In this document: in pieces, positions 1 to 64,000 of the stretch
How positions within the stretch are numbered: the stretch's first letter is position 1
How the letters are laid out: each line of letters opens with the position of its first letter
Origin: Clostridiales bacterium
GTDB lineage: Bacteria > Bacillota > Clostridia > Saccharofermentanales > Saccharofermentanaceae
Direction: 5' to 3'
Length of the DNA: 64,000 nt
Assembly: GCA_017649645.1 (NCBI GenBank)
Contig: JAGCGK010000143.1
Span: 62,001-126,000, forward strand
Notes under the pieces: model-generated
What the model was told of the DNA's origin: nothing
The model's input: the letters and a program-made list of their open reading frames with translations, nothing else
Database searches by the model: none
Position numbers and translations under genes: made by a program

Positions 1-1
1 T

Positions 2-52
2 GTCTCCGTACTGGTTATAGCGGGAATAGGATTTCTCATCGTTTGGAACTGA
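2..52 (+). CDS. 3' end of a membrane protein (partial)
   Basis: Frame 2 is open from the left edge to a TGA at 50-52. It encodes sixteen residues that are almost all hydrophobic (Val, Ile, Leu, Gly, Phe) and end in Trp-Asn, which looks like the last transmembrane helix of an integral membrane protein. Frame 1 is also open to position 84 but its residues are polar and unremarkable. The family cannot be told from this fragment. It converges on the minus-strand prs gene. Confidence 0.4.
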   Translation, partial: VSVLVIAGIGFLIVWN

Positions 53-106
53 GATCATACTTCACCTTTGCCTTTCATAAATAATGTCGCATTTTTATAT
101 CTTTAA

Positions 107-120
107 CCCTTCGAAAAGGG
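107..120 (-). terminator. hairpin after prs (UUCG tetraloop on minus strand)
   Basis: Five-base arms CCCTT and AAGGG enclose a four-base loop. Read on the minus strand the loop is TTCG, a very stable tetraloop, and the hairpin follows the prs stop codon by about ten bases. The downstream tract on the minus strand is A/T-rich rather than a clean U run, so termination may be weak. It may serve both converging genes. Confidence 0.45.
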
Positions 121-128
121 GATAAAGC

Positions 129-1352
129 TTAGTAGATAACGTCCTCGATAAACTCATCAAAGCGGATCTGATCCAGGAATTCTCTGATCCTTGAAGTGGA
201 GTTGATAAGCTTACTTACAGACTCGTCGACGTTTAAAGCATCAATGATCCTTGCAACGTACGGCGTCATGTTTACATCTACATACCAAGGTTTATCAAGA
301 AGTTCCTGTGGTCTGTAGATAAGGTTAGTGCAGACAACTGCTTTGATAAGACCATCTTCATAAGCCTTGTCAAACTCATCAAATCCGTTGGTGAACATAC
401 CGAACGGAGCGATGTAGTAAATGTCGCGGGCACCTTTCTCTTTTAAGATAGATGCGGTTGTCAGCATTGTGTTACCGGTCTTGATCATATCGTCGATAAG
501 AAGGACGTCCTTACCAGATACGTCAGTTCCGATAAACTTATATTCCTTAACAGGCGGCTGCTCATACTGGAAATTCACGTAATCACGGTCTCTGTAAAAC
601 ACGCCCAGAGGGATATTGAGCATAGATGCATAAAACTCGGCTCTTCCGATACCTGTCTCATCAGGGCTTACGACCATGCTGCTTTCAGGCTTAAGTTTGA
701 TCGAACCGAATTTTGAGATGATAGTCGAAATGATCTTATATGCCGACTTCGGCTTCTCGATACCAAGAAGAGGAGTAGCATTATCGATCCTTGTATCATG
801 CGGATCGAAGACTACAACATTGGATACACCAAGTGAATAGAGCTGCCTTAAAGCTGCAGCACAATCCAATGATTCATCAAGATTAGATGTTCTGTGCATC
901 TGGATACCTTCATACATGAAAGGCATGATAACGTTGATCCTTCGAGCTTTACCTGCGCAAGTAGAGATGATCCTCAAAAGATCTCTATAATGATCGTCAG
1001 GTGATAACCTGTGATCATTACCGGAAAGCGGTGTTTTCTGATTATATGAGAGAACATCAGTAATGATGTAGATATCGTGTCCTCTCGTGCTTTCTGCAAG
1101 CTGGAATTTACCTTCGCCTGTGGAGAAACGTACGAGCTCAGCATCAAAGATATAGTTGGTCCTTAAGTAACCCGGATTTGTAACGAATGGATTGGAGTTG
1201 TTGTTATATCTTGCCAGACGCTTCTCGTAAAGCACATTGTTGACCATGTTTACGAATTCTTCGTTGGCAGTATGCGAAATAATGCCGATTGGACCGAACG
1301 GCTCTAGACGAAGCTCATTGTATGTAGAGTCTGAAGTCTCGTTACTAAGCAC
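129..1352 (-). CDS. prs: ribose-phosphate pyrophosphokinase (PRPP synthetase), long clostridial form
   Basis: Makes PRPP from ribose 5-phosphate and ATP, the precursor for purine, pyrimidine, histidine and NAD synthesis. The C-terminal half holds the phosphoribosyl-binding loop (LLIDDMIKTGNT) and the middle has the PD-rich strand VVVFDPHDTR of the catalytic region. At about 407 residues it is longer than the classical ~315-residue enzyme. The extra length is an N-terminal extension and internal insertions, as I recall for long forms in Clostridia. The GTG at 1364 directly abuts the AAGGAG ribosome site, so I prefer the in-frame GTG at 1352, eleven bases from it; this start remains uncertain. 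It lies 56 bp downstream of engB on the same strand and has its own promoter candidate. Confidence 0.85.
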   Translation of the reverse strand: MLSNETSDSTYNELRLEPFGPIGIISHTANEEFVNMVNNVLYEKRLARYNNNSNPFVTNPGYLRTNYIFDAELVRFSTGEGKFQLAESTRGHDIYIITDVLSYNQKTPLSGNDHRLSPDDHYRDLLRIISTCAGKARRINVIMPFMYEGIQMHRTSNLDESLDCAAALRQLYSLGVSNVVVFDPHDTRIDNATPLLGIEKPKSAYKIISTIISKFGSIKLKPESSMVVSPDETGIGRAEFYASMLNIPLGVFYRDRDYVNFQYEQPPVKEYKFIGTDVSGKDVLLIDDMIKTGNTMLTTASILKEKGARDIYYIAPFGMFTNGFDEFDKAYEDGLIKAVVCTNLIYRPQELLDKPWYVDVNMTPYVARIIDALNVDESVSKLINSTSRIREFLDQIRFDEFIEDVIY

Positions 1353-1384
1353 TTTATCTCGCACTCCTTAAAATCTCTATTTTT

Positions 1385-1412
1385 AATATAACAAACATCG
1401 GTCGTAAATCAA
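1385..1412 (-). promoter_or_regulatory. promoter for prs
   Basis: On the minus strand TTGATT and TATATT are separated by 16 bp, with TGT just before the -10 (extended -10 form). The -35 overlaps the last codons of engB, so prs can be transcribed separately from engB. Confidence 0.45.
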
Positions 1413-2002
1413 CCGAAAAGATGTTCTTCAATTGCATTTCTCAGATCATCAAGACCTGTCTTTTTCTCGGATGAAACAGCAAAGACAACTGCATCATCGC
1501 TGAAATTCAATTCCTTGGACAATTCGTTCAGTCTTTTCATCAACTGCTGTCTGCTGAACTTGTCGCATTTAGTGAAGACTACGAAGTAATTGAGACCGGA
1601 ATTATTAAGAAATTCAAGCATTCCGACATCTTCAGCAGAAGGGTTGTGTCTGATGTCCATAAGATGGAGGACAAGATCGATCTTTCTTCCGCAAGTAAAG
1701 TAATCTTCAGCAAGTTTGGAAAACTTTTCCTTTTTCTCTTTGGACGTCTTTGCATAACCGTATCCCGGAAGATCGGCGATATAGAGCTTACGATCTACGT
1801 TAAAGTAGACGACTGCCTGTGTCTTACCCGGAGTCTGTGATACTCTGGCAAGTTTTCTGTTGTCCGAGAGAGCATTAACGAGGGAAGATTTGCCGACATT
1901 TGATTTGCCTGAGAATACTATCTCGGGCATATCTTGAGGTGGACATGCTTTGATGTCTGAAGCTATTCCATAGAAAACAGTGTTTCTGAAATTAACGGCC
2001 AT
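1409..2002 (-). CDS. engB: ribosome biogenesis GTPase YsxC/EngB
   Basis: Small GTPase needed for assembly of the large ribosomal subunit. The G1 loop is GKSNVGKSS near residue 31, G3 is DLPGYG, G4 is TKCDK and G5 is SSEKKTG. The order and spacing are those of the TrmE-Era-EngA-EngB family, and the ~197-residue length is normal. The start is ATG at 2002, preceded on the minus strand by a GGGGG Shine-Dalgarno tract; an upstream in-frame TTG lies inside that tract and is unlikely to be used. It is divergent from comEC and upstream of prs. Confidence 0.93.
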   Translation of the reverse strand: MAVNFRNTVFYGIASDIKACPPQDMPEIVFSGKSNVGKSSLVNALSDNRKLARVSQTPGKTQAVVYFNVDRKLYIADLPGYGYAKTSKEKKEKFSKLAEDYFTCGRKIDLVLHLMDIRHNPSAEDVGMLEFLNNSGLNYFVVFTKCDKFSRQQLMKRLNELSKELNFSDDAVVFAVSSEKKTGLDDLRNAIEEHLFG

Positions 2003-2066
2003 AGTTTCCCCCAAAATTAGTCTATGCTAATTATATCGTAACGAGAGTTTCTTTTGCTTGATGGGC

Positions 2067-2104
2067 TTTGTCGCTTTTTGTCAGAATTTGTCGGCATTTC
2101 GTCG
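2067..2104 (+). repeat. four direct repeats TTTGTCG with exact 10-bp period upstream of comEC
   Basis: Copies begin at 2067 (TTTGTCG), 2077 (TTTGTCA), 2087 (TTTGTCG) and 2097 (TTTCGTCG). The period is exactly 10 bp, so every copy faces the same side of the helix. The array sits between divergent engB and comEC, about 50-90 bp upstream of the comEC start, a position suited to a DNA-binding regulator. No regulator is identified. Confidence 0.6.
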
Positions 2105-2153
2105 TTTTTTTTCTACATAAATTTTTTTATAGTTGAAAAAAAGGCGGTCAATT

Positions 2154-4166
2154 ATGAAAAAGAGACTACGAGAATACCTGCGAAAACTGGCTTTGCGCCC
2201 GCTTATAGTCCCAACGGTCCTTCTTGTTATGTTCATGTGTTCATTTGGCGGACTTCTGATCAAGACCACTGACAAGACCGAAGGTGAGTACGAAGTTATT
2301 ATAACCGGCGTTACAACAAGTGTTTCAGGCAAGAATACCTGCTATGGAAGTATCGAGGATATCGGTAAGGTCAGGGTCATATGCGATGAACAACTTAATC
2401 CTGGCGACCGGCTTATAGTCTATGCATCGCTTTTTGAAGCACCAAAGCCTTCTAATCCGGGGGAATACGATTATCAGGATTATCTTTTTCGAAAAGGGAT
2501 AAGATACATCCTTATGGTGGAAGACATAAGGGAGAGGTCAGAGTCAAATGTAGGCACAAGAATCCATCATTTCAGGTATTTTGTTCGTGATCTGATAGCA
2601 GATAAGCTTAGAAATGACATGTCCGAAGATGATCTGGCAATAGTTTGTGCATTATGCCTCGGGGATACCTCCATGATCGGAGATGATATAAGAAGGTCTT
2701 TTGATCTTTCAGGATGTTCTCATCTTTTGGCTGTGTCAGGAACACACTTCTCGTCATTTATACTGATCATCTCATATGCGGTAAAGGATATGCCTTACAG
2801 AAAAAAAGTCCTGATACAGGCTCTTTTCGTTATCGTTATCGGCTTTTTGACCGGTTGGACCGAATCTGTTACCAGAGCGGCGTTTATGAGTATGTGTCTT
2901 CTTGGCGGAAAGGACAGATTATCGGGAATGAGCTTTTCAGCTTTGCTCATGATGTTATCAGATCCGTTCTGCTGCAGAACTTTGAGCTTTCAAATGAGTT
3001 TCGGAGCAGGTCTTGGCATGTATCTGGTCTCTGAACCGATCAAGGGGAAAACCGGTTCATCGGTCATATCCTGTTCTTTGGCCTCAAGAGCGGTCATGCT
3101 TCCGTATTTTCTTATGAACGGCCTTGCTGTAGGATTCGGGTCCTTTGCTGTTATGGCACTTTCCGTACTTACTGTTCAGATGGTATGTCTTTTCTTCCTT
3201 CCGGGATTTATTCTGTCCTTCATAAGTCCTTATATGCTTTATCCGACGATATTGTTTTCGAGGATCACCATAATATTGATGGATATTGGTGTGGACTACT
3301 ATTTTGATTCTCTTTTGCTGAGAGGCAGCAAGCTTACTTGTATTCTTCTTGTCTTCTGTTTGACAGCTGTTTACATCTGTAGGAAAAGAAAGCTCGTTGT
3401 GTCAGTTTTTTCGGGAACTATGATCGTTATCATGCTTACTATGACTCCTGTTTTTGACTTCGATAAGAAAGTCCTGTTTCTTGATGTCGGTCAGGGAGAC
3501 AGTTGTCTCATTATCTCCGGTAATGACACGCTTCTAATTGACGGAGGGACCTATGAGGAGGGTAAAAGCGTGCTTCCGAGTGTCTTGGATTACTACCAGA
3601 TCCAAAGGATCGACCTTGCGATCGCCACCCATCTTGATGAGGACCACTTAGGCGGTATCAGATATCTGGAAGAACAGGGAAGAGTCGATAAGATAGTTAC
3701 TTCATATTCGGATATATATGAAACCATAAAAGAGGGAGATGTGATAAAGGCCGGAAAGATAGAATTTCAGGTGCTTTGGCCAAGGGGAAGGACATATAAC
3801 GGAGGAAATCCCGAAAGCGTTGTCGGAGTTCTTAAGATAGACGGAGTTAAGATCATGATGACCGGAGATATAGATGAAGAGTCGGAAAGGATAATGGTAA
3901 ATAGAGGTCTCATAAATGATTGCGACATCCTTAAGGTTGCTCATCATGGAAGTAAAACCTCATCAAGTCCGGAGTTTTTATCTTCTGTTAGTCCTGAAAC
4001 AGCCGTGGTTTCCGTAGCCGAATATAACGTATACGGCCATCCTGCACCTGAGACCTTGGAGAGATTGGGAAAAGTAGAGGCAAATGTATTTTTGACCTCG
4101 AAAAACGGAGCGATTATTGTTAAAATTCAAAAGGATAAGTACAAGATCAACTGTTTTAAGGAGTAA
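2154..4166 (+). CDS. comEC: ComEC/Rec2 family DNA internalisation protein
   Basis: Integral membrane channel that carries single-stranded DNA into the cytoplasm during transformation. Two N-terminal hydrophobic segments flank a soluble OB-like region (about residues 35-150). A polytopic competence domain with many transmembrane helices follows (about 200-430). The C-terminal metallo-beta-lactamase domain begins at FLDVGQGD and carries THLDEDH and AHHGS metal-binding motifs. About 670 residues is on the short side for the family but all three parts are present. ATG at 2154 is preferred because AGGCGG lies just upstream; an in-frame TTG at 2133 has no ribosome site. The stop is two bases before holA, the classic comEC-holA pair. 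Confidence 0.9.
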   Translation: MKKRLREYLRKLALRPLIVPTVLLVMFMCSFGGLLIKTTDKTEGEYEVIITGVTTSVSGKNTCYGSIEDIGKVRVICDEQLNPGDRLIVYASLFEAPKPSNPGEYDYQDYLFRKGIRYILMVEDIRERSESNVGTRIHHFRYFVRDLIADKLRNDMSEDDLAIVCALCLGDTSMIGDDIRRSFDLSGCSHLLAVSGTHFSSFILIISYAVKDMPYRKKVLIQALFVIVIGFLTGWTESVTRAAFMSMCLLGGKDRLSGMSFSALLMMLSDPFCCRTLSFQMSFGAGLGMYLVSEPIKGKTGSSVISCSLASRAVMLPYFLMNGLAVGFGSFAVMALSVLTVQMVCLFFLPGFILSFISPYMLYPTILFSRITIILMDIGVDYYFDSLLLRGSKLTCILLVFCLTAVYICRKRKLVVSVFSGTMIVIMLTMTPVFDFDKKVLFLDVGQGDSCLIISGNDTLLIDGGTYEEGKSVLPSVLDYYQIQRIDLAIATHLDEDHLGGIRYLEEQGRVDKIVTSYSDIYETIKEGDVIKAGKIEFQVLWPRGRTYNGGNPESVVGVLKIDGVKIMMTGDIDEESERIMVNRGLINDCDILKVAHHGSKTSSSPEFLSSVSPETAVVSVAEYNVYGHPAPETLERLGKVEANVFLTSKNGAIIVKIQKDKYKINCFKE

Positions 4167-4168
4167 TA

Positions 4169-5200
4169 ATGGCTTCACATATCGTAAGTTTCGATAATCT
4201 CAAGTCTTTGATCACTGAGAAAAAGCTTAATAATCTTCTTTTGCTGTCGGGCGAAGAGGATTATTACTGTGAGTTTGCCGTTAATATGATCAAAAAGCAG
4301 TATCTGGCTGAAGGTTCGGAGCAGATGGATTTTGTTAAGCTTAACTTTGAATCCAAGGGTTTTGATCTTGATAAGATCGATGAGAATGTAATGCTTCCGC
4401 CGTGGATGTCCGAGAAGAGAATAGTTGTGGTCCGTAATTCGGGTATCTTTTCTGCAGCTGATCCTAAAAAGGACCTTGCTGATACTTTCTCCTCTTTCGT
4501 GGATACCATTCCTGAGTCTACCTTGCTCATATTCTGGGACGACAAGATCGATAAGAGGAAAAAGCAGCTATATAGCATTTTCGAGAAGAACGGTTATTGT
4601 TGTGATTGTCCTATTCTTAAGGAATACGATATAGAAGAAAAGCTTCGGACAAACCTCAGAAAACATAATATTACGATAGACAGTGACGCCAGCGACAGCC
4701 TCATCAACAGGACCGATAAGTCCATGAGAGCAATAGCTTCCGAAGTAAATAAGATATATCTCTACTGCAGGGAAAAAGGTATCACGCACGTCGACTATAA
4801 CGTTATTGATACTTTGTGTGCTCCTGATATCTCGGGAAGGATATTCGATATTCTGGACGGTATCAGCGAGGGCAACTGTTCGAAGGTGCTCCTTACTCTT
4901 GATAACATGCTTAACCAGAAGGAACCTGTTGAGAGGATCAAGTATAGTCTTGCTAACCATATAAGACAATTGATCTGTGCCAAGGAACTTAAGACTGAGT
5001 CAAAGATAGTGGAAAGGCTGGGTGCAAAGCCTTATACAGCCAAAAAGCTTGCAAAGCAGGCTCCTAAGTTCGAGATGGAAAAGCTCTTGTATCTCCTGTC
5101 GGTATGTGCCAAGACCGAATATGAGGGAAGACTCGGTAAGATGGACGGCAGACAATCCCTGGAGATCATACTGGTGCTGGCCTGTAAGAGTCTGACTTGA
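4169..5200 (+). CDS. holA: DNA polymerase III subunit delta
   Basis: Clamp-loader delta subunit that opens the sliding clamp at the replication fork. At 343 residues it has the family length. The N-terminal region (LLLSGEEDYY) matches the delta-subunit nucleotide-binding-like fold, which lacks a working Walker A. A lid domain follows, then a C-terminal collar with the conserved arrangement around the LL.LDNMLNQKEPVERI stretch. It directly follows comEC and its AAGGAG ribosome site lies in the comEC tail, implying cotranscription. The rpsT gene that often follows holA is not here. Confidence 0.88.
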   Translation: MASHIVSFDNLKSLITEKKLNNLLLLSGEEDYYCEFAVNMIKKQYLAEGSEQMDFVKLNFESKGFDLDKIDENVMLPPWMSEKRIVVVRNSGIFSAADPKKDLADTFSSFVDTIPESTLLIFWDDKIDKRKKQLYSIFEKNGYCCDCPILKEYDIEEKLRTNLRKHNITIDSDASDSLINRTDKSMRAIASEVNKIYLYCREKGITHVDYNVIDTLCAPDISGRIFDILDGISEGNCSKVLLTLDNMLNQKEPVERIKYSLANHIRQLICAKELKTESKIVERLGAKPYTAKKLAKQAPKFEMEKLLYLLSVCAKTEYEGRLGKMDGRQSLEIILVLACKSLT

Positions 5201-5225
5201 TAAATCAATACACTTAACTTAAAAT
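5197..5225 (+). promoter_or_regulatory. promoter for icd
   Basis: TTGATA at 5197-5202 and TAAAAT at 5220-5225 are 17 bp apart in the short holA-icd gap. The -10 overlaps the inverted repeat at 5214-5236. Confidence 0.5.
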
Positions 5226-5236
5226 ACATAAGTTAA
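5214..5236 (+). promoter_or_regulatory. perfect inverted repeat overlapping the icd -10 (candidate operator)
   Basis: TTAACTTA and TAAGTTAA are perfect 8-bp complements separated by 7 bp and cover the -10 element of the proposed icd promoter. There is no T run, so this is not a terminator. The geometry suits a dimeric repressor that blocks the promoter; the regulator is unknown. Confidence 0.5.
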
Positions 5237-5262
5237 ACAGTTAATCATTGGAGGAGCAAACA

Positions 5263-6459
5263 TTGGATAAGATCAAAATGACCACGCCGCTTGTTGAGAT
5301 GGACGGCGATGAGATGACAAGGATCATCTGGAAGCAGATAAAGGATATCGTTATCCTTCCTTTCGTTGACCTTAAGACAGAGTACTTTGACTTGGGTCTC
5401 GTAAACAGAAATGCTACAGACGACCAGGTTACCATAGATTCAGCTAACAGGACCAAGGAGCTCGGAGTAGCAGTTAAGTGCGCTACTATCACACCTAATG
5501 CACAGCGTATGGAAGAATACGATCTTAAGCAGATGTGGAAGAGCCCTAACGGAACGATCCGTGCAATCCTTGACGGTACAGTATTCAGATCACCTATCAT
5601 GGTAAAAGGTATCGATCCTCTTGTTTCCACATGGAAGAAGCCTATCACTATCGCTCGTCATGCATACGGTGATGTATATAGAGATTCCGAGATGAAGATC
5701 GATGGTGCAGCTAAGGTCGAGCTTCTTGTTACATATCCTGACGGAAGCACAAAGAAGCAGGAGATCTTCAACTTCAAGGATTCCGGTGTTGTTTTGGGAA
5801 TGCATAATACTGACAAGTCCATTTCGGCATTTGCTCGCTCCTGTTTTACATATGCACTTGATACAAAGCAGTCCCTGTGGTTTGCAACAAAGGATACTAT
5901 CTCCAAAACATATGATCACAGATTTAAGGATATCTTTGCTGAGATATTCGAAAACGAGTTCAAGGACAAGTTCGAAGCAGCAGGTATCGAATACTTCTAC
6001 ACACTTATCGATGATGCAGTTGCTCGTATCATGAAGTGCGAAGGCGGTATCCTCTGGGCTTGCAAGAACTACGACGGTGACGTAATGAGTGATATGCTCG
6101 CATCCGCTAACGGCTCTCTTGCTATGATGACATCCGTTCTCGTTTCACCTGACGGTAAGTACGAGTACGAAGCTGCTCACGGTACAGTTACAAGACACTA
6201 CTACAAGTACCTTAAGGGTGAAGCTACATCAACTAACCCTATGGCTACATTGTTCGCATGGACAGGTGCTCTTCGTAAGAGAGCTCAGCTTGACGGCCTT
6301 GCTGATCTTGAGGCTTTCGCTGACAAGCTCGAGAAGGTTTCGATCGAGACAATCGAAGAAGGTACAATTACAGGCGATCTTAAGAATCTTATCGATATTC
6401 CGGTAAAGAATGTCGTTAATACGGAAGACTTCCTTAAGGCAGTTGCTTCCAAGCTTTAA
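5263..6459 (+). CDS. icd: NADP-dependent isocitrate dehydrogenase, dimeric eukaryote-like type
   Basis: Converts isocitrate to 2-oxoglutarate with NADPH production, giving the carbon skeleton for glutamate. The sequence follows the dimeric type II (eukaryote-like) family rather than the E. coli type. It starts with the [11 protein letters not shown] strand and has KSPNGTIR for isocitrate binding, with [12 protein letters not shown] and STNPMAT in the C-terminal half. About 398 residues is usual. TTG at 5263 is six bases after GGAGGAG and is the likely start; ATG at 5278 is too far from the ribosome site. Eighteen bases separate it from the SEC-C gene. Confidence 0.93.
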
Positions 6460-6477
6460 TAAACGGAGGAATTAATT

Positions 6478-6996
6478 ATGAGTTATTACGAGACATGGAT
6501 CGAGAGATCTGAGAAAGAGACAGATCAGCAGAAATACACACAATATATGAATCTTTACTTCGTTCTTGAGAAGAACGCTTATGATGCGATCCTCAAGGCA
6601 TATCCTGAGTATCAGGGTCTTGTAACAGGTAAGGCTTCAGAGCTTTGTGAGAAACTTAACTTCGGTAAGTCCAATATGGATATCTTCGTAGGCTTCCTTG
6701 ACGGTATCAAGACAAGTCTTAACAAGGATATCGATGTTGAGAATGTTGAAGACGATACAGATATCGCTTTGGACATCGATTTCGAGAAACTCTACTACAA
6801 CATGAGAGATGCTAAGGCTGAGTGGCTTTATAAGCTTCCTTCCTGGAGCAATGTTCTTACAGTTGAGCAGAGAGACAAGATCTCTTTCGAGTACAGAGAA
6901 GCAAATACTGTTCGTTCTGAGAAGATCGGCCGTAATGATCCATGTCCTTGCGGTTCAGGTAAGAAATATAAGAAGTGCTGCGGCAAGAACGCTTAA
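6478..6996 (+). CDS. SEC-C motif protein of unknown function
   Basis: 172 residues. The first ~140 are helical, acidic and rich in Tyr/Lys/Glu without a motif I recognise. The last ~22 form a SEC-C zinc-binding motif ([13 protein letters not shown]), the same kind as the SecA tail at 22 kb. In SecA this motif binds zinc and contacts SecB or the ribosome; stand-alone SEC-C proteins are common but mostly uncharacterised. It has its own GGAGG site and may be cotranscribed with icd. Function is unassigned. Confidence 0.75.
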
Positions 6997-7019
6997 GCTC
7001 TTTATAAAGGGGAGTTATC

Positions 7020-7922
7020 GTGCGAAGACTGTTTGCTAATAAATGGTTCATCATAGCCTTAGTGGCAGTATTTCTTGTTGCGATAATTATCCTCGGAGCG
7101 ATCCCTAACAGCCCTCTAGATAAGGTGCTGACACCTCTTCGTGCAGTCGCCAACCCTATCCAAAGCGGAATCAAAGGTTTTGGAACTAAGGTTGACGATT
7201 ATTGGGCTGCCATAACTGACGGTGTTGCCATCAGAAAGAGAAACGAGGAACTTAGTGAAGAGATCGCGAGGCTCCAGCACGAAGTTCAGCAGGGTGAAGA
7301 AGCTATCATCAGATATGAGGAGCTTAAAGATGCCTTTCATATCAAGGATACCTTCAGCGATTACGATATCTTCGGTTCTTCAGTATTATCCCGTGAAGCA
7401 GATGAATGGTTCAGCGTAATCAGAATCGATGCAGGTAAGGATGACGGACTCGAACTTACCGGCAAGAATTCCTATGCTGTTGTTGATACCCAATCAAACC
7501 TTATCGGTCGTGTTATCGAGACTAACAATAACGACAGTAAGGTTCTTCCGCTTCTTCACGAAGGTTTTACCGTTAACGGAAAAGTAAACGAAGTCAACGG
7601 CGCATTCATCATCATTTCCGGTGATGCTTCACTTAAGCGTCAGGGACTTTGTCTTGTTACGGGTATCGATGAGGACGTTGTCCTTGAGCCGGGTGATGAG
7701 ATCGTTACTTCAGGTGACGGAGGTCTTTTCCCTCAGGGTATTCCTATCGGTACGATCGAAGAAGTTGATTATTCCGATCCTTTGAACATAAAGGCGACAT
7801 TAAGACCTTATGCACAGATAGATGATCTTAAGGATGTGTTCATCATGGTACCTTACGATAAGGAGGAAGAGGTCTCCGCGGAAGAAACAGGTGAGACTTC
7901 AACTGCCGATGAACAAGGTTGA
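7020..7922 (+). CDS. mreC: rod shape-determining protein MreC
   Basis: Bitopic scaffold of the elongasome that links MreB/MreD to peptidoglycan synthases. One N-terminal transmembrane helix (about residues 10-28) is followed by a coiled coil (about 70-105). Two beta domains follow with the family's IDAGKDDGL and VTSGDGGLFPQGIPIG motifs near 135-245, then an acidic Glu/Thr-rich tail. The GTG start follows GGGGAG. mreB is not upstream, where a SEC-C gene and icd stand instead, so mreB must lie elsewhere. It overlaps mreD by 14 bp. Confidence 0.92.
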   Translation: MRRLFANKWFIIALVAVFLVAIIILGAIPNSPLDKVLTPLRAVANPIQSGIKGFGTKVDDYWAAITDGVAIRKRNEELSEEIARLQHEVQQGEEAIIRYEELKDAFHIKDTFSDYDIFGSSVLSREADEWFSVIRIDAGKDDGLELTGKNSYAVVDTQSNLIGRVIETNNNDSKVLPLLHEGFTVNGKVNEVNGAFIIISGDASLKRQGLCLVTGIDEDVVLEPGDEIVTSGDGGLFPQGIPIGTIEEVDYSDPLNIKATLRPYAQIDDLKDVFIMVPYDKEEEVSAEETGETSTADEQG

Positions 7923-8529
7923 ACTGATCCGTAAGATAGTTATTTATTCCGTTTATATTCTGTTCCTTACATGCTTTCAGGTCTCATTCCCGGATAAGTT
8001 GTCACTTAACGGACAGATCGCAGACCTGATGTTTGTATTTGTCGTTCTTGTTGCGTACATGTTCGGCATCAAAGACGGCATCATAATCGGATTGATCGTC
8101 GGAATCTTAAGGGATTGTTTTGCGGCTCCGGCTGTTATCGGTCTTAACGGTTCTGTCGTATCTTCGGTCGGTATCGGTGCATTCCTTTTGTTTTCAGTGG
8201 CTGTCTTTTCTGCATCCGTTTTTACGATCAAGATCAAGAGAAAGCCTGCTTTTGCGCTCCTTACCCTTATCAGTGTAACTGCGCTTTATAAGATATTCGG
8301 TCACGGTATTATCTTTATTTGGACAAGGGTATTTTCGAAAACACTCTATCACTTGTCAGCTAAGGAACTTTTTATTGATTCCATCTTTACTCAGATTTTC
8401 CTGAATATTCTTGCTGCGATTCCTATATACTTACTTTTGAGATTTGCCGGACCGTATAAAAAAGGACAAAATCCGATGCTTAGCGCTCAAGAGGGAAGGG
8501 GGGCTGATTCTTCATGGCTAACAATCTGA
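7909..8529 (+). CDS. mreD: rod shape-determining protein MreD
   Basis: Polytopic elongasome membrane protein of 206 residues with five to six hydrophobic segments. The FQVSFPDKLSLNGQIADLMFV start and the loop GIKDGIIIGLIVGILRD (near residue 60) are typical of MreD. The ATG at 7909 is chosen because it gives the normal family N-terminus; the frame stays open further upstream inside mreC, which is just overlap. It overlaps mreC by 14 bp and the PBP2 gene by 16 bp, indicating translational coupling. Confidence 0.87.
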   Translation: MNKVELIRKIVIYSVYILFLTCFQVSFPDKLSLNGQIADLMFVFVVLVAYMFGIKDGIIIGLIVGILRDCFAAPAVIGLNGSVVSSVGIGAFLLFSVAVFSASVFTIKIKRKPAFALLTLISVTALYKIFGHGIIFIWTRVFSKTLYHLSAKELFIDSIFTQIFLNILAAIPIYLLLRFAGPYKKGQNPMLSAQEGRGADSSWLTI

Positions 8530-10874
8530 AAGATGACGGCATGTATGTTTTCGATGAAGACAAACGAGATCAACAGAAGATCAATGATGACAGTCTCCTG
8601 AAAAGACTTTTGACATTCCTTTCAAACAGATACTTTGTACTGGCGTTCGCTTTTTGCGTCATGGGCGTGATCATCTTATATATGACCGCGGCTTTGCAGT
8701 TCTCCGGATACCAGAAGACTATTTCTTCATCTACCAAAGGACTTCAGAAGATGTTTACCGTAAGTGCTCCGAGAGGCGATATCCTTGATGCCAACGGAGT
8801 AGTTCTTGCTACAACGGAGAAAGTAAACTCGTTACTTATTTCTGATGCCGGTATGTCTGATGAAGACCTTAACGCAATGTGTCTTGAACTCAGCTATTTG
8901 TTTGATGATTATAACTGTATCTCTGTAAGCGGTCTTGATGACTATTTCAAGATCGGACCTTTTGAATTCCTTCAGCCGGAGGACAAGATCAGGCTTTGGC
9001 AGACTAACAGGAACCTTTTTGATCTTGACGAGAGTGCTCAGGGCATCATCGTTACTTATTCCGATAATTATGTTAAGACTGATCCGCAGGTCTTTTTCCT
9101 TTACCTGAGATATCTTTTCAATATCGATCCTCAGTTAAGTGAAGATGAAGCCTTCAGGATCATAAGGATCAGGTACCAGATATTCCAGGATTATTGGGCA
9201 TTCCAGAACGGTACTCCTGTACAGATAGCAACTGACGTACCTGATGAACTTATCAGATATCTGAATGAACAGAATTACCATTTCATGGGACTTATCGGTG
9301 TTGAGGACTATAGACGTGTCTATACTCCGCAGGCTCAGTTGTCATGTCATGTTGTCGGTTATGTCGGTAATATCTCCCAGGAATCTCTGGCGAGTTTAAG
9401 TAAGTTCGGTTATCAGGCAAGCGACATTGTCGGTCAGTCAGGTGTTGAGTCTCAGATGGAAAGATATCTTCACGGTCAGGCCGGAATCGCGACTTATTCT
9501 ACTTGGACCGAAGATGGTGCTGATTCCATGTTTTTCCCTTATACATATGGCGAGAACCCTGTTGCAGGTGCAACTGTTAACCTGACTATAGATTCCAATC
9601 TTCAGAAAGTCGGAATCGAAGCTCTTAAGCAGTTTATCGAAGATGCTAAGATCGATGAACAGACCAGACAGACAGGCTATAAGACAGCTAATGCAGGTGC
9701 TTTTGTTGTCATGAACTGTAAGACAGGTGCAGTTCTTGCCATGGGATCATATCCTAACTACGACCCTAACGACTTCGTGCTCGCTATGTCAGGAGATAAG
9801 CAGGCAGAAGTACAGATCAAGTATTATCTCGGTATCGGTGAATACGAGGAAATGACCAGTGAAGACATGCCTTTGTGGAACAGAGCCATCATGTCCAGAT
9901 ACGCTCCGGGATCCACATTTAAGATGTGTACGGCTCTTGCAGGTCTTGAGGCAGGCGTTATAACTCCTAATTCATCCTGGGTAAAGTGTGAGTCTCCTAT
10001 CGATATCGGCGGTTGGACATTTAAGTGTCTCGAGTATCCTGATACAGGTCACGGAGCATTGGATCTCAATAGTGCCATCGCTACATCCTGTAACATCTAC
10101 TTCATGAGACTCGGTGTTGATACGGGTATCGATAATATTGATGCCATGGGTGAGAAACTCGGCTTAGGCGAATATACGGGAATCGACCTTCCCGGTGAGG
10201 ATGTCGGTGTAAGAGCAAGCCGTGAGACAAAAAGACTCCTTCATGAATCCGAGTACGACAGAACATGGTTCCCGGCTGATACGGCTCAGTCCGCTATCGG
10301 ACAGTTCGATAACTGTTTTACTATCCTTCAGCTCTGCAGATATACCAGTGCAATTGCTACAGGTGAGCTTGTAACTCCGTATGTTATCGATAACGTTGTA
10401 GCTCCAGACGGTACGATCCTTTATGAAGGACAAAAGCCTTCGATCCCTCTTGAAGTGGATCAGAGTAATCTTGATGCGGTCCGTTTTGCCATGCGTTGTG
10501 TTGTAACCGGTACAAACGATTGGGAAGGAACAGCTCAGGAATCTCTCTCGGACTTCCCGATCTCTATCTGTTGTAAGACAGGTACTGCTGAGACAGGTTT
10601 TGAGGATATAAGAATGGAGTATTCCAACGGTCTTTTCGTTTGCTATGCTCCTGCAGATGATCCGGAGATTGCCATCGCTCTCGTTGTAGAGAGAGGTGAG
10701 TGGGGTAATTCCACATCCATCATCGCGAAAAAGCTCCTTGCTGCTTATTTCGGTGTTCCTCTTACTGGCGATCCGAGCGTTACAGATACTGTGCCTGTAA
10801 CAGGTGATTCGATCGATCTGGCTTTGCCTGAAAGTCGCTATGAAGATGATGAAGTCATCACCGCTGAGGGATAA
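8514..10874 (+). CDS. mrdA: penicillin-binding protein 2 (class B transpeptidase of the elongasome)
   Basis: Cross-links peptidoglycan during side-wall elongation. Residues 1-45 are cytoplasmic, a single transmembrane helix lies at about 42-64, and the non-catalytic dimerisation domain begins at APRGDILDANG. The transpeptidase domain holds the nucleophile Ser467 in STFK, then the SCN motif, then KTGTAETG. 786 residues is somewhat longer than average, with acidic inserts in the dimerisation domain and an Asp/Glu-rich tail. It is the third gene of mreC-mreD-mrdA; rodA and the min genes that often accompany it in Clostridia are absent here. Confidence 0.93.
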   Translation: MANNLKDDGMYVFDEDKRDQQKINDDSLLKRLLTFLSNRYFVLAFAFCVMGVIILYMTAALQFSGYQKTISSSTKGLQKMFTVSAPRGDILDANGVVLATTEKVNSLLISDAGMSDEDLNAMCLELSYLFDDYNCISVSGLDDYFKIGPFEFLQPEDKIRLWQTNRNLFDLDESAQGIIVTYSDNYVKTDPQVFFLYLRYLFNIDPQLSEDEAFRIIRIRYQIFQDYWAFQNGTPVQIATDVPDELIRYLNEQNYHFMGLIGVEDYRRVYTPQAQLSCHVVGYVGNISQESLASLSKFGYQASDIVGQSGVESQMERYLHGQAGIATYSTWTEDGADSMFFPYTYGENPVAGATVNLTIDSNLQKVGIEALKQFIEDAKIDEQTRQTGYKTANAGAFVVMNCKTGAVLAMGSYPNYDPNDFVLAMSGDKQAEVQIKYYLGIGEYEEMTSEDMPLWNRAIMSRYAPGSTFKMCTALAGLEAGVITPNSSWVKCESPIDIGGWTFKCLEYPDTGHGALDLNSAIATSCNIYFMRLGVDTGIDNIDAMGEKLGLGEYTGIDLPGEDVGVRASRETKRLLHESEYDRTWFPADTAQSAIGQFDNCFTILQLCRYTSAIATGELVTPYVIDNVVAPDGTILYEGQKPSIPLEVDQSNLDAVRFAMRCVVTGTNDWEGTAQESLSDFPISICCKTGTAETGFEDIRMEYSNGLFVCYAPADDPEIAIALVVERGEWGNSTSIIAKKLLAAYFGVPLTGDPSVTDTVPVTGDSIDLALPESRYEDDEVITAEG

Positions 10875-10952
10875 TTACTTCAATTATTTGTTGCTAAATT
10901 ATAATATTTTGCGTAAAATGATATTAGTTTTGTAACAAGGGGGACTTCCGCC

Positions 10953-11345
10953 ATGAAGATCGTTCTGATGGCTGATAACAGTAAAAATGAGTTGCTCGTT
11001 AACTTTTGTATTGCATATCGCCCCTTGCTGTCCAAACATCAGCTGATTTCCGTTTATAACACAGGTAAGCTTCTTAAAAGTGCTGTAGACCTTGAAGTAT
11101 CAGGTCTTTCCGTTGATTATGAGAGCGGTTTTGAGCAGCTTGCTTCCAGAGCTGAGTATAACGAGATCGACTGTGTTATCTATATCCGTGACGGCCGTAA
11201 TGATCCTTTGCACAGTACGACTGAGCTTTTGAAGGTCTGCGACCTGAACAATATCCCTTATGCTACGAACATCGCTACGGCAGAGACTTTGATCCTTGCT
11301 ATCGACCGCGGTGACCTCGACTGGCGTGAGTGGATCAAGGGTTGA
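10953..11345 (+). CDS. methylglyoxal synthase-like (MGS fold) protein, active site degenerate
   Basis: 130 residues with the MGS fold pattern, including the closing strand NIPYATNIATAETLI seen in methylglyoxal synthases. Methylglyoxal synthase usually turns DHAP into methylglyoxal and phosphate. By ungapped alignment to the E. coli enzyme from memory, the N-terminal His-Asp pair (H19, D20) is replaced by Asp-Asn. The GGDQQ loop with the catalytic Asp becomes GFEQL. The D91- and H98-equivalents (RDGRNDPLH) remain, but the Asp three residues after the His is not obvious. It may be inactive as a synthase. Its place after mreCD/PBP2 is the usual spot for mgsA in Clostridia, which supports descent from mgsA. 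Confidence 0.65.
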   Translation: MKIVLMADNSKNELLVNFCIAYRPLLSKHQLISVYNTGKLLKSAVDLEVSGLSVDYESGFEQLASRAEYNEIDCVIYIRDGRNDPLHSTTELLKVCDLNNIPYATNIATAETLILAIDRGDLDWREWIKG

Positions 11346-11353
11346 TCATTTCT

Positions 11354-11971
11354 ATGGATGTCATTACTTTTCCTTATGGGCCGTTGGGCTCCAATATGTA
11401 TGCCGTAAAATCGGGTGATCATGCGATCATCATCGATCCTTCTGTATCTCCCGAATTTCCTTTGGTCAGAAGTAAGCTCATGAATGCCGGTATCGATGCG
11501 TTGATCCTCACTCATGCTCATTATGACCATTACGCTTGTCTTGACGAATGGATCAGTTTGACAGGCGCCAAGGCTTATCTTGCCGATGAAGATAAAGAGT
11601 TTCTTAATGATTCAAGTCTTAATTGTTCACGCGGTTTCGGTGAATCCATGAAAATTGAATCCGAGACTTCTGATCTTGGTGAAAGCCTTGATGTTAGCGG
11701 GTTTTCGAGCATGAAGATAATAAGGACTCCGGGTCATACTCCGGGCTCGGTATGTATCCTTTTCGAAGAAGATAAGGTTATGTTTACGGGTGATACGCTG
11801 TTTGAAGGTTCTGTCGGAAGGTCCGATCTTCCGGGAGGAGATACCAGGACATTACTGGCGTCTCTTAAGATATTTAAGGATATGGACGATGATATAACTA
11901 TCTATCCGGGCCATGGAGGTCCTTCCAAGATCGATATCGAGAAGCGCTATAATCCGTATCTTTCTTTGTGA
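11354..11971 (+). CDS. metallo-beta-lactamase fold hydrolase, glyoxalase II-like
   Basis: About 205 residues with the complete dinuclear metal signature THAHYDHY, a GHTPGS histidine, GDTLFEGSVGRSD and a final PGHG histidine. This layout matches the YcbL/glyoxalase II-like hydrolases that cleave thioesters such as S-lactoylglutathione; the true substrate is unknown. It begins at the end of the MGS-like gene. An in-frame GTG at 11330 would overlap it, but ATG at 11354 gives the expected N-terminus (DVITFPYGPLGSN). Pairing with an MGS-like gene would suit methylglyoxal disposal, but that link is inference. Confidence 0.8.
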   Translation: MDVITFPYGPLGSNMYAVKSGDHAIIIDPSVSPEFPLVRSKLMNAGIDALILTHAHYDHYACLDEWISLTGAKAYLADEDKEFLNDSSLNCSRGFGESMKIESETSDLGESLDVSGFSSMKIIRTPGHTPGSVCILFEEDKVMFTGDTLFEGSVGRSDLPGGDTRTLLASLKIFKDMDDDITIYPGHGGPSKIDIEKRYNPYLSL

Positions 11972-11993
11972 TCTTCTCGAAAACACTGTCTGC

Positions 11994-12022
11994 TTGACTT
12001 TTAACAACGGCATATGTACAAT
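11994..12022 (+). promoter_or_regulatory. promoter for the T-box pheST operon
   Basis: TTGACT and TACAAT are 17 bp apart, immediately upstream of the T-box leader. Transcription would start near 12029. A TCGAAAA word lies 10 bp upstream of the -35. Confidence 0.75.
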
Positions 12023-12028
12023 CCATAA

Positions 12029-12299
12029 AAGCAATGAAGGTGCGTAAGTAGTCCTTATATGACAGGGAAAAGAGAGTCGTGTCACCGGCTGAAAGCACGA
12101 TCCACGGGGTATCTGGATGAATTTCAACACTGGAGCGTTCTGTGAAAACAGTTATACTGGCTAAGCAGATGCCTGCGCAGCATTAAAGGCGCGAACAAGT
12201 GCGGAAAGCAATGCTTTTCGAACATGGGTGGTACCGCGAAGGTGCGATAAATAAGCGAATTCGTCCCATGGCAATTTATATGTTGCCATGGGATTTTTG
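12029..12299 (+). promoter_or_regulatory. T-box riboswitch, phenylalanine specifier
   Basis: Leader RNA that senses uncharged tRNA and controls pheST. The conserved T-box core with TGGT (12229-12232) lies in GGGTGGTACCGCG. The specifier codon TTC for Phe is at 12123-12125, in the usual loop context before an A. The terminator is an 11-bp stem (12264-12274 with 12283-12293) plus a T run. CATGGG in the T-box can instead pair with CCCATG at 12265-12270 as antiterminator. The T at the variable position fits a tRNA discriminator A. Uncharged tRNA-Phe should allow read-through. Confidence 0.93.
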
Positions 12300-12332
12300 T
12301 ATTCCAAAGGCGAACGATAATAGGAGGAAAAC

Positions 12333-13376
12333 ATGGCGGAACTTAGTGAAATGAACGAGAAGTTATCCGAGATCAGAAGTCAGATCGAGAATGATCTGAA
12401 GGAGATCAGCAGTTCCAAGGGTGTCTATGAGTACAAGAAGAGTGTCATGGACTCCAAAGAAGGTAAGATCGGATCTCTTATGAAAGAGATGGGTAAGATC
12501 CCGAAGGAGCAGAAGGCCGATTACGGCAAGATGGTCAACGAGATCAAGAATTGGGCTCAGGAGAAGTTTGATGCACTTGATGCCGAGTTCAAGGCTCAGG
12601 AGCAGAAGGCTCGCTATGAGGCTGAGACCATTGATGTTACTCTTCCTGAAAAGAAGCAGAAGAAGGGTAATCTCCATCCGAACACTCAGGTAAGAAATCA
12701 GATCGTAGATATCTTCGGTTCAATGGGTTTCCAGATCTATGAAGGTAACGAGATCGAGACTGATTACTATAATTTCACGGCTCTCAATATCCCGCAGGAT
12801 CACCCTGCTAGAGATATGCAGGATACTTTCTACTTAAGCCCTGAGTTCCTTCTCCGTACTCAGACTTCAGCAGGTCAGATCCATGTTATGGAATCTCAGC
12901 AGCCGCCGATCAAGATCATCTCACCCGGTAAGGTTTTCCGTTCTGATGATGACGCTACTCACTCTCCTATGTTCTCACAGATGGAGGGACTCGTTGTAGA
13001 TAAGGGGATCACACTTTGCGACCTTCAGGGTATGCTTGATGTATTCGTAAAGAAGATCTTCGGTGAAGAGACAAGAACACGTCTTCGTCCTTCATACTTC
13101 CCATTCACAGAGCCTTCAGTTGAGGTAGACGTAAGCTGTTTCCAGTGTGGCGGCAAGGGCTGTAAGCTCTGTAAGGGAACAGGCTGGATCGAGGTTCTCG
13201 GTGCAGGTGTAGTTAATAAGAAGGTACTCGACGGTTGCGGCATTGACAGTAATGTTTATAGCGGTTTGGCTTTCGGTATCGGTATCGATCGTATTGCCAT
13301 GCTCAAGTACGGCATCAACAATATCAAGATGTTGTTTGAATCTGATTTGCGCGTACTCGGACAGATCGATGACTAA
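12333..13376 (+). CDS. pheS: phenylalanyl-tRNA synthetase alpha subunit
   Basis: Catalytic subunit of the alpha2-beta2 enzyme that charges tRNA-Phe. An N-terminal coiled coil (about residues 1-100) precedes the class II core. Motif 2 contains the [14 protein letters not shown] segment and motif 3 is [16 protein letters not shown] near the end. It has 347 residues, starts at an ATG after AGGAGG, and follows the T-box. A short CxxC pair ([16 protein letters not shown]) occurs in the loop before motif 3, as in many bacterial PheS. pheT follows after 18 bp. Confidence 0.96.
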
Positions 13377-13394
13377 TGATAGGAGGCAAGGATA

Positions 13395-15812
13395 ATGTTA
13401 GTACCATTAAGTTGGCTTAAAGATTATGTAGATATAGATGTTACTCCGGACGAGCTCGAAGATAAGCTCTTCAGCTGCGGTTTCGAGGTAGAAGAAAAGT
13501 ATGAGGTCGGCCACGATATCAGTAATGTCGTAGTCGGTGAAGTTAAGACATGTGAAGGCATCGAAGGCACACATCTTCACCTTTGTACAGTTGATGCAGG
13601 TGAAAACGGTGTTCTTCAGATCTGCTGCGGCGCTGATAACGTTAAGGCTGGCGGAAAGTATCCTCTTGCTCTTATCGGTGCTCAGGTATACGCAACTGCT
13701 AAGGATCATAAGACAGTTGAAGGTCTCATGACTATCGGACAGGGTAAGCTTAGAGGATATGATTCATTCGGTATGCTCTGTTCAGGCGTTGAGATCGGTG
13801 TAACTGAGGATATGTTCCCGGGTGCAGGTTATAACGGACTTCTCGTTTTGCCTGATGACAGTGTTCCGGGAACAGATGTAAAGCCTATTCTCGGACTTGA
13901 TGATTATATCTTCGATGTTTCCATCACAGCTAACCGTCCTGACTGCCAGAGCATCTTCGGTATTGCCCGTGAGGTTGCGGCAGTTCTCGGTAAGCCTATC
14001 AAGGAGCCTGCTCTCGATTACACAGAGACAGATGTAACTATACCGTTCGATATCAAGGTATCAGCTCCTGATCTTTGTCCCAGATATATCGGTCACTATG
14101 TTTCTGACGTTAAGATCGAGGAATCTCCTGTATGGATGAAGCGTCGTCTTGCTCTTGTTGGATGCTCAGCAATTTCAAACGTTGTCGATATCACTAACTA
14201 CGTTCTTAAGGAACTCGGTCAGCCTATGCATGCTTTCGATTTCTCTTATCTTGAGGGTAATGAGATACACGTTCGCCGTGCAGGTGAAGGTGAGAAGATC
14301 GTAACTCTTGATGAGAAAGAGTTCGCTCTTACTACTGAGAACCTGGTTATCTGTGACGGCAAGAAGCCTGTAGCACTTGCAGGTATCATGGGTGGTCTTA
14401 ATTCAGAGATCCGCGATACGACATCTGCTGTTATGTTCGAGGCTGCTAAGTTCGCACACGACAATATCCGTAAGAGTTCAAAGGCTTTGGGTCAGGTTTC
14501 TGATTCCAGTATGCGTTTCTCCAAGGGCGTTGACGAGTATACAACAGTTATGGCTATGAAGCGTGCTTTGCACTTTATGGAAGAGCTTGGCTGCGGTAAG
14601 GTAAGTAAGACATCTTTCGATGTTAATACAGGCAACTCTGTTGAGCCTCGTGAGATGAAGGTAAGCGTAAAGCAGGTTAACGGTGTTCTCGGTATCACGG
14701 TTCCTGATGATGATATCGTTCGTATCCTTACAAACCTTAATTTCGATCCTAAACTTAACGGTGACGAACTTACTATCGCTATCCCGGGCTATCGAGTAGA
14801 TATGGAGTCCTATCAGGATGTAGCTGAGGAAGTTATCCGTATGTATGGTTATGAGCACATCGTTCCTACATTCATTCCTACAGCAAAGGTTACAAGCGGC
14901 GGAAACAACTTAAAGCAGCGTTCCGAGCTTAAGATCAAGAATGCTCTTTGTGCAGCAGGTGCTAATGAGGGTGTACATTATTCATTCTTCTCGCCATCTG
15001 ATTTTGATCTTCTCCGTTTGCCTGAAGATGCTCCTGAGCGCTTCGCTATCAAGATCATGAACCCTATCAACATCGATCTTTCTTTGATGAGAACAACTCT
15101 TGCTCCTCAGATGATCACATCTATGGCAAGAAACCAGAAGAGAGGAATCCTTACGGGCCGTATCTACGAGCTTGGTAATAAGTTCCTTCCTAAGAGCCTT
15201 CCGCTCACTGAGTATCCGGATGAGCGTGAGACCATCTGTATCGGTGTTTTCGGAGAGGATGAGGATTTCTATTCTCATAAGGGTCTTGTATCAGTTATCG
15301 CTGATGCTCTTGATGTTAAGTTCGATTATGAGAAGGATGAGAAGACATTCCTCCATCCGGGAAGAACTGCTAAGGTCATCTGTAACGGTGAGGTAGTAGG
15401 TTACTTGGGTCAGGTCCTCTATGAGATCTGCGATGAGCTCGACATGCGTGTTCCTGCTTATGTAGCTGAGATCGATCTTAGGATCTTAAGTCAGTACTAC
15501 GGCAAGGAAAGAAAGTTCATTCCGCTTCCTAAGTTCCTTGAAGAGAAGCGTGATTTCTGCTTCGTTATGGATAAGAACATCACTTGCGCAGCAGTTGAAA
15601 AAGAGATCGAAGCTTCCTGTGAGTACATCACCAAGATCGAACTTTTCGATATTTACGAGGGTGCACAGCTCGGTGAGAACAAGAAGTCACTTGCGTTCAG
15701 TGTGGTATTTACTCCTAAGGATGAGGAGTTCAAGCCTGAGATCATCGACGGTTTCGTAAATTCCATCCTTAAGAACCTCAATGATAAATACGGAATCACA
15801 CTTCGTGCTTGA
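13395..15812 (+). CDS. pheT: phenylalanyl-tRNA synthetase beta subunit
   Basis: Non-catalytic partner of PheS carrying tRNA binding and editing. Domains in order: a tRNA-binding OB fold at about residues 40-150 (HLHLCTVDAG), B3/B4 editing core at ~200-400 (MHAFDFSYLEG), B5 at ~405-475, the catalytic-like core at ~490-690, and a C-terminal anticodon-binding FDX-ACB domain (LPKFLEEKRDFCFVMDK). 805 residues is the normal length. Codon use is strongly biased, as expected for a highly expressed gene. A strong terminator follows. Confidence 0.96.
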   Translation: MLVPLSWLKDYVDIDVTPDELEDKLFSCGFEVEEKYEVGHDISNVVVGEVKTCEGIEGTHLHLCTVDAGENGVLQICCGADNVKAGGKYPLALIGAQVYATAKDHKTVEGLMTIGQGKLRGYDSFGMLCSGVEIGVTEDMFPGAGYNGLLVLPDDSVPGTDVKPILGLDDYIFDVSITANRPDCQSIFGIAREVAAVLGKPIKEPALDYTETDVTIPFDIKVSAPDLCPRYIGHYVSDVKIEESPVWMKRRLALVGCSAISNVVDITNYVLKELGQPMHAFDFSYLEGNEIHVRRAGEGEKIVTLDEKEFALTTENLVICDGKKPVALAGIMGGLNSEIRDTTSAVMFEAAKFAHDNIRKSSKALGQVSDSSMRFSKGVDEYTTVMAMKRALHFMEELGCGKVSKTSFDVNTGNSVEPREMKVSVKQVNGVLGITVPDDDIVRILTNLNFDPKLNGDELTIAIPGYRVDMESYQDVAEEVIRMYGYEHIVPTFIPTAKVTSGGNNLKQRSELKIKNALCAAGANEGVHYSFFSPSDFDLLRLPEDAPERFAIKIMNPINIDLSLMRTTLAPQMITSMARNQKRGILTGRIYELGNKFLPKSLPLTEYPDERETICIGVFGEDEDFYSHKGLVSVIADALDVKFDYEKDEKTFLHPGRTAKVICNGEVVGYLGQVLYEICDELDMRVPAYVAEIDLRILSQYYGKERKFIPLPKFLEEKRDFCFVMDKNITCAAVEKEIEASCEYITKIELFDIYEGAQLGENKKSLAFSVVFTPKDEEFKPEIIDGFVNSILKNLNDKYGITLRA

Positions 15813-15840
15813 TAAACTCTTTTGAATCGAATTCAGATAG

Positions 15841-15874
15841 ACCGCGGATCACTTTTTCCGCGGTTTATTTTTTT
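15841..15874 (+). terminator. rho-independent terminator of pheST
   Basis: Arms ACCGCGGA and TCCGCGGT form an 8-bp stem with an 8-base loop, followed by TTATTTTTTT. The T run leads straight into a TCGAAAA word. Confidence 0.9.
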
Positions 15875-15917
15875 CGAAAACACTGACAGGAGCCTTTCCG
15901 GAAGTTCCTTTAGTACC

Positions 15918-15980
15918 AATTGTCGATGAATTGTTTTAATTGTCGATTTCTACACACCTTTACTGTGAAACAATTAAAAC
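15918..15980 (+). repeat. phased direct repeats and 11-bp inverted repeat upstream of the Tad-like cluster
   Basis: AATTGTCGAT occurs at 15918-15927 and again at 15938-15947, exactly 20 bp apart. Overlapping this, GTTTTAATTGT (15933-15943) and ACAATTAAAAC (15970-15980) are a perfect 11-bp inverted repeat with a 26-base loop ending just before the AAAGGATGG ribosome site. The direct repeats resemble protein-binding half-sites. The inverted repeat may be an operator or a leader hairpin. The TTGTCG core is shared with the phased array upstream of comEC. Confidence 0.6.
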
Positions 15981-15999
15981 AAAAAAGGATGGTGATCTT

Positions 16000-16266
16000 A
16001 TGGGAAGTACTTTGGAGGCTTCTATCTGTTTTTCTTTGATAATTCTGGTCTTGGCGGTTTTTATCGTTTATCCCAACGAAATCAGACATAACTCGGTCCT
16101 GCAGGCCAAGACAGCGGTATCCGAGATGCGTTTTCGATTAAGGAGTGAAAAGCCCGTTGAAGTAAGAGAGATAGACGGACATATGGTGGCAGATACCTCT
16201 CCTGAACAGATCAACACCATGATCTGCGGGATCATTGACTGCATAAAGATCGGCGGTGGTGTCTGA
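16000..16266 (+). CDS. small prepilin-like (TadE-type N-terminus) protein
   Basis: 88 residues. The N-terminus is MGSTLEAS followed by ~20 hydrophobic residues, resembling a class III prepilin/TadE leader with a Gly before the cut and a Glu near the start of the helix. The Glu here is one position closer to the Gly than the usual +5. The rest is charged and lacks a known domain. The frame is open further upstream, but ATG at 16000 has a good ribosome site and gives the typical leader. Its TGA overlaps the next ATG by one base. Confidence 0.6.
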   Translation: MGSTLEASICFSLIILVLAVFIVYPNEIRHNSVLQAKTAVSEMRFRLRSEKPVEVREIDGHMVADTSPEQINTMICGIIDCIKIGGGV

Positions 16267-17642
16267 TGCGTAGAAATAAACACGGGAATACCTCGATCTT
16301 TCTGGCTATCATTTTGTCTGCCGTCATATTCGTTGAAGGTCTTTATCTTGCAGCGATAATCGATGCCGACAGACGGGTGAACATTAACCGCGGGCTACGA
16401 CTTCAGGTAGAACAGATACTCGCATCTTATGATGAAGAATTGTTTTTGGAATACGGGATCTACGGATTTTTCGAAGAGAATATCTCTCAGGAAGTATTTA
16501 GAAAAGTAATAGAAGAATCCGGCTATACCTACGGCGGGGATATCTATATCGATGGATATAAGACTATATCTACACTTCAGCTTGAGGATGCAATATCGAA
16601 TTACTATACATACAGAACCGCAGGGATCATTTTAAAGGATCTTAGCGGCGTAATATCAATGATCACCGACGAACTGGAAGAGTTTGAATTCTTCGATAAG
16701 ATAAACAGGTTTAAGGCAAGCGGCGGTAATTCGGTCCTTAACATACTGAATAAAGGGGCTTCAGTCATTAATGAGGTCCTTGAAAGTGATGAATTGAGCG
16801 GACTTGTAGATCTTGAAGATGAAGATCTCGGTTTGATATCCGATCTTTTTGACTATCTTGAGGAAATCAACGATTCTGAGCTTGTCTTTGATGATGATTT
16901 TTCTCCTGAAGACATGTTTTCCATGAATTTTTATAACGATCTGATCAATTTTGCCAAGAAATCATCAGAAGTTATCGAGGATGATTTCTATAATCTTTTC
17001 GTTGCTCATTATGCTGTTTACCACTTTGAAGCAGTAGTCAAAGAATATGAAGTTGAAGGGGATATGTATCCTGATACAACACTTCGCGGTACAGACTACA
17101 GGGATATTAATCCTTACGAATGTACGGATATGGAGTATATAATTTCGGGATATGAAGGCGGTTTAGGCGTATACACGGTTGGGCATGTCATATCCGGCTT
17201 CATTATGCTTTCTGAAGCAGTTAATCTGCTTTTGGATAAGGACTTTATGAAGGTCGTGAATAAGATAGCCAAGATACTATCCGCTGTTTTAAAAGTCCTT
17301 TTGGATGGTGCCGAGATCCCTCCTTTTGTTTTTGTAATAATGATCCTTATATACTCGTCAACAGTCTTAATGATCAGGGATATGTTCAAGATATATAAAG
17401 GCAAAACAGTTGAAGTCTTTAAGATCAAGAATGCTCCTGAACCTTTTAACGAGGGCTTTTCGATGAACTACAAAGACTTTGCTTTCTACTTCGCTTTTGT
17501 AGCAGGTAAGGGTATGGATAAGAGGATCATAAACGTGCTTGAGAATAAATATGGTCCGATTATGACTAAGATCAGCCTGGGGACTCAGTATAGAGATGAT
17601 GTCTACAGCGTTAAGGCCGGATATGATCTATATGGTTTATAA
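16266..17642 (+). CDS. TadG/DUF5702-like membrane-anchored protein
   Basis: 458 residues. A short basic N-terminus (RRNKHGNTS) precedes one hydrophobic helix (about 10-32), the pattern of TadG-type minor pilins. A long acidic extracytoplasmic region follows, and a second hydrophobic segment lies at about 345-375 (PFVFVIMILIYSSTVLMI). The opening segment with LRLQVEQILASYDEELFLEYGIYGF resembles the DUF5702 family, from memory. It is translationally coupled to the gene before it and 11 bp before the next, so the three form one operon. The role is unknown, presumably envelope or pilus-related. Confidence 0.6.
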   Translation: MRRNKHGNTSIFLAIILSAVIFVEGLYLAAIIDADRRVNINRGLRLQVEQILASYDEELFLEYGIYGFFEENISQEVFRKVIEESGYTYGGDIYIDGYKTISTLQLEDAISNYYTYRTAGIILKDLSGVISMITDELEEFEFFDKINRFKASGGNSVLNILNKGASVINEVLESDELSGLVDLEDEDLGLISDLFDYLEEINDSELVFDDDFSPEDMFSMNFYNDLINFAKKSSEVIEDDFYNLFVAHYAVYHFEAVVKEYEVEGDMYPDTTLRGTDYRDINPYECTDMEYIISGYEGGLGVYTVGHVISGFIMLSEAVNLLLDKDFMKVVNKIAKILSAVLKVLLDGAEIPPFVFVIMILIYSSTVLMIRDMFKIYKGKTVEVFKIKNAPEPFNEGFSMNYKDFAFYFAFVAGKGMDKRIINVLENKYGPIMTKISLGTQYRDDVYSVKAGYDLYGL

Positions 17643-17653
17643 GTGAGGTTATT

Positions 17654-18634
17654 ATGAATAAGAAAGGTTCGATCGCCATAGAGGCATCTGTTGTTTTTAC
17701 GGTGTTTCTGATCATTTTATCTGTCTGTATCACTTCAATGAACATTCGAAAATGCGATATCGTTATGCAACAGGCAATTGACCAGACTACGGAAGACATA
17801 CAGATCCTGTTACCGTATACATCTATCGGGGCTGAAATGGTAAATACCTTAAACAGCGATCCTGTCATGGGACAAAACGCTGCCATGACATATGACTCGA
17901 TCTGTGCATTGTCCGAGAATCTCGAGACCCTTTTGGGTCACAGCATAGAAGAATTGGTCTTAAACGGTACCTTGGGAGAAGTAATCAGAGATGATATTGC
18001 TTCTGAGTATCGAAAACGGTCAGAAGACATTATCTTCAAACCGTCTGATATAGATGTTCATGTTAGTTTTAATGCAGATCTTAATGTAATAGATCTATAC
18101 GTAGAATATACCATCGAGACCTTATTTGGCGATATTGACCGTTCACATTATTCTGCTATCCCGTTTTACGGCCTGTATAATTCCTTGATCAATCACTTTG
18201 ATTATGATTCATCCGAAGAAGAGGATTCGGCTGACCCTTGGGGAATGAATAATTTTGACAGGGGAGAGTATTTTGAAGATAAGTACGGCTCCAATCTTCC
18301 GCATGTGTTTCCTGCGATCAATAAATTCGAAGATGGTAACTGTGAAAGCATAATGAGTATCGATCTGACCAAAGATACGTATCAGTCAGATTTCAGGATA
18401 AATGAGAGGATCAGTGAAAAACTCTCGGAATTGGACGAGTTTAACGGAGCTAATGTCAGTATTAACGGTGAAACTTACGTAATTGAAGAGAATGAGATAG
18501 TATCCAAGACTTTGACGATCATCATTCCCGAGAATTCGCCTCAATCAAGGGTAGAAAGCCTGGAAAACTCGATAAATGCGTACAGCAACGACAATATTAT
18601 TATAAATATTATTAAAGATAACACCTCATATTGA
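17654..18634 (+). CDS. TadE-like pseudopilin protein
   Basis: 326 residues. The N-terminus NKKGSIAIEAS is a near-canonical class III prepilin/TadE leader: basic, Gly at the cleavage point, Glu at +5, then ~20 hydrophobic residues. The remainder is an acidic, Asn/Asp/Ile-rich extracytoplasmic region with no motif I recognise. Third gene of the operon. No tadA ATPase, tadB/C platform, cpaA peptidase or flp pilin gene is present in the window, so the assembly machinery must lie elsewhere. Confidence 0.6.
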   Translation: MNKKGSIAIEASVVFTVFLIILSVCITSMNIRKCDIVMQQAIDQTTEDIQILLPYTSIGAEMVNTLNSDPVMGQNAAMTYDSICALSENLETLLGHSIEELVLNGTLGEVIRDDIASEYRKRSEDIIFKPSDIDVHVSFNADLNVIDLYVEYTIETLFGDIDRSHYSAIPFYGLYNSLINHFDYDSSEEEDSADPWGMNNFDRGEYFEDKYGSNLPHVFPAINKFEDGNCESIMSIDLTKDTYQSDFRINERISEKLSELDEFNGANVSINGETYVIEENEIVSKTLTIIIPENSPQSRVESLENSINAYSNDNIIINIIKDNTSY

Positions 18635-18645
18635 AAAAAATATTT

Positions 18646-18665
18646 CACTTTTACATATTAAAGTG
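18646..18665 (+). promoter_or_regulatory. inverted repeat CACTTT-8-AAAGTG upstream of the small membrane gene
   Basis: Six-bp perfect arms separated by 8 bp, about 70-90 bp upstream of the start at 18736. No T run follows. It could be an operator, perhaps for the TrpR-like regulator encoded two genes on; that link is only a guess. Confidence 0.3.
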
Positions 18666-18735
18666 ATACACTAATTTGTGCTATTTTGATAATTGGGTTA
18701 TCATAGTATAGATTTTTTTGTGGAGGTAAGCTTGC

Positions 18736-18966
18736 TTGAAATCTAATTCGACCGTTAGACGCCCATCTTTGGTTGATTCCGGAAACGGAAGCAGTTCTGA
18801 ATCTAAATCAGTCGGAGAGACACTTCGTAAGGCTAAAAGAGATCTTTTCTTCCGTCGTTGTCTGGTAGGTATCTTTCTTGTTTTGGTCATTACAGTTGTT
18901 GCTGCGTTGTTCATTCTTGGATATGTAAGTGACTTCGTTGATTTCATCATTGCCTGGGTTGAATAA
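18736..18966 (+). CDS. small single-pass membrane protein
   Basis: 76 residues. The N-terminal half is soluble, Ser-rich and basic. One strong hydrophobic helix (about residues 44-66) follows and the protein ends with a short FIIAWVE tail. The start is TTG at 18736, eight bases after GGAGGT; no ATG is near. It is two bases ahead of the YerC-like gene. I do not recognise the family. Confidence 0.6.
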   Translation: MKSNSTVRRPSLVDSGNGSSSESKSVGETLRKAKRDLFFRRCLVGIFLVLVITVVAALFILGYVSDFVDFIIAWVE

Positions 18967-18968
18967 AG

Positions 18969-19271
18969 ATGAACGATAAGATCAGAGATCCATATATTGA
19001 TATCTTTTATGATGCTATCCTTTCACTTAAGGATCGAAAAGAGTGTGACAATTTCTTCGAGGATATTTGCACAATCTCTGAGATCAAATCTATGGCACAG
19101 CGACTTCAAATAGCTGTTTTGCTTAATGAAGGTAAAACTTATACAGAGATCATTGATGAGACTAAAGTCAGTACGGCAACTATTTCCAGAGTAAATAAGT
19201 GCCTGGAATATGGTGCTGACGGATATAAAACAGTTTTGTCCAGGATCTCTCCTGAAATAGAAAATAAATAA
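18969..19271 (+). CDS. yerC: YerC/YecD family TrpR-like DNA-binding protein
   Basis: 100 residues with the TrpR-like helical fold. The pattern DLCTI-type helix, EIKSMAQRLQIAVLLNEGKTYTEI and the helix-turn-helix TKVSTATISRVNKCLEYGADGY is characteristic of the YerC/YecD family. TrpR itself represses tryptophan genes; YerC's role is not settled as far as I know. It lies between the small membrane gene and secA and is probably cotranscribed with both. Confidence 0.85.
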   Translation: MNDKIRDPYIDIFYDAILSLKDRKECDNFFEDICTISEIKSMAQRLQIAVLLNEGKTYTEIIDETKVSTATISRVNKCLEYGADGYKTVLSRISPEIENK

Positions 19272-19285
19272 TACGAGGTGTGGAG

Positions 19286-22093
19286 ATGGGAATTATTTCT
19301 TCAATATTCGGTACTCACAGTGATCACGAGATCAAAAGGATCATGCCGACAGTTAACAAAGTAATGGAGCTTGATGAGAGCTTTCAGAAACTTACTGATG
19401 AAGAATTGGTAGGAATGACACAAAAGCTTAAGGACAGACTTGCTAATGGCGAGACTTTGGATGATATCCTTCCTGAAGCATTTGCTACAGTCAGAGAAGC
19501 AGCTTCCAGAGTATTGGGAATCAAGCATTATAAAGTTCAGGTTATTGGTGGTATGATCTTGCACCAGGGACGTATTGCCGAGATGAAGACAGGTGAACGT
19601 AAGACACTCGTTGCTACACTTCCTGTTTACTTGAATGCTTTGACAGGTAAAGGCGTTCACGTTGTTACCGTAAACGACTACCTCGCAAAACGTGATAGTG
19701 AGTGGATGGGTAAGATCTATAAGTTCCTTGGTCTTTCTGTCGGACTTATCATTCATGATATCCCTACAAATGAACGTAAGGGCATGTATGCTTGTGATAT
19801 CGTTTATGGAACAAATAACGAATTTGGATTTGACTACCTTCGTGACAACATGGTTGTACGTAAGGACCAGATCGCACAGAGAGAACTCAATTATGCCATC
19901 GTTGACGAGGTTGATAGTATCTTGATCGATGAAGCTAGAACACCTCTCATCATTTCCGGTAGAGGAACGGAATCTTCCGATCTTTATCAGAAGGCAGATG
20001 ATTTTGTTAGGACACTTAAGAGATACACAGTTGTTGAGACTGACGATAAGGTTGACATGGACGAGATCGTTGGTGACTGTGACTATGTAGTTGATGAGAA
20101 AGCAAGTACTTCCGTTCTTACAGCTAACGGTGTACGTAAGGCTGAGAAATTCTTTAATGTTACCAACCTTTCAGATCCTGATAACTTCAACTTGCAGCAC
20201 TACGTAAATAACGCTCTTCGTGCTCACGGTAACTACAACAAAGACCAGCAGTATGTAGTTATGGATGGCGAAGTTATCATCGTTGATGACTTTACAGGTC
20301 GTTTGATGCCTGGTCGTCGTTATAGTGACGGTCTGCACCAGTCTATCGAGGCAAAAGAAGGCGTAAAGGTTGCTAATGAGAACAAGACTCTTGCAACAAT
20401 CACATTCCAGAACTTCTTCCGTATGTATTCCAAGATCGCAGGAATGACAGGTACAGCTTACACAGAGGAAGCCGAGTTCAGAGCTATCTATGGCCTTGAT
20501 GTTATTCAGATTCCTACAAACAGACCAATTGCACGTGTTGACGAGCACGATGCTGTATTTAAGACTCAGAATGGTAAGTATCAGGCAGTTCTTAAGGCTG
20601 TTATTGAAGCTCATAAGTCAGGTCAACCTGTTCTTGTCGGTACAGTTAACGTAGATAAGTCCGAGTTCTTGAGCAAGATGTTCACAAGAGCCGGCATCAA
20701 GCATAATGTATTGAATGCTAAGAACCACATGAGAGAAGCTGAGATCGTTGCTCAGGCCGGTCGTAAGGGTGCAGTTACTATCGCTACTAACATGGCTGGT
20801 CGTGGTACCGATATTCTTCTTGGTGGTAATGCAGAGTTCATGGCTAAGCAGGAAATGCGTAAACTCGGTTATTCTGATGAGTTGATCGAAGCATCCAATG
20901 CTCATAACGAAACAAGTGATGAAGTTATCATCGAAGCCAGACAGCGTTTCTCCGCTCTTAAGGACAAGTTCTCTAAGGACATTGCACCTGAAGCAGAAGA
21001 AGTTAGAAAAGCAGGCGGTCTTTTCATTGTCGGTACAGAAAGACATGAATCAAGACGTATCGATAACCAGCTCAGAGGACGTTCCGGTCGTCAGGGAGAC
21101 CCTGGACGCACGAAGTTCTATCTTGCTTTGGATGATGATCTTTTCAGAATCTTCGGTGGTGACAGAGTTACTAAGACATTCAACAGCTTGGGTGTTGATG
21201 AGACGATGGAGATCCAGACAGGTGTTGTATCCCGTTTGATCGAGTCTTCACAGAAAAAGCTTGAGGCTATTCACTTCGGTACTCGTAAGAACACACTCGA
21301 GTACGACGATGTTATGAATATTCAGCGTACTATTACATATGAGCAGAGACGTAAGGTAATCGACGGTGCTGATATGCACGATACATTCCTTAAGATGGTT
21401 CACAGAGTAGCTGAAAGAACAGTTTCTTCTTACTCTAACGACGGTAATCTTACTGTCAGCGATCAGTATGCTCTTGGTATGAAGATTGAGGACCTTTATG
21501 GTAATCTTCCTATCGTTGCAGAACTTAAGAGTAAGGAAGTTCTTGAAATATCTGCTACTGACATGATCGAGAGGATCAATGACGAGGCTGTTAAAGCTTT
21601 GGAAGAAAAAGAGAATGTCGTTACAAGCGAGATCTTCAGAGAAGCTGAGCGTGTTATCCTTCTTACAACAGTTGACTCTAAGTGGATGGATCATATCGAT
21701 GCAATGGATCAGCTCCGTACAAGCGTTGGTATGCGTGGTGTAGGTCAGCACGATCCGGTTGTTGAGTATAAGATGGAAAGTTCTCAGATGTTCGATGAGA
21801 TGAACGATTCTATCCAGGATGATGCTGTCAGACTTTTGATGAAGGGTGAATTCTCTGCTGAGAAGAGAGTTACAACTAAGTCAGCTGTCAGAAATCTTTC
21901 TGAAGGACACGGTAAGGAAGTTTCCAATGCTTCACAGATCCCTCCTGAAGCTAAGCAGGCACAGGGAGCTCAGGCAAGTGATAATGCACCGCTCCAGCCG
22001 GTCAAGAGAGATGCCAAGAAGGTTGGACGTAATGATCTTTGTCCATGTGGCAGCGGTAAAAAGTATAAAAATTGTTGTGGTAAAAATGAATAA
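19286..22093 (+). CDS. secA: preprotein translocase ATPase SecA, with Arg in the Walker A loop
   Basis: Motor of the Sec pathway. Domains in order: NBD1 (start to ~225 and ~380-420), preprotein cross-linking domain inserted, NBD2, helical scaffold/wing, and a C-terminal SEC-C zinc motif [55 protein letters not shown] and RGRSGRQGDPGR are intact. The Walker A segment, normally TGEGKT, reads TGERKT: codon 19598-19600 is CGT, giving Arg105 next to Lys106. Length 935 residues is longer than the B. subtilis protein, with inserts in both halves. ATG at 19286 is preferred over GTG at 19280, which overlaps the ribosome site. Confidence 0.95.
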   Translation: MGIISSIFGTHSDHEIKRIMPTVNKVMELDESFQKLTDEELVGMTQKLKDRLANGETLDDILPEAFATVREAASRVLGIKHYKVQVIGGMILHQGRIAEMKTGERKTLVATLPVYLNALTGKGVHVVTVNDYLAKRDSEWMGKIYKFLGLSVGLIIHDIPTNERKGMYACDIVYGTNNEFGFDYLRDNMVVRKDQIAQRELNYAIVDEVDSILIDEARTPLIISGRGTESSDLYQKADDFVRTLKRYTVVETDDKVDMDEIVGDCDYVVDEKASTSVLTANGVRKAEKFFNVTNLSDPDNFNLQHYVNNALRAHGNYNKDQQYVVMDGEVIIVDDFTGRLMPGRRYSDGLHQSIEAKEGVKVANENKTLATITFQNFFRMYSKIAGMTGTAYTEEAEFRAIYGLDVIQIPTNRPIARVDEHDAVFKTQNGKYQAVLKAVIEAHKSGQPVLVGTVNVDKSEFLSKMFTRAGIKHNVLNAKNHMREAEIVAQAGRKGAVTIATNMAGRGTDILLGGNAEFMAKQEMRKLGYSDELIEASNAHNETSDEVIIEARQRFSALKDKFSKDIAPEAEEVRKAGGLFIVGTERHESRRIDNQLRGRSGRQGDPGRTKFYLALDDDLFRIFGGDRVTKTFNSLGVDETMEIQTGVVSRLIESSQKKLEAIHFGTRKNTLEYDDVMNIQRTITYEQRRKVIDGADMHDTFLKMVHRVAERTVSSYSNDGNLTVSDQYALGMKIEDLYGNLPIVAELKSKEVLEISATDMIERINDEAVKALEEKENVVTSEIFREAERVILLTTVDSKWMDHIDAMDQLRTSVGMRGVGQHDPVVEYKMESSQMFDEMNDSIQDDAVRLLMKGEFSAEKRVTTKSAVRNLSEGHGKEVSNASQIPPEAKQAQGAQASDNAPLQPVKRDAKKVGRNDLCPCGSGKKYKNCCGKNE

Positions 22094-22120
22094 AGTCCGA
22101 GTTTTCGGACTTTTTTCTTT
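22092..22120 (+). terminator. terminator of secA
   Basis: Arms AAGTCCGA (22093-22100) and TCGGACTT (22105-22112) with a four-base loop, followed by a T-rich run. It begins right at the secA stop codon. Confidence 0.9.
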
Positions 22121-22144
22121 TCTTGAAAGAGCACTAATGTATTT

Positions 22145-22207
22145 ATGACAGATAGATTAGTATACCAGGCTATTGAAGAAAGAATGGATTTAACTGAAGT
22201 ATTCTAA
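22145..22207 (+). CDS. possible 20-codon micro-ORF between two terminators
   Basis: ATG to TAA, encoding 20 residues (MTDRLVYQAIEERMDLTEVF). The ribosome site upstream is weak (GAAAGAG, about 12 bases away). It lies between the secA terminator and a second terminator hairpin at 22216, so it forms an isolated tiny unit. It may be a real small protein, a regulatory leader peptide or the relic of a lost gene. I see no known family. Confidence 0.25.
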   Translation: MTDRLVYQAIEERMDLTEVF

Positions 22208-22211
22208 AAAA

Positions 22212-22243
22212 TGTGGGTCGGGTTTGTATCCGACCTATTTTTA
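22212..22243 (+). terminator. second terminator-like hairpin upstream of punA
   Basis: GGTCGG (22216-22221) and CCGACC (22230-22235) form a 6-bp G+C-rich stem followed by TATTTTTA. It ends about 30 bp before the punA start, so it may act as an attenuator for punA or end the micro-ORF transcript. Confidence 0.65.
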
Positions 22244-22271
22244 TAATAAAATATCTAGCGGAGGGTAGTTT

Positions 22272-23105
22272 ATGTTCGATAAAGAATCTTATTTGGCTTC
22301 GATCAATGAAGCATGTTCTTACATTTCTTCTCGTTTTGACATGACGGGAACAGATACTTGTATCGTTTTAGGCTCAGGTTTGGGTCCTTTTACAGACTTG
22401 GTCAAGTGTGTTAATAAGATCAGTTACGCTGATATACCTGGTTTTCCTACTACAACGGTTATTGGTCACAGCGGTGAATTGATCCTTGCTGATATTGAAG
22501 GTAAGAAGGTCATCCTTCTTTCCGGACGTTTTCATTACTATGAAGGTAATGATATGTCTGTTTGTACTTTCTATGTCAGAGTTCTTTCCAAACTTGGTAT
22601 TAAGAATCTAATTCTCACGAATGCAGCAGGCGGAATGCTTGACGGTATGGAGCCTTCAGATCTTATGGTCGTTACCGATCATATCTCGCTTTTTTGTGAG
22701 TCACCTTTGAGAGGCCCTAATCTTGATGAGTTTGGAGCTCGTTTTATCGATCAGTCTTTTGTTTACGATAAAGACAGGATCGCTCTTCTTAAGGCAACTG
22801 CTGAAAAGCTCGGGATCAAGCTTCATGAGGGCGTTTATTGTTATACCAAGGGTCCTCAGTATGAAACACCGGCCGAGATTAGATTGATCAAGAATCTTGG
22901 CGGAGGTGCCGTTGGAATGTCTACGGTTCCTGAGGCGATCGTAGCTTCGCACTGTGGAATGAAGGTAACTGCGGTATCCTGTATCACCAATCTTGCAGCC
23001 GGAATCAGTAAGACGGCTCTTAATCACGAAGAAGTACTTGCAAATGCAGCTAAGGCATCGACCAACAGTTGCAAGTTAGTATATGAATTTATCAAACAAC
23101 TGTAA
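22272..23105 (+). CDS. punA: purine nucleoside phosphorylase
   Basis: Splits inosine or guanosine with phosphate into base and ribose 1-phosphate in purine salvage. Trimeric (class I) family motifs are present: VLGSGLGPF phosphate loop, GHSGELI, LSGRFHYYEG, TNAAGGM, and the later GPQYETPAEIR and GMSTVPEAIVA with the Glu and Asn region that binds the base. 277 residues is usual. It starts after GCGGAGGG and ends with ahcY 11 bp further on. Together they could clear adenosine-derived products of methylation, although trimeric PNP favours inosine and guanosine. Confidence 0.92.
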   Translation: MFDKESYLASINEACSYISSRFDMTGTDTCIVLGSGLGPFTDLVKCVNKISYADIPGFPTTTVIGHSGELILADIEGKKVILLSGRFHYYEGNDMSVCTFYVRVLSKLGIKNLILTNAAGGMLDGMEPSDLMVVTDHISLFCESPLRGPNLDEFGARFIDQSFVYDKDRIALLKATAEKLGIKLHEGVYCYTKGPQYETPAEIRLIKNLGGGAVGMSTVPEAIVASHCGMKVTAVSCITNLAAGISKTALNHEEVLANAAKASTNSCKLVYEFIKQL

Positions 23106-23115
23106 GGAGAAAAAA

Positions 23116-24375
23116 ATGGAAGTTCCTTTTTATGACGTAAAAGACATTAATCTTGCACCTTCAGGTAAGAAGAAGATCGAGTGGGCTTATAAGAATATGC
23201 CTGTTCTCAGAGCTATCGAAAAAGAACTCATTGATGAACAGCCTTTCAAGGGTCTTAAGATCTCGGTATCAGTTCACGTTGAGGCTAAGACCGCTTGTCT
23301 TGCAAGAGCTTTGGCAAGGGGAGGTGCTGATGTAGCACTTACAGGATGTAATCCTCTTTCTACTCAGGATGATGTAGCTGCTGCACTTGCTGCGGACGGT
23401 ATGCATGTTTACACGATTCATGGTGATGATAATGAGAACTATATAAAGCACCTAGAGATGGCTTTGTCTTTTGGTCCTGATATCGTTATCGATGACGGCG
23501 GTGACTTTGCAATGCTCTTGCACTCGACACATAAGGAGCTTGTTCCTAAGATCATCGGCGGATGTGAGGAGACAACTACAGGTGTGCATAGACTTGAAAT
23601 CCTTGAAAAGGAGAACAAGCTTCTTTACCCGGTAGTAGCTGTTAATGATGCTCGTTGTAAGCATCTTTTCGATAACAGATTCGGTACAGGTCAATCTGTA
23701 TGGACTGCTATCATGGCTACCACAAATCTTGTAGTAGCAGGTAAGACTGTTGTAGTTGCAGGATACGGAATGTGCGGTCGTGGTGTAGCAATGAGAGCCA
23801 AAGGCCTTGGTGCTAAGGTTGTTGTTACAGAGATCGATCCTGTAAAAGCTTGCGAAGCTATTATGGAAGGCTACGAAGTAATGACAATGGATCAGGCTTC
23901 AAAGGTCGGAGACTTCTTCGTAACAGTAACAGGTTGCAAGGATGTTATTACCAAGAATCATTATCTGAATATGAAAGACGGTGCTGTCTGTTGTAACGCA
24001 GGTCACTTTGATTGTGAGGTTAACATCAAGGATCTTGAATCGATTGCCGTTAGTTCCGAGGAAGTCAGAAATAACATTATCGGTTATACGCTTGAGAATG
24101 GTAACAGGATCAACATCCTTGCAGAAGGACGTCTTGTTAATCTTGCTTCCGGTGATGGACATCCTGTTGAGATCATGGATATGAGTTTTGCTTTGCAGGC
24201 TCAGTCAGCAAGATATATAGCTAAGTATGGTAAGGAGCTTGAAAAGAAGGTTTATCAGACTCCTGAGATCATAGATAACCGTGTTGCAGAAATTCTTCTC
24301 GACACTAAGAATATTAGTATTGATGTACTTACTCCTGAACAGGAAAAATACATCAATTCATGGGATTTTGAATAA
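23116..24375 (+). CDS. ahcY: S-adenosylhomocysteine hydrolase
   Basis: Converts S-adenosylhomocysteine to adenosine and homocysteine, relieving inhibition of methyltransferases. Motifs: VHVEAKTACLA, GCNPLSTQDDVAAAL, DDGGD, EETTTGVHRL, and the NAD-binding VVAGYGMCGRGVA glycine-rich loop, followed by CNAGHFDCEV. About 419 residues, the short form without the internal insertion found in many proteobacterial and eukaryotic enzymes. ATG at 23116 follows AAGGAG, which overlaps the end of punA. Frame open upstream of this is inside punA. Confidence 0.93.
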   Translation: MEVPFYDVKDINLAPSGKKKIEWAYKNMPVLRAIEKELIDEQPFKGLKISVSVHVEAKTACLARALARGGADVALTGCNPLSTQDDVAAALAADGMHVYTIHGDDNENYIKHLEMALSFGPDIVIDDGGDFAMLLHSTHKELVPKIIGGCEETTTGVHRLEILEKENKLLYPVVAVNDARCKHLFDNRFGTGQSVWTAIMATTNLVVAGKTVVVAGYGMCGRGVAMRAKGLGAKVVVTEIDPVKACEAIMEGYEVMTMDQASKVGDFFVTVTGCKDVITKNHYLNMKDGAVCCNAGHFDCEVNIKDLESIAVSSEEVRNNIIGYTLENGNRINILAEGRLVNLASGDGHPVEIMDMSFALQAQSARYIAKYGKELEKKVYQTPEIIDNRVAEILLDTKNISIDVLTPEQEKYINSWDFE

Positions 24376-24387
24376 GGGGATACAATC

Positions 24388-27144
24388 GTGGAAAATTTTA
24401 CAAACGATAACCAACCGGAAGAGATTAAGTATGAAATGAATGATGATCAGATCCAAAATGACCTGGTTCAGGATGGTTCTGTGATAATTTCGGAATTGAC
24501 TGAGAATTCATCTGAAGATAATCATCAGCCAGTTGTTGCAGAAGAGGCTAAAAATTCCAAAGAGGATTCCGATCCTGAGGATGTTAATCCTGTTGTAACG
24601 ACCGAATTGGTAGATGACACACCGACTTCTGATGAGCCTCCCAAGCCAAAGAAAAAATCTTTGGCTCTTCCGATCATTCTTGCATTAGTTGCTTGTCTTA
24701 TCGTTTTTGGTCTTATAGGTGGCCTTATCTACTTTGCTGCTGATAAGATCCGTGAAAATAACAGCAGAAAGACAAGCGTTGAACTTCGTGCTGACAAAAA
24801 GGCAAAGAATAAGGATAACGACGAGGATAAGAAGGACAAGGACAAAGATAAGGATAAAGACAAAGACAAGGATAAGGACAAGGATAAGGATAAAGATAAA
24901 GATGAGGATAAGGATCCTACAGCTTCTCCGACTCCTACTCTTAAGGTCGTTGATGCTGACTATCCTGAAGGAACGGCCGAGTGGACTGTTCTTGTCTATA
25001 TGTGTGGTACAAACCTTGAGACAGAATCTGGTGTTGCATCATACTTCCTCAATAAGATGGCAGGCGAGACATCTTCTGATGATATAAATGTCATTGTTGA
25101 GACCGGCGGTACTTACGCTTGGAGAAATAAGGACAGTGCATATTCAGGTACTCCTGTAAGTCAGGTTGATATTCCTTCATATGCTATGGGTCGTTTCAGA
25201 GTCGAAAAAGATAAGATCACCGAACTCGGAGAGTATGACCTTGCTTCAATGGGTGCTTCACAGACTTTGTCTGATTTTATTAAATTCGGACAGGAGAAGT
25301 ATCCTGCTAAGAAGTACATGCTTGTTATGTGGGACCACGGTTATGTTGAGCCTTATGGTTGTATGGAACATGAAGAATTGTTCTACAATGACAACAGCGG
25401 AAATACAGTAAGTCTTTTTGAGCTTGATCCTGCTAAGATCGATGAATATCAGAACGATAACTTGACAATGCCTGAATTTGAAAAGGCTTTGATCGACGGT
25501 GGCGTTACATTTGAGGTCATTGGATTTAATACATGTCTTTCCGGTTCAGTTGAGTATGCTACTTGTGTTGCTCCATACGCAAATTACATGATCGCTTCTG
25601 AAGAGAGTATTCCTGCTGCTATAGGACTTCCTACCGGATACATTACTTATTTGGCTGAACATCCTACTTGTGACGGACTTGTACTCGGTACATCTGTTTG
25701 TTCTATGTATGAAGAGGAGATAGAGTACTATACTTCTTTCCTTAATGATGAAAGAGCTGAGATGTTTACTAAGGGAACCATGTCAGTGATCGATCTTTCC
25801 TGCATGGAAGAGTTTGAGACTCTCTATGCTGACGTAATGAAGGAGATATTCTACAGTTCCTATGATGCTAAGAAGTTTACAGGATTCCAGAACTATGCTT
25901 CAAGTTGTGAGAGCTACGGTTCGGAAGGTAATATGGCAGGTAACTTGATCGATCTTAAGAGTTTCCTTGAACAGTCTTCTAAGCTTCTTACTAATACTGA
26001 TTCTGATGAGAAGCTCATTAAGCTTATCGAGGATAACGTTAATTACAGAAACGGTTCTTCAAGATATGAGTCATACGGTATTGCGTTCTATTTCCCGAAT
26101 ATCAACTATGTTTCCGGTATCGTAAACATGTTGAGATCTGAAATCGAGCTTTTGGGATACGATTATACTGAAGAGCAGATCGATCAGATCTGCAGACTCT
26201 ACATCGATATGGCTTTCAGGGGTTATTGCGAGAACATAACTCATATGGATGGTTACTATTGGTACGCAGCATATCTTGATCATAGATTTACTGATTACTT
26301 TGATCTGGGTAATGATATCTGGGATCAGGTTAATGCCAATATCGATGAGGAGCATTCCGGAGCTGAGAGAATCGACATTAATGCTCAGAAGATCTCCTAT
26401 AATGTAACTTTTGATCAGGAAGGCAATGTAAATCTTGATATTACTGAGGGAATGGATAATGTCTTGTCTGTTGAGACAAACCTTGTTTACTTCAGTTATT
26501 CAGGATATCAGTTCTATACATTTATGGGTGTAACGGCTCTGGATGTTACTGAGGGTTCGTCGTCTTTCACGTATACATTTGATAATATGTGGATCAGTGC
26601 AGATGGTGTTTCCGTTGGTGTATTTATCATCGAGGATACTGATAACTACACAACATATGCAATTCCGGCAGACATCAATGGTGAGTGGTCTTATCTGTTC
26701 TTCCAGCTTGATAAGGAGACAGGAGAGTATTCGATACTTTATGCTGTACATGCTTCAACTATGGATGGTGTCGCATCCAATGAGATGTTCTCTTTGGCTG
26801 AAGGCGATCAGATTACTCCATATTATTTCGCATTGGTTTATGAGTCACTCAGTAATGATGTTCCGATGGGAGTATACGTAAGACAATTCGGTGATCCTAT
26901 CATTTATGACGGTACATGCTTCTTCAGTGACGGACAGTTGTTCCATAATGGCTTTGATGACAGAGAGTGTGTCTTGATCAACTTTGTTATTAAAGATGCT
27001 TTCGGAAATACATATTGTACTGATTCTGTTGCTATTTATCTCGATCAGGATATGCAGATAGAAGAAGTTCATGCAGCTGCTGATGATGATTTCAAGGATT
27101 ATGGAGACATCTATTCGTTCTATGGTGAAGACTATAGCGGTTAA
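24388..27144 (+). CDS. clostripain family (C11) cysteine peptidase, membrane-anchored
   Basis: 918 residues. An acidic cytoplasmic region (1-~88), one transmembrane helix (~90-118), then a Lys-Asp dipeptide repeat (~147-176) acting as a spacer. The C11 peptidase domain begins at WTVLVYMCGTN. Predicted catalytic residues are His317 in WDHG and Cys383 in FNTCLSG; the family usually has DACLMG, so the Cys context is slightly unusual. The long C-terminal part looks beta-rich and has no known domain. If N-in, the peptidase faces outside. C11 enzymes often cleave after Arg or Lys. GTG start after GGGGAT; terminator follows. Confidence 0.85.
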   Translation: MENFTNDNQPEEIKYEMNDDQIQNDLVQDGSVIISELTENSSEDNHQPVVAEEAKNSKEDSDPEDVNPVVTTELVDDTPTSDEPPKPKKKSLALPIILALVACLIVFGLIGGLIYFAADKIRENNSRKTSVELRADKKAKNKDNDEDKKDKDKDKDKDKDKDKDKDKDKDKDEDKDPTASPTPTLKVVDADYPEGTAEWTVLVYMCGTNLETESGVASYFLNKMAGETSSDDINVIVETGGTYAWRNKDSAYSGTPVSQVDIPSYAMGRFRVEKDKITELGEYDLASMGASQTLSDFIKFGQEKYPAKKYMLVMWDHGYVEPYGCMEHEELFYNDNSGNTVSLFELDPAKIDEYQNDNLTMPEFEKALIDGGVTFEVIGFNTCLSGSVEYATCVAPYANYMIASEESIPAAIGLPTGYITYLAEHPTCDGLVLGTSVCSMYEEEIEYYTSFLNDERAEMFTKGTMSVIDLSCMEEFETLYADVMKEIFYSSYDAKKFTGFQNYASSCESYGSEGNMAGNLIDLKSFLEQSSKLLTNTDSDEKLIKLIEDNVNYRNGSSRYESYGIAFYFPNINYVSGIVNMLRSEIELLGYDYTEEQIDQICRLYIDMAFRGYCENITHMDGYYWYAAYLDHRFTDYFDLGNDIWDQVNANIDEEHSGAERIDINAQKISYNVTFDQEGNVNLDITEGMDNVLSVETNLVYFSYSGYQFYTFMGVTALDVTEGSSSFTYTFDNMWISADGVSVGVFIIEDTDNYTTYAIPADINGEWSYLFFQLDKETGEYSILYAVHASTMDGVASNEMFSLAEGDQITPYYFALVYESLSNDVPMGVYVRQFGDPIIYDGTCFFSDGQLFHNGFDDRECVLINFVIKDAFGNTYCTDSVAIYLDQDMQIEEVHAAADDDFKDYGDIYSFYGEDYSG
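24826..24915 (+). repeat. degenerate 6-bp coding repeat (Lys-Asp)n
   Basis: A tract of about fifteen AAR-GAY units encoding Lys-Asp, with synonymous changes at the third bases. It lies just after the membrane anchor of the clostripain-family protein and probably forms an extended charged spacer. Such tracts can change length by slippage. Confidence 0.8.
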
Positions 27145-27166
27145 GGCAAAACAGTAAATAACGAAA

Positions 27167-27196
27167 AAGGCTTTCCAAACGGAAAGCCTTTTTTTT
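27167..27196 (+). terminator. terminator of the clostripain-family gene
   Basis: AAGGCTTTCC (27167-27176) and GGAAAGCCTT (27181-27190) form a perfect 10-bp stem with a 4-base loop, followed by T's to 27196. The T run abuts the 3' CCA end of the minus-strand tRNA. Confidence 0.92.
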
Positions 27197-27270
27197 GGAG
27201 CCAATGGTGGGAATCGAACCCACGGCCTATTCATTACGAGTGAATTGCTCTACCCCTGAGCCACATTGGC
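27196..27270 (-). tRNA. tRNA-Thr(CGU)
   Basis: Read on the minus strand the acceptor stem is GCCAATG with CATTGGC, discriminator T, and CCA is encoded (27198-27196). The anticodon loop is CTCGTAA, anticodon CGT, with a 5-bp ATTCA/TGAAT stem. D and T arms fold normally (TTCGATT in the T loop). It is the only minus-strand tRNA in the window. Confidence 0.93.
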
Positions 27271-27305
27271 GCTTAATTGCTTTAAAAATATACTAATATT
27301 ATTAT

Positions 27306-27332
27306 TTGATGTCAAGTTTATAATGATATAAT
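27306..27332 (+). promoter_or_regulatory. promoter of the solute-binding lipoprotein gene
   Basis: TTGATG at 27306 and TATAAT at 27327-27332, spacer 15 bp, with an extended TGA before the -10. The expected transcription start near 27339 leaves only a short leader containing the GGAGG site. Confidence 0.5.
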
Positions 27333-27350
27333 TGACTTGTTGGAGGAATT

Positions 27351-28745
27351 ATGTTGAGTCTTTGGAAGAAATCTCGTAAATATATCTCTGTAGCACTGAT
27401 TTTAGCGATGTCCCTTATGGTTTTCGGATGCAAGAAGAAGGTATCTGACTTTCCTTCTGTGCCTGCTCCTACGACATCTGTGGAGACAGAGATCTCAGAG
27501 ACAACAGAACCTTCGGTTGTTCCTTCAGTTGATAAGCTTAAAGTTGCACTTCCGTATAAACAGACTACAGTCAATTATCTTGTAAAGCTTTACTATGCAA
27601 AGAATAATGGTTATTGGAATGCTGAGGACACGGGTCTTAATGTCGATCTTGAATATCTCGATTCTTTGCCTGCTCAGTTTTCCGTGGAGACTGTTTTTGT
27701 TCCTGATGACGGTATCTCTTTGGATACATTGGCGGGTTTTGGAAGTGATCGTCCCGATATCTTTCTTGCCAACGATCTTAACGGAGCAGTTGAACACGGG
27801 TACTGTGCCGATCTGAGTTCCTCTTTATCCGAGAATTCTCTCGTAAGTCCTGATAATGTCTATATCGGAACTGTTTTAAGCCTTGTCAAGGACCATAAGC
27901 AATTTGGTGTACCGCATTATTGTTCCATACCTTTGATATTCGGCAATGTTGATTATATTCCGGAAGGGGAATCATTGGAGTTCAGATGCTCGGTCGATGA
28001 TCTCGAAGACTATATCGTTTCCATCAAAGAAAATGCTGATGAAGATACGGTAGTCTTTTCGAGAGGATATCAACTTATCCCGTATATTACATCGTATGAG
28101 AATTCCAATGAAATGGTGAATTCCTATCTTTTGGGCGATGAGTATATTTCTGATAAGACAAGGGCTCAATCTGTATTAAACACTGTGGTCGATCTTATCG
28201 GAAACTATTACGTTGACGGTGTTTTCAAGAATACTAATGAGGATGGTTCAGATCCCGTATATTCTCGTAATTGTGCTTTGTGGATCGCATCTTCAGCAGA
28301 GATCTCGCTTTGGACATCCTATTATCCGAGCAAGCTTTATTTTGTTCAGGTGCCTTCGTTTAAGGCTTCTGATAAATCCGTTCCGTATTTGACTGTTTAT
28401 CCGCTTTGCGTCAGCAACAATTCGAGTAATATCGATCTTGCTTCTGACTTTGCGACTTTCATATCGCTTGATACGGACGCGCTTCTATTGATCGACCGTT
28501 TGGAACACAAAGTCGGATATCTGCCTGTTGTTTCCTCTCCAAGTGTATGGGATACGAAGATAGCTGATGAGTCATTCGGATATATTGCATCCGTTTATGA
28601 AAATGAGATGAATGAAGCTGTATATTGTCCGAATGTAACTAATAATGATCTTCGAGATACGGTCGAATTAAAACTGATGGATTGTTATAATGATATTGAA
28701 GCAGAGGAATTCAACTTGAGTTTGGCTGAAATATATGAGAATTGA
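27351..28745 (+). CDS. extracellular solute-binding-like lipoprotein, orphan
   Basis: 464 residues. A basic start and hydrophobic signal are followed by a lipobox VFGC with Cys27, then a Ser/Thr/Pro/Glu linker (30-60) and a domain with ABC solute-binding (family 1-like) features. These include VDLEYLD-type strands, a DIFLAN segment, and a late ALWIASSAEISLW segment typical of sugar-binding proteins. No permease or ATPase gene is adjacent. It overlaps the next gene by 11 bp, an odd partner for a binding protein. It could serve as a substrate receptor, or as a sensor subunit. Confidence 0.65.
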   Translation: MLSLWKKSRKYISVALILAMSLMVFGCKKKVSDFPSVPAPTTSVETEISETTEPSVVPSVDKLKVALPYKQTTVNYLVKLYYAKNNGYWNAEDTGLNVDLEYLDSLPAQFSVETVFVPDDGISLDTLAGFGSDRPDIFLANDLNGAVEHGYCADLSSSLSENSLVSPDNVYIGTVLSLVKDHKQFGVPHYCSIPLIFGNVDYIPEGESLEFRCSVDDLEDYIVSIKENADEDTVVFSRGYQLIPYITSYENSNEMVNSYLLGDEYISDKTRAQSVLNTVVDLIGNYYVDGVFKNTNEDGSDPVYSRNCALWIASSAEISLWTSYYPSKLYFVQVPSFKASDKSVPYLTVYPLCVSNNSSNIDLASDFATFISLDTDALLLIDRLEHKVGYLPVVSSPSVWDTKIADESFGYIASVYENEMNEAVYCPNVTNNDLRDTVELKLMDCYNDIEAEEFNLSLAEIYEN

Positions 28746-29787
28746 CGGGATAACAATTAGAAGACTACACATCAATGATGCTTCTTTACTTAAGGAAGCA
28801 GGGGTCTTCTCGGGTTCTCGCACATCGATCGAGAACACTATCCGTAAATTCATCTCCGATACATCTTATCTTGCTTATATGCTCGAAAAAGACGGCGTGT
28901 CCCAGGCGTTCGCGCTTCTTTCTCCGTTTGGTCTTTCCAAGGACAGTTACATTCTGGACTTTTACAGAAGCGAGGATTGTCCTTGCAAGGAGGTTCTCGA
29001 TAAGGTCTTAAATCATGTCCTGATTAAAAAGCAGATCCATAAGGTAAGTCTTGTCATAAGAGTTGATGACAGGGTTCTTGAGGAAGCTGCGATAAGTCTG
29101 GGCATGATCCAGGATGCGGTCTTGGTAGAGGAGATCTCATTGGGAAATAATAAGTTCGTTGATGCCGGATTATTCTATATCACATTGTCTGAATTTAGGG
29201 GTTATAATGTTGGCTTTGCAGCTTTCCAGCGCGGTGTCGTCTGTGTTTACGGTACCGAGGATCATGTAGACCGCCTGATGGTCTATCATTATGGAGATAC
29301 GCCGACTGATTATCTTACGGTTAAGGTTGCTTCGAGGCTTGAGTTGCTGGATGAAGGCAATAAGTTTATCCCTAAGAATTCGCCGAACTACTATGATCTG
29401 GATAACAGTTTCTTGCCTAAGGAAGTAGCGAAAGCGGTTGATGAACTTTCTGAGTATTTCCGTAAGGATCGAGATGAGTTTGATATCAATATCAGGTTTA
29501 ATGATTGTACCGATTTCCAGGAATCCGTATGGAATGCATTAAGAAGTGTCCCTTACGGTGCCACAGTAAGTTATGAAGATATCGCACGTAAGATATCGTC
29601 GAGCAAAGAGGAAGCCAAAAAGCTCACGAGAGCCGTCGGAGCCGCTTGTGCAGATAATCCGATCCCGATCCTGGTGCCTTGTCACAGGGTCATCGGAAAA
29701 GACGGTAAGTTGGTCGGTTATTCATTGGGTCTTGATATTAAAGATTTTTTGTTGCAACATGAGTCAGTATTTATGACGTTACTTTAG
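28735..29787 (+). CDS. GNAT-like domain fused to O6-methylguanine-DNA methyltransferase (Ogt)
   Basis: 350 residues. The N-terminal ~145 (ITIRRLHINDASLL, then alternating strand/helix to LGMIQDAVLVEEI) look like a degenerate GNAT acyltransferase fold. A middle part (about 150-245) is similar to the N-terminal alpha/beta domain of alkyltransferases. The C-terminal ~90 residues are a full Ogt/MGMT DNA-binding domain with the FQESVWNALRSVPYG helix and the PCHRVIGKDG active site, Cys316. The Ogt part repairs O6-alkylguanine by one-time transfer to that Cys. The N-terminal assignment is less sure. It overlaps the lipoprotein gene by 11 bp. Confidence 0.75.
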   Translation: MRIDGITIRRLHINDASLLKEAGVFSGSRTSIENTIRKFISDTSYLAYMLEKDGVSQAFALLSPFGLSKDSYILDFYRSEDCPCKEVLDKVLNHVLIKKQIHKVSLVIRVDDRVLEEAAISLGMIQDAVLVEEISLGNNKFVDAGLFYITLSEFRGYNVGFAAFQRGVVCVYGTEDHVDRLMVYHYGDTPTDYLTVKVASRLELLDEGNKFIPKNSPNYYDLDNSFLPKEVAKAVDELSEYFRKDRDEFDINIRFNDCTDFQESVWNALRSVPYGATVSYEDIARKISSSKEEAKKLTRAVGAACADNPIPILVPCHRVIGKDGKLVGYSLGLDIKDFLLQHESVFMTLL

Positions 29788-29796
29788 GAGGAAACC

Positions 29797-30477
29797 ATGG
29801 CAAAACATGAAAAGACGGATGTTGGTCTTTCAACAATATTAAACCCTGTTCCGGTCGTTATGATCTCGAGTGCAGGTAAAGATCCTGAGAAAGAGAGCGA
29901 GCGCCCGAACATCGTGACAGTCGCTTGGGCGGGTACCGTAAACTCTGAGCCTCCGATGGTCTCTGTTTCTATTCGAAAAAGCAGACATTCCCACAAGCTT
30001 ATCTCAGAAACAGGTGAGTTTGTCATAAACCTTGTTAACAAAGCATTAGCTAAGAATTGTGATTACTGCGGAGTAAAGTCAGGCGCTGACGAGGATAAGT
30101 TCAAGAGCTGCGGACTTACAGCCGTTAAAGCTGAAGGTCTTGATTATGCTTACTATATCGAGGAAAGTCCGGTTAATATCTTTTGCAAAGTAGTTGAAGT
30201 CAAGGAACTCGGATCTCATGATATGTTTATTGCCGAGATCGTCGGAATAAAGGCTGACAAGTACTTGATGGACGAAAACGGCAAGATCTGTCTTGATAAG
30301 GCTAAGATGGTCGCTTATAACCACGGCGAGTATTTCCTTTTAGGAGAGAAGATAGGATTCTTCGGTTACTCTGTAGCAAATCCGGAGGTTTTCGAGAAGA
30401 GAATGGGATATAAAAAGGAACGCGATAAGTATAAGCGTATCCGTGAACAGGAACCTAAGAAGGGAAAGAAGTACTGA
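29797..30477 (+). CDS. flavin reductase-like FMN-binding protein
   Basis: 226 residues of the flavin reductase-like split-barrel family. Features are the opening LNPVPVVMIS, NIVTVAWAGTVNSEPPMVSVSI and the histidine-containing SRHSHKLI, then TGEFVINL. Members bind FMN and act as flavin reductases or unknown oxidoreductases. A CDYCGVKSG segment adds two close cysteines as seen in anaerobe members. The C-terminus is Lys/Arg-rich. It starts after AGGAGG and its TGA overlaps the next ATG by one base. Confidence 0.82.
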   Translation: MAKHEKTDVGLSTILNPVPVVMISSAGKDPEKESERPNIVTVAWAGTVNSEPPMVSVSIRKSRHSHKLISETGEFVINLVNKALAKNCDYCGVKSGADEDKFKSCGLTAVKAEGLDYAYYIEESPVNIFCKVVEVKELGSHDMFIAEIVGIKADKYLMDENGKICLDKAKMVAYNHGEYFLLGEKIGFFGYSVANPEVFEKRMGYKKERDKYKRIREQEPKKGKKY

Positions 30478-31040
30478 TGGAATTTCTGGGAATAAAAAAG
30501 ACTGATGAAGGCAGATTTATCTGTCGATACGATGTGGAATATAGGACCGCACTCGGTAACATAAAGACATACGAGATGATAAGCAGAAATAAGGAGATGA
30601 ATTCTCTTGAGGATCTTCGAAAAGTAGGCACTGTGGATGCAGTTATCCTCATCGTTCATTCTCCTGACAACTCCAAGATCCTTCTTAACAAGGAGTTCAG
30701 GATGGCTGTCGGTAAGGAAGTTTATAACTTTCCGGCAGGGCTTGTTGATCCGGGTGAGACGATCGAAGTCTCTGCTAAAAGAGAGCTTTGGGAAGAGACC
30801 GGATTGAATCTGACATCGGTTCAGGAGATATGGCCTGCGTGTTACAGCGCAGTCGGTGTTACCAATGAAACATCTGCTTGTGTAATAGGCGTTGCAGAGG
30901 GTGAATTCAAGCCAAGTACATCTGATGAGGAAGAGATAGAAGCAGGCTGGTTTACCAAGGAGCAGGTTCTCGATCTTCTTAAGACAGAACCATTTGCAGC
31001 CAGGACTCAGTCTTATTGTTATCTGTGGGCCAGATCATAA
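30477..31040 (+). CDS. NUDIX hydrolase, ADP-ribose pyrophosphatase-like
   Basis: 187 residues. The Nudix box runs from Gly88 to about Leu110 with the required residues (G-x5-E-x7-RELWEETGL). The upstream VDAVILIVHSPDN strand and PAGLVDPGE match ADP-ribose pyrophosphatase-like members that hydrolyse nucleoside diphosphate derivatives. The substrate cannot be fixed from sequence. It is translationally coupled to the flavin reductase gene. Confidence 0.85.
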   Translation: MEFLGIKKTDEGRFICRYDVEYRTALGNIKTYEMISRNKEMNSLEDLRKVGTVDAVILIVHSPDNSKILLNKEFRMAVGKEVYNFPAGLVDPGETIEVSAKRELWEETGLNLTSVQEIWPACYSAVGVTNETSACVIGVAEGEFKPSTSDEEEIEAGWFTKEQVLDLLKTEPFAARTQSYCYLWARS

Positions 31041-31072
31041 TATTATAATTTTATATTATCAATAATATTAAA

Positions 31073-31101
31073 TTTACCTTTTTGACGTGAGATGTTATAA
31101 T
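31073..31101 (+). promoter_or_regulatory. promoter of the GGDEF gene
   Basis: TTTACC and TATAAT are 17 bp apart with TGT immediately before the -10, an extended -10 arrangement. It sits 25 bp upstream of the start codon at 31127. Confidence 0.6.
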
Positions 31102-31126
31102 TATCAACGTTTCAAGGGGAAATATT

Positions 31127-32251
31127 ATGGGCAGCAAAAACAGTAAAGAGGGAATTTTTACTCGTTTTAACGAGTATATAAAGCGGGTATCGCGAGTCGG
31201 CAGATGGGACAATATCAAGGATTGTGCCGTTTATGTCGCTGTTACTGTTTACTTTGCTACTTTTGCCGCTGACCTTATTTGTTATCTCTTTTTCTGTATC
31301 CTGTCCGGTTTTGATCCTCTGCTTTATGTCGGTGATATGAACCGCATACAGGCAGCTTTTCTGTTTGCCATCATTGTTCATTTCATTATCACTTCCACGG
31401 TTATTACTGTCGTTCTGGTCAAGTTATATGATTATATAATCATGCAGCCTGTTAAGTCACTTCTCATGCAGATGAAGAATGTTAACAGGGGAGACATGAC
31501 AGATTATATTCTTTCAGGAAGACTTTCTAAGCCGTTCGTTTCCGTTGGCAGAGAAGAGACCTGGGTTGATATGGTTCAAAGCTATGTAGATACAGCATCT
31601 GCAGATAAGTACATTGATGAGCTTACCGGTTGTTTCAACCGTAAATATTTTACTCAGGTTTTGGTCAATTACATGAGGACTCAGTTCCTGGCTAATCCAA
31701 TAACCGGCGCACCGAAGACATATAATACTGATGTTTTCGCTGTGTTCCTTATTGATATCGACCACTTTAAGCAGGTTAATGATGACTTTGGTCATGCAGC
31801 TGGTGATGAAGTATTAAGACAGGTTGGCCGCGTATTAAGAAGCCTTCTTGCTGAAGACGGAGTCGTTATACGTAACGGTGGTGAGGAGTTCCTCATCATT
31901 GTATCTGCTAAGTTCCCGTATGATTTTTCACGCACGGCTAAGATGATCAACAATGCGTTCAGGAATAATATCTCGATCCACTCCGATGTTACGGGTGAGA
32001 CAAGAGTTATCACATGTTCAGTCGGTTTTGTATCATATCCGCTTTATGATTCTGCTGAGGTCCTTTCACTACAAAATCATGTGGATCTTGCCGATCAGGC
32101 AATGTATCTTTCCAAGATCGGCGGAAGAAATACTTGGCATGAACTCGTTGCCAATAAGAGACCCCCGAAGAACTTTGACCTTACCAAGTTCTGCAGTGAT
32201 CCGGATTACGGAGTCATTAAGGGTTATCTTACAGTACGTAAGCCTAACTGA
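31127..32251 (+). CDS. membrane diguanylate cyclase (GGDEF domain)
   Basis: 374 residues. Two transmembrane helices (about 37-65 and 80-108) flank a short outside loop, then a HAMP-like linker and a GGDEF domain from ~160. The active site is GGEEF at residues 251-255 with upstream DIDHFKQVNDDFGHAAGDEVLR, so it should make cyclic di-GMP from two GTP. I do not see an RxxD inhibitory site upstream of GGEEF. No EAL or PilZ gene is in the window. It is a single gene with its own promoter. Confidence 0.9.
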   Translation: MGSKNSKEGIFTRFNEYIKRVSRVGRWDNIKDCAVYVAVTVYFATFAADLICYLFFCILSGFDPLLYVGDMNRIQAAFLFAIIVHFIITSTVITVVLVKLYDYIIMQPVKSLLMQMKNVNRGDMTDYILSGRLSKPFVSVGREETWVDMVQSYVDTASADKYIDELTGCFNRKYFTQVLVNYMRTQFLANPITGAPKTYNTDVFAVFLIDIDHFKQVNDDFGHAAGDEVLRQVGRVLRSLLAEDGVVIRNGGEEFLIIVSAKFPYDFSRTAKMINNAFRNNISIHSDVTGETRVITCSVGFVSYPLYDSAEVLSLQNHVDLADQAMYLSKIGGRNTWHELVANKRPPKNFDLTKFCSDPDYGVIKGYLTVRKPN

Positions 32252-32254
32252 GTG

Positions 32255-32283
32255 TTTACAACGCAAATCGTTTGTGTTATTAT
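32255..32283 (+). promoter_or_regulatory. promoter of rpsO
   Basis: TTTACA and TATTAT are 17 bp apart. The resulting leader of about 80 bases precedes the GGAGG site and could hold an S15 autoregulatory structure, which I cannot confirm by eye. Confidence 0.6.
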
Positions 32284-32372
32284 TTGCAAGTTACCGCGCA
32301 CATAGTATTTGGATCACTCCGACCTTTTACTCTGTCGTTGGTTTATTAAATTATTAACGGAGGAACATTAAA

Positions 32373-32636
32373 ATGGCTGAATTTGACAAGGCTTCGATCA
32401 TCAAAGAGTATGGTCTTAAAGAGGGCGACACAGGATCCCCGGAAGTACAGATCGCACTTCTCACATACAGGATCAACCACCTCACAGAGCACCTTAAGAC
32501 TCACAAGGGTGACCACCACTCAAGAAGAGGACTTCTCATGATGGTTGGTAAGAGAAGAGGTCTTTTGGATTATCTTGCAAAGATCGACATTGAGCGTTAT
32601 CGTGCAGTAATCGCAAAGCTCGGAATCAGAAAGTAA
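32373..32636 (+). CDS. rpsO: 30S ribosomal protein S15
   Basis: 87 residues, normal length. The signature [26 protein letters not shown] followed by [24 protein letters not shown] is diagnostic of S15, which binds 16S rRNA early in small-subunit assembly. It has a strong ATTAACGGAGGAA ribosome site and its own promoter and terminator. Confidence 0.97.
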
Positions 32637-32638
32637 AG

Positions 32639-32668
32639 AAAAGGCTGTCCAAATGGACAGCTTTTTTG
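32639..32668 (+). terminator. terminator of rpsO
   Basis: GCTGTCC and GGACAGC arms (32644-32650 with 32655-32661) with a 4-base loop and a following T run. Confidence 0.9.
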
Positions 32669-32710
32669 TTATTATATAAGAACCAATTGATTAAGGATGG
32701 GATAGATTTT

Positions 32711-33709
32711 ATGAAAAGATTAGCAGTTTTATTGATTGCATTGTCTCTTTTTGCAGTCTCATTTACAGCTTGTGACCGTGAAGATAAGAAGGAAAAAAGG
32801 ACCAAGCGTACATATGAGGACGAGGAAGACGACGATGACGATTGGGATGATGATGATTGGGATGACGATGATGATGACGACGATCCGGATCCTACGACCA
32901 AGAAGCCAGGCGGTTCTACCGATAAGGTAACCATTTATGACGACAGCATGGTCGATGTAGTTCAGAAGTTTGATACTTATTATCCTGACAAGTTCAGTGT
33001 ACCGTGGGCTGAAGCAAATAACATCAATTTTACTTCCGGTAATATTGAGACGTATTATTCTCAGTTTATCGTTGATCCGTATGATCATGACAGTGAAGTA
33101 GCAGGTTCGAAGATCAAGAACAATGTTGCTACGATCTACACCCCGACAGTTAAGGTTACGGATTCTATCTATGAGGGTTATGTAGATTATGAGATTACAT
33201 ACACCGAGATATTCCCGATGTCTGCAACGATGCCTGACGGCGGCAGTTACTCTACGTCCTGGTGTTACCACAACATCGGATTTTTGGATTACTACACGGG
33301 CACGAAATATCCTCACATCAATCTCACGGAGAATATCGACAGCTTCCATGTTTACGGTGATGTCGTATGGAAGGGTGAGACCTATAGCGTATCTTACTAT
33401 GAGTTCAGGTCTGATGAGGTTACCACAAACGATTACTATTCAAACGGTGACGGAACATATACATGGGATCTCGTTTCTCAGATCAATACAACAGTTGTAT
33501 TGACAGTCCCTAGGGGTTATGACGGAATGCTCATGTATGTTTATGTTGCGGATGACTCTGATCTTGGTTTTGATGAGTTTAGAGAGAACAGCGATGAGAC
33601 TTTCTATGACGCAGCAGTATTTGGTAAAGATCCTGATGCAGAAGAAGATGAGATCCCTGAGAACTACATCTTCCTCAGTATCTATGATCTCGGTGAGAAG
33701 TATAAGTAA
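32711..33709 (+). CDS. acidic lipoprotein of unknown function
   Basis: 332 residues. MKRLAVLLIALSLFAVSFTAC is a clear lipoprotein signal with Cys21. It is followed by a basic patch, a run of Asp/Glu broken by Trp (about 35-60), and a Pro/Thr/Gly linker. The remaining ~260 residues have Tyr/Thr/Asp-rich beta-like content without a known domain. The acidic tract suggests a calcium- or wall-binding spacer. ATG at 32711 is preferred over earlier in-frame starts because it gives the signal peptide and follows AAGGATGGG. A decayed copy of its 3' end lies at 34107-34148. Confidence 0.7.
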   Translation: MKRLAVLLIALSLFAVSFTACDREDKKEKRTKRTYEDEEDDDDDWDDDDWDDDDDDDDPDPTTKKPGGSTDKVTIYDDSMVDVVQKFDTYYPDKFSVPWAEANNINFTSGNIETYYSQFIVDPYDHDSEVAGSKIKNNVATIYTPTVKVTDSIYEGYVDYEITYTEIFPMSATMPDGGSYSTSWCYHNIGFLDYYTGTKYPHINLTENIDSFHVYGDVVWKGETYSVSYYEFRSDEVTTNDYYSNGDGTYTWDLVSQINTTVVLTVPRGYDGMLMYVYVADDSDLGFDEFRENSDETFYDAAVFGKDPDAEEDEIPENYIFLSIYDLGEKYK

Positions 33710-33726
33710 TCTTCTCTTTTTCGAAA

Positions 33727-34083
33727 ATGACAGGTGATATAGGCAAGCTCGGAGAAGATAAAGTCTGTGAGAAGCTCGAATCAGAGGGCTTTGAGATACT
33801 TGTCAGAAATTACAGTGTACATAACGTAGGTGAACTGGATATCGTTGCCCGTAAAGGCAGCGATATCTTTGTTGTTGAGGTAAAAGCCCGATCTTCAAGA
33901 AACGCTTCATACGGTTCTCCGGAATCCTTTATTACCAGATCGAAAATGCTGAAGATCAGGAAGACTATAAACAGGCTCGTCGCAGATTATAAGCTCTATG
34001 ATATGAATATCGTCCTGATGGCCGGATCCGTTCTTCATGACGGCAACGGAAATGTCATAAGCGTGGAACTTATCGAGTTGTAA
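33727..34083 (+). CDS. yraN: YraN/UPF0102 family endonuclease-like protein
   Basis: 118 residues with the family layout: GKLGEDKVCEKLESEGFEIL, then GELDIVARKG and FVVEVKAR, i.e. the GELD and EVK residues of the restriction-endonuclease-like core. Family function is not established. The start codon lies in the last bases of a TCGAAAA word, with no strong ribosome site (CTTTTTCGAAA before ATG), so translation may depend on coupling to the lipoprotein gene 17 bp upstream. Confidence 0.87.
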   Translation: MTGDIGKLGEDKVCEKLESEGFEILVRNYSVHNVGELDIVARKGSDIFVVEVKARSSRNASYGSPESFITRSKMLKIRKTINRLVADYKLYDMNIVLMAGSVLHDGNGNVISVELIEL

Positions 34084-34106
34084 TAATGGAAGTGACATGA
34101 AAAGAC

Positions 34107-34148
34107 CGATTCCTCAGTCTTTGTGACATTGGTGAAAAGTATAAATAA
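34107..34148 (+). pseudogene. relic of a second copy of the acidic lipoprotein 3' end
   Basis: Frame reading from 34107 gives RFLSLCDIGEKYK then TAA at 34146-34148. The intact lipoprotein gene ends IFLSIYDLGEKYK then TAA at 33707. The similarity continues past the stop into a T-rich stretch and a TCGAAAA word in both places. Just upstream the relic frame holds a TGA, so only about thirteen codons remain. This points to an old tandem duplication that has mostly been deleted. Confidence 0.65.
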
Positions 34149-34262
34149 TAGTTTTTCTCGAAAAAGATGTTTGGGCTTTTTGTCTAATCTGTTGCTTTAA
34201 TGCCCCAAGAAACACCTTTATTTAACTAAAGTGTAGAAAAAACGAAAAAATATGCATTTTCG

Positions 34263-34291
34263 TTGATTAGAACTTGCATTATTTATATAAT
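34263..34291 (+). promoter_or_regulatory. promoter of the aminotransferase-purB operon
   Basis: TTGATT and TATAAT are 17 bp apart, 70-100 bp upstream of the start at 34361. The surrounding 34084-34360 gap otherwise holds the pseudogene relic, a TCGAAAA word at 34158 and A/T-rich sequence. Confidence 0.5.
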
Positions 34292-34360
34292 ACTTGAAGA
34301 TTTTTAATATCAAAATGCAATTTTGAAGTGGCGATATCTCAAATTTGGAGGAATAACGTA

Positions 34361-35650
34361 ATGAAGGCTTTCGCAGAAATGTCTAACGAAGAACTGCTCG
34401 CTCTCAAGAGTCAGCTTGAGAAAGAGTACAACGAATGCAAACAGCTCGGTCTTAATCTCAACATGATGAGAGGAAACCCTGCTCCTGATCAGCTCTCTTT
34501 GAGCAATGACCTTTTCGAGGGACTTGAAGAGAAGACAGGCTTTAAGACTAAGGCAGGAGTTGATGCCCGCAATTACGGACTTCCTACAGGACTTCCTGAG
34601 ACAAAGGAACTCTTTGCTCAGATCCTCGGTACAAAAGCAGACAACATTTTCATCGGAAATGCATCAAGCCTTAACATGATGTTTGATGCACTCATGAGAG
34701 CATGCGCTTTCGGCGAGATCGATTCCGAGAAGCCATGGTTCCAGGTTGAGGGAAGAAAGTGGCTTTGCCCGACTCCGGGTTATGACAGACACTTCAAAGT
34801 AACTGAGAAGCTCGGCTTTGAGCTTATTGCCGTTCCTATGACACCAAACGGTCCTGACATGGATATCGTTGAGGAACTCGTTAAGGATCCTAAGGTTCTC
34901 GGTATGTGGTCCATTCCTGTGTACAGCAATCCTGACGGAATCGTTTACTCCGAAGAGACATGTAACCGTCTTGCTTCCATGAAGACAGGCGCTAAGGACT
35001 TCAGACTCTTCTGGGATAATGCTTATGTTGTCCATCACCTCTATGAGGATGAGTCAACTCACGGTTCGGTTCCTGATATGCTCTCTCTTTGCGAGAAGTA
35101 CGGCAACGCCAACAGAGTTTATGAGTTCGCTTCAACATCCAAGATCTCCTTTGCAGGTTCAGGTCTTGCTTGTATGGCTGCAAATGCTGACAACATGGCA
35201 GCAGCTGTTAAGACTATCGGTATCCAGGCTATCTGCAGCAACAAGGTTAACCAGCTTGCTCATTCCGTAATGTTCCCGGATCTTGATGCTATCAAGGAGC
35301 GTATGAAGAAACATGCTGATATCCTTCGTCCTAAGTTTGAGATGACTATCAATGTCTTGAGAAAAGAACTCGGCGATACAGGCATCTGCCACTGGCATGA
35401 GCCTAAGGGCGGTTTCTTTGTAAGCGTTTTCGTGCTCCCGGGCACAGCTAAGGCTACAGTTGAGATGTGTAAGGATCTCGGTGTTGCTTTGACACCTGCA
35501 GGTGCTACTTATCCATACGGTAAGGATCCTCAGGATTCCAATATCCGTTTTGCACCGAGCTTCCCATCCTTGGAAGATATCGAAAAGGCTGTCCAAGTAT
35601 TCACTTTGTGTGCTAAACTTGCAGCAGTAAATAAATTATTGGAGGCCTAA
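34361..35650 (+). CDS. aspartate aminotransferase, class I (PF12897-like)
   Basis: 429 residues. The opening [16 protein letters not shown] and the [18 protein letters not shown] stretch match the clade of PLP aminotransferases annotated as aspartate aminotransferase. [14 protein letters not shown] carries the Asn, [11 protein letters not shown] the Asp that pairs with PLP, and [11 protein letters not shown] the Schiff-base Lys. It interconverts aspartate and 2-oxoglutarate with oxaloacetate and glutamate. ATG at 34361 follows TTTGGAGGA. It is one base from purB, and aspartate is a substrate of the purine branch there. Confidence 0.83.
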
Positions 35651-35651
35651 A

Positions 35652-37088
35652 ATGAGTAACGATACATACGTAAGTCCGCTTAATTCCAGATATGCCAGCA
35701 AAGAGATGCAGTATATCTTTTCTCCTGATAAGAAGTTTAAGACTTGGAGAAGACTTTGGATCGCTCTTGCAGAATCCGAGAAGGAATTAGGCCTCGATAT
35801 CACAGACGAACAGATCGCTGAACTCAAGGCAAACATGGACAACATCAATTACGATGTTGCAGCAGAAGAAGAGAAGAGACGCCGTCATGACGTAATGGCT
35901 CACGTTCATGCTTACGGTGTTCAGTGTCCTAATGCTAAGGGAATCATCCACCTCGGAGCTACATCCTGCTACGTTGGCGATAACACAGATATGATCATCA
36001 TGCGTGAGGCTCTTACTTTGATCAGAAAGCGTCTCGTTGTTTGTATGAGCCTTCTTGCAGATTTTGCAGATGAATATAAGGCACTTCCTACTTTGGGTTT
36101 CACACACTTCCAGCCTGCACAGCTCGTAACTGTAGGTAAGAGAGCTACATTGTGGCTTCAGGATCTTATGTTCGACCTCGAAGAGGTAGAGCAGGTTCTT
36201 GCTTCCATGAAGCTTCTTGGCTGTAAGGGTACAACAGGAACACAGGCTTCCTTCATGGATCTTTTCAACGGAGATCACAACAAGTGTGTTGAGCTTGATA
36301 AGAAGATCGCTAACAAGATGGGATTTGAGACATCTTACTATGTTTCAGGTCAGACATATTCCCGTAAGGTAGACTCCAGAGTTTTGAATGCTCTTGCTTC
36401 AATTGCTCAGAGTGCTCATAAGTTCAGTAACGACATCAGACTTCTTCAGCACCTTAAGGAGATCGAAGAGCCATTCGAGAAGACACAGATCGGATCTTCA
36501 GCTATGGCTTATAAGAGAAACCCTATGCGTTCCGAGCGTATCGCATCACTTTCCCGTTATGTTATCGCTGATGTTTTAAATCCGGCTATGACTGCTGCAG
36601 AACAGTGGTTTGAAAGAACTCTTGATGACTCAGCTAACAAGCGTATCTCTGTACCTGAGGCTTTCCTTGCGGTTGATGCTATCCTTGGTATCTACGCTAA
36701 CGTAGCATCCGGACTTGTTGTATATCCTAATATGATCAACAAGCACATCATGGATGAACTCCCATTCATGGCTACTGAGAATATCATGATGGAAGCTGTT
36801 AAGAAGGGCGGAGACAGACAGGAACTTCACGAGAAGATCCGTGTTTACTCAATGGAGGCAGGTTCTGTAGTTAAGAACGAAGGTAAGCCGAATGACCTTC
36901 TTACAAGGATCGTTAATGATCCTGCCTTCGGACTTAAGGAAGAAGATCTTGCGAAGATGCTCGATCCTAAGCTTTACATCGGAAGATGCCCGGAGCAGGT
37001 TGAGACATTCCTTAACGAAGCGATCAGACCGATCCTTAAGGATCACGAGGACGATCTTAAAGTATCAGAAGTTGAACTTAACGTATGA
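35652..37088 (+). CDS. purB: adenylosuccinate lyase
   Basis: 478 residues of the fumarase/aspartase superfamily. Conserved parts: [35 protein letters not shown] and the signature [16 protein letters not shown] near residue 290. It releases fumarate from SAICAR and from adenylosuccinate in purine synthesis. Cotranscribed with the aminotransferase and overlapping nifS by four bases (ATGA). Confidence 0.95.
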
Positions 37089-38224
37089 TATATTTTGATA
37101 ACAGCGCAACAACTAAGCCGCTAGATGAAGTTGCAAAGCTGGTCTCAGAAGATCTTCAGAATGACGAGCTTTGGGGTAATCCGGGTTCACTTCACGAACT
37201 TGGAACTTCAGCTTATAAGGCATATATAAAAGCAAAAGAGGACATAGCTTCCTGCTTCTCGATTCGGGAGCAGGAGCTTGTTTTTACGTCCTGCGCAACA
37301 GAAAGTGCCAATACGGCTATTAACGGTTTCCTTAAGAGAAACAAGCGTAACGGCAGGACTATAATCTCTACAAAGACCGAACACAGAGCAACGCTGTCCG
37401 TTTTGGAGAAGCTCTCTGATGAGGGTTTTAACGTTATCTATTTGAATGTTGGTCCTGACGGTAAACCTGATCTTGAGCAGCTGGCATCAGTGATTGACGG
37501 TGATACTTCGCTTCTATGTTTTACTCACGTAAATAACGAAACGGGAGCTATCCTTCCGTTAAAAGAGATAATCGAGATCAAAAACTCCAAGAACCGTAAT
37601 ACAGCTATCTATATTGATTTCGTTCAGTCTGCAGGAAAACTTAAGATAGATTTGAGGGAACTTGGAATTGAGCTGGCATCATTTTCGGCACATAAGTTCC
37701 ATGGACTTAAGGGTTCGGGACTTCTTTATATCAAGAACGGTATCCGTATCGATCCGTTCATATTAGGCGGCGGTCAGCAAAACGGAATGCGTTCTGGAAC
37801 CGAAAGTCTGTATCTTTCCAGAAGTACTGCATTGGCATTGAAGCTTTCCCAGACTGATATTGATGAGCACCTTAAGATTGTATCTGAGATCAATTCATAT
37901 CTTAGATCAGAGCTTGTCAAAAGAAAGGCAACGATCCTTTCACCTGAAGATGCTCTTCCTTATGTTTTGAACGTTTCTTTTGAGGGATTTGAATCCGAGA
38001 CTATGCTTCATTGCCTTGAAAGATATAATATATATGTCTCGACGATCTCTGCATGCTCATCGAAAACAAAGAAGATAAGCTATGTTCTTGAGGCTATGGG
38101 CGTTGATCGTAAGCTTGCTACTAATGCAGTCAGACTCAGCTTTTCGAGATTTAATACAATGGATGAAGCTAAGATCTTTATCGAGAAGATCGACGAGATA
38201 TATCAGCTTTTCGCATTAAGATAA
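37085..38224 (+). CDS. cysteine desulfurase, NifS/IscS-like (ThiI partner)
   Basis: 379 residues, PLP-dependent, takes sulfur from cysteine as a persulfide. The PLP lysine is Lys204 in SAHKFHG, the catalytic Cys is Cys324 in SACSS, and the start [14 protein letters not shown] is typical. It lies directly upstream of thiI and, as in B. subtilis nifZ-thiI, is likely the sulfur donor for tRNA thiolation rather than for iron-sulfur clusters. ATGA overlap with purB. Confidence 0.9.
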
Positions 38225-38233
38225 GAGGTAACT

Positions 38234-39433
38234 ATGAGTAATAATGTAATCCTTGCCCGTATGGGTGAAGTAACCCTTAAAGGACTTAACAGAGGTAATT
38301 TCGAGTCTAAGCTCAAGAATAATCTTAAGTATAGGCTTAAAAACTTCGGTAAGCTCAACATTTATCAGAGCCAGAGCCGTATCTGGATCGAACCGGTTGA
38401 AGGTGAGGAGAACCCGTATTTTAAGAATGAAGAGACTGCAACTGAGATCCTTAATGCAGTCGTACAGGTATTCGGTATCGTATCTGCTTCACTTGCCAGA
38501 AAGTTTGAAGGCGGTATCGATGAGATACGTCAAAATGCCGTAGAGTATATGAAGGAATATCTTAAGATATATCCCGATCATCATACATTTAAGGTTGAAT
38601 CCAAACGCGGAAACAAGCATTTCCCAATGACATCTCCTGAGATCTCCAACGAGATCGGCGGATATCTTTTGGAGAACTTTGATTGTCTTAAGGTTGACGT
38701 TAATAAGCCTGATTTTATCTTTAATGTCGAAGTACGTGATTTCTGCTATGTTTACGCAGGAAAAGTAATGGGTCACAGAGGTCTTCCTGTAGGAACTGCA
38801 GGTAAGGGAATGCTTCTTTTATCAGGCGGTATCGATAGCCCGGTAGCAGGCTACATGATGGCCAGCCGCGGAATGATGCTCGAGGCTGTATATTTTCATT
38901 CTTTCCCTTATACCAGCGACAGAGCCAAGGATAAGGTAATTGATCTTGCTAAGATCGTCTCAAGGTTTTCAGGCAGGATGAAGCTTCATGTGGTTAACTT
39001 TACTCAGATCCAGCTTGATATGTATAAGAACAGCCGTCAGGATATGCTCACCGTTACTATGAGAAGAGTAATGCTTCAGATAGCTGAGAAGCTTGCTCAG
39101 AAAAACGGTTGCGGTTGTCTTATTACTGGCGAGTCATTAGGTCAGGTAGCAAGCCAGACTTTGGAGGCTATCCAGTTTACGAACGAAGTCGTAGATCTTC
39201 CTATCTTCAGACCTTTGATCGGTCTTGATAAGGAAGCTACCTGTGAGATCAGCCGTAAGATCGGCGCTTTTGAGACATCGATCCTTCCTTATGAGGACTG
39301 CTGTACTGTATTTGTTGCAAAACATCCGAAGACACATCCGAACAGAGACGATATAATCGAAGCAGAACAGAACCTCGATATAGCAAAGATGGTCGAGGAC
39401 GGCGTAAACGGCATTGAGACAATAATCATATGA
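38234..39433 (+). CDS. thiI: tRNA 4-thiouridine synthetase ThiI (no rhodanese domain)
   Basis: 399 residues: N-terminal ferredoxin-like domain, THUMP domain (about 60-165), and the PP-loop domain with LLLSGGIDSPVAGY. It stops after the PP-loop domain as in B. subtilis; the C-terminal rhodanese of the E. coli enzyme is absent, so sulfur would come straight from the adjacent desulfurase. Function: 4-thiouridine at tRNA position 8, possibly also thiamine sulfur transfer. It overlaps the next gene by four bases. Confidence 0.93.
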   Translation: MSNNVILARMGEVTLKGLNRGNFESKLKNNLKYRLKNFGKLNIYQSQSRIWIEPVEGEENPYFKNEETATEILNAVVQVFGIVSASLARKFEGGIDEIRQNAVEYMKEYLKIYPDHHTFKVESKRGNKHFPMTSPEISNEIGGYLLENFDCLKVDVNKPDFIFNVEVRDFCYVYAGKVMGHRGLPVGTAGKGMLLLSGGIDSPVAGYMMASRGMMLEAVYFHSFPYTSDRAKDKVIDLAKIVSRFSGRMKLHVVNFTQIQLDMYKNSRQDMLTVTMRRVMLQIAEKLAQKNGCGCLITGESLGQVASQTLEAIQFTNEVVDLPIFRPLIGLDKEATCEISRKIGAFETSILPYEDCCTVFVAKHPKTHPNRDDIIEAEQNLDIAKMVEDGVNGIETIII

Positions 39434-40452
39434 AAACAGGTAAACTTACAAATGAACAGCTCCAGGAACTTGTCTTAAACAGACTTCCTAAGATATCTCC
39501 GTCAACTCTGGTAGGAGCGAGCATCGGTGCGGACTGCGCATGGCTTAATCTGGGCGATAAGATCCTTGTATCATCGTCAGATCCGATAACAGCCGGCGGT
39601 AAGCAGTCGGGTACCTTGGCTATTCATGTTTCCTGTAACGACATCGCTTCATGCGGCATAAGGCCTTCCGGGATCCTTTTTGTTATCATTGCTCCTCCGT
39701 CAGCAACTGAAGAAGATATAACTTCGATCGTTGATCAGGCATCCCGCGAGGCAAGTAAGCTTGGCGTCGATATTGTAGGCGGGCATACTGAGGTTAATGA
39801 TACCGTTAAGGATTTTGTTGTTATTACGACAGCTTTCGGTATTATCGACAAATCCCATCCTGTTCCGATCGGCAAGGCTCAGCCGGGTGACAAGCTAATC
39901 CTTACGAAGACCTGCGGAATCGAAGGCAGTTATATTGCTTCTATGGAGCACAAGGATAAGCTCGTCGGTAAAGTAGATGATAGTCTGATCGAAGAAGCTG
40001 CATCTTATAATCAGCTTATCTCCGTAGTTTTAGAAGGCGAGATCGCAGGCGGTATCATCAATAATGATTTTCGAAAAGACGAGAGGGGCTTTTATTATTC
40101 TGCGGTAAACCTCATGCATGATGTAACCGAAGGCGGTGTTTACGGAGCTTCTTATGAGATGGCTCACTTCTCGGGAATCGGAATAACAATCGATGAATCT
40201 ATGATCCCTGTAAGCGATGCCACATCCATGATATGCGAGGTCTTAGGCCTTGATCCATATAGGCTCATCTCCTCCGGATCTCTTCTTATGGCTACTTCAG
40301 AGGCTGATCGTGTTCTTCGAAAACTCAATGAGAAAGGTATCAGAGCCAGCGTGATCGGCGAGTTTACCGAAGGCGGATTTAAGCTTAAAACAAAGGGCGG
40401 AGATGTTATCGATCTCGATCCTCCGGTGGCCGATGAAATTTACAAACTTTGA
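39430..40452 (+). CDS. AIR synthase-related (HypE/PurM-like) protein
   Basis: 340 residues of the PurM/HypE/SelD/ThiL ATP-binding superfamily. GADCAWLNLGDKILVSSSDPITAG gives the Asp-rich metal/ATP loop and AIHVSCNDIASCGIRPSGILF the second conserved block. VGGHTEVND and MHDVTEGGVYGASYE follow in the C-terminal domain. The closest named member by layout is HypE (hydrogenase maturation), but no hyp or hydrogenase genes are near; the neighbours suggest a nucleotide- or sulfur-related role. Substrate unknown. Confidence 0.75.
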   Translation: MKTGKLTNEQLQELVLNRLPKISPSTLVGASIGADCAWLNLGDKILVSSSDPITAGGKQSGTLAIHVSCNDIASCGIRPSGILFVIIAPPSATEEDITSIVDQASREASKLGVDIVGGHTEVNDTVKDFVVITTAFGIIDKSHPVPIGKAQPGDKLILTKTCGIEGSYIASMEHKDKLVGKVDDSLIEEAASYNQLISVVLEGEIAGGIINNDFRKDERGFYYSAVNLMHDVTEGGVYGASYEMAHFSGIGITIDESMIPVSDATSMICEVLGLDPYRLISSGSLLMATSEADRVLRKLNEKGIRASVIGEFTEGGFKLKTKGGDVIDLDPPVADEIYKL

Positions 40453-40453
40453 C

Positions 40454-40482
40454 TTTACCTTTTAATAAATTAAAAGTATTAT
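40454..40482 (+). promoter_or_regulatory. promoter of glyA
   Basis: TTTACC and TATTAT are 17 bp apart, 35 bp before the ribosome site ATACGGAGGA. An overlapping TTGACT starts at 40449 but its spacing to the -10 is 22 bp. Confidence 0.5.
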
Positions 40483-40516
40483 AGTCTATGCAATAAAAAT
40501 ACGGAGGATTGATTTA

Positions 40517-41758
40517 ATGTACGATCACATTAAGGCAGAAGATCCTGAACTTTATCAGGCAATAATGTTGGAACTTAAAAGACAGAGAGACAAGATTGAA
40601 TTGATTGCTTCGGAGAATGTTGTTTCTGAGGCTGTTCTTGAGGCAGCAGGTTCTCCACTTACAAATAAATACGCAGAGGGTTATCCGGGAAAGCGTTATT
40701 ACGGCGGATGCGAATATGTTGATATCGCTGAGCAGCTCGCTATCGACAGAGCTAAGAAGCTCTTTGGTGCTGAGCATGTTAACGTTCAGCCACATTCCGG
40801 TGCTCAGGCTAATACAGCAGTATACTTTGCTATTTTGGAACCGGGCGATACTATCCTTGGTATGGATCTCGCACACGGCGGTCACCTTACACATGGTATG
40901 AAGCTCAACGTTTCCGGTAGAACATATCATTCCGAATTCTATCAGGTAGATGAGAAGACAAGCCTTATCGATTATGAGGCTGTTAGAGCAAAGGCTCTCG
41001 AGTGCAAGCCTAAGGTAATCGTTGCCGGTGCTTCTGCATATCCTCGTATCATCGACTTTAAGAAGTTCCGTGAGATCGCTGACGAAGTTGGCGCATATCT
41101 CTTCGTAGATATGGCTCACATTGCAGGTCTTGTTGCTGCAGGACTTCACCCGAATCCGGTACCATATGCTGATTTTGTTACAACAACAACTCATAAGACA
41201 CTCCGCGGACCACGTGGCGGTATCATCATGTGCAAAGAGGAATATGCTAAGAAGATCGATTCTGCAGTATTCCCGGGTCAGCAGGGTGGTCCTTTGATGC
41301 ACATCATTGCAGCAAAGGCAGTTGCTTTTAAGGAAGCTCTCTCTGATGAGTTCAGAGATTATGCTAATAACATCATCAAGAATGCTAAGGCAATGTCCGA
41401 GGCTCTTCTTGCCAGAGGCGTTAACCTCGTATCCGGCGGTACAGATAACCACCTGATGCTCATCGACCTTCGCGGAACAGGCATCACAGGTAAGGAACTC
41501 CAGCTCCGTCTTGATGATTGCAACATCACAGCTAACAAGAACGCTATCCCGTTCGATCCTGAGAAGCCATTTGTTACTTCCGGTGTTCGTATCGGTACAG
41601 CTGCTTGTACAGCTCGTGGCATGAAGGAAGAGGATATGGTTGAGATCGCTGATCTTATCTCCCTTTGCATTTTCGATTATGAGAATAAGAAGGATGAGGT
41701 CATTGCTCGTGTAGCTAAGATCACAGAGAAGTATCCTTTGTATCCTGATATTGTTTGA
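40517..41758 (+). CDS. glyA: serine hydroxymethyltransferase
   Basis: 413 residues. Moves the serine C3 unit to tetrahydrofolate, giving glycine and 5,10-methylene-THF. Family landmarks: [66 protein letters not shown], and the PLP Lys in [14 protein letters not shown]. Codon use indicates high expression. Own promoter and terminator. Confidence 0.97.
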
Positions 41759-41776
41759 TCAATATAGATCCTAACG

Positions 41777-41808
41777 ACAGACCGTCATTATTGGCGGTCT
41801 GTTTTTTA
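41777..41808 (+). terminator. terminator of glyA
   Basis: CAGACCG (41778-41784) and CGGTCTG (41795-41801) arms with a 10-base loop and a following T run. Confidence 0.9.
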
Positions 41809-41839
41809 TAGTCGGAATAATGGAAAATACGAACATATG

Positions 41840-41848
41840 TGCTATAAT
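41840..41848 (+). promoter_or_regulatory. extended -10 promoter of rarA
   Basis: TGCTATAAT is a perfect extended -10. A weak TGGAAA at 41821 is 16 bp upstream. The start codon is 28 bp downstream. Confidence 0.5.
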
Positions 41849-41876
41849 CGTTTTATTACGATATTGAGGTGTGATA

Positions 41877-43172
41877 ATGGCTGACAGATTGGAACCTTTG
41901 GCTTACAGAATGTGTCCGAGAAATCTGGATGAGTACGTAGGTCAGGAACATATAATCGGAAAAGGGAAGATGCTTCGAAGGATGATCGAATCCGATAATC
42001 TTTCCTCTATTATCCTTTTTGGCCCTCCGGGTGTAGGTAAGACTGCACTTGCGAGGCTCATTGCCAATTCCACTTCTTCAAATTTCAAGAAGATCAATGC
42101 AGTTACTGCAGGTGTTTCTGATATTAAGGCGATTACGGCAGATGCTACCAATCCGTTTATGACGGATAATAAGAGAACCGTATTGTTTATCGATGAGATC
42201 CATCGTTTCAATAAGCTTCAGCAGGATGCCTTGCTGCCGTTCGTTGAAGACGGAACTGTTATCTTGATCGGTGCAACTACTGAAAATCCGTTCTTTGAAG
42301 TCAACAAGGCTTTGATCTCAAGATCAACTGTCCTTCAGCTTAAACCTTTGACGACTGAGAATATCAAGACAGTTCTTAGAAATGCCATCAATGACAAAGA
42401 ACGCGGCTATGGAAATATCGATGTCAGTATAGATGATAAGACGTTGGAGATCATGGCTGAGATGAGTTCCGGAGATGCCAGGAACTCATTGAAAGCATTG
42501 GAGTTGGCTGTCAGTACGACTCCTCCGAATAGCGAAGGTGTCATTGTTATCGATCCTGATGTTATTTCTGACTGTATGCAGAAGAAATCGCAGGTTTTCG
42601 ATAAGGATGGTGAGGATCATTATGACAATATCTCGGCTATGATAAAGTCGATGAGAGGTTCTGATCCTGATGCGACTATCATCTATCTTGCAAAGGCCTT
42701 GGCAGCAGGAGAAGATATAGAGTTCCTTGCCCGAAGGATCCTTATCTGTTCTTCTGAGGATGTCGGACTTGCTAATCCTAATGCGCTTTTGGTCGCCCAG
42801 GCAGCTTATGACGCTGTTCGTGTATTGGGAATGCCTGAAGCAAGGATACTTTTGGCTGAGGCTGCAGTACTTGTAGCATCTTCACCGAAGTCCAATTCGA
42901 CTTATCTTGCGATCGACAAGGCTTTGGCAGATGTCGAGAAGATCGATACTGGAACGGTTCCGTATCATATCAGGAATGCTCCTGCAAGCGGAATGAAGGA
43001 TCTCGGTTATGCAGTCGGATATAAATATCCACATGACTTCCCGGGCCATATAGTTAAGCAGCAGTATATGCCTGATGCGATCAAGGATAATGTGTATTAT
43101 GAACCGACGGAGATCGGATATGAAAAGAAAATCAGTGAATACCTCAGATGGGTTGATGAGAATACAAAATGA
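41877..43172 (+). CDS. rarA: replication-associated recombination protein RarA (MgsA/WRNIP1 family)
   Basis: 431 residues. AAA+ ATPase related to clamp loaders, acting at stalled forks. PLAYRMCPRNLDEYVGQEHI is the typical start. Walker A is FGPPGVGKTALA, Walker B is LFIDEIHRFNKLQQD, sensor 1 is GATTENPFFEVN, and the C-terminal region holds SMRGSDPDATIIYLAKAL and PHDFPGH. ATG at 41877 is five bases after GAGGTG; an in-frame GTG at 41871 overlaps that site. Confidence 0.93.
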   Translation: MADRLEPLAYRMCPRNLDEYVGQEHIIGKGKMLRRMIESDNLSSIILFGPPGVGKTALARLIANSTSSNFKKINAVTAGVSDIKAITADATNPFMTDNKRTVLFIDEIHRFNKLQQDALLPFVEDGTVILIGATTENPFFEVNKALISRSTVLQLKPLTTENIKTVLRNAINDKERGYGNIDVSIDDKTLEIMAEMSSGDARNSLKALELAVSTTPPNSEGVIVIDPDVISDCMQKKSQVFDKDGEDHYDNISAMIKSMRGSDPDATIIYLAKALAAGEDIEFLARRILICSSEDVGLANPNALLVAQAAYDAVRVLGMPEARILLAEAAVLVASSPKSNSTYLAIDKALADVEKIDTGTVPYHIRNAPASGMKDLGYAVGYKYPHDFPGHIVKQQYMPDAIKDNVYYEPTEIGYEKKISEYLRWVDENTK

Positions 43173-43732
43173 TTGTTAATAGCGGAAAAGTTGCCTGTAA
43201 GGCTACAAATAGAAGATATTTCAAAGTATTGGTATCGGTTATATTGATGTGCACTGTTTTGATGTGCTCATGTAATCGTGATGTGCCTGACGATAAGGTT
43301 ACGCCGGATAACTTGAATAATTCTGCCCAGAACGTGTGTCGAGGCTTTTTTCAATCGATATACGAAGATGATATGGAACTGTTTAAAAAGTGCTTTAACG
43401 ATCACTATTTTGACGGAAACGAAGAAGAAGTCTTTAAGGGATACAAAGACAGTTCTGTTTCAGGTATGACTTTTGTCGGTACCAAGCATATAGCTACCAG
43501 ACCTTGTGATGAGAATAATGATCTGAATTATGACACGGTAAAGGGAAATATCGCTTTCTTCCATAATATAGCTGAGGATGAAATTAAAGATATTCAATTA
43601 GTCAGCGTAAAGCTGTTTTTTGAAGATCAGGGAACACCTAAGACTATAGAGGTTTATTCGATTATTTATCTTGCTGAACAATCCTGGTATTTCTTTTCTG
43701 TTGTGGACGTTACTGCAAAAAACGCAAAATGA
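43169..43732 (+). CDS. small lipoprotein of unknown function
   Basis: 187 residues. About twenty cytoplasmic residues precede a hydrophobic stretch ending in the lipobox-like LMCSC (Cys34/Cys35). The mature part is acidic with a low-complexity start and an NTF2-like/DUF-style helix plus sheet pattern (NVCRGFFQSIYEDDMELFKKCF). It overlaps the rarA stop by four bases. I do not recognise the family. Confidence 0.65.
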   Translation: MIVNSGKVACKATNRRYFKVLVSVILMCTVLMCSCNRDVPDDKVTPDNLNNSAQNVCRGFFQSIYEDDMELFKKCFNDHYFDGNEEEVFKGYKDSSVSGMTFVGTKHIATRPCDENNDLNYDTVKGNIAFFHNIAEDEIKDIQLVSVKLFFEDQGTPKTIEVYSIIYLAEQSWYFFSVVDVTAKNAK

Positions 43733-43741
43733 CATAAAAAG

Positions 43742-43770
43742 TTCATATTTTCTGAAACTTATAGTATAAT
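43742..43770 (+). promoter_or_regulatory. promoter of the M18 aminopeptidase gene
   Basis: TTCATA and TATAAT are 17 bp apart, 31 bp before the ATG at 43802. Confidence 0.5.
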
Positions 43771-43801
43771 TAAGTGTTAGATAATAAGGAGAACAGAGAA
43801 T

Positions 43802-45217
43802 ATGGCCAATAAAAAGAAAACAGATGCAAAAGATCTTTTTGCAGAGTATCCAAACTTATATAAGACATCCAGTAATGATGAGATCGATGCATGCATGAGT
43901 TTTGCTGAAGATTATAAGGCATTTCTGGATATTTCTAAGACAGAACGCGAATTTGTTAAGAATGCTATCGATGCTTGCGAGAGTGTCGGATTTGTAGATA
44001 TAGAGACTAAAAAATCTCTTAAGCCGGGTGATAAAGTATATTCTTCCATCAGAGGTAAGGGCATAGTAATGGCCGTTATCGGTAAGAAGAATGAAGGATT
44101 CAACATCCTTGGAGCTCATATTGATTCACCTAGGCTTGACCTTAAACCTAATCCTATCTATGAAGAAGATGAGACAACATACTTCAAGACTCACTATTAT
44201 GGCGGGATCAAGAAGTATCAGTGGACTACTATTCCTCTGGCTATTCACGGATGCGTATTTACCAAGGACGGAAAAGCTCATGAGATCGTAGTTGGTGAAA
44301 AGGACGATGACCCGATATTCTACATTACAGACCTTCTTCCTCATTTGGCTAATGAGCAGATGAAGAAGAGTCCAAGTGATTTTATCTCCGGTGAGGATCT
44401 TAATGTAGTTATCGGCGGTATTCCTTACAAGGATTCTAAGAAAGAGGATAAGAAGCCTTTTAAAGCTAATATCCTTAAGCTTCTTAATGACAATTACGGT
44501 ATCACCGAAAAGGACTTTGTCTCAGGCGAGATCGAGATCGTTCCTGCTGTTAAAGCTCGTGACGTAGGATTTGATCGTGCTTATATTGCTGCTTATGGTC
44601 ATGATGATAAGGTTTGTGCTTATCCGGCACTTATGGCTCTTCTTGAGCAGGAAAGACCAAGCAAGACCTGTGTGACCATGCTTACTGATAAAGAGGAGAT
44701 CGGTTCATATTCAAATTCCGGTGCCCAGTCTGTTCTTTATGAGAATTTCCTGATGGAAGTTTTCGCTAAGCAGACAGGTAAAGCATTTGATCTTCTTGCT
44801 TATCGTAAATTCATTGCTAACTCAAAGATGCTTTCCACAGACGTTTCAAATGCATTTGATCCTAAGTATGCCAGTGTTTCTGAGAGAAACAATACGGCCT
44901 ATCTATCTCATGGAATCAAGATCGAGAAATATGTCGGAGCCAGAGGAAAGTCCGGAACTAATGAAGCAAACGGTGATTTTGTTGCTGACATCATCAGGAT
45001 ATTCGAAGAAAATTCCGTAAGTTGGCAGACAGGCGAACTCGGTAAGGTCGATGCAGGCGGTGGCGGAACCATTTCTGCTTATATGGCTAAGCACGGAATG
45101 GAAGTTTTGGACTGTGGTGTTCCTGTATGGTCGATGCATGCTCCTTATGAGCTTATCTCCAAGATCGATCTGTACAGCACTTATCTAGCTTATAAATCAT
45201 TCATAGAAAATATTTAA
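43802..45217 (+). CDS. M18 family aminopeptidase
   Basis: 471 residues of the M18 (aspartyl aminopeptidase-like) metallopeptidases, which act as large tetrahedral dodecamers in the cytosol and remove N-terminal residues. Metal ligands are visible in GAHIDSPRLDLK (His/Asp), DKEEIGSYSNSGAQ (Glu-Glu), a later Asp in MLSTDVSNAFDP, and PVWSMHAPYELISK (His). Length is normal. It is followed after 14 bp by the LTA-synthase-like cassette. Confidence 0.88.
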   Translation: MANKKKTDAKDLFAEYPNLYKTSSNDEIDACMSFAEDYKAFLDISKTEREFVKNAIDACESVGFVDIETKKSLKPGDKVYSSIRGKGIVMAVIGKKNEGFNILGAHIDSPRLDLKPNPIYEEDETTYFKTHYYGGIKKYQWTTIPLAIHGCVFTKDGKAHEIVVGEKDDDPIFYITDLLPHLANEQMKKSPSDFISGEDLNVVIGGIPYKDSKKEDKKPFKANILKLLNDNYGITEKDFVSGEIEIVPAVKARDVGFDRAYIAAYGHDDKVCAYPALMALLEQERPSKTCVTMLTDKEEIGSYSNSGAQSVLYENFLMEVFAKQTGKAFDLLAYRKFIANSKMLSTDVSNAFDPKYASVSERNNTAYLSHGIKIEKYVGARGKSGTNEANGDFVADIIRIFEENSVSWQTGELGKVDAGGGGTISAYMAKHGMEVLDCGVPVWSMHAPYELISKIDLYSTYLAYKSFIENI

Positions 45218-45231
45218 AGGATAGAGATTTA

Positions 45232-47346
45232 ATGAATACTTTGATTTCAGTCTTCAGAAAAAGCCCGTTACTCGGAAAGATATGCTTTTACTTTTTGATG
45301 TTCTTTCTTGCAGTACAGAATTTACTGTATTTTGACTATACTGCTTATAGAATGATCTTTCCTCTGATAATCACACTTTTCTCGTTATTTACGGGTTTTC
45401 ATGTCAGTGTGTTCAAAAAGGAGATCACTAAAAAGCATAAGCTGATCGCTTTGGTATTAACAGTTCCATTGCTTTATATCTTTTTCTTCTTCTTTACGGG
45501 TACGAGAAATCCGGTATTCCTTTATAGAGAGCGAGTCAAGAGTCCGCTTTCCATTGTAGTTTTTATATTTGCAATGTTGTGTGATCTTGTATTGGCGTAT
45601 TGGCTCGGTCTTATCTTGTCATTTGCAGTTTGTGAGAAGTTCAAGAAGAGGATCATCAGGCTGGCTTTGTTATTCGCTGCTCTTGGATTCATGCTCATCA
45701 TGTATCTTCCGATGGATTCTTATGTTGCTAATATCCAGAACTTCGGATTTACAATGCATAATTTCTTCTATTACTACATTTTCTTCTACATCAGTCTGGT
45801 TATAATCTTGCCTTTGACTTTTGCAAGACTGAAGGATAAGCATTTTGATCTTATGTATAAGATCCTATTTGCTACTACTATCGGATCATTTATTCAGTAT
45901 ATGTTCATGAATAAGCACTTACCGTATCTTGGTCTTACAGGCGAGAAGATGGTATGGAATATTCCGGTCCTTCTTCTGAATACTGTAATTTGGGTAGCTA
46001 TTTTCGTAGCTGTTTTCATGGCTCCGAAGTTCTTGAAGGATAAATATGAGAAGGTCGGAAATGCCGCATCTCTTATCATCCTCAGCTATCACTTGATATC
46101 TTTGATCCTTGTTATGGTATTTGCTCCTGCTGATGTATATTCATCCAAGATCTTGGCTTACTTTGATCCATCCGATCAATTCCTTCTTTCGAAAAACAAC
46201 AATGTAATAGTATTTGTATTTGATGCCTACGATAATAAGGATATGCAGGATCTTTATATGGCAGATAATCATAGGTTTGACAGACTAAAGGACTTTACTT
46301 TCTATACTAATACTACAAGTACATTTGATTCAACTATAACTTCCATCAACAGTTTCTGTGGAGGATGTGATTATGATAAAACGTACACGTTGGATGAATG
46401 GCTTGATTCTGGTTGGAATAGCGAAAACACAACAAGTTTTTATAACGCAATGCATTCTGCAGGTTATAAATGTAATGCTTATAATTTTGATATTCCGATC
46501 ATCGAATATACAGAAGGCAAATTTGATAATGTCGTAAAATATGACGAACCTCAAGAGAGAAGAGTATTCTTTTTCGACCTGAATAAGTTCTATGATGATT
46601 TCCAGGAACTTGCATTGTATCGTGCTATGCCATATCTGGTTAAGAACCTAGTTTCTCTTGCTATTGACAGAGATGCCTTCAATTTCTACGTTACATATTA
46701 TGATAATGATCAGAGTTGTTATTACAACGATGAGTATATCGAGAATCAGAATTATTCCACAGTGGATGACAACATATTCATGTATAACCATCTGTTTGGT
46801 GTTCATGAACCTTGTGATTATGAACTTGAGAAAGATGCATGTTTTGTAATTATGTATCGTTTGTTGGAGAATCTGGAGAGCATGGGATTATACGACAGCA
46901 GCACGATAATCTTTATGTCAGACCATGGTTCTCATCGTAATGATGCCGAATCAGTAGGTGCTTCTCCGATATTTATGATAAAAGAAGCAAATGTTACTCA
47001 CGATTCTATCGTATTTAATGATGCTCCTATCTGCTTGAGCGACTTTATCGGAACTGTTGCAGTAAATGCCGGACTTGATAATCCGGAGCAGTATGGAAGC
47101 TCGATTTACGATTATGCAGAAGGTGACTACAGAGAGCGTGTCGTATATGAGAGATTGTTCGATTCTTCATTGCCGACAGTATATGCGACGGGTCATTTGT
47201 CTTATATGATCAGATATAATGCCTTCACGAAATATGTAATTTGCGGAAAAGCATCTGATCTTAACGGCATCAATCCTTTTGAGTCACCGACTAATGATAA
47301 AGTTATAGATATTGAAATATTCCCTATGAAGGAGTATTTTGGTTAA
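45232..47346 (+). CDS. LTA-synthase-like membrane enzyme (alkaline phosphatase/sulfatase fold), copy A
   Basis: 704 residues. About eight hydrophobic segments fill residues 1-305, then an extracytoplasmic alkaline-phosphatase-superfamily domain. Metal/catalytic positions: Asp331 in VIVFVFDAYDN, a Thr pair T368/T370 in STITSINSF as nucleophile candidates, and Asp564-His565 in SDHGSH. This is the plan of LtaS, which polymerises glycerol phosphate, and of phosphoethanolamine transferases; the actual donor is unknown. It shares order and motifs along its length with the 697-residue copy at 47.6 kb, and a 76-residue membrane protein lies between them. Confidence 0.8.
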   Translation: MNTLISVFRKSPLLGKICFYFLMFFLAVQNLLYFDYTAYRMIFPLIITLFSLFTGFHVSVFKKEITKKHKLIALVLTVPLLYIFFFFFTGTRNPVFLYRERVKSPLSIVVFIFAMLCDLVLAYWLGLILSFAVCEKFKKRIIRLALLFAALGFMLIMYLPMDSYVANIQNFGFTMHNFFYYYIFFYISLVIILPLTFARLKDKHFDLMYKILFATTIGSFIQYMFMNKHLPYLGLTGEKMVWNIPVLLLNTVIWVAIFVAVFMAPKFLKDKYEKVGNAASLIILSYHLISLILVMVFAPADVYSSKILAYFDPSDQFLLSKNNNVIVFVFDAYDNKDMQDLYMADNHRFDRLKDFTFYTNTTSTFDSTITSINSFCGGCDYDKTYTLDEWLDSGWNSENTTSFYNAMHSAGYKCNAYNFDIPIIEYTEGKFDNVVKYDEPQERRVFFFDLNKFYDDFQELALYRAMPYLVKNLVSLAIDRDAFNFYVTYYDNDQSCYYNDEYIENQNYSTVDDNIFMYNHLFGVHEPCDYELEKDACFVIMYRLLENLESMGLYDSSTIIFMSDHGSHRNDAESVGASPIFMIKEANVTHDSIVFNDAPICLSDFIGTVAVNAGLDNPEQYGSSIYDYAEGDYRERVVYERLFDSSLPTVYATGHLSYMIRYNAFTKYVICGKASDLNGINPFESPTNDKVIDIEIFPMKEYFG

Positions 47347-47371
47347 TATGTTTATGTTTGGAGGTTTTTAA

Positions 47372-47602
47372 ATGTTTAGCGTTTCTTTGTATATAGATCC
47401 TGCTACTACTAGCTATATTATTCAGATCTCAGCTGCTGTAATTGTAGCATTGGGAGCGTTTATTGGAATTTTTTGGAATAAGCTTAAGAGATTGTTCAAG
47501 AAAAAGGGAAAAGATGATGAAGTAAAGGTAGACGAACAGTTTAAGGCCGGTGATAATGACGAAGATGTTGTTATTACAGCTGATGACCTCTTGGACAAAT
47601 AA
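47372..47602 (+). CDS. 76-residue membrane protein of the sulfatase cassette
   Basis: 76 residues. One hydrophobic helix (about 5-32) containing the motif IDPATTSYIIQI, then a basic patch KLKRLFKKKGK and an acidic tail. I recall DPATTSYI-type small proteins next to sulfatase-like surface genes in other Firmicutes, but cannot check. It has a GGAGG ribosome site. The helix plus basic patch predicts a cytoplasmic C-terminus. Candidate partner or activator of the two enzymes. Confidence 0.7.
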   Translation: MFSVSLYIDPATTSYIIQISAAVIVALGAFIGIFWNKLKRLFKKKGKDDEVKVDEQFKAGDNDEDVVITADDLLDK

Positions 47603-47623
47603 TTCTTAGGACGGAAGATAGAT

Positions 47624-49717
47624 TTGCAAATAACTAAAGAGAAAGCTTTGAAGCTTATAAGAAAGTACAGTTTTCTTATACTTGATTTTTTGTTGCTCGT
47701 TTTTATATTTCAGATTTCATATGCTCTTCATAAGTCAGTTTCTTTTATTCTTATGTTGATCCTTTTTGAAATCGTCTCTAAAACGGGGCTTTCAACGCGA
47801 ATAGTCGACAGGTTTAATCCGCCATTGTTCTTTGTATCAATGTGCTTTGCGACTTTCCCGTTGTATTTGTTCTACAACTATTTTTTCAAAGATTTACCGG
47901 ATTTCATAACAAGATTTGCTGCGCCGATCTTGTTGTTGGATTGTATTTTCTTTGCCATATTGATATTTTTCCCGCTCTCGTTTGTCATTAAAGACTCAAA
48001 GGGAGTTGCCAAAAAGTATTTCAAGTCTCTTGTCGGTACATTGGCATTGTCTTTCATGGTAAATATCTATCTGCCTCTTGATTCTTTTATCGGAAATATC
48101 GATAATTTCGAATTCCCGATCCAGAGATTCATCGGATGGCAGCTTTTGTTTTGTGTTGTAGTTGCTTGTTTTGCAGCAACATTGCTTTTCTTGATACCTG
48201 ACAAGATCTATACATTTGTATATGCTGCTTTACTCGGAATAGGTATAGCTGCTTATGTTCAATACAATTTCCTTAACAGCGAACTTACTTTGCTTGGAGT
48301 ATCTAATGATGCTTTAAGCGTTTCAGTTAAGACAAAGGTTATCAATATAATAATCTGGCTGGCTATAATCCTTGCTTGTGAAGCTTTAGCTGTTTTACTT
48401 AAGAAAGTTCAGAAGAAGGAAGATAAAAAGAACTATTTTACTATCGGATTTATCCTTTACTTTGCGCTTCATCTTGTATCCAGCGTTTTGCTGATTGCTT
48501 TTGCTCCTCAGCAGATATATGGAGTAACTTCCGAGTATTTTGTTGATTCAACGGATTGTTATACGGTATCCAAGCATAATAACGTTATCGTCATTGTTTT
48601 TGACTGTTTTGATAATTCATATGTTCAACCTTACTATGAAGAGAATCCTGCTGCATTTGACGGACTTAAGGATTTTACTCTTTATACTGACACCTGCAGT
48701 GTCTATGATTCTACGGTTACTTCTATGTCTCAGATGTTCGGCGGTGCCGAATTCGATAATACTCTTGGTAAGTATGATTGGTTTGAAGCTTCATGGAACA
48801 GTGAAAAGACATTGAAGTTCTATGAGCTCTTACATCAGAACAACTATGAGTGTAACGGTTTTAACTTTGAGATGCCTGAAAAGCAGTATATTTACGGTAA
48901 GTTTGACAATGTTCATAAGAATGAAAAACCTGAACTTCTGGAACTTGACTGGTTTGAATATGAGAGATTCCAGAGAGATTTCGGTAAACTTGCTCTTTTC
49001 CGTTGTTTGCCTTATTGTTTCAAGGAATTCATCGAGTTTGACGGACTTTCATTCAGAGAGATCGCAACATATAAGTTAGGCTCCGATTCTTATTATATGA
49101 ATTCAGATTACCTTGCACATTTGGATCTGCATTTTGCTGATGATGACAAGAATTATCTCATGATCAATCATATCAACGGTACTCATAAGCCTTGTACTTT
49201 GGAAGAAGGTATCGTCAGTTCCTTTGATATCATGAATAAGATCGTTCAGCAGCTGAAAGATCTTGGTGTTTATGATTCTTCTACGATCATATTCACTTCT
49301 GATCACGGCTATCATAATGAGGAAGCCGAATTTGATTGGGGTGCAACACCACTGTTTATGATCAAGGCTCCTAATGATCAGCATGACAGCATCGTATTTA
49401 CGAAAACTCCTGAATACCATGAGGATATTATGGGAACGATCGCTTATCTGACGGGAATCGATCAGTATGTTGAACCGGGATTTTTCGGTAATACTATTTA
49501 TGATTTTGATGAAAACTCCGTAAGAACCAGGATCTTCTATGACAGGATCTATGATGAGGGACTTCCTGCAATTTACAGTACGGGTCGATTGAATTATACG
49601 ACTATCTATAATGCATACTGTAAATATGAGTTCACCGGTCCGTCTGATATCCTTTACGGTAAGGCACCGGGCAGTGAGGGAACTGAATCTCTGCCTATGA
49701 CGGAGTATTTCGGATAA
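47624..49717 (+). CDS. LTA-synthase-like membrane enzyme, copy B
   Basis: 697 residues. Same design as copy A: about eight transmembrane segments to residue ~305, then the sulfatase-fold domain. The predicted residues are Asp327 in VIVFDCFDN, T364/T366 in STVTSMSQMF, and Asp560-His561 in SDHGYH. Shared landmarks with copy A include a WF/WL-x-x-x-WNSEKT segment, FDNV before the middle domain, and an identical end pattern PM.EYFG. The start is TTG at 47624 after GGACGGAAG. Its TAA is directly followed by the stop codon of the convergent xer gene. Confidence 0.8.
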   Translation: MQITKEKALKLIRKYSFLILDFLLLVFIFQISYALHKSVSFILMLILFEIVSKTGLSTRIVDRFNPPLFFVSMCFATFPLYLFYNYFFKDLPDFITRFAAPILLLDCIFFAILIFFPLSFVIKDSKGVAKKYFKSLVGTLALSFMVNIYLPLDSFIGNIDNFEFPIQRFIGWQLLFCVVVACFAATLLFLIPDKIYTFVYAALLGIGIAAYVQYNFLNSELTLLGVSNDALSVSVKTKVINIIIWLAIILACEALAVLLKKVQKKEDKKNYFTIGFILYFALHLVSSVLLIAFAPQQIYGVTSEYFVDSTDCYTVSKHNNVIVIVFDCFDNSYVQPYYEENPAAFDGLKDFTLYTDTCSVYDSTVTSMSQMFGGAEFDNTLGKYDWFEASWNSEKTLKFYELLHQNNYECNGFNFEMPEKQYIYGKFDNVHKNEKPELLELDWFEYERFQRDFGKLALFRCLPYCFKEFIEFDGLSFREIATYKLGSDSYYMNSDYLAHLDLHFADDDKNYLMINHINGTHKPCTLEEGIVSSFDIMNKIVQQLKDLGVYDSSTIIFTSDHGYHNEEAEFDWGATPLFMIKAPNDQHDSIVFTKTPEYHEDIMGTIAYLTGIDQYVEPGFFGNTIYDFDENSVRTRIFYDRIYDEGLPAIYSTGRLNYTTIYNAYCKYEFTGPSDILYGKAPGSEGTESLPMTEYFG

Positions 49718-50695
49718 TCAGATATCTTCCGGAGTAAAATCAGATAACGGATTACTTTCGACGGCCTTGTGTAAGAGGTCGTCGTCTACGTGTGTGTAAA
49801 TCTGAGTAGTCGATACACTGGCATGTCCCAGGATCGTCTGAAGGCTTCTGAGATCCACGTGACCATATTTATACATAAGTGTAGCAGCTGTGTGTCTGAG
49901 CTTATGTACCGAATATGTGTTAGGATCAAGGCCGCTTTGGATGATAAGATTCTTGATCGTTATCTGTATCATGTCTTCAGATAATCTCAATCCTTTTCGA
50001 GAAACAAAAAGAGCATTTTTAGCTTCAGGCTTGATGTTATATTTGTTCCTTACTTTGAGCCATTCTTCTATGGCTTCAATACAGGACTTGTTAAGGTAGA
50101 TCGTTCTTTCTTTGTTTCCTTTACCGATTACAGTCAGTATGTCTCCGTGTATATCATTTAGATTGATGCCTCTAAGCTCAGCAAGACGCATTCCGCAGTT
50201 TAAAAAGAGGATAACGATACAGTAATCTCTCTCGTTTGACTCCGTAGGCGCGTTATAAGCGGCATTGATGAGAGCCTGGCTTTCTTCCAAAGTAAGATAC
50301 TTAGGAGATCTCTTGTTCTTCTTCGGGTTTTCGAGTTCCAGGGTAGGATTATTCTCGAAAAGGTGCTTTTTAACGCAGCAATACTTATAAAAGCTTCTTA
50401 AAGAAGATATCTTTCTCGATCTTGAAGCAGCGTTTAATCCCTGATCTCTGCTGAGCCAGATAAGATAGGCGAAGATGTCATTTGTCTTGATGCCGGATAT
50501 GAATTTAACATCGATATCCGATATGTCGATCCCCTGAAAATCCGTGTCCTTGGAAACGAGTTTTCTGTCTATCTTCATATACCTGAAAAAGATCACGATG
50601 TCACCCTTGTAGTTCTTTACCGTAAGGTCTGAACGGTTCAAAACTGCAAGCATATAATTCTCATATTCTTCTAGTACAGGGAATGAATTAATCAT
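49718..50695 (-). CDS. tyrosine recombinase, XerC/XerD-like
   Basis: 325 residues. SAM-like N-terminal domain (1-~115) and catalytic domain with Arg170, Lys192, His264, Arg267, His291 and Tyr300, a complete active set in the expected order. Length and motifs (LGHASVSTTQIYTHV) fit the chromosome-dimer resolvases XerC/XerD. I cannot tell which one it is. It lies alone on the minus strand with no attachment sites or mobile genes nearby. Confidence 0.87.
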   Translation of the reverse strand: MINSFPVLEEYENYMLAVLNRSDLTVKNYKGDIVIFFRYMKIDRKLVSKDTDFQGIDISDIDVKFISGIKTNDIFAYLIWLSRDQGLNAASRSRKISSLRSFYKYCCVKKHLFENNPTLELENPKKNKRSPKYLTLEESQALINAAYNAPTESNERDYCIVILFLNCGMRLAELRGINLNDIHGDILTVIGKGNKERTIYLNKSCIEAIEEWLKVRNKYNIKPEAKNALFVSRKGLRLSEDMIQITIKNLIIQSGLDPNTYSVHKLRHTAATLMYKYGHVDLRSLQTILGHASVSTTQIYTHVDDDLLHKAVESNPLSDFTPEDI

Positions 50696-50766
50696 GATCC
50701 TCTCCGCTTTGGTAATTCTGTCTACATTTTAACATAATCCATTGTTAATCTTATCGAAAATAGTTA

Positions 50767-50795
50767 TTGAATAAGTATTTTCGTTATGTTAATAT
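50767..50795 (+). promoter_or_regulatory. promoter of asd
   Basis: TTGAAT and TAATAT are 17 bp apart with TGT before the -10. The leader to the ATG at 50849 is about 45 bases and holds a short GTCC/GGAC hairpin. I see no lysine riboswitch. Confidence 0.5.
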
Positions 50796-50848
50796 ACCTC
50801 CGTACAAAGACAGTTGTCCACCACAGGCGGACTGGAAAGAAGGAAAAA

Positions 50849-51934
50849 ATGGAAAAGAAATTAAGAGCAGGCGTTATCGGTGCAACGGGTTATGTAGGTC
50901 AAAGATTCATTTCTTTGCTTGCTGATCACCCTTGGTTTGAGTGTGTTGCAGTATGTGCATCCCCAAGATCTGCCGGTAAGACATACGAAGAGGCAGTAGA
51001 GGGTCGTTGGAAGATTGACGTTGAAATGCCTGAATATGTGAAGAAGCTTGTTGTATATAGTACTGATGATCTTGAGAAATTCTGCGAGCAGGTTGATTTC
51101 TGCTTCTGTGCAGTTGATATGAAGAAGGATGAGATCAGAGCTCTCGAAGAGAGAATAGCTAAGACTGAGACTCCTGTTGTTTCTAATAACTCAGCTCACA
51201 GATGGACAGAGGATGTTCCTATGATCATTCCTGAGATCAATGCTGATCATGCTCAGATCATCGAAGCTCAGAAGAAGAGACTTGGCACAAAGAACGGCTT
51301 TATCGCTGTTAAGCCTAACTGCTCGATCCAGAGCTATGTTCCGGCTCTTACACCACTTCTCGGTTTTGGTATTAAGCAGATCTCTGTTTGTACTTATCAG
51401 GCTATATCAGGTGCAGGTAAGACTTTTAAGGATTGGCCTGAGATGGTAGGTAACATGATCCCATACATTGGCGGTGAGGAAGAGAAGTCCGAGAAAGAGC
51501 CGTTGAAGGTTTGGGGTAAGGTTGCAGGTGATCATATCGAGATCGCTTCACAGCCTGTTATCTCTGCACAGTGCTACAGAGTAGCTGTTCAGGAAGGTCA
51601 TACGGCTGCTGTTTCCGTATCTTTCGATAAGAAGCCGAGCATCGATGAGATGAAGAAGGCTTGGGCAGAGTTTGAAGGTGAGGCTCAGAAGCTTGATCTC
51701 CCATCTGCTCCTAAGAAGTTCCTTCAGTACATTGATGAGGACAATCGTCCACAGCCTAAGCTTGATGCAATGTATGAGAACGGTATGGGCGTATCTATCG
51801 GAAGACTTCGTGAAGACAATATTTTTGATTATAAGTTTACCTGTCTTTCACACAATACTCTGAGAGGTGCTGCAGGCGGCGGTGTTCTTTCCGCTGAACT
51901 TCTCACGGCTAAGGGTTATATCAAAGCTAAGTAA
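50849..51934 (+). CDS. asd: aspartate-semialdehyde dehydrogenase (archaeal/fungal-like clade)
   Basis: 361 residues. Reduces aspartyl phosphate with NADPH, the branch point to lysine/diaminopimelate, threonine and methionine. Features: VIGATGYVGQRFISLL nucleotide loop, catalytic Cys158 in KPNCSIQSY, and HTAAVSVSF. The longer motifs are those of the archaeal/fungal-type enzyme rather than the E. coli type. ATG at 50849 follows AGAAGGA. A TCGAAAA word is upstream of its promoter. Strong terminator follows. Confidence 0.92.
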   Translation: MEKKLRAGVIGATGYVGQRFISLLADHPWFECVAVCASPRSAGKTYEEAVEGRWKIDVEMPEYVKKLVVYSTDDLEKFCEQVDFCFCAVDMKKDEIRALEERIAKTETPVVSNNSAHRWTEDVPMIIPEINADHAQIIEAQKKRLGTKNGFIAVKPNCSIQSYVPALTPLLGFGIKQISVCTYQAISGAGKTFKDWPEMVGNMIPYIGGEEEKSEKEPLKVWGKVAGDHIEIASQPVISAQCYRVAVQEGHTAAVSVSFDKKPSIDEMKKAWAEFEGEAQKLDLPSAPKKFLQYIDEDNRPQPKLDAMYENGMGVSIGRLREDNIFDYKFTCLSHNTLRGAAGGGVLSAELLTAKGYIKAK

Positions 51935-51950
51935 TTTACGTGATTTATTC

Positions 51951-51989
51951 AAAGAGACTGTTTCCTTATGTGAAGCAGTCTCTTTTTTT
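51951..51989 (+). terminator. terminator of asd
   Basis: AAAGAGACTG at 51951-51960 pairs with CAGTCTCTTT at 51976-51985. TTTC and GAAG extend the stem inward, and a T run follows to 51989. The next promoter starts four bases later. Confidence 0.92.
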
Positions 51990-51992
51990 GGC

Positions 51993-52020
51993 TTGACATT
52001 CAGCCGTCTATTAAGATAAT
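51993..52020 (+). promoter_or_regulatory. promoter of the YidC-Tag fusion gene
   Basis: A consensus TTGACA -35 and GATAAT -10, spacer 16 bp, 20 bp before the start codon. Confidence 0.7.
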
Positions 52021-52040
52021 AAATATGGCGAGGTGAAATA

Positions 52041-54095
52041 ATGGGACATATATTATCTTTCTTTTCGATGATTAATGACGGATTGATCTTTGGTTTGGGC
52101 CAGATCATGCGTCTTTGCTACTTTATCTGCAATAACTACGGTTTGAGCATTATCTTGTTTACTCTTATCACTAAGGTAATTCTTTTGCCGCTTGCGATCA
52201 TTGTTCAGATCAATTCCATCAAGATGGTTAATCTTATGCCTGAACAGAACGCATTGAAGATCAAGTATATCGACGATAAAGATAAATTCACCGACGCTCA
52301 GCTCGAACTTTATAAGAAGCACAAGTATAATCCGATCATCGGTGTTATACCTCTTTTGATCCAGGTTCCTTTGGTATTGGGTCTTGTAGGTGTTATCTAT
52401 AGACCATTGTCCTATGTATTGAGTTTTAACAGTTCAACTGTTGAATCTCTTAAGACCTGGCTCATCACTACTATGAACGGTGCAGAGCTCACAAGCAGAT
52501 TCCAGCTTGATATCATCAGCAAGATCAAAGACGGTATCGTTCCTACAGATGCTTCGCTTCTTGAATCAGTTACCAAGATCACTAATTTCGATACACATTT
52601 CCTTGGTATCGATCTGAGTGCTACTCCTAGTTTCCATGGTAATTACATTCTCTTGCTCATTCCTATCCTTTCCGGACTGAGTGCCTGGTTCCTCTGCGAG
52701 ATGCAGAACAGGATCAATGTATTGCAGCTTACTCAGGAAAAGCCTTATATGATCGCTACAACTGTTTTCATGGTTGCATTCTCTACATATTTCGCTTTCC
52801 TTGTTCCTACAGGTGTTGGTCTTTATTGGATATTCGGTAACCTTTTTGCCGTTCCTTCTATGATCCTTGTTAATCTTATTATTCCGCCAAAGAAGCATAT
52901 AGATTACGAGTATTTCGAGAAGATGAAGGCGGAGAAGGCCAAAAAAGAGAAGATCCGTAAGGAACATATGTCTGTCGAGAAGAAAGACTACAAGCGTTTC
53001 TTCGAAGTACAGGATATGAAGCTCATGATCTACTCTGAGCAGAACGGTTTCTATAAGTACTATGCCGGAATCATTGATTATATCTGTGAGAATTCTGATC
53101 TTGAGATCCATTACGTAACGAGCGATCCTAAGGATAATATCTTTAATGATCCGAGAAAACAGATCAAGTCATACTACATTGCTTCCGATAAGTATCTTAT
53201 TCCGCTTTTCATGAAGCTTGATTGTAAGATCTGTCTTCTTACGACTCCTGATCTTGAGAAGTATCAGCTCAAGAGATCCAAGGTTAATAAGAATATCGAG
53301 TATATCTATTCCGATCATGCTATGGCAAGTATCAACCTTACTTTGCGTAAGGGTGCTTTGAACTACTATGATACTATCTTCTGCTGTGGTCCTGACTATG
53401 TTGAAGAGATCAGAGCTATAGAGAAGCTTTATGGAACAAAGAAGAAGAGACTCGTTGAGACAGGTTATCCTTTGATCGATGATATGGTTGCTAAATACGA
53501 GGCTTCTGAGCATGTTAAGCATGACAGGCCAATGATCCTTATCGCTCCGTCATGGCAGCCTGATAACATTTTCGAGTCATGTATTGATAATATCCTTAAA
53601 TATTTGAAGGATACTGAATATGACATTATCTTAAGACCTCATCCACAGCAGGTAAGGCATATGCCTGAACTTTTCGAGGAGCTTCGTAAGAAGTATGAAA
53701 CAGAGGGAAGCAATATCAAGGTTGATACTGATTTTTCTAAGACTAACCCGGTTATGGAGGCTGATCTTCTTATAACTGACTGGTCCGATATCTGTTGGGA
53801 GTATTCATTTACGACCAAGCGTCCTGTTCTTTTCATCAACACTCCAATGAAGGTTATGAACCCTGATTATGAGAAGATCGATATCGTTCCTAAGAACATC
53901 AAGCTTCGTAATGTAATCGGTAAGAGTGTCGATCCGGATAAGGCTGAGGAAGTTAAGCCTGCTATTGATTACTTGTTGGAGCATGCAGGGGAGTACAATA
54001 AGACTATTGATGATACGTTCCACGAGTATATCTTTAACATCGGAAAGAGTAAAATCCTTTGCGGTAAGTATATTTTGAAGAGGCTTGGAAAATAA
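52041..54095 (+). CDS. YidC/Oxa1-like insertase fused to TagB/TagF-like CDP-glycerol transferase domain
   Basis: 684 residues. Residues ~1-285 are YidC/Oxa1-like: NYGLSIILFTLITKVILLPL, the cytoplasmic hairpin with MPEQNALKIKY, and GVIPLLIQVPLVLGL, then TVFMVAFSTYFAFLVPTGVGLYW. The groove Arg of B. subtilis YidC is Lys45 here, keeping a positive charge. No signal peptide or lipobox is seen. A charged helix (~290-315) leads to a C-terminal ~360-residue domain matching CDP-glycerol glycerophosphotransferases: ILIAPSWQ, ILRPHPQQ, and ADLLITDWSDICWEYSFTTKRPVLF. YidC topology puts this domain in the cytoplasm. No frame break is seen between the parts. Confidence 0.85.
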   Translation: MGHILSFFSMINDGLIFGLGQIMRLCYFICNNYGLSIILFTLITKVILLPLAIIVQINSIKMVNLMPEQNALKIKYIDDKDKFTDAQLELYKKHKYNPIIGVIPLLIQVPLVLGLVGVIYRPLSYVLSFNSSTVESLKTWLITTMNGAELTSRFQLDIISKIKDGIVPTDASLLESVTKITNFDTHFLGIDLSATPSFHGNYILLLIPILSGLSAWFLCEMQNRINVLQLTQEKPYMIATTVFMVAFSTYFAFLVPTGVGLYWIFGNLFAVPSMILVNLIIPPKKHIDYEYFEKMKAEKAKKEKIRKEHMSVEKKDYKRFFEVQDMKLMIYSEQNGFYKYYAGIIDYICENSDLEIHYVTSDPKDNIFNDPRKQIKSYYIASDKYLIPLFMKLDCKICLLTTPDLEKYQLKRSKVNKNIEYIYSDHAMASINLTLRKGALNYYDTIFCCGPDYVEEIRAIEKLYGTKKKRLVETGYPLIDDMVAKYEASEHVKHDRPMILIAPSWQPDNIFESCIDNILKYLKDTEYDIILRPHPQQVRHMPELFEELRKKYETEGSNIKVDTDFSKTNPVMEADLLITDWSDICWEYSFTTKRPVLFINTPMKVMNPDYEKIDIVPKNIKLRNVIGKSVDPDKAEEVKPAIDYLLEHAGEYNKTIDDTFHEYIFNIGKSKILCGKYILKRLGK

Positions 54096-54119
54096 ATTCA
54101 TTCTTTTTCGAAAAATCAC

Positions 54120-54148
54120 TTGACGAGGAACGAAGTTATTTATATACT
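54120..54148 (+). promoter_or_regulatory. promoter of the tRNA-CAU/tRNA-Tyr unit
   Basis: TTGACG and TATACT are 17 bp apart. A TCGAAAA word at 54108-54114 lies 5 bp upstream of the -35. Confidence 0.75.
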
Positions 54149-54187
54149 ATACAAGCGTTTGAAAAGCGCCCTAAGTTAGTACAACGT

Positions 54188-54264
54188 GGGCCTTTAGCTC
54201 AGTTGGTTAGAGCAACCGGCTCATAACCGGTCGGTCTTGGGTTCGAGTCCCTGAAGGCCCACCA
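54188..54264 (+). tRNA. tRNA with CAU anticodon, probably tRNA-Ile2
   Basis: 77 nt with encoded CCA. Acceptor GGGCCTT pairs AAGGCCC. The loop is CTCATAA, anticodon CAT. The body (CCTTTAGCTCAGTTGGTTAGAGC, anticodon stem ACCGG/CCGGT) resembles B. subtilis tRNA-Ile2, in which C34 becomes lysidine, rather than elongator tRNA-Met; either is possible. The T stem has a U-U mismatch at positions 50/64. Confidence 0.85.
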
Positions 54265-54294
54265 CTTAACTAACTGACTCAAACAAGACGACAT

Positions 54295-54379
54295 GGGAAG
54301 ATTCCCGAGCGGCCAAAGGGAACAGACTGTAAATCTGTCGTCAGTGACTTCGGTGGTTCGAATCCACCTCTTCCCACCA
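54295..54379 (+). tRNA. tRNA-Tyr(GUA)
   Basis: 85 nt with a long variable arm as in class II bacterial tRNA-Tyr. Acceptor GGGAAGA/TCTTCCC, anticodon loop CTGTAAA, discriminator A, encoded CCA. Confidence 0.95.
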
Positions 54380-54410
54380 AACTGTCCTGATTGCTCAGGA
54401 CAGTTTTTTT
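54380..54410 (+). terminator. terminator of the tRNA unit
   Basis: AACTGTCCTGA and TCAGGACAGTT form an 11-bp stem with a 4-base loop and a T run, directly after the tRNA-Tyr CCA. Confidence 0.93.
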
Positions 54411-54505
54411 ATGCATATGTTTCAATAGAATTACTTTTAAGACTATTTGCTTTTATATTATTTCTATTATTGGTATAGTGTTATAAATCGTTTAAGAGGT
54501 GCAAG

Positions 54506-55366
54506 ATGAGCATAGTTGATTATTTAGTAGCGTTATTATTCGGTATCGTTGAGGGTATTACCGAATGGCTTCCTGTTAGCTCAACAGGACATATGATCAT
54601 ACTTGATAAGATATGCAAATTGAATGTATCAGAGGATTTCTTCTCTTTGTATCTTGTTGTTATTCAGTTGGGTGCCATCTTGGCCGTTGTTGTTCTTTTC
54701 TGGAATGATCTTTGGCCTTTCGGAAAGAAGAATAATACAAAACCTCTTACCAGAGGCGGACTTTTGTCTTATGTCGATGTAAATAAGTTCCAGATGTGGT
54801 TCAAGATCGTTATTGCTTGTATTCCTGCAGGTATTGTCGGAATATTCTTTGATGATATCTTGGACGTGCTTTTGTATAACTATATTGTTGTTGCTATTGC
54901 TTTGATCGTTTTCGGTATCCTTTTTATAGTTACTGAGACTGTTATGAAGAATAAAGAACCAAGATGTAAGGATATAAATGATCTTTCATATATGGATGCT
55001 TTGCTTATCGGATTTTTCCAGCTTATAGCAGCTATTTTCCCGGGTACATCAAGATCCGGATCTACTATTGTCGGTTCATTGATGATCGGAATAAGCAGGG
55101 AAGTGGCAGCAAAATTTACGTTCTTCCTTGCTGTTCCTGTTATGCTTGGTGCCAGCCTTTTGAAGATTGTTAAGTATGACGGTACGATTACCAATCAGGA
55201 GTTTATTGTACTTGCTATCGGAATGGTATCTGCTTTTATTATTTCATTGTTCATCTTGAAATTCATTATCGGCTATGTCAGGAAACATGATTTTAAGGTT
55301 TTCGGCTGGTACAGGATCGTACTCGGAATCCTTGTTATCATTGCATTTAAGTTTATCTTGAAATAA
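54506..55366 (+). CDS. uppP: undecaprenyl-diphosphatase UppP/BacA
   Basis: 286 residues, polytopic. Removes a phosphate from undecaprenyl diphosphate to recycle the carrier for peptidoglycan and teichoic-type polymers; extra copies give bacitracin resistance. Signature motifs EGITEWLPVSSTGHMII and PGTSRSGSTI are present. Preceded by an extended -10 candidate TGGTATAGT at 54471-54479 and an AGAGGTG ribosome site. It lies among surface-polymer genes. Confidence 0.95.
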   Translation: MSIVDYLVALLFGIVEGITEWLPVSSTGHMIILDKICKLNVSEDFFSLYLVVIQLGAILAVVVLFWNDLWPFGKKNNTKPLTRGGLLSYVDVNKFQMWFKIVIACIPAGIVGIFFDDILDVLLYNYIVVAIALIVFGILFIVTETVMKNKEPRCKDINDLSYMDALLIGFFQLIAAIFPGTSRSGSTIVGSLMIGISREVAAKFTFFLAVPVMLGASLLKIVKYDGTITNQEFIVLAIGMVSAFIISLFILKFIIGYVRKHDFKVFGWYRIVLGILVIIAFKFILK

Positions 55367-55374
55367 CGCTGTTG

Positions 55375-55403
55375 TTGTTAAAACCAAATTGATAATCTAT
55401 AAT
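55375..55403 (+). promoter_or_regulatory. promoter of the acyltransferase gene
   Basis: TTGTTA and TATAAT, spacer 17 bp, in the gap after uppP. Confidence 0.5.
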
Positions 55404-55404
55404 A

Positions 55405-55431
55405 CCTATTGTATTTTCGTTAAACAATAGG
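55405..55431 (+). promoter_or_regulatory. perfect inverted repeat at the acyltransferase start
   Basis: CCTATTGT and ACAATAGG are perfect 8-bp complements with an 11-base loop. The 3' arm ends in the AGG of the ribosome site before ATG at 55440. It may be an operator across the transcription start (about 55410) or a hairpin hiding the ribosome site. Confidence 0.5.
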
Positions 55432-55439
55432 ATGATGAT

Positions 55440-56480
55440 ATGATCGATTTAAGCTTGATTAATAAACACAGAAAATTCCTGATGGGCCTGGCTGCCTTTT
55501 GGATCGTTGTCTACCATTCCAGCTTTTTTGATTTCAGAGATATCGAGTTTTTAAGCGTAACTCATATCGGTGATCTTCTGGAGATCTTGAAGCGCTTAGG
55601 TAATGCTGCAGTAGAAGTTTTTCTGTTCCTGTCCGGAATCGGACTTTATTATTCCATGACCAAAGACTCGAAGCTGACTTCGTTTTACAAGAAGAGATTC
55701 TTTAGAGTCGTTCCGAGTGCATTTATTATCGTAGTTACTCTTTGCGGATTTTTAAGTACGACTTATTTGCCTGAGTATTTTTCTCAGATTACCTTTGTTG
55801 ATCTGTTCATCAAATCTGAAGTAGCAGAGGTAGCTTGGTATGTTTCTGCAATCCTTGTGTTCTATCTGTTTTTCCCGCTTATCTATAAAGCGGTTAAGAG
55901 ATTCGGATTGATTGCTGTTATCGTAATATCATTGGTTTCTATCATCTTTACGTTTGTACTTGGTATTATTGATTACGACTATTTTATGAGAGTCGAAGTA
56001 TTCTTGACGAGAATACCTGCATTTGTCACCGGTGCTTATCTCGGTAAGATCATAATGAAAGGCGTTAAGATCCCGAGATGGGGCTTTTTGGCTATTATCT
56101 TGTTCAATATTGTCTATACATTCCTTTCAGTATTCCTTATCATCCAGATCCAGGAAGACTATGGATTTATCAGACACTATATCAATTTCCCGTTGGCTCT
56201 TTCATTCTTGTTTGTATTTGCTTTCCTGAGAGAAGCAGTCGGATCACACATAATCACGAGATTTTTCGAGATGCTCGGAATATTCTCTTTGGAGTATTAT
56301 CTGATCCACGTAAACATGTATCAGTATTGCCTTAAATTCTTCAATACTGATGAAGAGTCCGGACTTAAATACGCCATTACGATCATCGTGGTATCATTTG
56401 TTCTTGCTGTTATCGTAAAGAGCGTTGCCGATAAGATATCTGGTTATCTGAATCCTCCCAAAGTTGAAGAGAAGAAGTGA
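55440..56480 (+). CDS. membrane acyltransferase (acyltransferase 3 family)
   Basis: 346 residues with about ten hydrophobic segments. The family start LMGLAAFWIVVYHSSFFD contains the conserved His, followed by FLFLSGIGLYYSM and FYKKRFFRVVPS. Such enzymes O-acylate surface sugars or polymers from cytosolic or membrane donors. The C-terminus is a short charged tail. The target is unknown; the neighbourhood points to wall polymers. A terminator follows after 24 bp. Confidence 0.85.
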   Translation: MIDLSLINKHRKFLMGLAAFWIVVYHSSFFDFRDIEFLSVTHIGDLLEILKRLGNAAVEVFLFLSGIGLYYSMTKDSKLTSFYKKRFFRVVPSAFIIVVTLCGFLSTTYLPEYFSQITFVDLFIKSEVAEVAWYVSAILVFYLFFPLIYKAVKRFGLIAVIVISLVSIIFTFVLGIIDYDYFMRVEVFLTRIPAFVTGAYLGKIIMKGVKIPRWGFLAIILFNIVYTFLSVFLIIQIQEDYGFIRHYINFPLALSFLFVFAFLREAVGSHIITRFFEMLGIFSLEYYLIHVNMYQYCLKFFNTDEESGLKYAITIIVVSFVLAVIVKSVADKISGYLNPPKVEEKK

Positions 56481-56503
56481 TCTTATAGTTTTATATACAA
56501 TTG

Positions 56504-56533
56504 ACCATCGGTATATCCGGTGGTTTTCTTTTG
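56504..56533 (+). terminator. terminator of the acyltransferase gene
   Basis: ACCATCGG and CCGGTGGT form an 8-bp stem with one T-G pair and a 5-base loop, followed by TTTTCTTTTG. Confidence 0.75.
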
Positions 56534-56540
56534 CTCGAAA

Positions 56541-56620
56541 ACGTGTACCGATTAAAGCTGTCCCGGAAGGCCAGGATAAAATGTACTGATAATCCCGGTA
56601 TCCTCAGCCAAAGGCTTGGT
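56541..56620 (+). ncRNA. possible structured RNA or DNA element of unknown type
   Basis: This gap is more G+C-rich than usual intergenic sequence here. AGGATA (56573-56578) pairs TATCCT (56599-56604), GGC (56569-56571) pairs GCC (56607-56609), and AGCC can instead pair GGCT at 56613-56616. The two folds exclude each other. Matches to classes I know were not found. Strand is uncertain, as both orientations fold. From 56621 to 56690 I see nothing recognisable. Confidence 0.25.
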
Positions 56621-56691
56621 TTAGTTATAGACATTATTATAGCTTCATCTCATATTAGCTCATGAATGAGAATAAGAAAAACATTAGGCAT

Positions 56692-56724
56692 AATAAAGGA
56701 GCTTACTCAAACAAGTAAGCTCCT
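56692..56724 (-). terminator. terminator of the Thr-repeat membrane protein gene
   Basis: AGGAGCTTAC and GTAAGCTCCT form a perfect 10-bp stem with an 8-base loop. On the minus strand it is followed by TTTATTA. Confidence 0.88.
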
Positions 56725-56750
56725 GAACTTATTAGTCATTCAATTGACGA

Positions 56751-58763
56751 TCACTTGTTCCAATCGAAGTAACATGATGTGTAACCGTAGTGAGAAGGCT
56801 TGCCGTCTGTAGAAACTGTGATAGGAGCCTTAAACTTCTCGCCGGCCTCGATCGTTGCACTTGTAGGTGTACCGATGAAGGTGTTCTTTGTATCAGGAAC
56901 AGCTTCAAATGTGAAGTAGTCTGATGTTACGTTAGTGATTGTCTTATCAGAATTGAATGTGATCTTAACTGAGTTCACGGAATCCTTAAGCTGTGCATCC
57001 TTTGAACCATAGTTCTCGAGAACGAGGTTACAAGTGAAGCCGGAATCGTTGGATGTGAATCCGCTCATGCTTGTATAGAATGTTGTAACAGCACCGCCGC
57101 CATTTGAAGGCTTTTTAGTTGTTTCTGTGGTCGTAGCCTCAGTAGTTGTTGCCTCCGTTGTCGTAGCTTCTGTAGTAGTAGCTTCGGTTGTGGTAGCTTC
57201 AGTTGTCTCTTCTGTCGTGGTTGCCTCAGTAGTTGTGGCCTCCGTAGTTGTAGCCTCAGTTGTAGTAGCTTCGGTTGTCGTAGCTTCGGTTGTTGTCTCT
57301 TCAGTTGTTGTCGTAGCCTCAGTTGTTGTGTCATCTGTAGACTCTGTAGGATCGGACTTAGACTCAGAGATGATAGAAGTTACTGCTGTCTCCTCATCGT
57401 CATCATCATCGTGATGTCTGGATGTCTTTGTTGTAGATGTTCCGGAGATACCCTTGAAATAATCTGTGATCTTGGAACCGAACATAAGTCCGATGATAAC
57501 GACTACAAGGATAAGGAAGAGAACAACAGCGGCGATAATGGATCCGACGCCGAATGATTTCTTCTTTTTAGTCTCAACTGTAGTAACAGGCTGGATGTTT
57601 CCTGTCTGACTTGCTGCAGACTTACGCTGCGTAGGCGGGATACGTCTTTCGTTAGTACTTCCGAACGGAGTAGAGTTAGAAGTGCTTTGACGTGGTGGCC
57701 TCTTAACAGCAGCTTGAGCAGCTTCCTGTTTTCCTGCACCAGGTCTTACATTATTAGCCTGACGCTTAACAGGAGCTCTTTGCTCAACAGAAGCTGCGTT
57801 AGTGGATTTACCGAAAGCATCAACACCGGAAGAAACTTTTCCGTATGTCTGAACACCTTCGAGCTTATCTTTCTGCGGCTTACTCTGTTTTGTAGATGAT
57901 TTGAATGCTTCAAAAGCTTTCTGATCAGGGGAGAGCTCTTCCTTAGCAGGCTCAGATGCGAAATCTGCAACTGTCGATGCAACTGCAGCAGCTGCTGCTG
58001 CCTCGGCAACAGGAGCAGACTCTTCAACTTTGTCCTCAACAGGTGTTTCATTCTTAGGAACAAAAGGCGATACTTCTTCTTTTGGTTCAATATCATCAGA
58101 AATATTGTCCTCAACAGGAGAGAAAGGCTTTGGTTCTTCAACAGGAGCATGTCCTGAGAAGGAGCTGGAAGATTTAGTAGACTCAGATGCTGCGAAATCA
58201 AGATCTTTTGCAGAGCTTGCCGTTGCTGCTTTAGGAGCAAAGATCGGTTTGTCGATCGGCTCATCGATCTGCTGGTCAAGATCATTGATCTCTTCTTTGA
58301 CCTCTTCCTTAACTTCCTCAACTTTTTCTTCGATCTTATCTTCTTTAACTTCCGGAGTTGCCGGCTTAGGATCGTCAACTACAGGAGCGTTCAATGGCTT
58401 GAATGCAGAAATGGATGAATCGAAATCAAAGTCAGCGAGATCGTCTTCATAATCCATTCCGTCAAATGAATTATCATACTTGAGCTTATCAGATACTGAA
58501 TTTATAGGATCATTGTTCTTGAACGAAACAACAAATGAAGAATCGATAGTATCGTTAGCTTTGATGTCATCTTCGCTGAAACTGGTATCAAACAATGAAT
58601 CATGTGAGGATGTCTGATTGGTACCGTTTAGCGGTGAAGCAAAAAGGGAATCGGGATTTCCCTCAGCTGCGGGAGAATCATCAAGATTACTGTTGGCATT
58701 ATCAGCTCCGAATAATTTACTGTCGTTAGATTTGTTTTCTTTATCGTCAGAATTGTAGAGCAT
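56751..58763 (-). CDS. large membrane-anchored Thr-Glu-Ala repeat surface protein
   Basis: 670 residues. An acidic, Ser/Asp/Pro/Glu/Lys-rich disordered N-terminal ~400 is followed by a single transmembrane helix (about 405-430). An Arg-His-His-Asp linker precedes ~75 residues of TTEAT-type repeats. The C-terminal ~100-residue domain looks beta-sheet rich (FTCNLVLENYGSKDAQLKDSV, then VTSDYFTFE), a bit like a carbohydrate-binding module, but I cannot name it. By N-in topology the repeats and domain face outside; Thr repeats are typical O-glycosylation stalks. Single gene with its own promoter. Confidence 0.65.
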   Translation of the reverse strand: MLYNSDDKENKSNDSKLFGADNANSNLDDSPAAEGNPDSLFASPLNGTNQTSSHDSLFDTSFSEDDIKANDTIDSSFVVSFKNNDPINSVSDKLKYDNSFDGMDYEDDLADFDFDSSISAFKPLNAPVVDDPKPATPEVKEDKIEEKVEEVKEEVKEEINDLDQQIDEPIDKPIFAPKAATASSAKDLDFAASESTKSSSSFSGHAPVEEPKPFSPVEDNISDDIEPKEEVSPFVPKNETPVEDKVEESAPVAEAAAAAAVASTVADFASEPAKEELSPDQKAFEAFKSSTKQSKPQKDKLEGVQTYGKVSSGVDAFGKSTNAASVEQRAPVKRQANNVRPGAGKQEAAQAAVKRPPRQSTSNSTPFGSTNERRIPPTQRKSAASQTGNIQPVTTVETKKKKSFGVGSIIAAVVLFLILVVVIIGLMFGSKITDYFKGISGTSTTKTSRHHDDDDDEETAVTSIISESKSDPTESTDDTTTEATTTTEETTTEATTTEATTTEATTTEATTTEATTTEETTEATTTEATTTEATTTEATTTEATTTETTKKPSNGGGAVTTFYTSMSGFTSNDSGFTCNLVLENYGSKDAQLKDSVNSVKITFNSDKTITNVTSDYFTFEAVPDTKNTFIGTPTSATIEAGEKFKAPITVSTDGKPSHYGYTSCYFDWNK
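57113..57345 (-). repeat. coding repeat (Thr-Thr-Glu-Ala) x ~18
   Basis: About 230 bp of 12-bp-like units in which Thr-Thr-Thr-Glu-Ala cycles with one or two shorter units (EE and TTE). Third-base changes are frequent, so it is old or under selection for protein rather than recent slippage. On the opposite strand the same run reads as Val-rich. Confidence 0.85.
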
Positions 58764-58795
58764 AAAATGTTCACCTTCCTATTTTTATTAAAATA

Positions 58796-58824
58796 AATAT
58801 AATTCAAATCATAAATGTTTTCAA
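58796..58824 (-). promoter_or_regulatory. promoter of the Thr-repeat membrane protein gene
   Basis: On the minus strand TTGAAA and TATATT are 17 bp apart, with the start codon about 33 bp downstream. Confidence 0.55.
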
Positions 58825-58825
58825 C

Positions 58826-58850
58826 TTTTAACGTTTCACTTACGTTAAAA
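58826..58850. promoter_or_regulatory. perfect inverted repeat between divergent promoters (candidate operator)
   Basis: TTTTAACGT and ACGTTAAAA are perfect 9-bp complements with a 7-bp gap. It begins one base upstream of the -35 of the minus-strand promoter, so a dimeric regulator could act here. Confidence 0.5.
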
Positions 58851-58854
58851 TGTC

Positions 58855-58882
58855 AAGGCAAATGTATTATTTTTGCCTTTTT
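58855..58882 (+). terminator. terminator-like hairpin with no upstream + strand gene
   Basis: AAGGCAAA (58855-58862) and TTTGCCTT (58872-58879) form an 8-bp stem with a T run. No + strand gene ends nearby, since the gene to its left is on the minus strand. It may stop antisense transcription or protect the tRNA promoter from read-through. Confidence 0.45.
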
Positions 58883-58892
58883 CAAAAAGTGT

Positions 58893-58921
58893 TTGACATA
58901 CCTCGGTCATAATGTTATTAT
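58893..58921 (+). promoter_or_regulatory. promoter of the tRNA-Leu/tRNA-fMet unit
   Basis: A consensus TTGACA and TATTAT, spacer 17 bp, with TGT before the -10. Confidence 0.8.
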
Positions 58922-58939
58922 CTTTAAGCGCTTGGAAAT

Positions 58940-59026
58940 GCTCGTGTGGCGGAACAGGCAGACGCAACGGACTTAAAATCCGTCGGAGTAAAATCCGTAC
59001 CGGTTCAAGTCCGGTCACGAGCACCA
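58940..59026 (+). tRNA. tRNA-Leu(UAA)
   Basis: 87 nt, class II with long variable arm. Acceptor GCTCGTG/CACGAGC, loop CTTAAAA with anticodon TAA, discriminator A, encoded CCA. Confidence 0.95.
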
Positions 59027-59047
59027 AATTCAAGTCAAATCCAACAT

Positions 59048-59124
59048 CGCGGAGTGGAGCAGTTGGTAGCTTGCCGGGCTCATAACCCGGAGGTCGTGAG
59101 GTTCGAGTCCCGCCTCCGCAACCA
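59048..59124 (+). tRNA. initiator tRNA-fMet(CAU)
   Basis: 77 nt. C1 faces A72 (CGCGGAG with CTCCGCA), the mismatch that marks the bacterial initiator, and the anticodon stem carries three G-C pairs next to the loop CTCATAA. CCA is encoded. Confidence 0.96.
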
Positions 59125-59129
59125 TTTGA

Positions 59130-59157
59130 AGTTGTCTCTTGTGAGGCAACTTTTTTT
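59130..59157 (+). terminator. terminator of tRNA-Leu/fMet unit
   Basis: AGTTGTCTC and GAGGCAACT form a 9-bp stem (one T-G pair) with a 4-base loop and a run of seven T's. Confidence 0.9.
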
Positions 59158-59201
59158 GTGCATTTTTGCCTTATAAATTTTCCTTTCGAAAATTCTTCTT
59201 A

Positions 59202-59210
59202 TGCTATAAT
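59202..59210 (+). promoter_or_regulatory. extended -10 promoter just upstream of the phosphoesterase start
   Basis: TGCTATAAT ends only 9 bp before the ATG at 59220. A start about 7 bp after the -10 would leave a transcript with almost no leader. Confidence 0.55.
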
Positions 59211-59219
59211 CGTGGCGTT

Positions 59220-60338
59220 ATGTATTACTTATATATAGTTTTATATTTTGTTTTGAATATTTATCCTGCTTTCAGGACATATCAATGGCTTCATCTTTAT
59301 GTTGATTCATTGAGTGCCATAGCATTCGGTATCATATTTGCACTTTTCCCGATAGCTTCCGTTGTTACTTTTTACAGTCACAAAGTACCGATCCGCGTCA
59401 AAAAAGTCATTGACTGGGTAGGCGGTATCTTCATGCTGGTATTCCTGTTCAGTTTTGTCTTCTGGCTTTTTTACGACCTTGGAAGGCTTATATTCAAACT
59501 GAATGCTCTCGATCCATTGCTTTTCGAAAAATACGGAGGGTTTGCCGTAATATTATTATCTGCAGCGATCATAATCTTTGGATATATCAACTATACAAAA
59601 CTTCATGTAACGAACTACAAGGTAAACTTCAACCGTAAGATCGATGGCGGCCTTAGAGCTGTTCTTATTTCAGATGTTCATCTTGGAGCGGTTAATTCCG
59701 AGATAAGATTTAAGGATACCGTATCTCTCATAAATAAGCAGAATGCCGATATAGTCTTTATTTCAGGCGATCTGTTCAATAATAATTTCTATGCGATAAT
59801 CGATCCGGATGAAGTCAGAAATCAGATCAACTCTATCAAAGCCAAATACGGTGTATTTTATTGTTTGGGAAATCATGATGCAGGTAAGACCTATCCTGAA
59901 ATGGAGAAGTTCATCGAAAGTTGTAATGTAACTTTCCTCAAAGATGAATTCGTTGACGTAGACGGCAGATTCAGTGTTCTTGGAAGAATAGATCCGATGC
60001 CTATGGGTGGGTTCGGAGATAATGTCCGCTGTGATCTGAAAGATATCGAATCTAAGCACGATAATGATCTTCCGGTCATTGTTCTTGAGCATAATCCCGG
60101 AACAATAGGCGAATATGACGGTGATTACGAGCTGATCTTGTGTGGCCACACCCATCACGGTCAGATGTTTCCTGCAAATCTTGTAACAAAGATGCTCTTT
60201 AAGGTTGATTACGGCTATTATCGTGAATCGCCTGAAAAGCCTTCTGTAATCGTATCTTCAGGCTCTGGAATCTGGGCGATGCCTTTCAGGATGGCCAGCA
60301 AATGTGAGATCGTAACTATAGATATAGATAAAAACTGA
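59220..60338 (+). CDS. membrane-bound metallophosphoesterase
   Basis: 372 residues. Four to five hydrophobic segments (1-~130) precede a calcineurin-like phosphoesterase domain with all metal motifs: ISDVHLG, SGDLFNNN, CLGNHDAG, LEHNPG, and CGHTHHGQ. Members of this membrane group act on phospholipid or lipid-linked head groups; UDP-2,3-diacylglucosamine hydrolase-like and other roles are possible. ATG at 59220 has no ribosome site, so translation may be leaderless. An in-frame TTG at 59166 would add 18 residues but lies upstream of the promoter. Confidence 0.85.
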   Translation: MYYLYIVLYFVLNIYPAFRTYQWLHLYVDSLSAIAFGIIFALFPIASVVTFYSHKVPIRVKKVIDWVGGIFMLVFLFSFVFWLFYDLGRLIFKLNALDPLLFEKYGGFAVILLSAAIIIFGYINYTKLHVTNYKVNFNRKIDGGLRAVLISDVHLGAVNSEIRFKDTVSLINKQNADIVFISGDLFNNNFYAIIDPDEVRNQINSIKAKYGVFYCLGNHDAGKTYPEMEKFIESCNVTFLKDEFVDVDGRFSVLGRIDPMPMGGFGDNVRCDLKDIESKHDNDLPVIVLEHNPGTIGEYDGDYELILCGHTHHGQMFPANLVTKMLFKVDYGYYRESPEKPSVIVSSGSGIWAMPFRMASKCEIVTIDIDKN

Positions 60339-60357
60339 ATTTTTTTCCTTAAAAGAC

Positions 60358-60385
60358 TTTACATTCTGCGATATTGATGTATTAT
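60358..60385 (+). promoter_or_regulatory. promoter of the metal-resistance operon
   Basis: TTTACA and TATTAT, spacer 16 bp. The -10 ends 13 bp before the palindromic operator. Confidence 0.5.
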
Positions 60386-60398
60386 ATGAACAGAAGAA

Positions 60399-60420
60399 CA
60401 TATGAACAATTATTCATATG
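60399..60420 (+). promoter_or_regulatory. ArsR/SmtB-type operator
   Basis: CATATGAA and TTCATATG are perfect 8-bp arms with a 6-bp centre, matching the ATATGAAC-type operator of SmtB/CadC regulators. It overlaps the transcription start region upstream of the regulator gene, so autorepression is expected until metal binds. Confidence 0.75.
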
Positions 60421-60433
60421 AAAGGAGACGCCA

Positions 60434-60781
60434 ATGTCAAACAAATGCTCACATGAACATGCAAAAGAGATGTTGAATAATCTCGATGGTATTCCAAATG
60501 ACGTTCTCTTGTGTGATGTTTCCGATCTTTTCAAGGTTTTCGGAGACACGACAAGGATGAAGATCCTGTTTGTGCTTTATAAGTCTGAGATGAGCGTGAA
60601 TGCTATTTCCGATATGCTCGGAATGCAGCAATCCGCTATATCACATCAACTTAAGATCCTTAAGGATAATAATCTCGTCAGCAGCAGGAGAGAGGGTAAG
60701 ACAATGATATATGCTCTTTCTGATGATCATGTATATCAGATACTGGCGCAAGGATTCGAACATATAATGGAGGAACACTGA
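60434..60781 (+). CDS. ArsR/SmtB family metal-responsive repressor with alpha5 zinc site
   Basis: 115 residues, winged helix. FKVFGDTTRMKILFVLYKSEMSVNAISDMLGMQQSAISHQLKIL is the classical core with the recognition helix. The C-terminal helix SDDHVYQILAQGFEHIMEEH gives Asp-x-His, then His eleven later and Glu three later, exactly the spacing of the SmtB alpha5 site (D104, H106, H117, E120). The Cys-x-Cys of the CadC alpha3N site is absent, though the N-terminus has one Cys and two His. This points to zinc sensing. It sits behind a palindromic operator and leads the operon. Confidence 0.88.
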   Translation: MSNKCSHEHAKEMLNNLDGIPNDVLLCDVSDLFKVFGDTTRMKILFVLYKSEMSVNAISDMLGMQQSAISHQLKILKDNNLVSSRREGKTMIYALSDDHVYQILAQGFEHIMEEH

Positions 60782-60782
60782 T

Positions 60783-61001
60783 ATGAAGAAGTCGTTTAAG
60801 CTTGAAGAACTTGATTGCGCACATTGCGCACAGAAAATGGAAGATGCCATCGCTAAGATTGATGGTGTTAACAAAGTAAATATTAATTTTATGGCTCAGA
60901 AGATGATCCTTGATGCTGATGAAGACAGATTTGAAGATATTCTTAAGTTTGCTGAAGCTAAGATCAAGGAAGTTGAACCGGATTGCAGGTTATTAAGATA
61001 A
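60783..61001 (+). CDS. stand-alone heavy-metal-associated (HMA) domain protein
   Basis: 72 residues, almost only an HMA ferredoxin-like fold. The metal motif is LDCAHCAQKM (CxxC with an Asp before the first Cys and a His inside the loop), a pattern seen in zinc/cadmium HMA domains. It directly follows the regulator and ends one base before the ATPase gene. Since the ATPase has no N-terminal HMA, this protein probably supplies that function in trans. Confidence 0.88.
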   Translation: MKKSFKLEELDCAHCAQKMEDAIAKIDGVNKVNINFMAQKMILDADEDRFEDILKFAEAKIKEVEPDCRLLR

Positions 61002-61002
61002 T

Positions 61003-62847
61003 ATGACGAAGAAACAGAAGAAAATACTGATAAGAATAATAATTTCGGCAATTCTTCTGGTAGCGCTTCATTTTATTCCTTTCGGGGACAGATGGTACTT
61101 AAGTTTATTGGCATATCTTATTCCGTATCTTATTATCGGATATGATATCGTGCTTAATGCGGCCAAAAAACTTATAAAGGGAAGACTGTTCGATGAAGAA
61201 TTCCTGATGATGATCGCTACCGTAGGAGCATTTATAATCGGTGATTACCCTGAGGCAACAGCGGTTATGCTGTTTTACCAGGTTGGTGAGTTATTCCAAA
61301 GCATTGCCGTAGGAAAGAGCCGCAAGTCGATTTCGGATCTTATGGATATATGCCCTGAAACTGCTACTGTTATAAGAGATGGTGTTGAGGAAGTCGTAGA
61401 TCCTTACGAAGTTTCCATTGGAGATATCGTCATCGTTAAGCCGGGCGAGAAAGTTCCGATAGATGGCGAGATCCTTGAAGGAAGTACTACTCTTAATATG
61501 GCGGCTTTGACAGGTGAGAGTCTTCCGGTCGAAAGGGGAATCGGTGAGACTATATTTTCCGGCAGTATCAATCTTACTAATGTTATTAAGATCCGTACTA
61601 CGACTGAATATGAAGACAGTACAGTTTCAAAGATCCTGGAATTGGTTGAAAACAGCACTGATAAGAAGGCCAAATCTGAGAATTTCATTACCAAATTTGC
61701 CCGAGTATATACTCCGGCAGTTGTAATCTGTGCGGTTATTATCATCCTTTGCTGCATCATATTTACTGATATGAGCATTAAGGATTCAATATATAGAGGC
61801 CTCATATTCCTGGTAGTTTCATGTCCATGTGCTCTGGTAGTTTCGGTTCCATTGAGCTTTTTCGGCGGTATCGGAGCTGCTTCCAGAAAGGGTATCCTTA
61901 TAAAGGGCAGCAATTTCCTTGAGATATTGGCAAAGGTGGATACTATCGTTTTCGATAAGACAGGAACGATCACTAAGGGCAATTTTGCTGTTGATGCGAT
62001 CCATCCGAATCAGGTTGATGCTGATGAGTTGATCGATATCGCTGCTTTGGCTGAATCCAGATCCAATCATCCGGTCGCTGAATCTATCGTTGATGCACAC
62101 GGTAAGCATATCGCATCAGAAAGACTCGGGGATGTCTGTGAGATAAGCGGAAAAGGCATCAAAGCTGTCATTGACGGTAAGTGTTATTATGTCGGCAATG
62201 GAAAGCTTATGGAAGAAGTCGGAGCTGACTATCACGAATGTCATCTGCCGGGAACTGCGGTACATGTGGCTTTGGAAGGCGAATATCTCGGCCACATAAT
62301 CATTAATGATGAGCTTAAGGAAGATTCCAAAGATGCCATCGCCAAGATCAAAGCAAGCGGAATCAAAAAAACTATAATGCTTACAGGTGACAATGAAAAA
62401 GTTGCGTCTAAAGTCGCTGGTGATGTCGGTATAGATGACTATATGGCAGGTCTTTTGCCCGATCAGAAGGTCTCTTCGCTCGAAAACATTATGAGCGACA
62501 ACAATACGGTTGCTTTTGTAGGTGACGGAATTAATGATGCTCCGGTCCTTACCAGGGCAGATATCGGTATAGCGATGGGTGCTTTGGGCTCTGACGCGGC
62601 TATTGAAGCCTCCGATGTTGTTTTGATGGATGATTCGCTCAATAAGATCCCTGTTGCTGTAAAGATCTCGAAAAAGACCCTAAGGATAGTCAAAGAAAAT
62701 ATAATCTTTTCTTTGGCCGTAAAGATCGGAATAATGATCTTAGGTGCACTTGGTATAGTAGGAATGAGATTTGCGGTGTTCGGTGATGTCGGTGTTCTGG
62801 TCATTGCGATACTGAATGCAGTGAGAACCATGAGAGTTCCCAAATAA
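61003..62847 (+). CDS. cadA: zinc/cadmium-type P1B ATPase without N-terminal metal domain
   Basis: 614 residues. Two first helices (~10-60) and helices near 73-105 precede the actuator domain with LTGESLPVERG. The membrane metal site has Cys274-Pro275-Cys276 in SCPCALVVS. The phosphorylated Asp318 is in DKTGTITKG and the hinge is GDGINDAPVL. Total membrane count is about eight. The CPC motif and gene context (SmtB-type regulator, HMA protein) favour export of Zn, Cd or Pb. The length is short because the HMA domain is encoded separately. Confidence 0.92.
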   Translation: MTKKQKKILIRIIISAILLVALHFIPFGDRWYLSLLAYLIPYLIIGYDIVLNAAKKLIKGRLFDEEFLMMIATVGAFIIGDYPEATAVMLFYQVGELFQSIAVGKSRKSISDLMDICPETATVIRDGVEEVVDPYEVSIGDIVIVKPGEKVPIDGEILEGSTTLNMAALTGESLPVERGIGETIFSGSINLTNVIKIRTTTEYEDSTVSKILELVENSTDKKAKSENFITKFARVYTPAVVICAVIIILCCIIFTDMSIKDSIYRGLIFLVVSCPCALVVSVPLSFFGGIGAASRKGILIKGSNFLEILAKVDTIVFDKTGTITKGNFAVDAIHPNQVDADELIDIAALAESRSNHPVAESIVDAHGKHIASERLGDVCEISGKGIKAVIDGKCYYVGNGKLMEEVGADYHECHLPGTAVHVALEGEYLGHIIINDELKEDSKDAIAKIKASGIKKTIMLTGDNEKVASKVAGDVGIDDYMAGLLPDQKVSSLENIMSDNNTVAFVGDGINDAPVLTRADIGIAMGALGSDAAIEASDVVLMDDSLNKIPVAVKISKKTLRIVKENIIFSLAVKIGIMILGALGIVGMRFAVFGDVGVLVIAILNAVRTMRVPK

Positions 62848-62863
62848 ATAAATCAACTAATAT

Positions 62864-62900
62864 AAGGGCTTCGGTAAAGTGCCGAAGCCTTTATTATTAT
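62864..62900 (+). terminator. terminator of the metal-resistance operon
   Basis: GGCTTCGG (62867-62874) and CCGAAGCC (62882-62889) form an 8-bp stem with a 7-base loop, followed by TTTATTATTAT. Confidence 0.85.
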
Positions 62901-62967
62901 AATAAATATGTTCAAATATTTCTTTTGATGTATAATCTACAGGAGGATTTTATTTGAAGGATGTATG

Positions 62968-64000
62968 ATGGAAAAAATTAAGAAGATAATTTTGGACGTA
63001 ATAGGCTTTATCAAGAAGATTGATGAGGTCTTACGTAAGAAATATGTATATCAGATCTTAGTTGCACTTTCTTTTGTTGCAATATTTATAGCGTTCTTTG
63101 ATTGCTTTTCGAGCAACAAAGTATATTTTAACTACGCAAATGACAATTATAAGTTTACCCAGTTGTTTTCAGGTGCTGATTACACTCAGTATTTTGAAGC
63201 TCAGGGTGATACTTTAAGATCATTCCGCCTTGCTGTTAATCCGACAAGGTCCAAACTTAAGTCATCTGATAAAGGTAATCTTAAGATCAAGGACAGTGAA
63301 GGTAATGTTATCTTGGACAGGGATTTCTTCCTTTATAACTCTACCCGTAGCTATATCCCTGTTGATTGTGATGATGTATCGCTCAAAAAAGGCGATATAT
63401 ATACTTTGGTATTTACTCTGGATAATATCGATAAAGACAGTTATATCCTGGTCAAGACTCATCAGCAGTTCAATCTTGAGAGATTCGGAAGTAATGACAG
63501 AGCTGATGATGACGTAAGTATCGACGTAGATAATGATGAGGTTCAGGAAGAGATAGTAAATGATGCGAGCCTCGGATATTCCCAGGTCTTTAATATTGCT
63601 TATTACTATAAGACGACCAATTATATCTACGCTATCGTGCATTTCCTCGTATTTTCAGCATTTGTCGGAGTTTTGTTTATAGATAAGCTCATGAAAAATC
63701 AGAAGTTCAGGGAAGCTTTAAGAGCAGTTGGTCTGCCTGTAATGCTTATCTTATTTGGGAATATGCTTAACGTTAAAGGACGTGCGTTGATCAAGATCTT
63801 TGGTCCTATGACTTTAAAGCACTGGTTTACATTGCTTTCGGCCATCATTATTATCGGCGCGCTGTATTTCCTTCTTTATATGATCACAGGACTTGGATCT
63901 TTGTCAGCCATAGCTATTTCTGTTTTGTGTGCAACGGTAGCGTATACCAATCACTTTAAGCTCGTCATGAGAGGTGATACGTTTATGCCGTGGGATCTTG
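62968..64000 (+). CDS. LTA-synthase-like membrane protein, N-terminal part (runs off the window)
   Basis: Open from ATG at 62968 (or 62965) to the right edge, 344 codons with no stop. One helix (~22-45) precedes a ~150-residue extracytoplasmic-looking, Asp-rich region. Four or more helices follow from ~218 and the read ends in TNHFKLVMRGDTFMPWDL. That last segment is reminiscent of the region before the sulfatase domain in LTA synthase family proteins, where a similar RG-P-PWDL occurs. The catalytic domain would lie to the right and cannot be checked here. Confidence 0.6.
   Translation, partial: MEKIKKIILDVIGFIKKIDEVLRKKYVYQILVALSFVAIFIAFFDCFSSNKVYFNYANDNYKFTQLFSGADYTQYFEAQGDTLRSFRLAVNPTRSKLKSSDKGNLKIKDSEGNVILDRDFFLYNSTRSYIPVDCDDVSLKKGDIYTLVFTLDNIDKDSYILVKTHQQFNLERFGSNDRADDDVSIDVDNDEVQEEIVNDASLGYSQVFNIAYYYKTTNYIYAIVHFLVFSAFVGVLFIDKLMKNQKFREALRAVGLPVMLILFGNMLNVKGRALIKIFGPMTLKHWFTLLSAIIIIGALYFLLYMITGLGSLSAIAISVLCATVAYTNHFKLVMRGDTFMPWDL

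Follow-up and report, generated by a model that had tools for sequence, protein, structure and literature searches.

YidC insertases have their C-terminus inside, and their groove carries a residue that we take to be a positively charged Arg. LtaS and EptA work at the outer face of the membrane, where lipids supply them with head groups. In vitro, E. coli YidC scrambles lipids, according to PMC10491306. The roles of the pneumococcal lic genes are given in PMC4364537, and PMC6697681 states that most bacterial phosphonate capacity serves cell-surface tailoring, while calling the steps from aminoethylphosphonate (AEP) to surface phosphonates unknown or enigmatic (as of 2019). Here we describe a clostridial gene in which a YidC/Oxa1-like domain is joined to a TagF-like transferase domain, and whose product probably attaches small charged groups (aminoethylphosphonate, phosphocholine) to the cell surface.

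The window, that is, the whole 64-kb stretch of DNA that was analysed, belongs to a MAG of 201 contigs (∼90% complete, 6.33% contamination). A sequence-only reading had proposed that one continuous frame joins a YidC/Oxa1-like and a TagB/TagF-like domain, and this is what we found (Table 1): a single protein of 684 aa scored above the Pfam cut-offs both with PF02096 (residues 33-278, 120.4 bits, cut-off 35) and with PF04464 (residues 458-599, 49.5 bits, cut-off 22.1, with just positions 147-292 of the 367 in the profile covered). As had been read, the C-terminal half matches the CDP-glycerol transferase family. The YidC domain model TIGR03592 also matched the fusion (106.4 bits, cut-off 84.3), and hydropathy by itself indicated five hydrophobic segments in the YidC half, near residues 32-61, 96-121, 200-221, 236-256 and 259-282.

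Table 1. Positions in the window of the fusion gene, its parts, its flanking signals and the LtaS-like genes.
Feature	Positions	Strand	Basis or remark
LtaS-like membrane enzyme 1, 704 aa (likely partner)	45232..47346	+	homologous to third domain of triple fusions
LtaS-like membrane enzyme 2, 697 aa (likely partner)	47624..49717	+	PF00884; SULF profile
Terminator-like hairpin after asd	51951..51985	+	consensus match only
Promoter-like site TTGACA-16-GATAAT, 11/12	51993..52020	+	consensus match only
RBS-like GAGGTGA	52030..52036	+	read from sequence
yidC-transferase fusion gene	52041..54095	+	single uninterrupted open frame, ATG at 52041, stop ends 54095, 684 aa; PF02096 and PF04464; relatives in 44 loci
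YidC/Oxa1-like membrane domain, residues 33-278	52137..52874	+	PF02096; hydropathy; conservation
Charged linker, residues 286-321, rich in Lys/Arg and Glu	52896..53003	+	
TagF-like transferase domain, residues 322-682	53004..54086	+	PF04464; conservation; profile matches
Terminator-like hairpin 3' of fusion gene	54379..54406	+	consensus match only

The source genome also carries an ordinary YidC at a separate place, in the order rnpA-yidC-jag-mnmE (read from the ORFs), and an ordinary YidC of 342-372 aa was present in all 10 fusion-bearing genomes of the genus. Over residues 19-300 the fusion shares 24% identity with the ordinary YidC of the source genome. No second PF04464 match besides the fusion was found in the source genome. 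Lys45 of the fusion aligns with an Arg of the ordinary YidC (TLITKVILLP versus TVLIRACLIP); the replacement of the groove Arg that had been read from the sequence is real. At this position the YidC-transferase family has Lys in 45 and Arg in 2 of 47 aligned rows, which include near-duplicates (the window and L004; L007 and L052). The Lys is a trait of the YidC-transferase family.

A consensus promoter had been proposed for the gene. The promoter-like site is indeed there, between the terminator-like hairpin after asd and the fusion start codon. The 10 such sites across the stretch are no excess over shuffled sequences (7.7, sd 2.7). Given this site, the RBS-like stretch and the terminator-like hairpins on both sides, the fusion gene may well be transcribed on its own. 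The neighbours named in the sequence-only reading are also present in the window (two LtaS-like genes, UppP and an acyltransferase), with a XerC-like gene and asd separating the LtaS-like genes from the fusion gene. A search for repeats around the fusion gene found nothing strong.

Relatives of the fusion were found in 44 public loci (genome_contigs scan), 38-99% identical over the best segment, and 42 of them span both halves; the other two, L046 and L047, begin at the edge of their contigs, within the transferase half. Several of the 44 seem to be the same records as genomes in our genome set (e.g. L004 and G090). By their record titles the loci mostly belong to Lachnospiraceae, Oscillospiraceae and other Clostridia, gut and rumen bacteria. 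Within the window's family the fusion is present in 10 of 115 genomes, and within the order a match spanning both halves was found in 23 of 188, namely 10 from the window's genus and 13 from a second family. One relative, L033, is in the record of a named strain. This strain has a recombinase-flanked pair, which suggests that the surface decoration can be varied. In the phage collection four records matched, three of them full-length relatives in faecal contigs; two of the records were examined and, without annotation, read as bacterial DNA. The plasmid search gave matches to the YidC half only, in three records. In a tree of 83 transferase domains, one fully supported branch separated 50 fused from 33 standalone domains, and the six triple-fusion rows (see below) formed one clade. 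As the standalone rows were found only through their similarity to the fusion, within one family, the tree gives no date for the fusion event.

In the transferase half, H426, R532-P-H534-P, D580-x-S582 and other residues were the same in all 39 rows compared (34 fused, 5 unfused). Of the solved structures, just Cps3D (8qoy, 36.8 bits) and TarL (8va1, 28.9 bits) matched a profile of this half with E < 0.1. Identity between fused and unfused transferases is low (24-26%), so the donor class may not carry over between them. Among the 115 standalone transferase rows listed, 30 lie within 20 kb of PepM (∼2 expected; 19 of 62 genomes), a count in which the rows are related and which the breaks of draft contigs affect both ways.

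We searched for genes of donor pathways beside the relatives with our own profiles. At 21 of 45 loci a cytidylyltransferase, choline-kinase or phosphonate gene lies near the relative; the 24 loci with none include some on short contigs. The genes found near the fusion in other genomes include LicC-kind cytidylyltransferases, choline kinases, BCCT transporters, PepM, Ppd and PhnW. No donor gene was found at nine ordinary-yidC control loci (119 ORFs; Fisher p 0.009 by locus). These controls all come from the window's genus and are not taxon-matched, and the fusion loci that we read in that genus (the window, L004-L007 and L122) have no donor gene above 100 bits, so this control shows only that profile matching is non-random. 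The loci of the nearest relatives (L004-L011) likewise lack a donor gene, with only a 29-bit PhnW match at L007.

Several loci show the association at close range. At L144 a choline kinase, an EamA transporter, the fusion and an LtaS-like gene stand in a row together with a divergent LicC-like gene, all five recognised by Pfam. On L148, which comes from human faeces and is filed as phage, the fusion is directly followed on one strand by genes for a small membrane protein, PhnW, PepM and Ppd, in this order, and at L022 the next gene starts some tens of bases past the fusion stop, depending on the start codon chosen. In the second family, 14 genomes have the fusion or a piece of it. At the fusion loci of four of them a choline-kinase-like and an LtaS-like gene were present in all four, and a LicC-like gene in three. 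PepM was not found in these 14 genomes; the lone PepM match among the 38 genomes of the second-family search (34% identical) is in G118, whose score to the fusion lies far under those of the fusions. The G046 fusion is part of a cluster of nucleotide-sugar and glycosyltransferase genes.

Aminotransferase-fused cytidylyltransferases near relatives (L020, L022, L027, L030, L032, L042) were considered as PntC and rejected: the PLP half of the L022 protein is of HisC/CobD type (PF00155; TIGR01140 165.8 bits, under the cut-off of 290.55). Candidates for the amine activated by these proteins are AEP, phosphoethanolamine and aminopropanol phosphate. In Treponema denticola, Tde1415 is described as a PntC joined to an AEP-transaminase domain (PMC6697681).

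What donor could the source genome supply? The whole window has no match to the donor profiles, and a choline kinase was not matched anywhere in the source genome. A separate 8.5-kb contig, C16, carries Ppd, PepM and PhnW, all above their NCBIfam cut-offs, together with a LicC-like gene that has a helix-turn-helix-like front. This cassette is not adjacent to the fusion, and the same gene set is found near the fusion in L023 and L028. The tetranucleotide correlation of C16 with the window was 0.839. Stretches from two other contigs in the bin gave 0.872 and 0.861, and chunks of the window itself 0.90-0.96; this composition neither proves nor excludes that C16 belongs to the bin. A near-identical PepM is present in G087 (97%) and G090 (99%, partial). 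TagD was not recognised among the five PF01467 matches of this ∼90%-complete genome, which are PepM, a NadD-like protein, a RibF-like protein, one beside an rsmD-like gene (read as CoaD) and a weak match in a 481-aa frame; all names but PepM were given by sequence and position. On the grounds of the AEP cassette on C16, the missing match to a choline kinase and the lack of a recognised TagD, our best guess for the donor in the source genome is CMP-AEP. Two LicD genes, one of them on C189 beside an IspD/TarI-like gene, could be competing consumers of CMP-AEP. Co-occurrence of PepM and the fusion across genomes was rejected as evidence, because PepM is too common (92 of 115 family genomes, two of them by weak matches, with the fusion in 10) and was not found in the second-family fusion genomes. 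Within the family, PepM was not found in two of the 10 fusion genomes (G046 and G058), both incomplete.

The other gene that recurs with the fusion encodes an LtaS-like protein. Counting the window and L004-L047, it was present at 31 of 45 loci, at 24 as a separate gene and at seven in the same chain as the fusion (L013, L018, L026, L029, L034, L041, L047); six of the seven show all three domains, and L047 is cut by the contig end, its contig starting inside the transferase half. The 14 loci with no LtaS-like gene include some on short contigs. At the nine ordinary-yidC control loci no LtaS-like gene was found (Fisher p 0.0002 versus fusion loci). The triple fusions are ∼1,205-1,420 aa long, and their third domain is homologous to both LtaS-like proteins of the window. 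Enzyme 1 has no Pfam match of its own and keeps the invariant D, T, H and DH residues; enzyme 2 barely passes with PF00884 (25.8 bits, cut-off 25) and scores 688 bits with the SULF profile, which was built partly from this very row. Most members of the family are 19-27% identical to the window copy.

Five residues, D175, T212, H369, D408 and H409, were invariant in 31 of 31 LtaS-like rows (31 of 36 stretches were used). Taking their roles from LtaS, they are presumably the acidic ligand, the Thr nucleophile and the DH pair of an alkaline-phosphatase-type enzyme, and the pattern would be that of an active enzyme of this type. Against solved structures, the family profile matched choline-sulfatase (45.1 bits), LtaS (2w5q, 44.6 bits) and phosphonate monoester hydrolase (36.4 bits). 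As the first two scores are nearly equal, sequence alone cannot tell a transferase from a hydrolase here, and the LtaS-like enzyme may possibly be a hydrolase; we call it LtaS-like for its multi-span membrane part and its match to 2w5q.

A third arrangement was found in the same genus. One of its genomes has 13 PF02096 matches, and others have 9 and 7, many of them in frames of ∼870-940 aa. In several of 14 stretches an unfused transferase is followed by a YidC-LtaS-like fusion of 862-936 aa. The fusion at L132 matches PF02096 (82.4 bits) and PF00884 (44.2 bits); at L121 and L120 the sulfatase match is under the Pfam cut-off. A YidC-LtaS-like protein lies in the short flank of 15 of 20 standalone-transferase loci (L058-L077) when rows above 40 bits to the profile of either half are counted, one of the 15 (L070) overlapping a stretch used to build the profile; the YidC half alone gives 11. 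The three domains thus occur as a YidC-transferase with a separate LtaS-like protein, as a YidC-transferase-LtaS-like chain, and as a transferase with a YidC-LtaS-like protein, and the existence of fusions in three arrangements suggests that they are more than independent neighbours. Asn or Ser occupies the groove position in 25 of 25 rows of the YidC-LtaS-like form (near-duplicates included). This groove, together with the exchange of the partner (transferase or LtaS-like), suggests that the YidC domain has taken on a new role and does not act just as a general insertase. It makes more specific the idea, put forward in the sequence-only reading, that the YidC-like part may serve as a scaffold or flippase.

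Our preferred reading, to which we give an even chance, is that the fusion is a transferase bound to the membrane, which handles small CMP-activated phospho- or phosphono-groups and works with a lipid relay, and not a CDP-glycerol polymerase. The architectures, gene associations and conserved candidate catalytic residues described above are observations, from which we infer the reactions and which way the group moves. Because the C-terminus of YidC is inside and nucleotide donors are cytosolic, the transferase half should lie in the cytosol. There it would quite probably take its group from a CMP or CDP donor, most likely CMP-AEP here and CDP-choline or similar in relatives. A lipid, or a glycan linked to one, could well serve as the acceptor on the inner side of the membrane. 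For the YidC-like half we propose, tentatively, that it might anchor the enzyme, with its C-terminus inside, and also let the polar head group pass through the membrane. At the outer face, and with a little less than even confidence, the LtaS-like enzyme might move the group to its final surface acceptor. A donor of this class is fairly likely; YidC-mediated crossing and a lipid acceptor are what we infer in addition. The relay of a lipid-borne head group is suggested by the presence of an inner-face transferase, an outer-face LtaS-like domain and an insertase fold in one chain. Carried to its end, this would make a single-chain decoration machine, in which the transferase loads AEP, phosphocholine or a similar zwitterionic head group on a lipid, the YidC fold acts as scramblase or flippase and the LtaS-like domain performs the outer transfer, a version that we consider doubtful.

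The main rival keeps the same donor class but has a LicD-like enzyme transfer the group to a cytosolic glycan or teichoic precursor, with YidC as no more than an anchor, a separate flippase, and the LtaS-like enzyme otherwise employed. In Streptococcus pneumoniae LicD adds phosphocholine to a precursor and TacF flips the product (PMC4364537), and the glycan cluster beside the G046 fusion fits. However, a whole YidC fold is needless for anchoring, and the three arrangements in which YidC and LtaS-like domains are fused, with one another or with the transferase, suggest a closer connection than that of independent neighbours; we regard this explanation as unlikely. The sequence-only reading had favoured polymer extension by CDP-glycerol, i.e. 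a glycerophosphotransferase that makes or primes a teichoic polymer, with YidC as a scaffold tether. The PF04464 match, the fact that Cps3D and TarL are the sole solved relatives found and the LtaS-like neighbours all agree with it, and the IspD/TarI-like gene beside LicD keeps CDP-ribitol possible. Nevertheless, this part of the reading did not hold up well: TagD was not recognised in the source genome, and the genes of relatives' loci, at the 21 of 45 loci and the four second-family loci alike, point to choline and AEP, which makes CDP-glycerol decidedly improbable.

The YidC half might instead be a dedicated insertase or chaperone for its many-spanning LtaS-like partner, with the transferase fused to hold the complex together. 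Its membership in the YidC family and the positive groove residue kept in the YidC-transferase form would suit this role, but the Asn or Ser in all rows of the YidC-LtaS-like form does not, and it would, in our judgement, be unusual for an insertase to share one chain with the protein that it inserts; we think this very improbable. Finally, a misassembly or frame error in a MAG of so many contigs could have joined two genes. Since 42 of 44 loci share the fusion at identities as low as 38%, the record of the named strain among them, and the 50 fused transferase domains lie on one side of a single tree branch, assembly error is ruled out and the chance of an artefact negligible.

Among the open-licence PMC papers listed, judged mostly by titles and abstract starts, none that pairs YidC with transferase, teichoic acid, TagF or phosphonate describes the fusion, and for CMP-AEP with a transferase the open-licence PMC papers gave the PntC paper only (PMC6697681). 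As far as we have seen, the domains are known and their arrangement and role are new. The fusion family is a concrete candidate for the enzyme and the route by which gut and rumen Clostridia might make surface phosphonates. Should the single-chain decoration machine be real, the last, still missing steps of bacterial phosphonate tailoring would be filled in, and the fusion would be, to our knowledge, the first insertase-fold protein dedicated to the transport of lipid head groups. Lipids would then be the main job of an insertase fold, which the in vitro scrambling by E. coli YidC makes plausible (PMC10491306).

Compared with YidC/Oxa1 insertases, the fusion has the whole membrane domain, a charged loop after the first membrane segment and a charged stretch after the last, but differs in the attached enzyme, in Lys for the groove Arg and in its low identity to the genome's YidC (24%). 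With the TagF/TarL/Cps3D-like transferases (PF04464) it shares the R-x-H(P) and D-x-S regions, which align with Cps3D and TarL, whereas it forms a divergent subfamily, is tethered by a YidC domain and has choline or AEP genes nearby at 21 of 45 loci. Phosphonyl tailoring (Pnt) clusters have PepM, Ppd, an AEP transaminase and a CTP-activating gene, which here are on C16; the text of PMC6697681 mentions neither YidC nor TagF. The lic pathway (LicA, LicB, LicC, LicD) resembles L144 in the choline kinase, the EamA transporter and the LicC-like gene, here found with the fusion. In contrast, LicD is not among the five L144 genes scanned, and the fusion and an LtaS-like gene stand where LicD might be expected. 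LtaS and other sulfatase-fold enzymes have in common with the LtaS-like family an alkaline-phosphatase-type domain behind a multi-span membrane part, the D, T, H and DH residues and a match to 2w5q of 44.6 bits. The LtaS-like family departs from LtaS in that its top match is choline-sulfatase (45.1 bits) and in that its members are fused, in relatives of the window's genes, to YidC or to the YidC-transferase.

The public locus L033 (6784-11881, from the record of Anaerotruncus sp. G3(2012)) carries a pair of full-length YidC-transferase genes in divergent orientation. An inverted repeat of 1137 nt, 95% identical, is common to both genes and spans the YidC half and the beginning of the transferase half; beyond the repeat the two genes differ. 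A tyrosine recombinase gene lies between the arms of the repeat, and this arrangement looks like a cassette for the exchange of transferase specificity. The window has a recombinase gene as well, XerC-like, which is also retained in loci L004-L007. When we searched for inverted repeats around the window's XerC-like gene, no strong ones were found.

Recombinase genes and fusion genes with additional parts
Feature	Location	Strand	Remark
Tyrosine recombinase gene	L033:8975-9883		between the arms of the inverted repeat
XerC-like recombinase gene	window 49718-50695	-	two genes upstream of the fusion
Fusion with N-terminal extension	L020:9431-11896		extension extracellular-looking
Fusion with long tail	L027:9977-12676		tail rich in Glu/Ala

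Small membrane proteins that contain a Y(I/V)DP motif adjoin fusions (L041:7415-7738 and L148:3225-3530), and the same motif is present at the beginning of the membrane anchor of standalone transferases (start of L130:10664-11947).

Two records from faecal samples that contain the fusion, L148 (MT836947.1) and L149 (MT836777.1), are filed as Bacteriophage sp.; they carry, along with the fusion, either an AEP operon or a gene of the LtaS-like kind, no phage genes were recognised from the frames, and both are probably bacterial DNA within virome data. Another fusion is in a record named Candidatus Saccharibacteria (L024), and its position in the tree among Clostridia suggests that this record was mis-binned.

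PepM is joined to two cytidylyltransferase-type domains in L130 (4984-7976). The adjoining gene there encodes an iron alcohol dehydrogenase, which replaces PhnW beside the PepM fusion and thus suggests that this genome makes hydroxyethylphosphonate instead of AEP. In genome G040, the PepM match (contig C52, 4225-5517) contains one in-frame TGA.

Finally, a tandem array of five frames, each of 921-936 aa, lies behind a standalone transferase gene in L120 (1679-15588). Each of these frames has a match to PF02096, and we read them as putative YidC-LtaS-like fusions.
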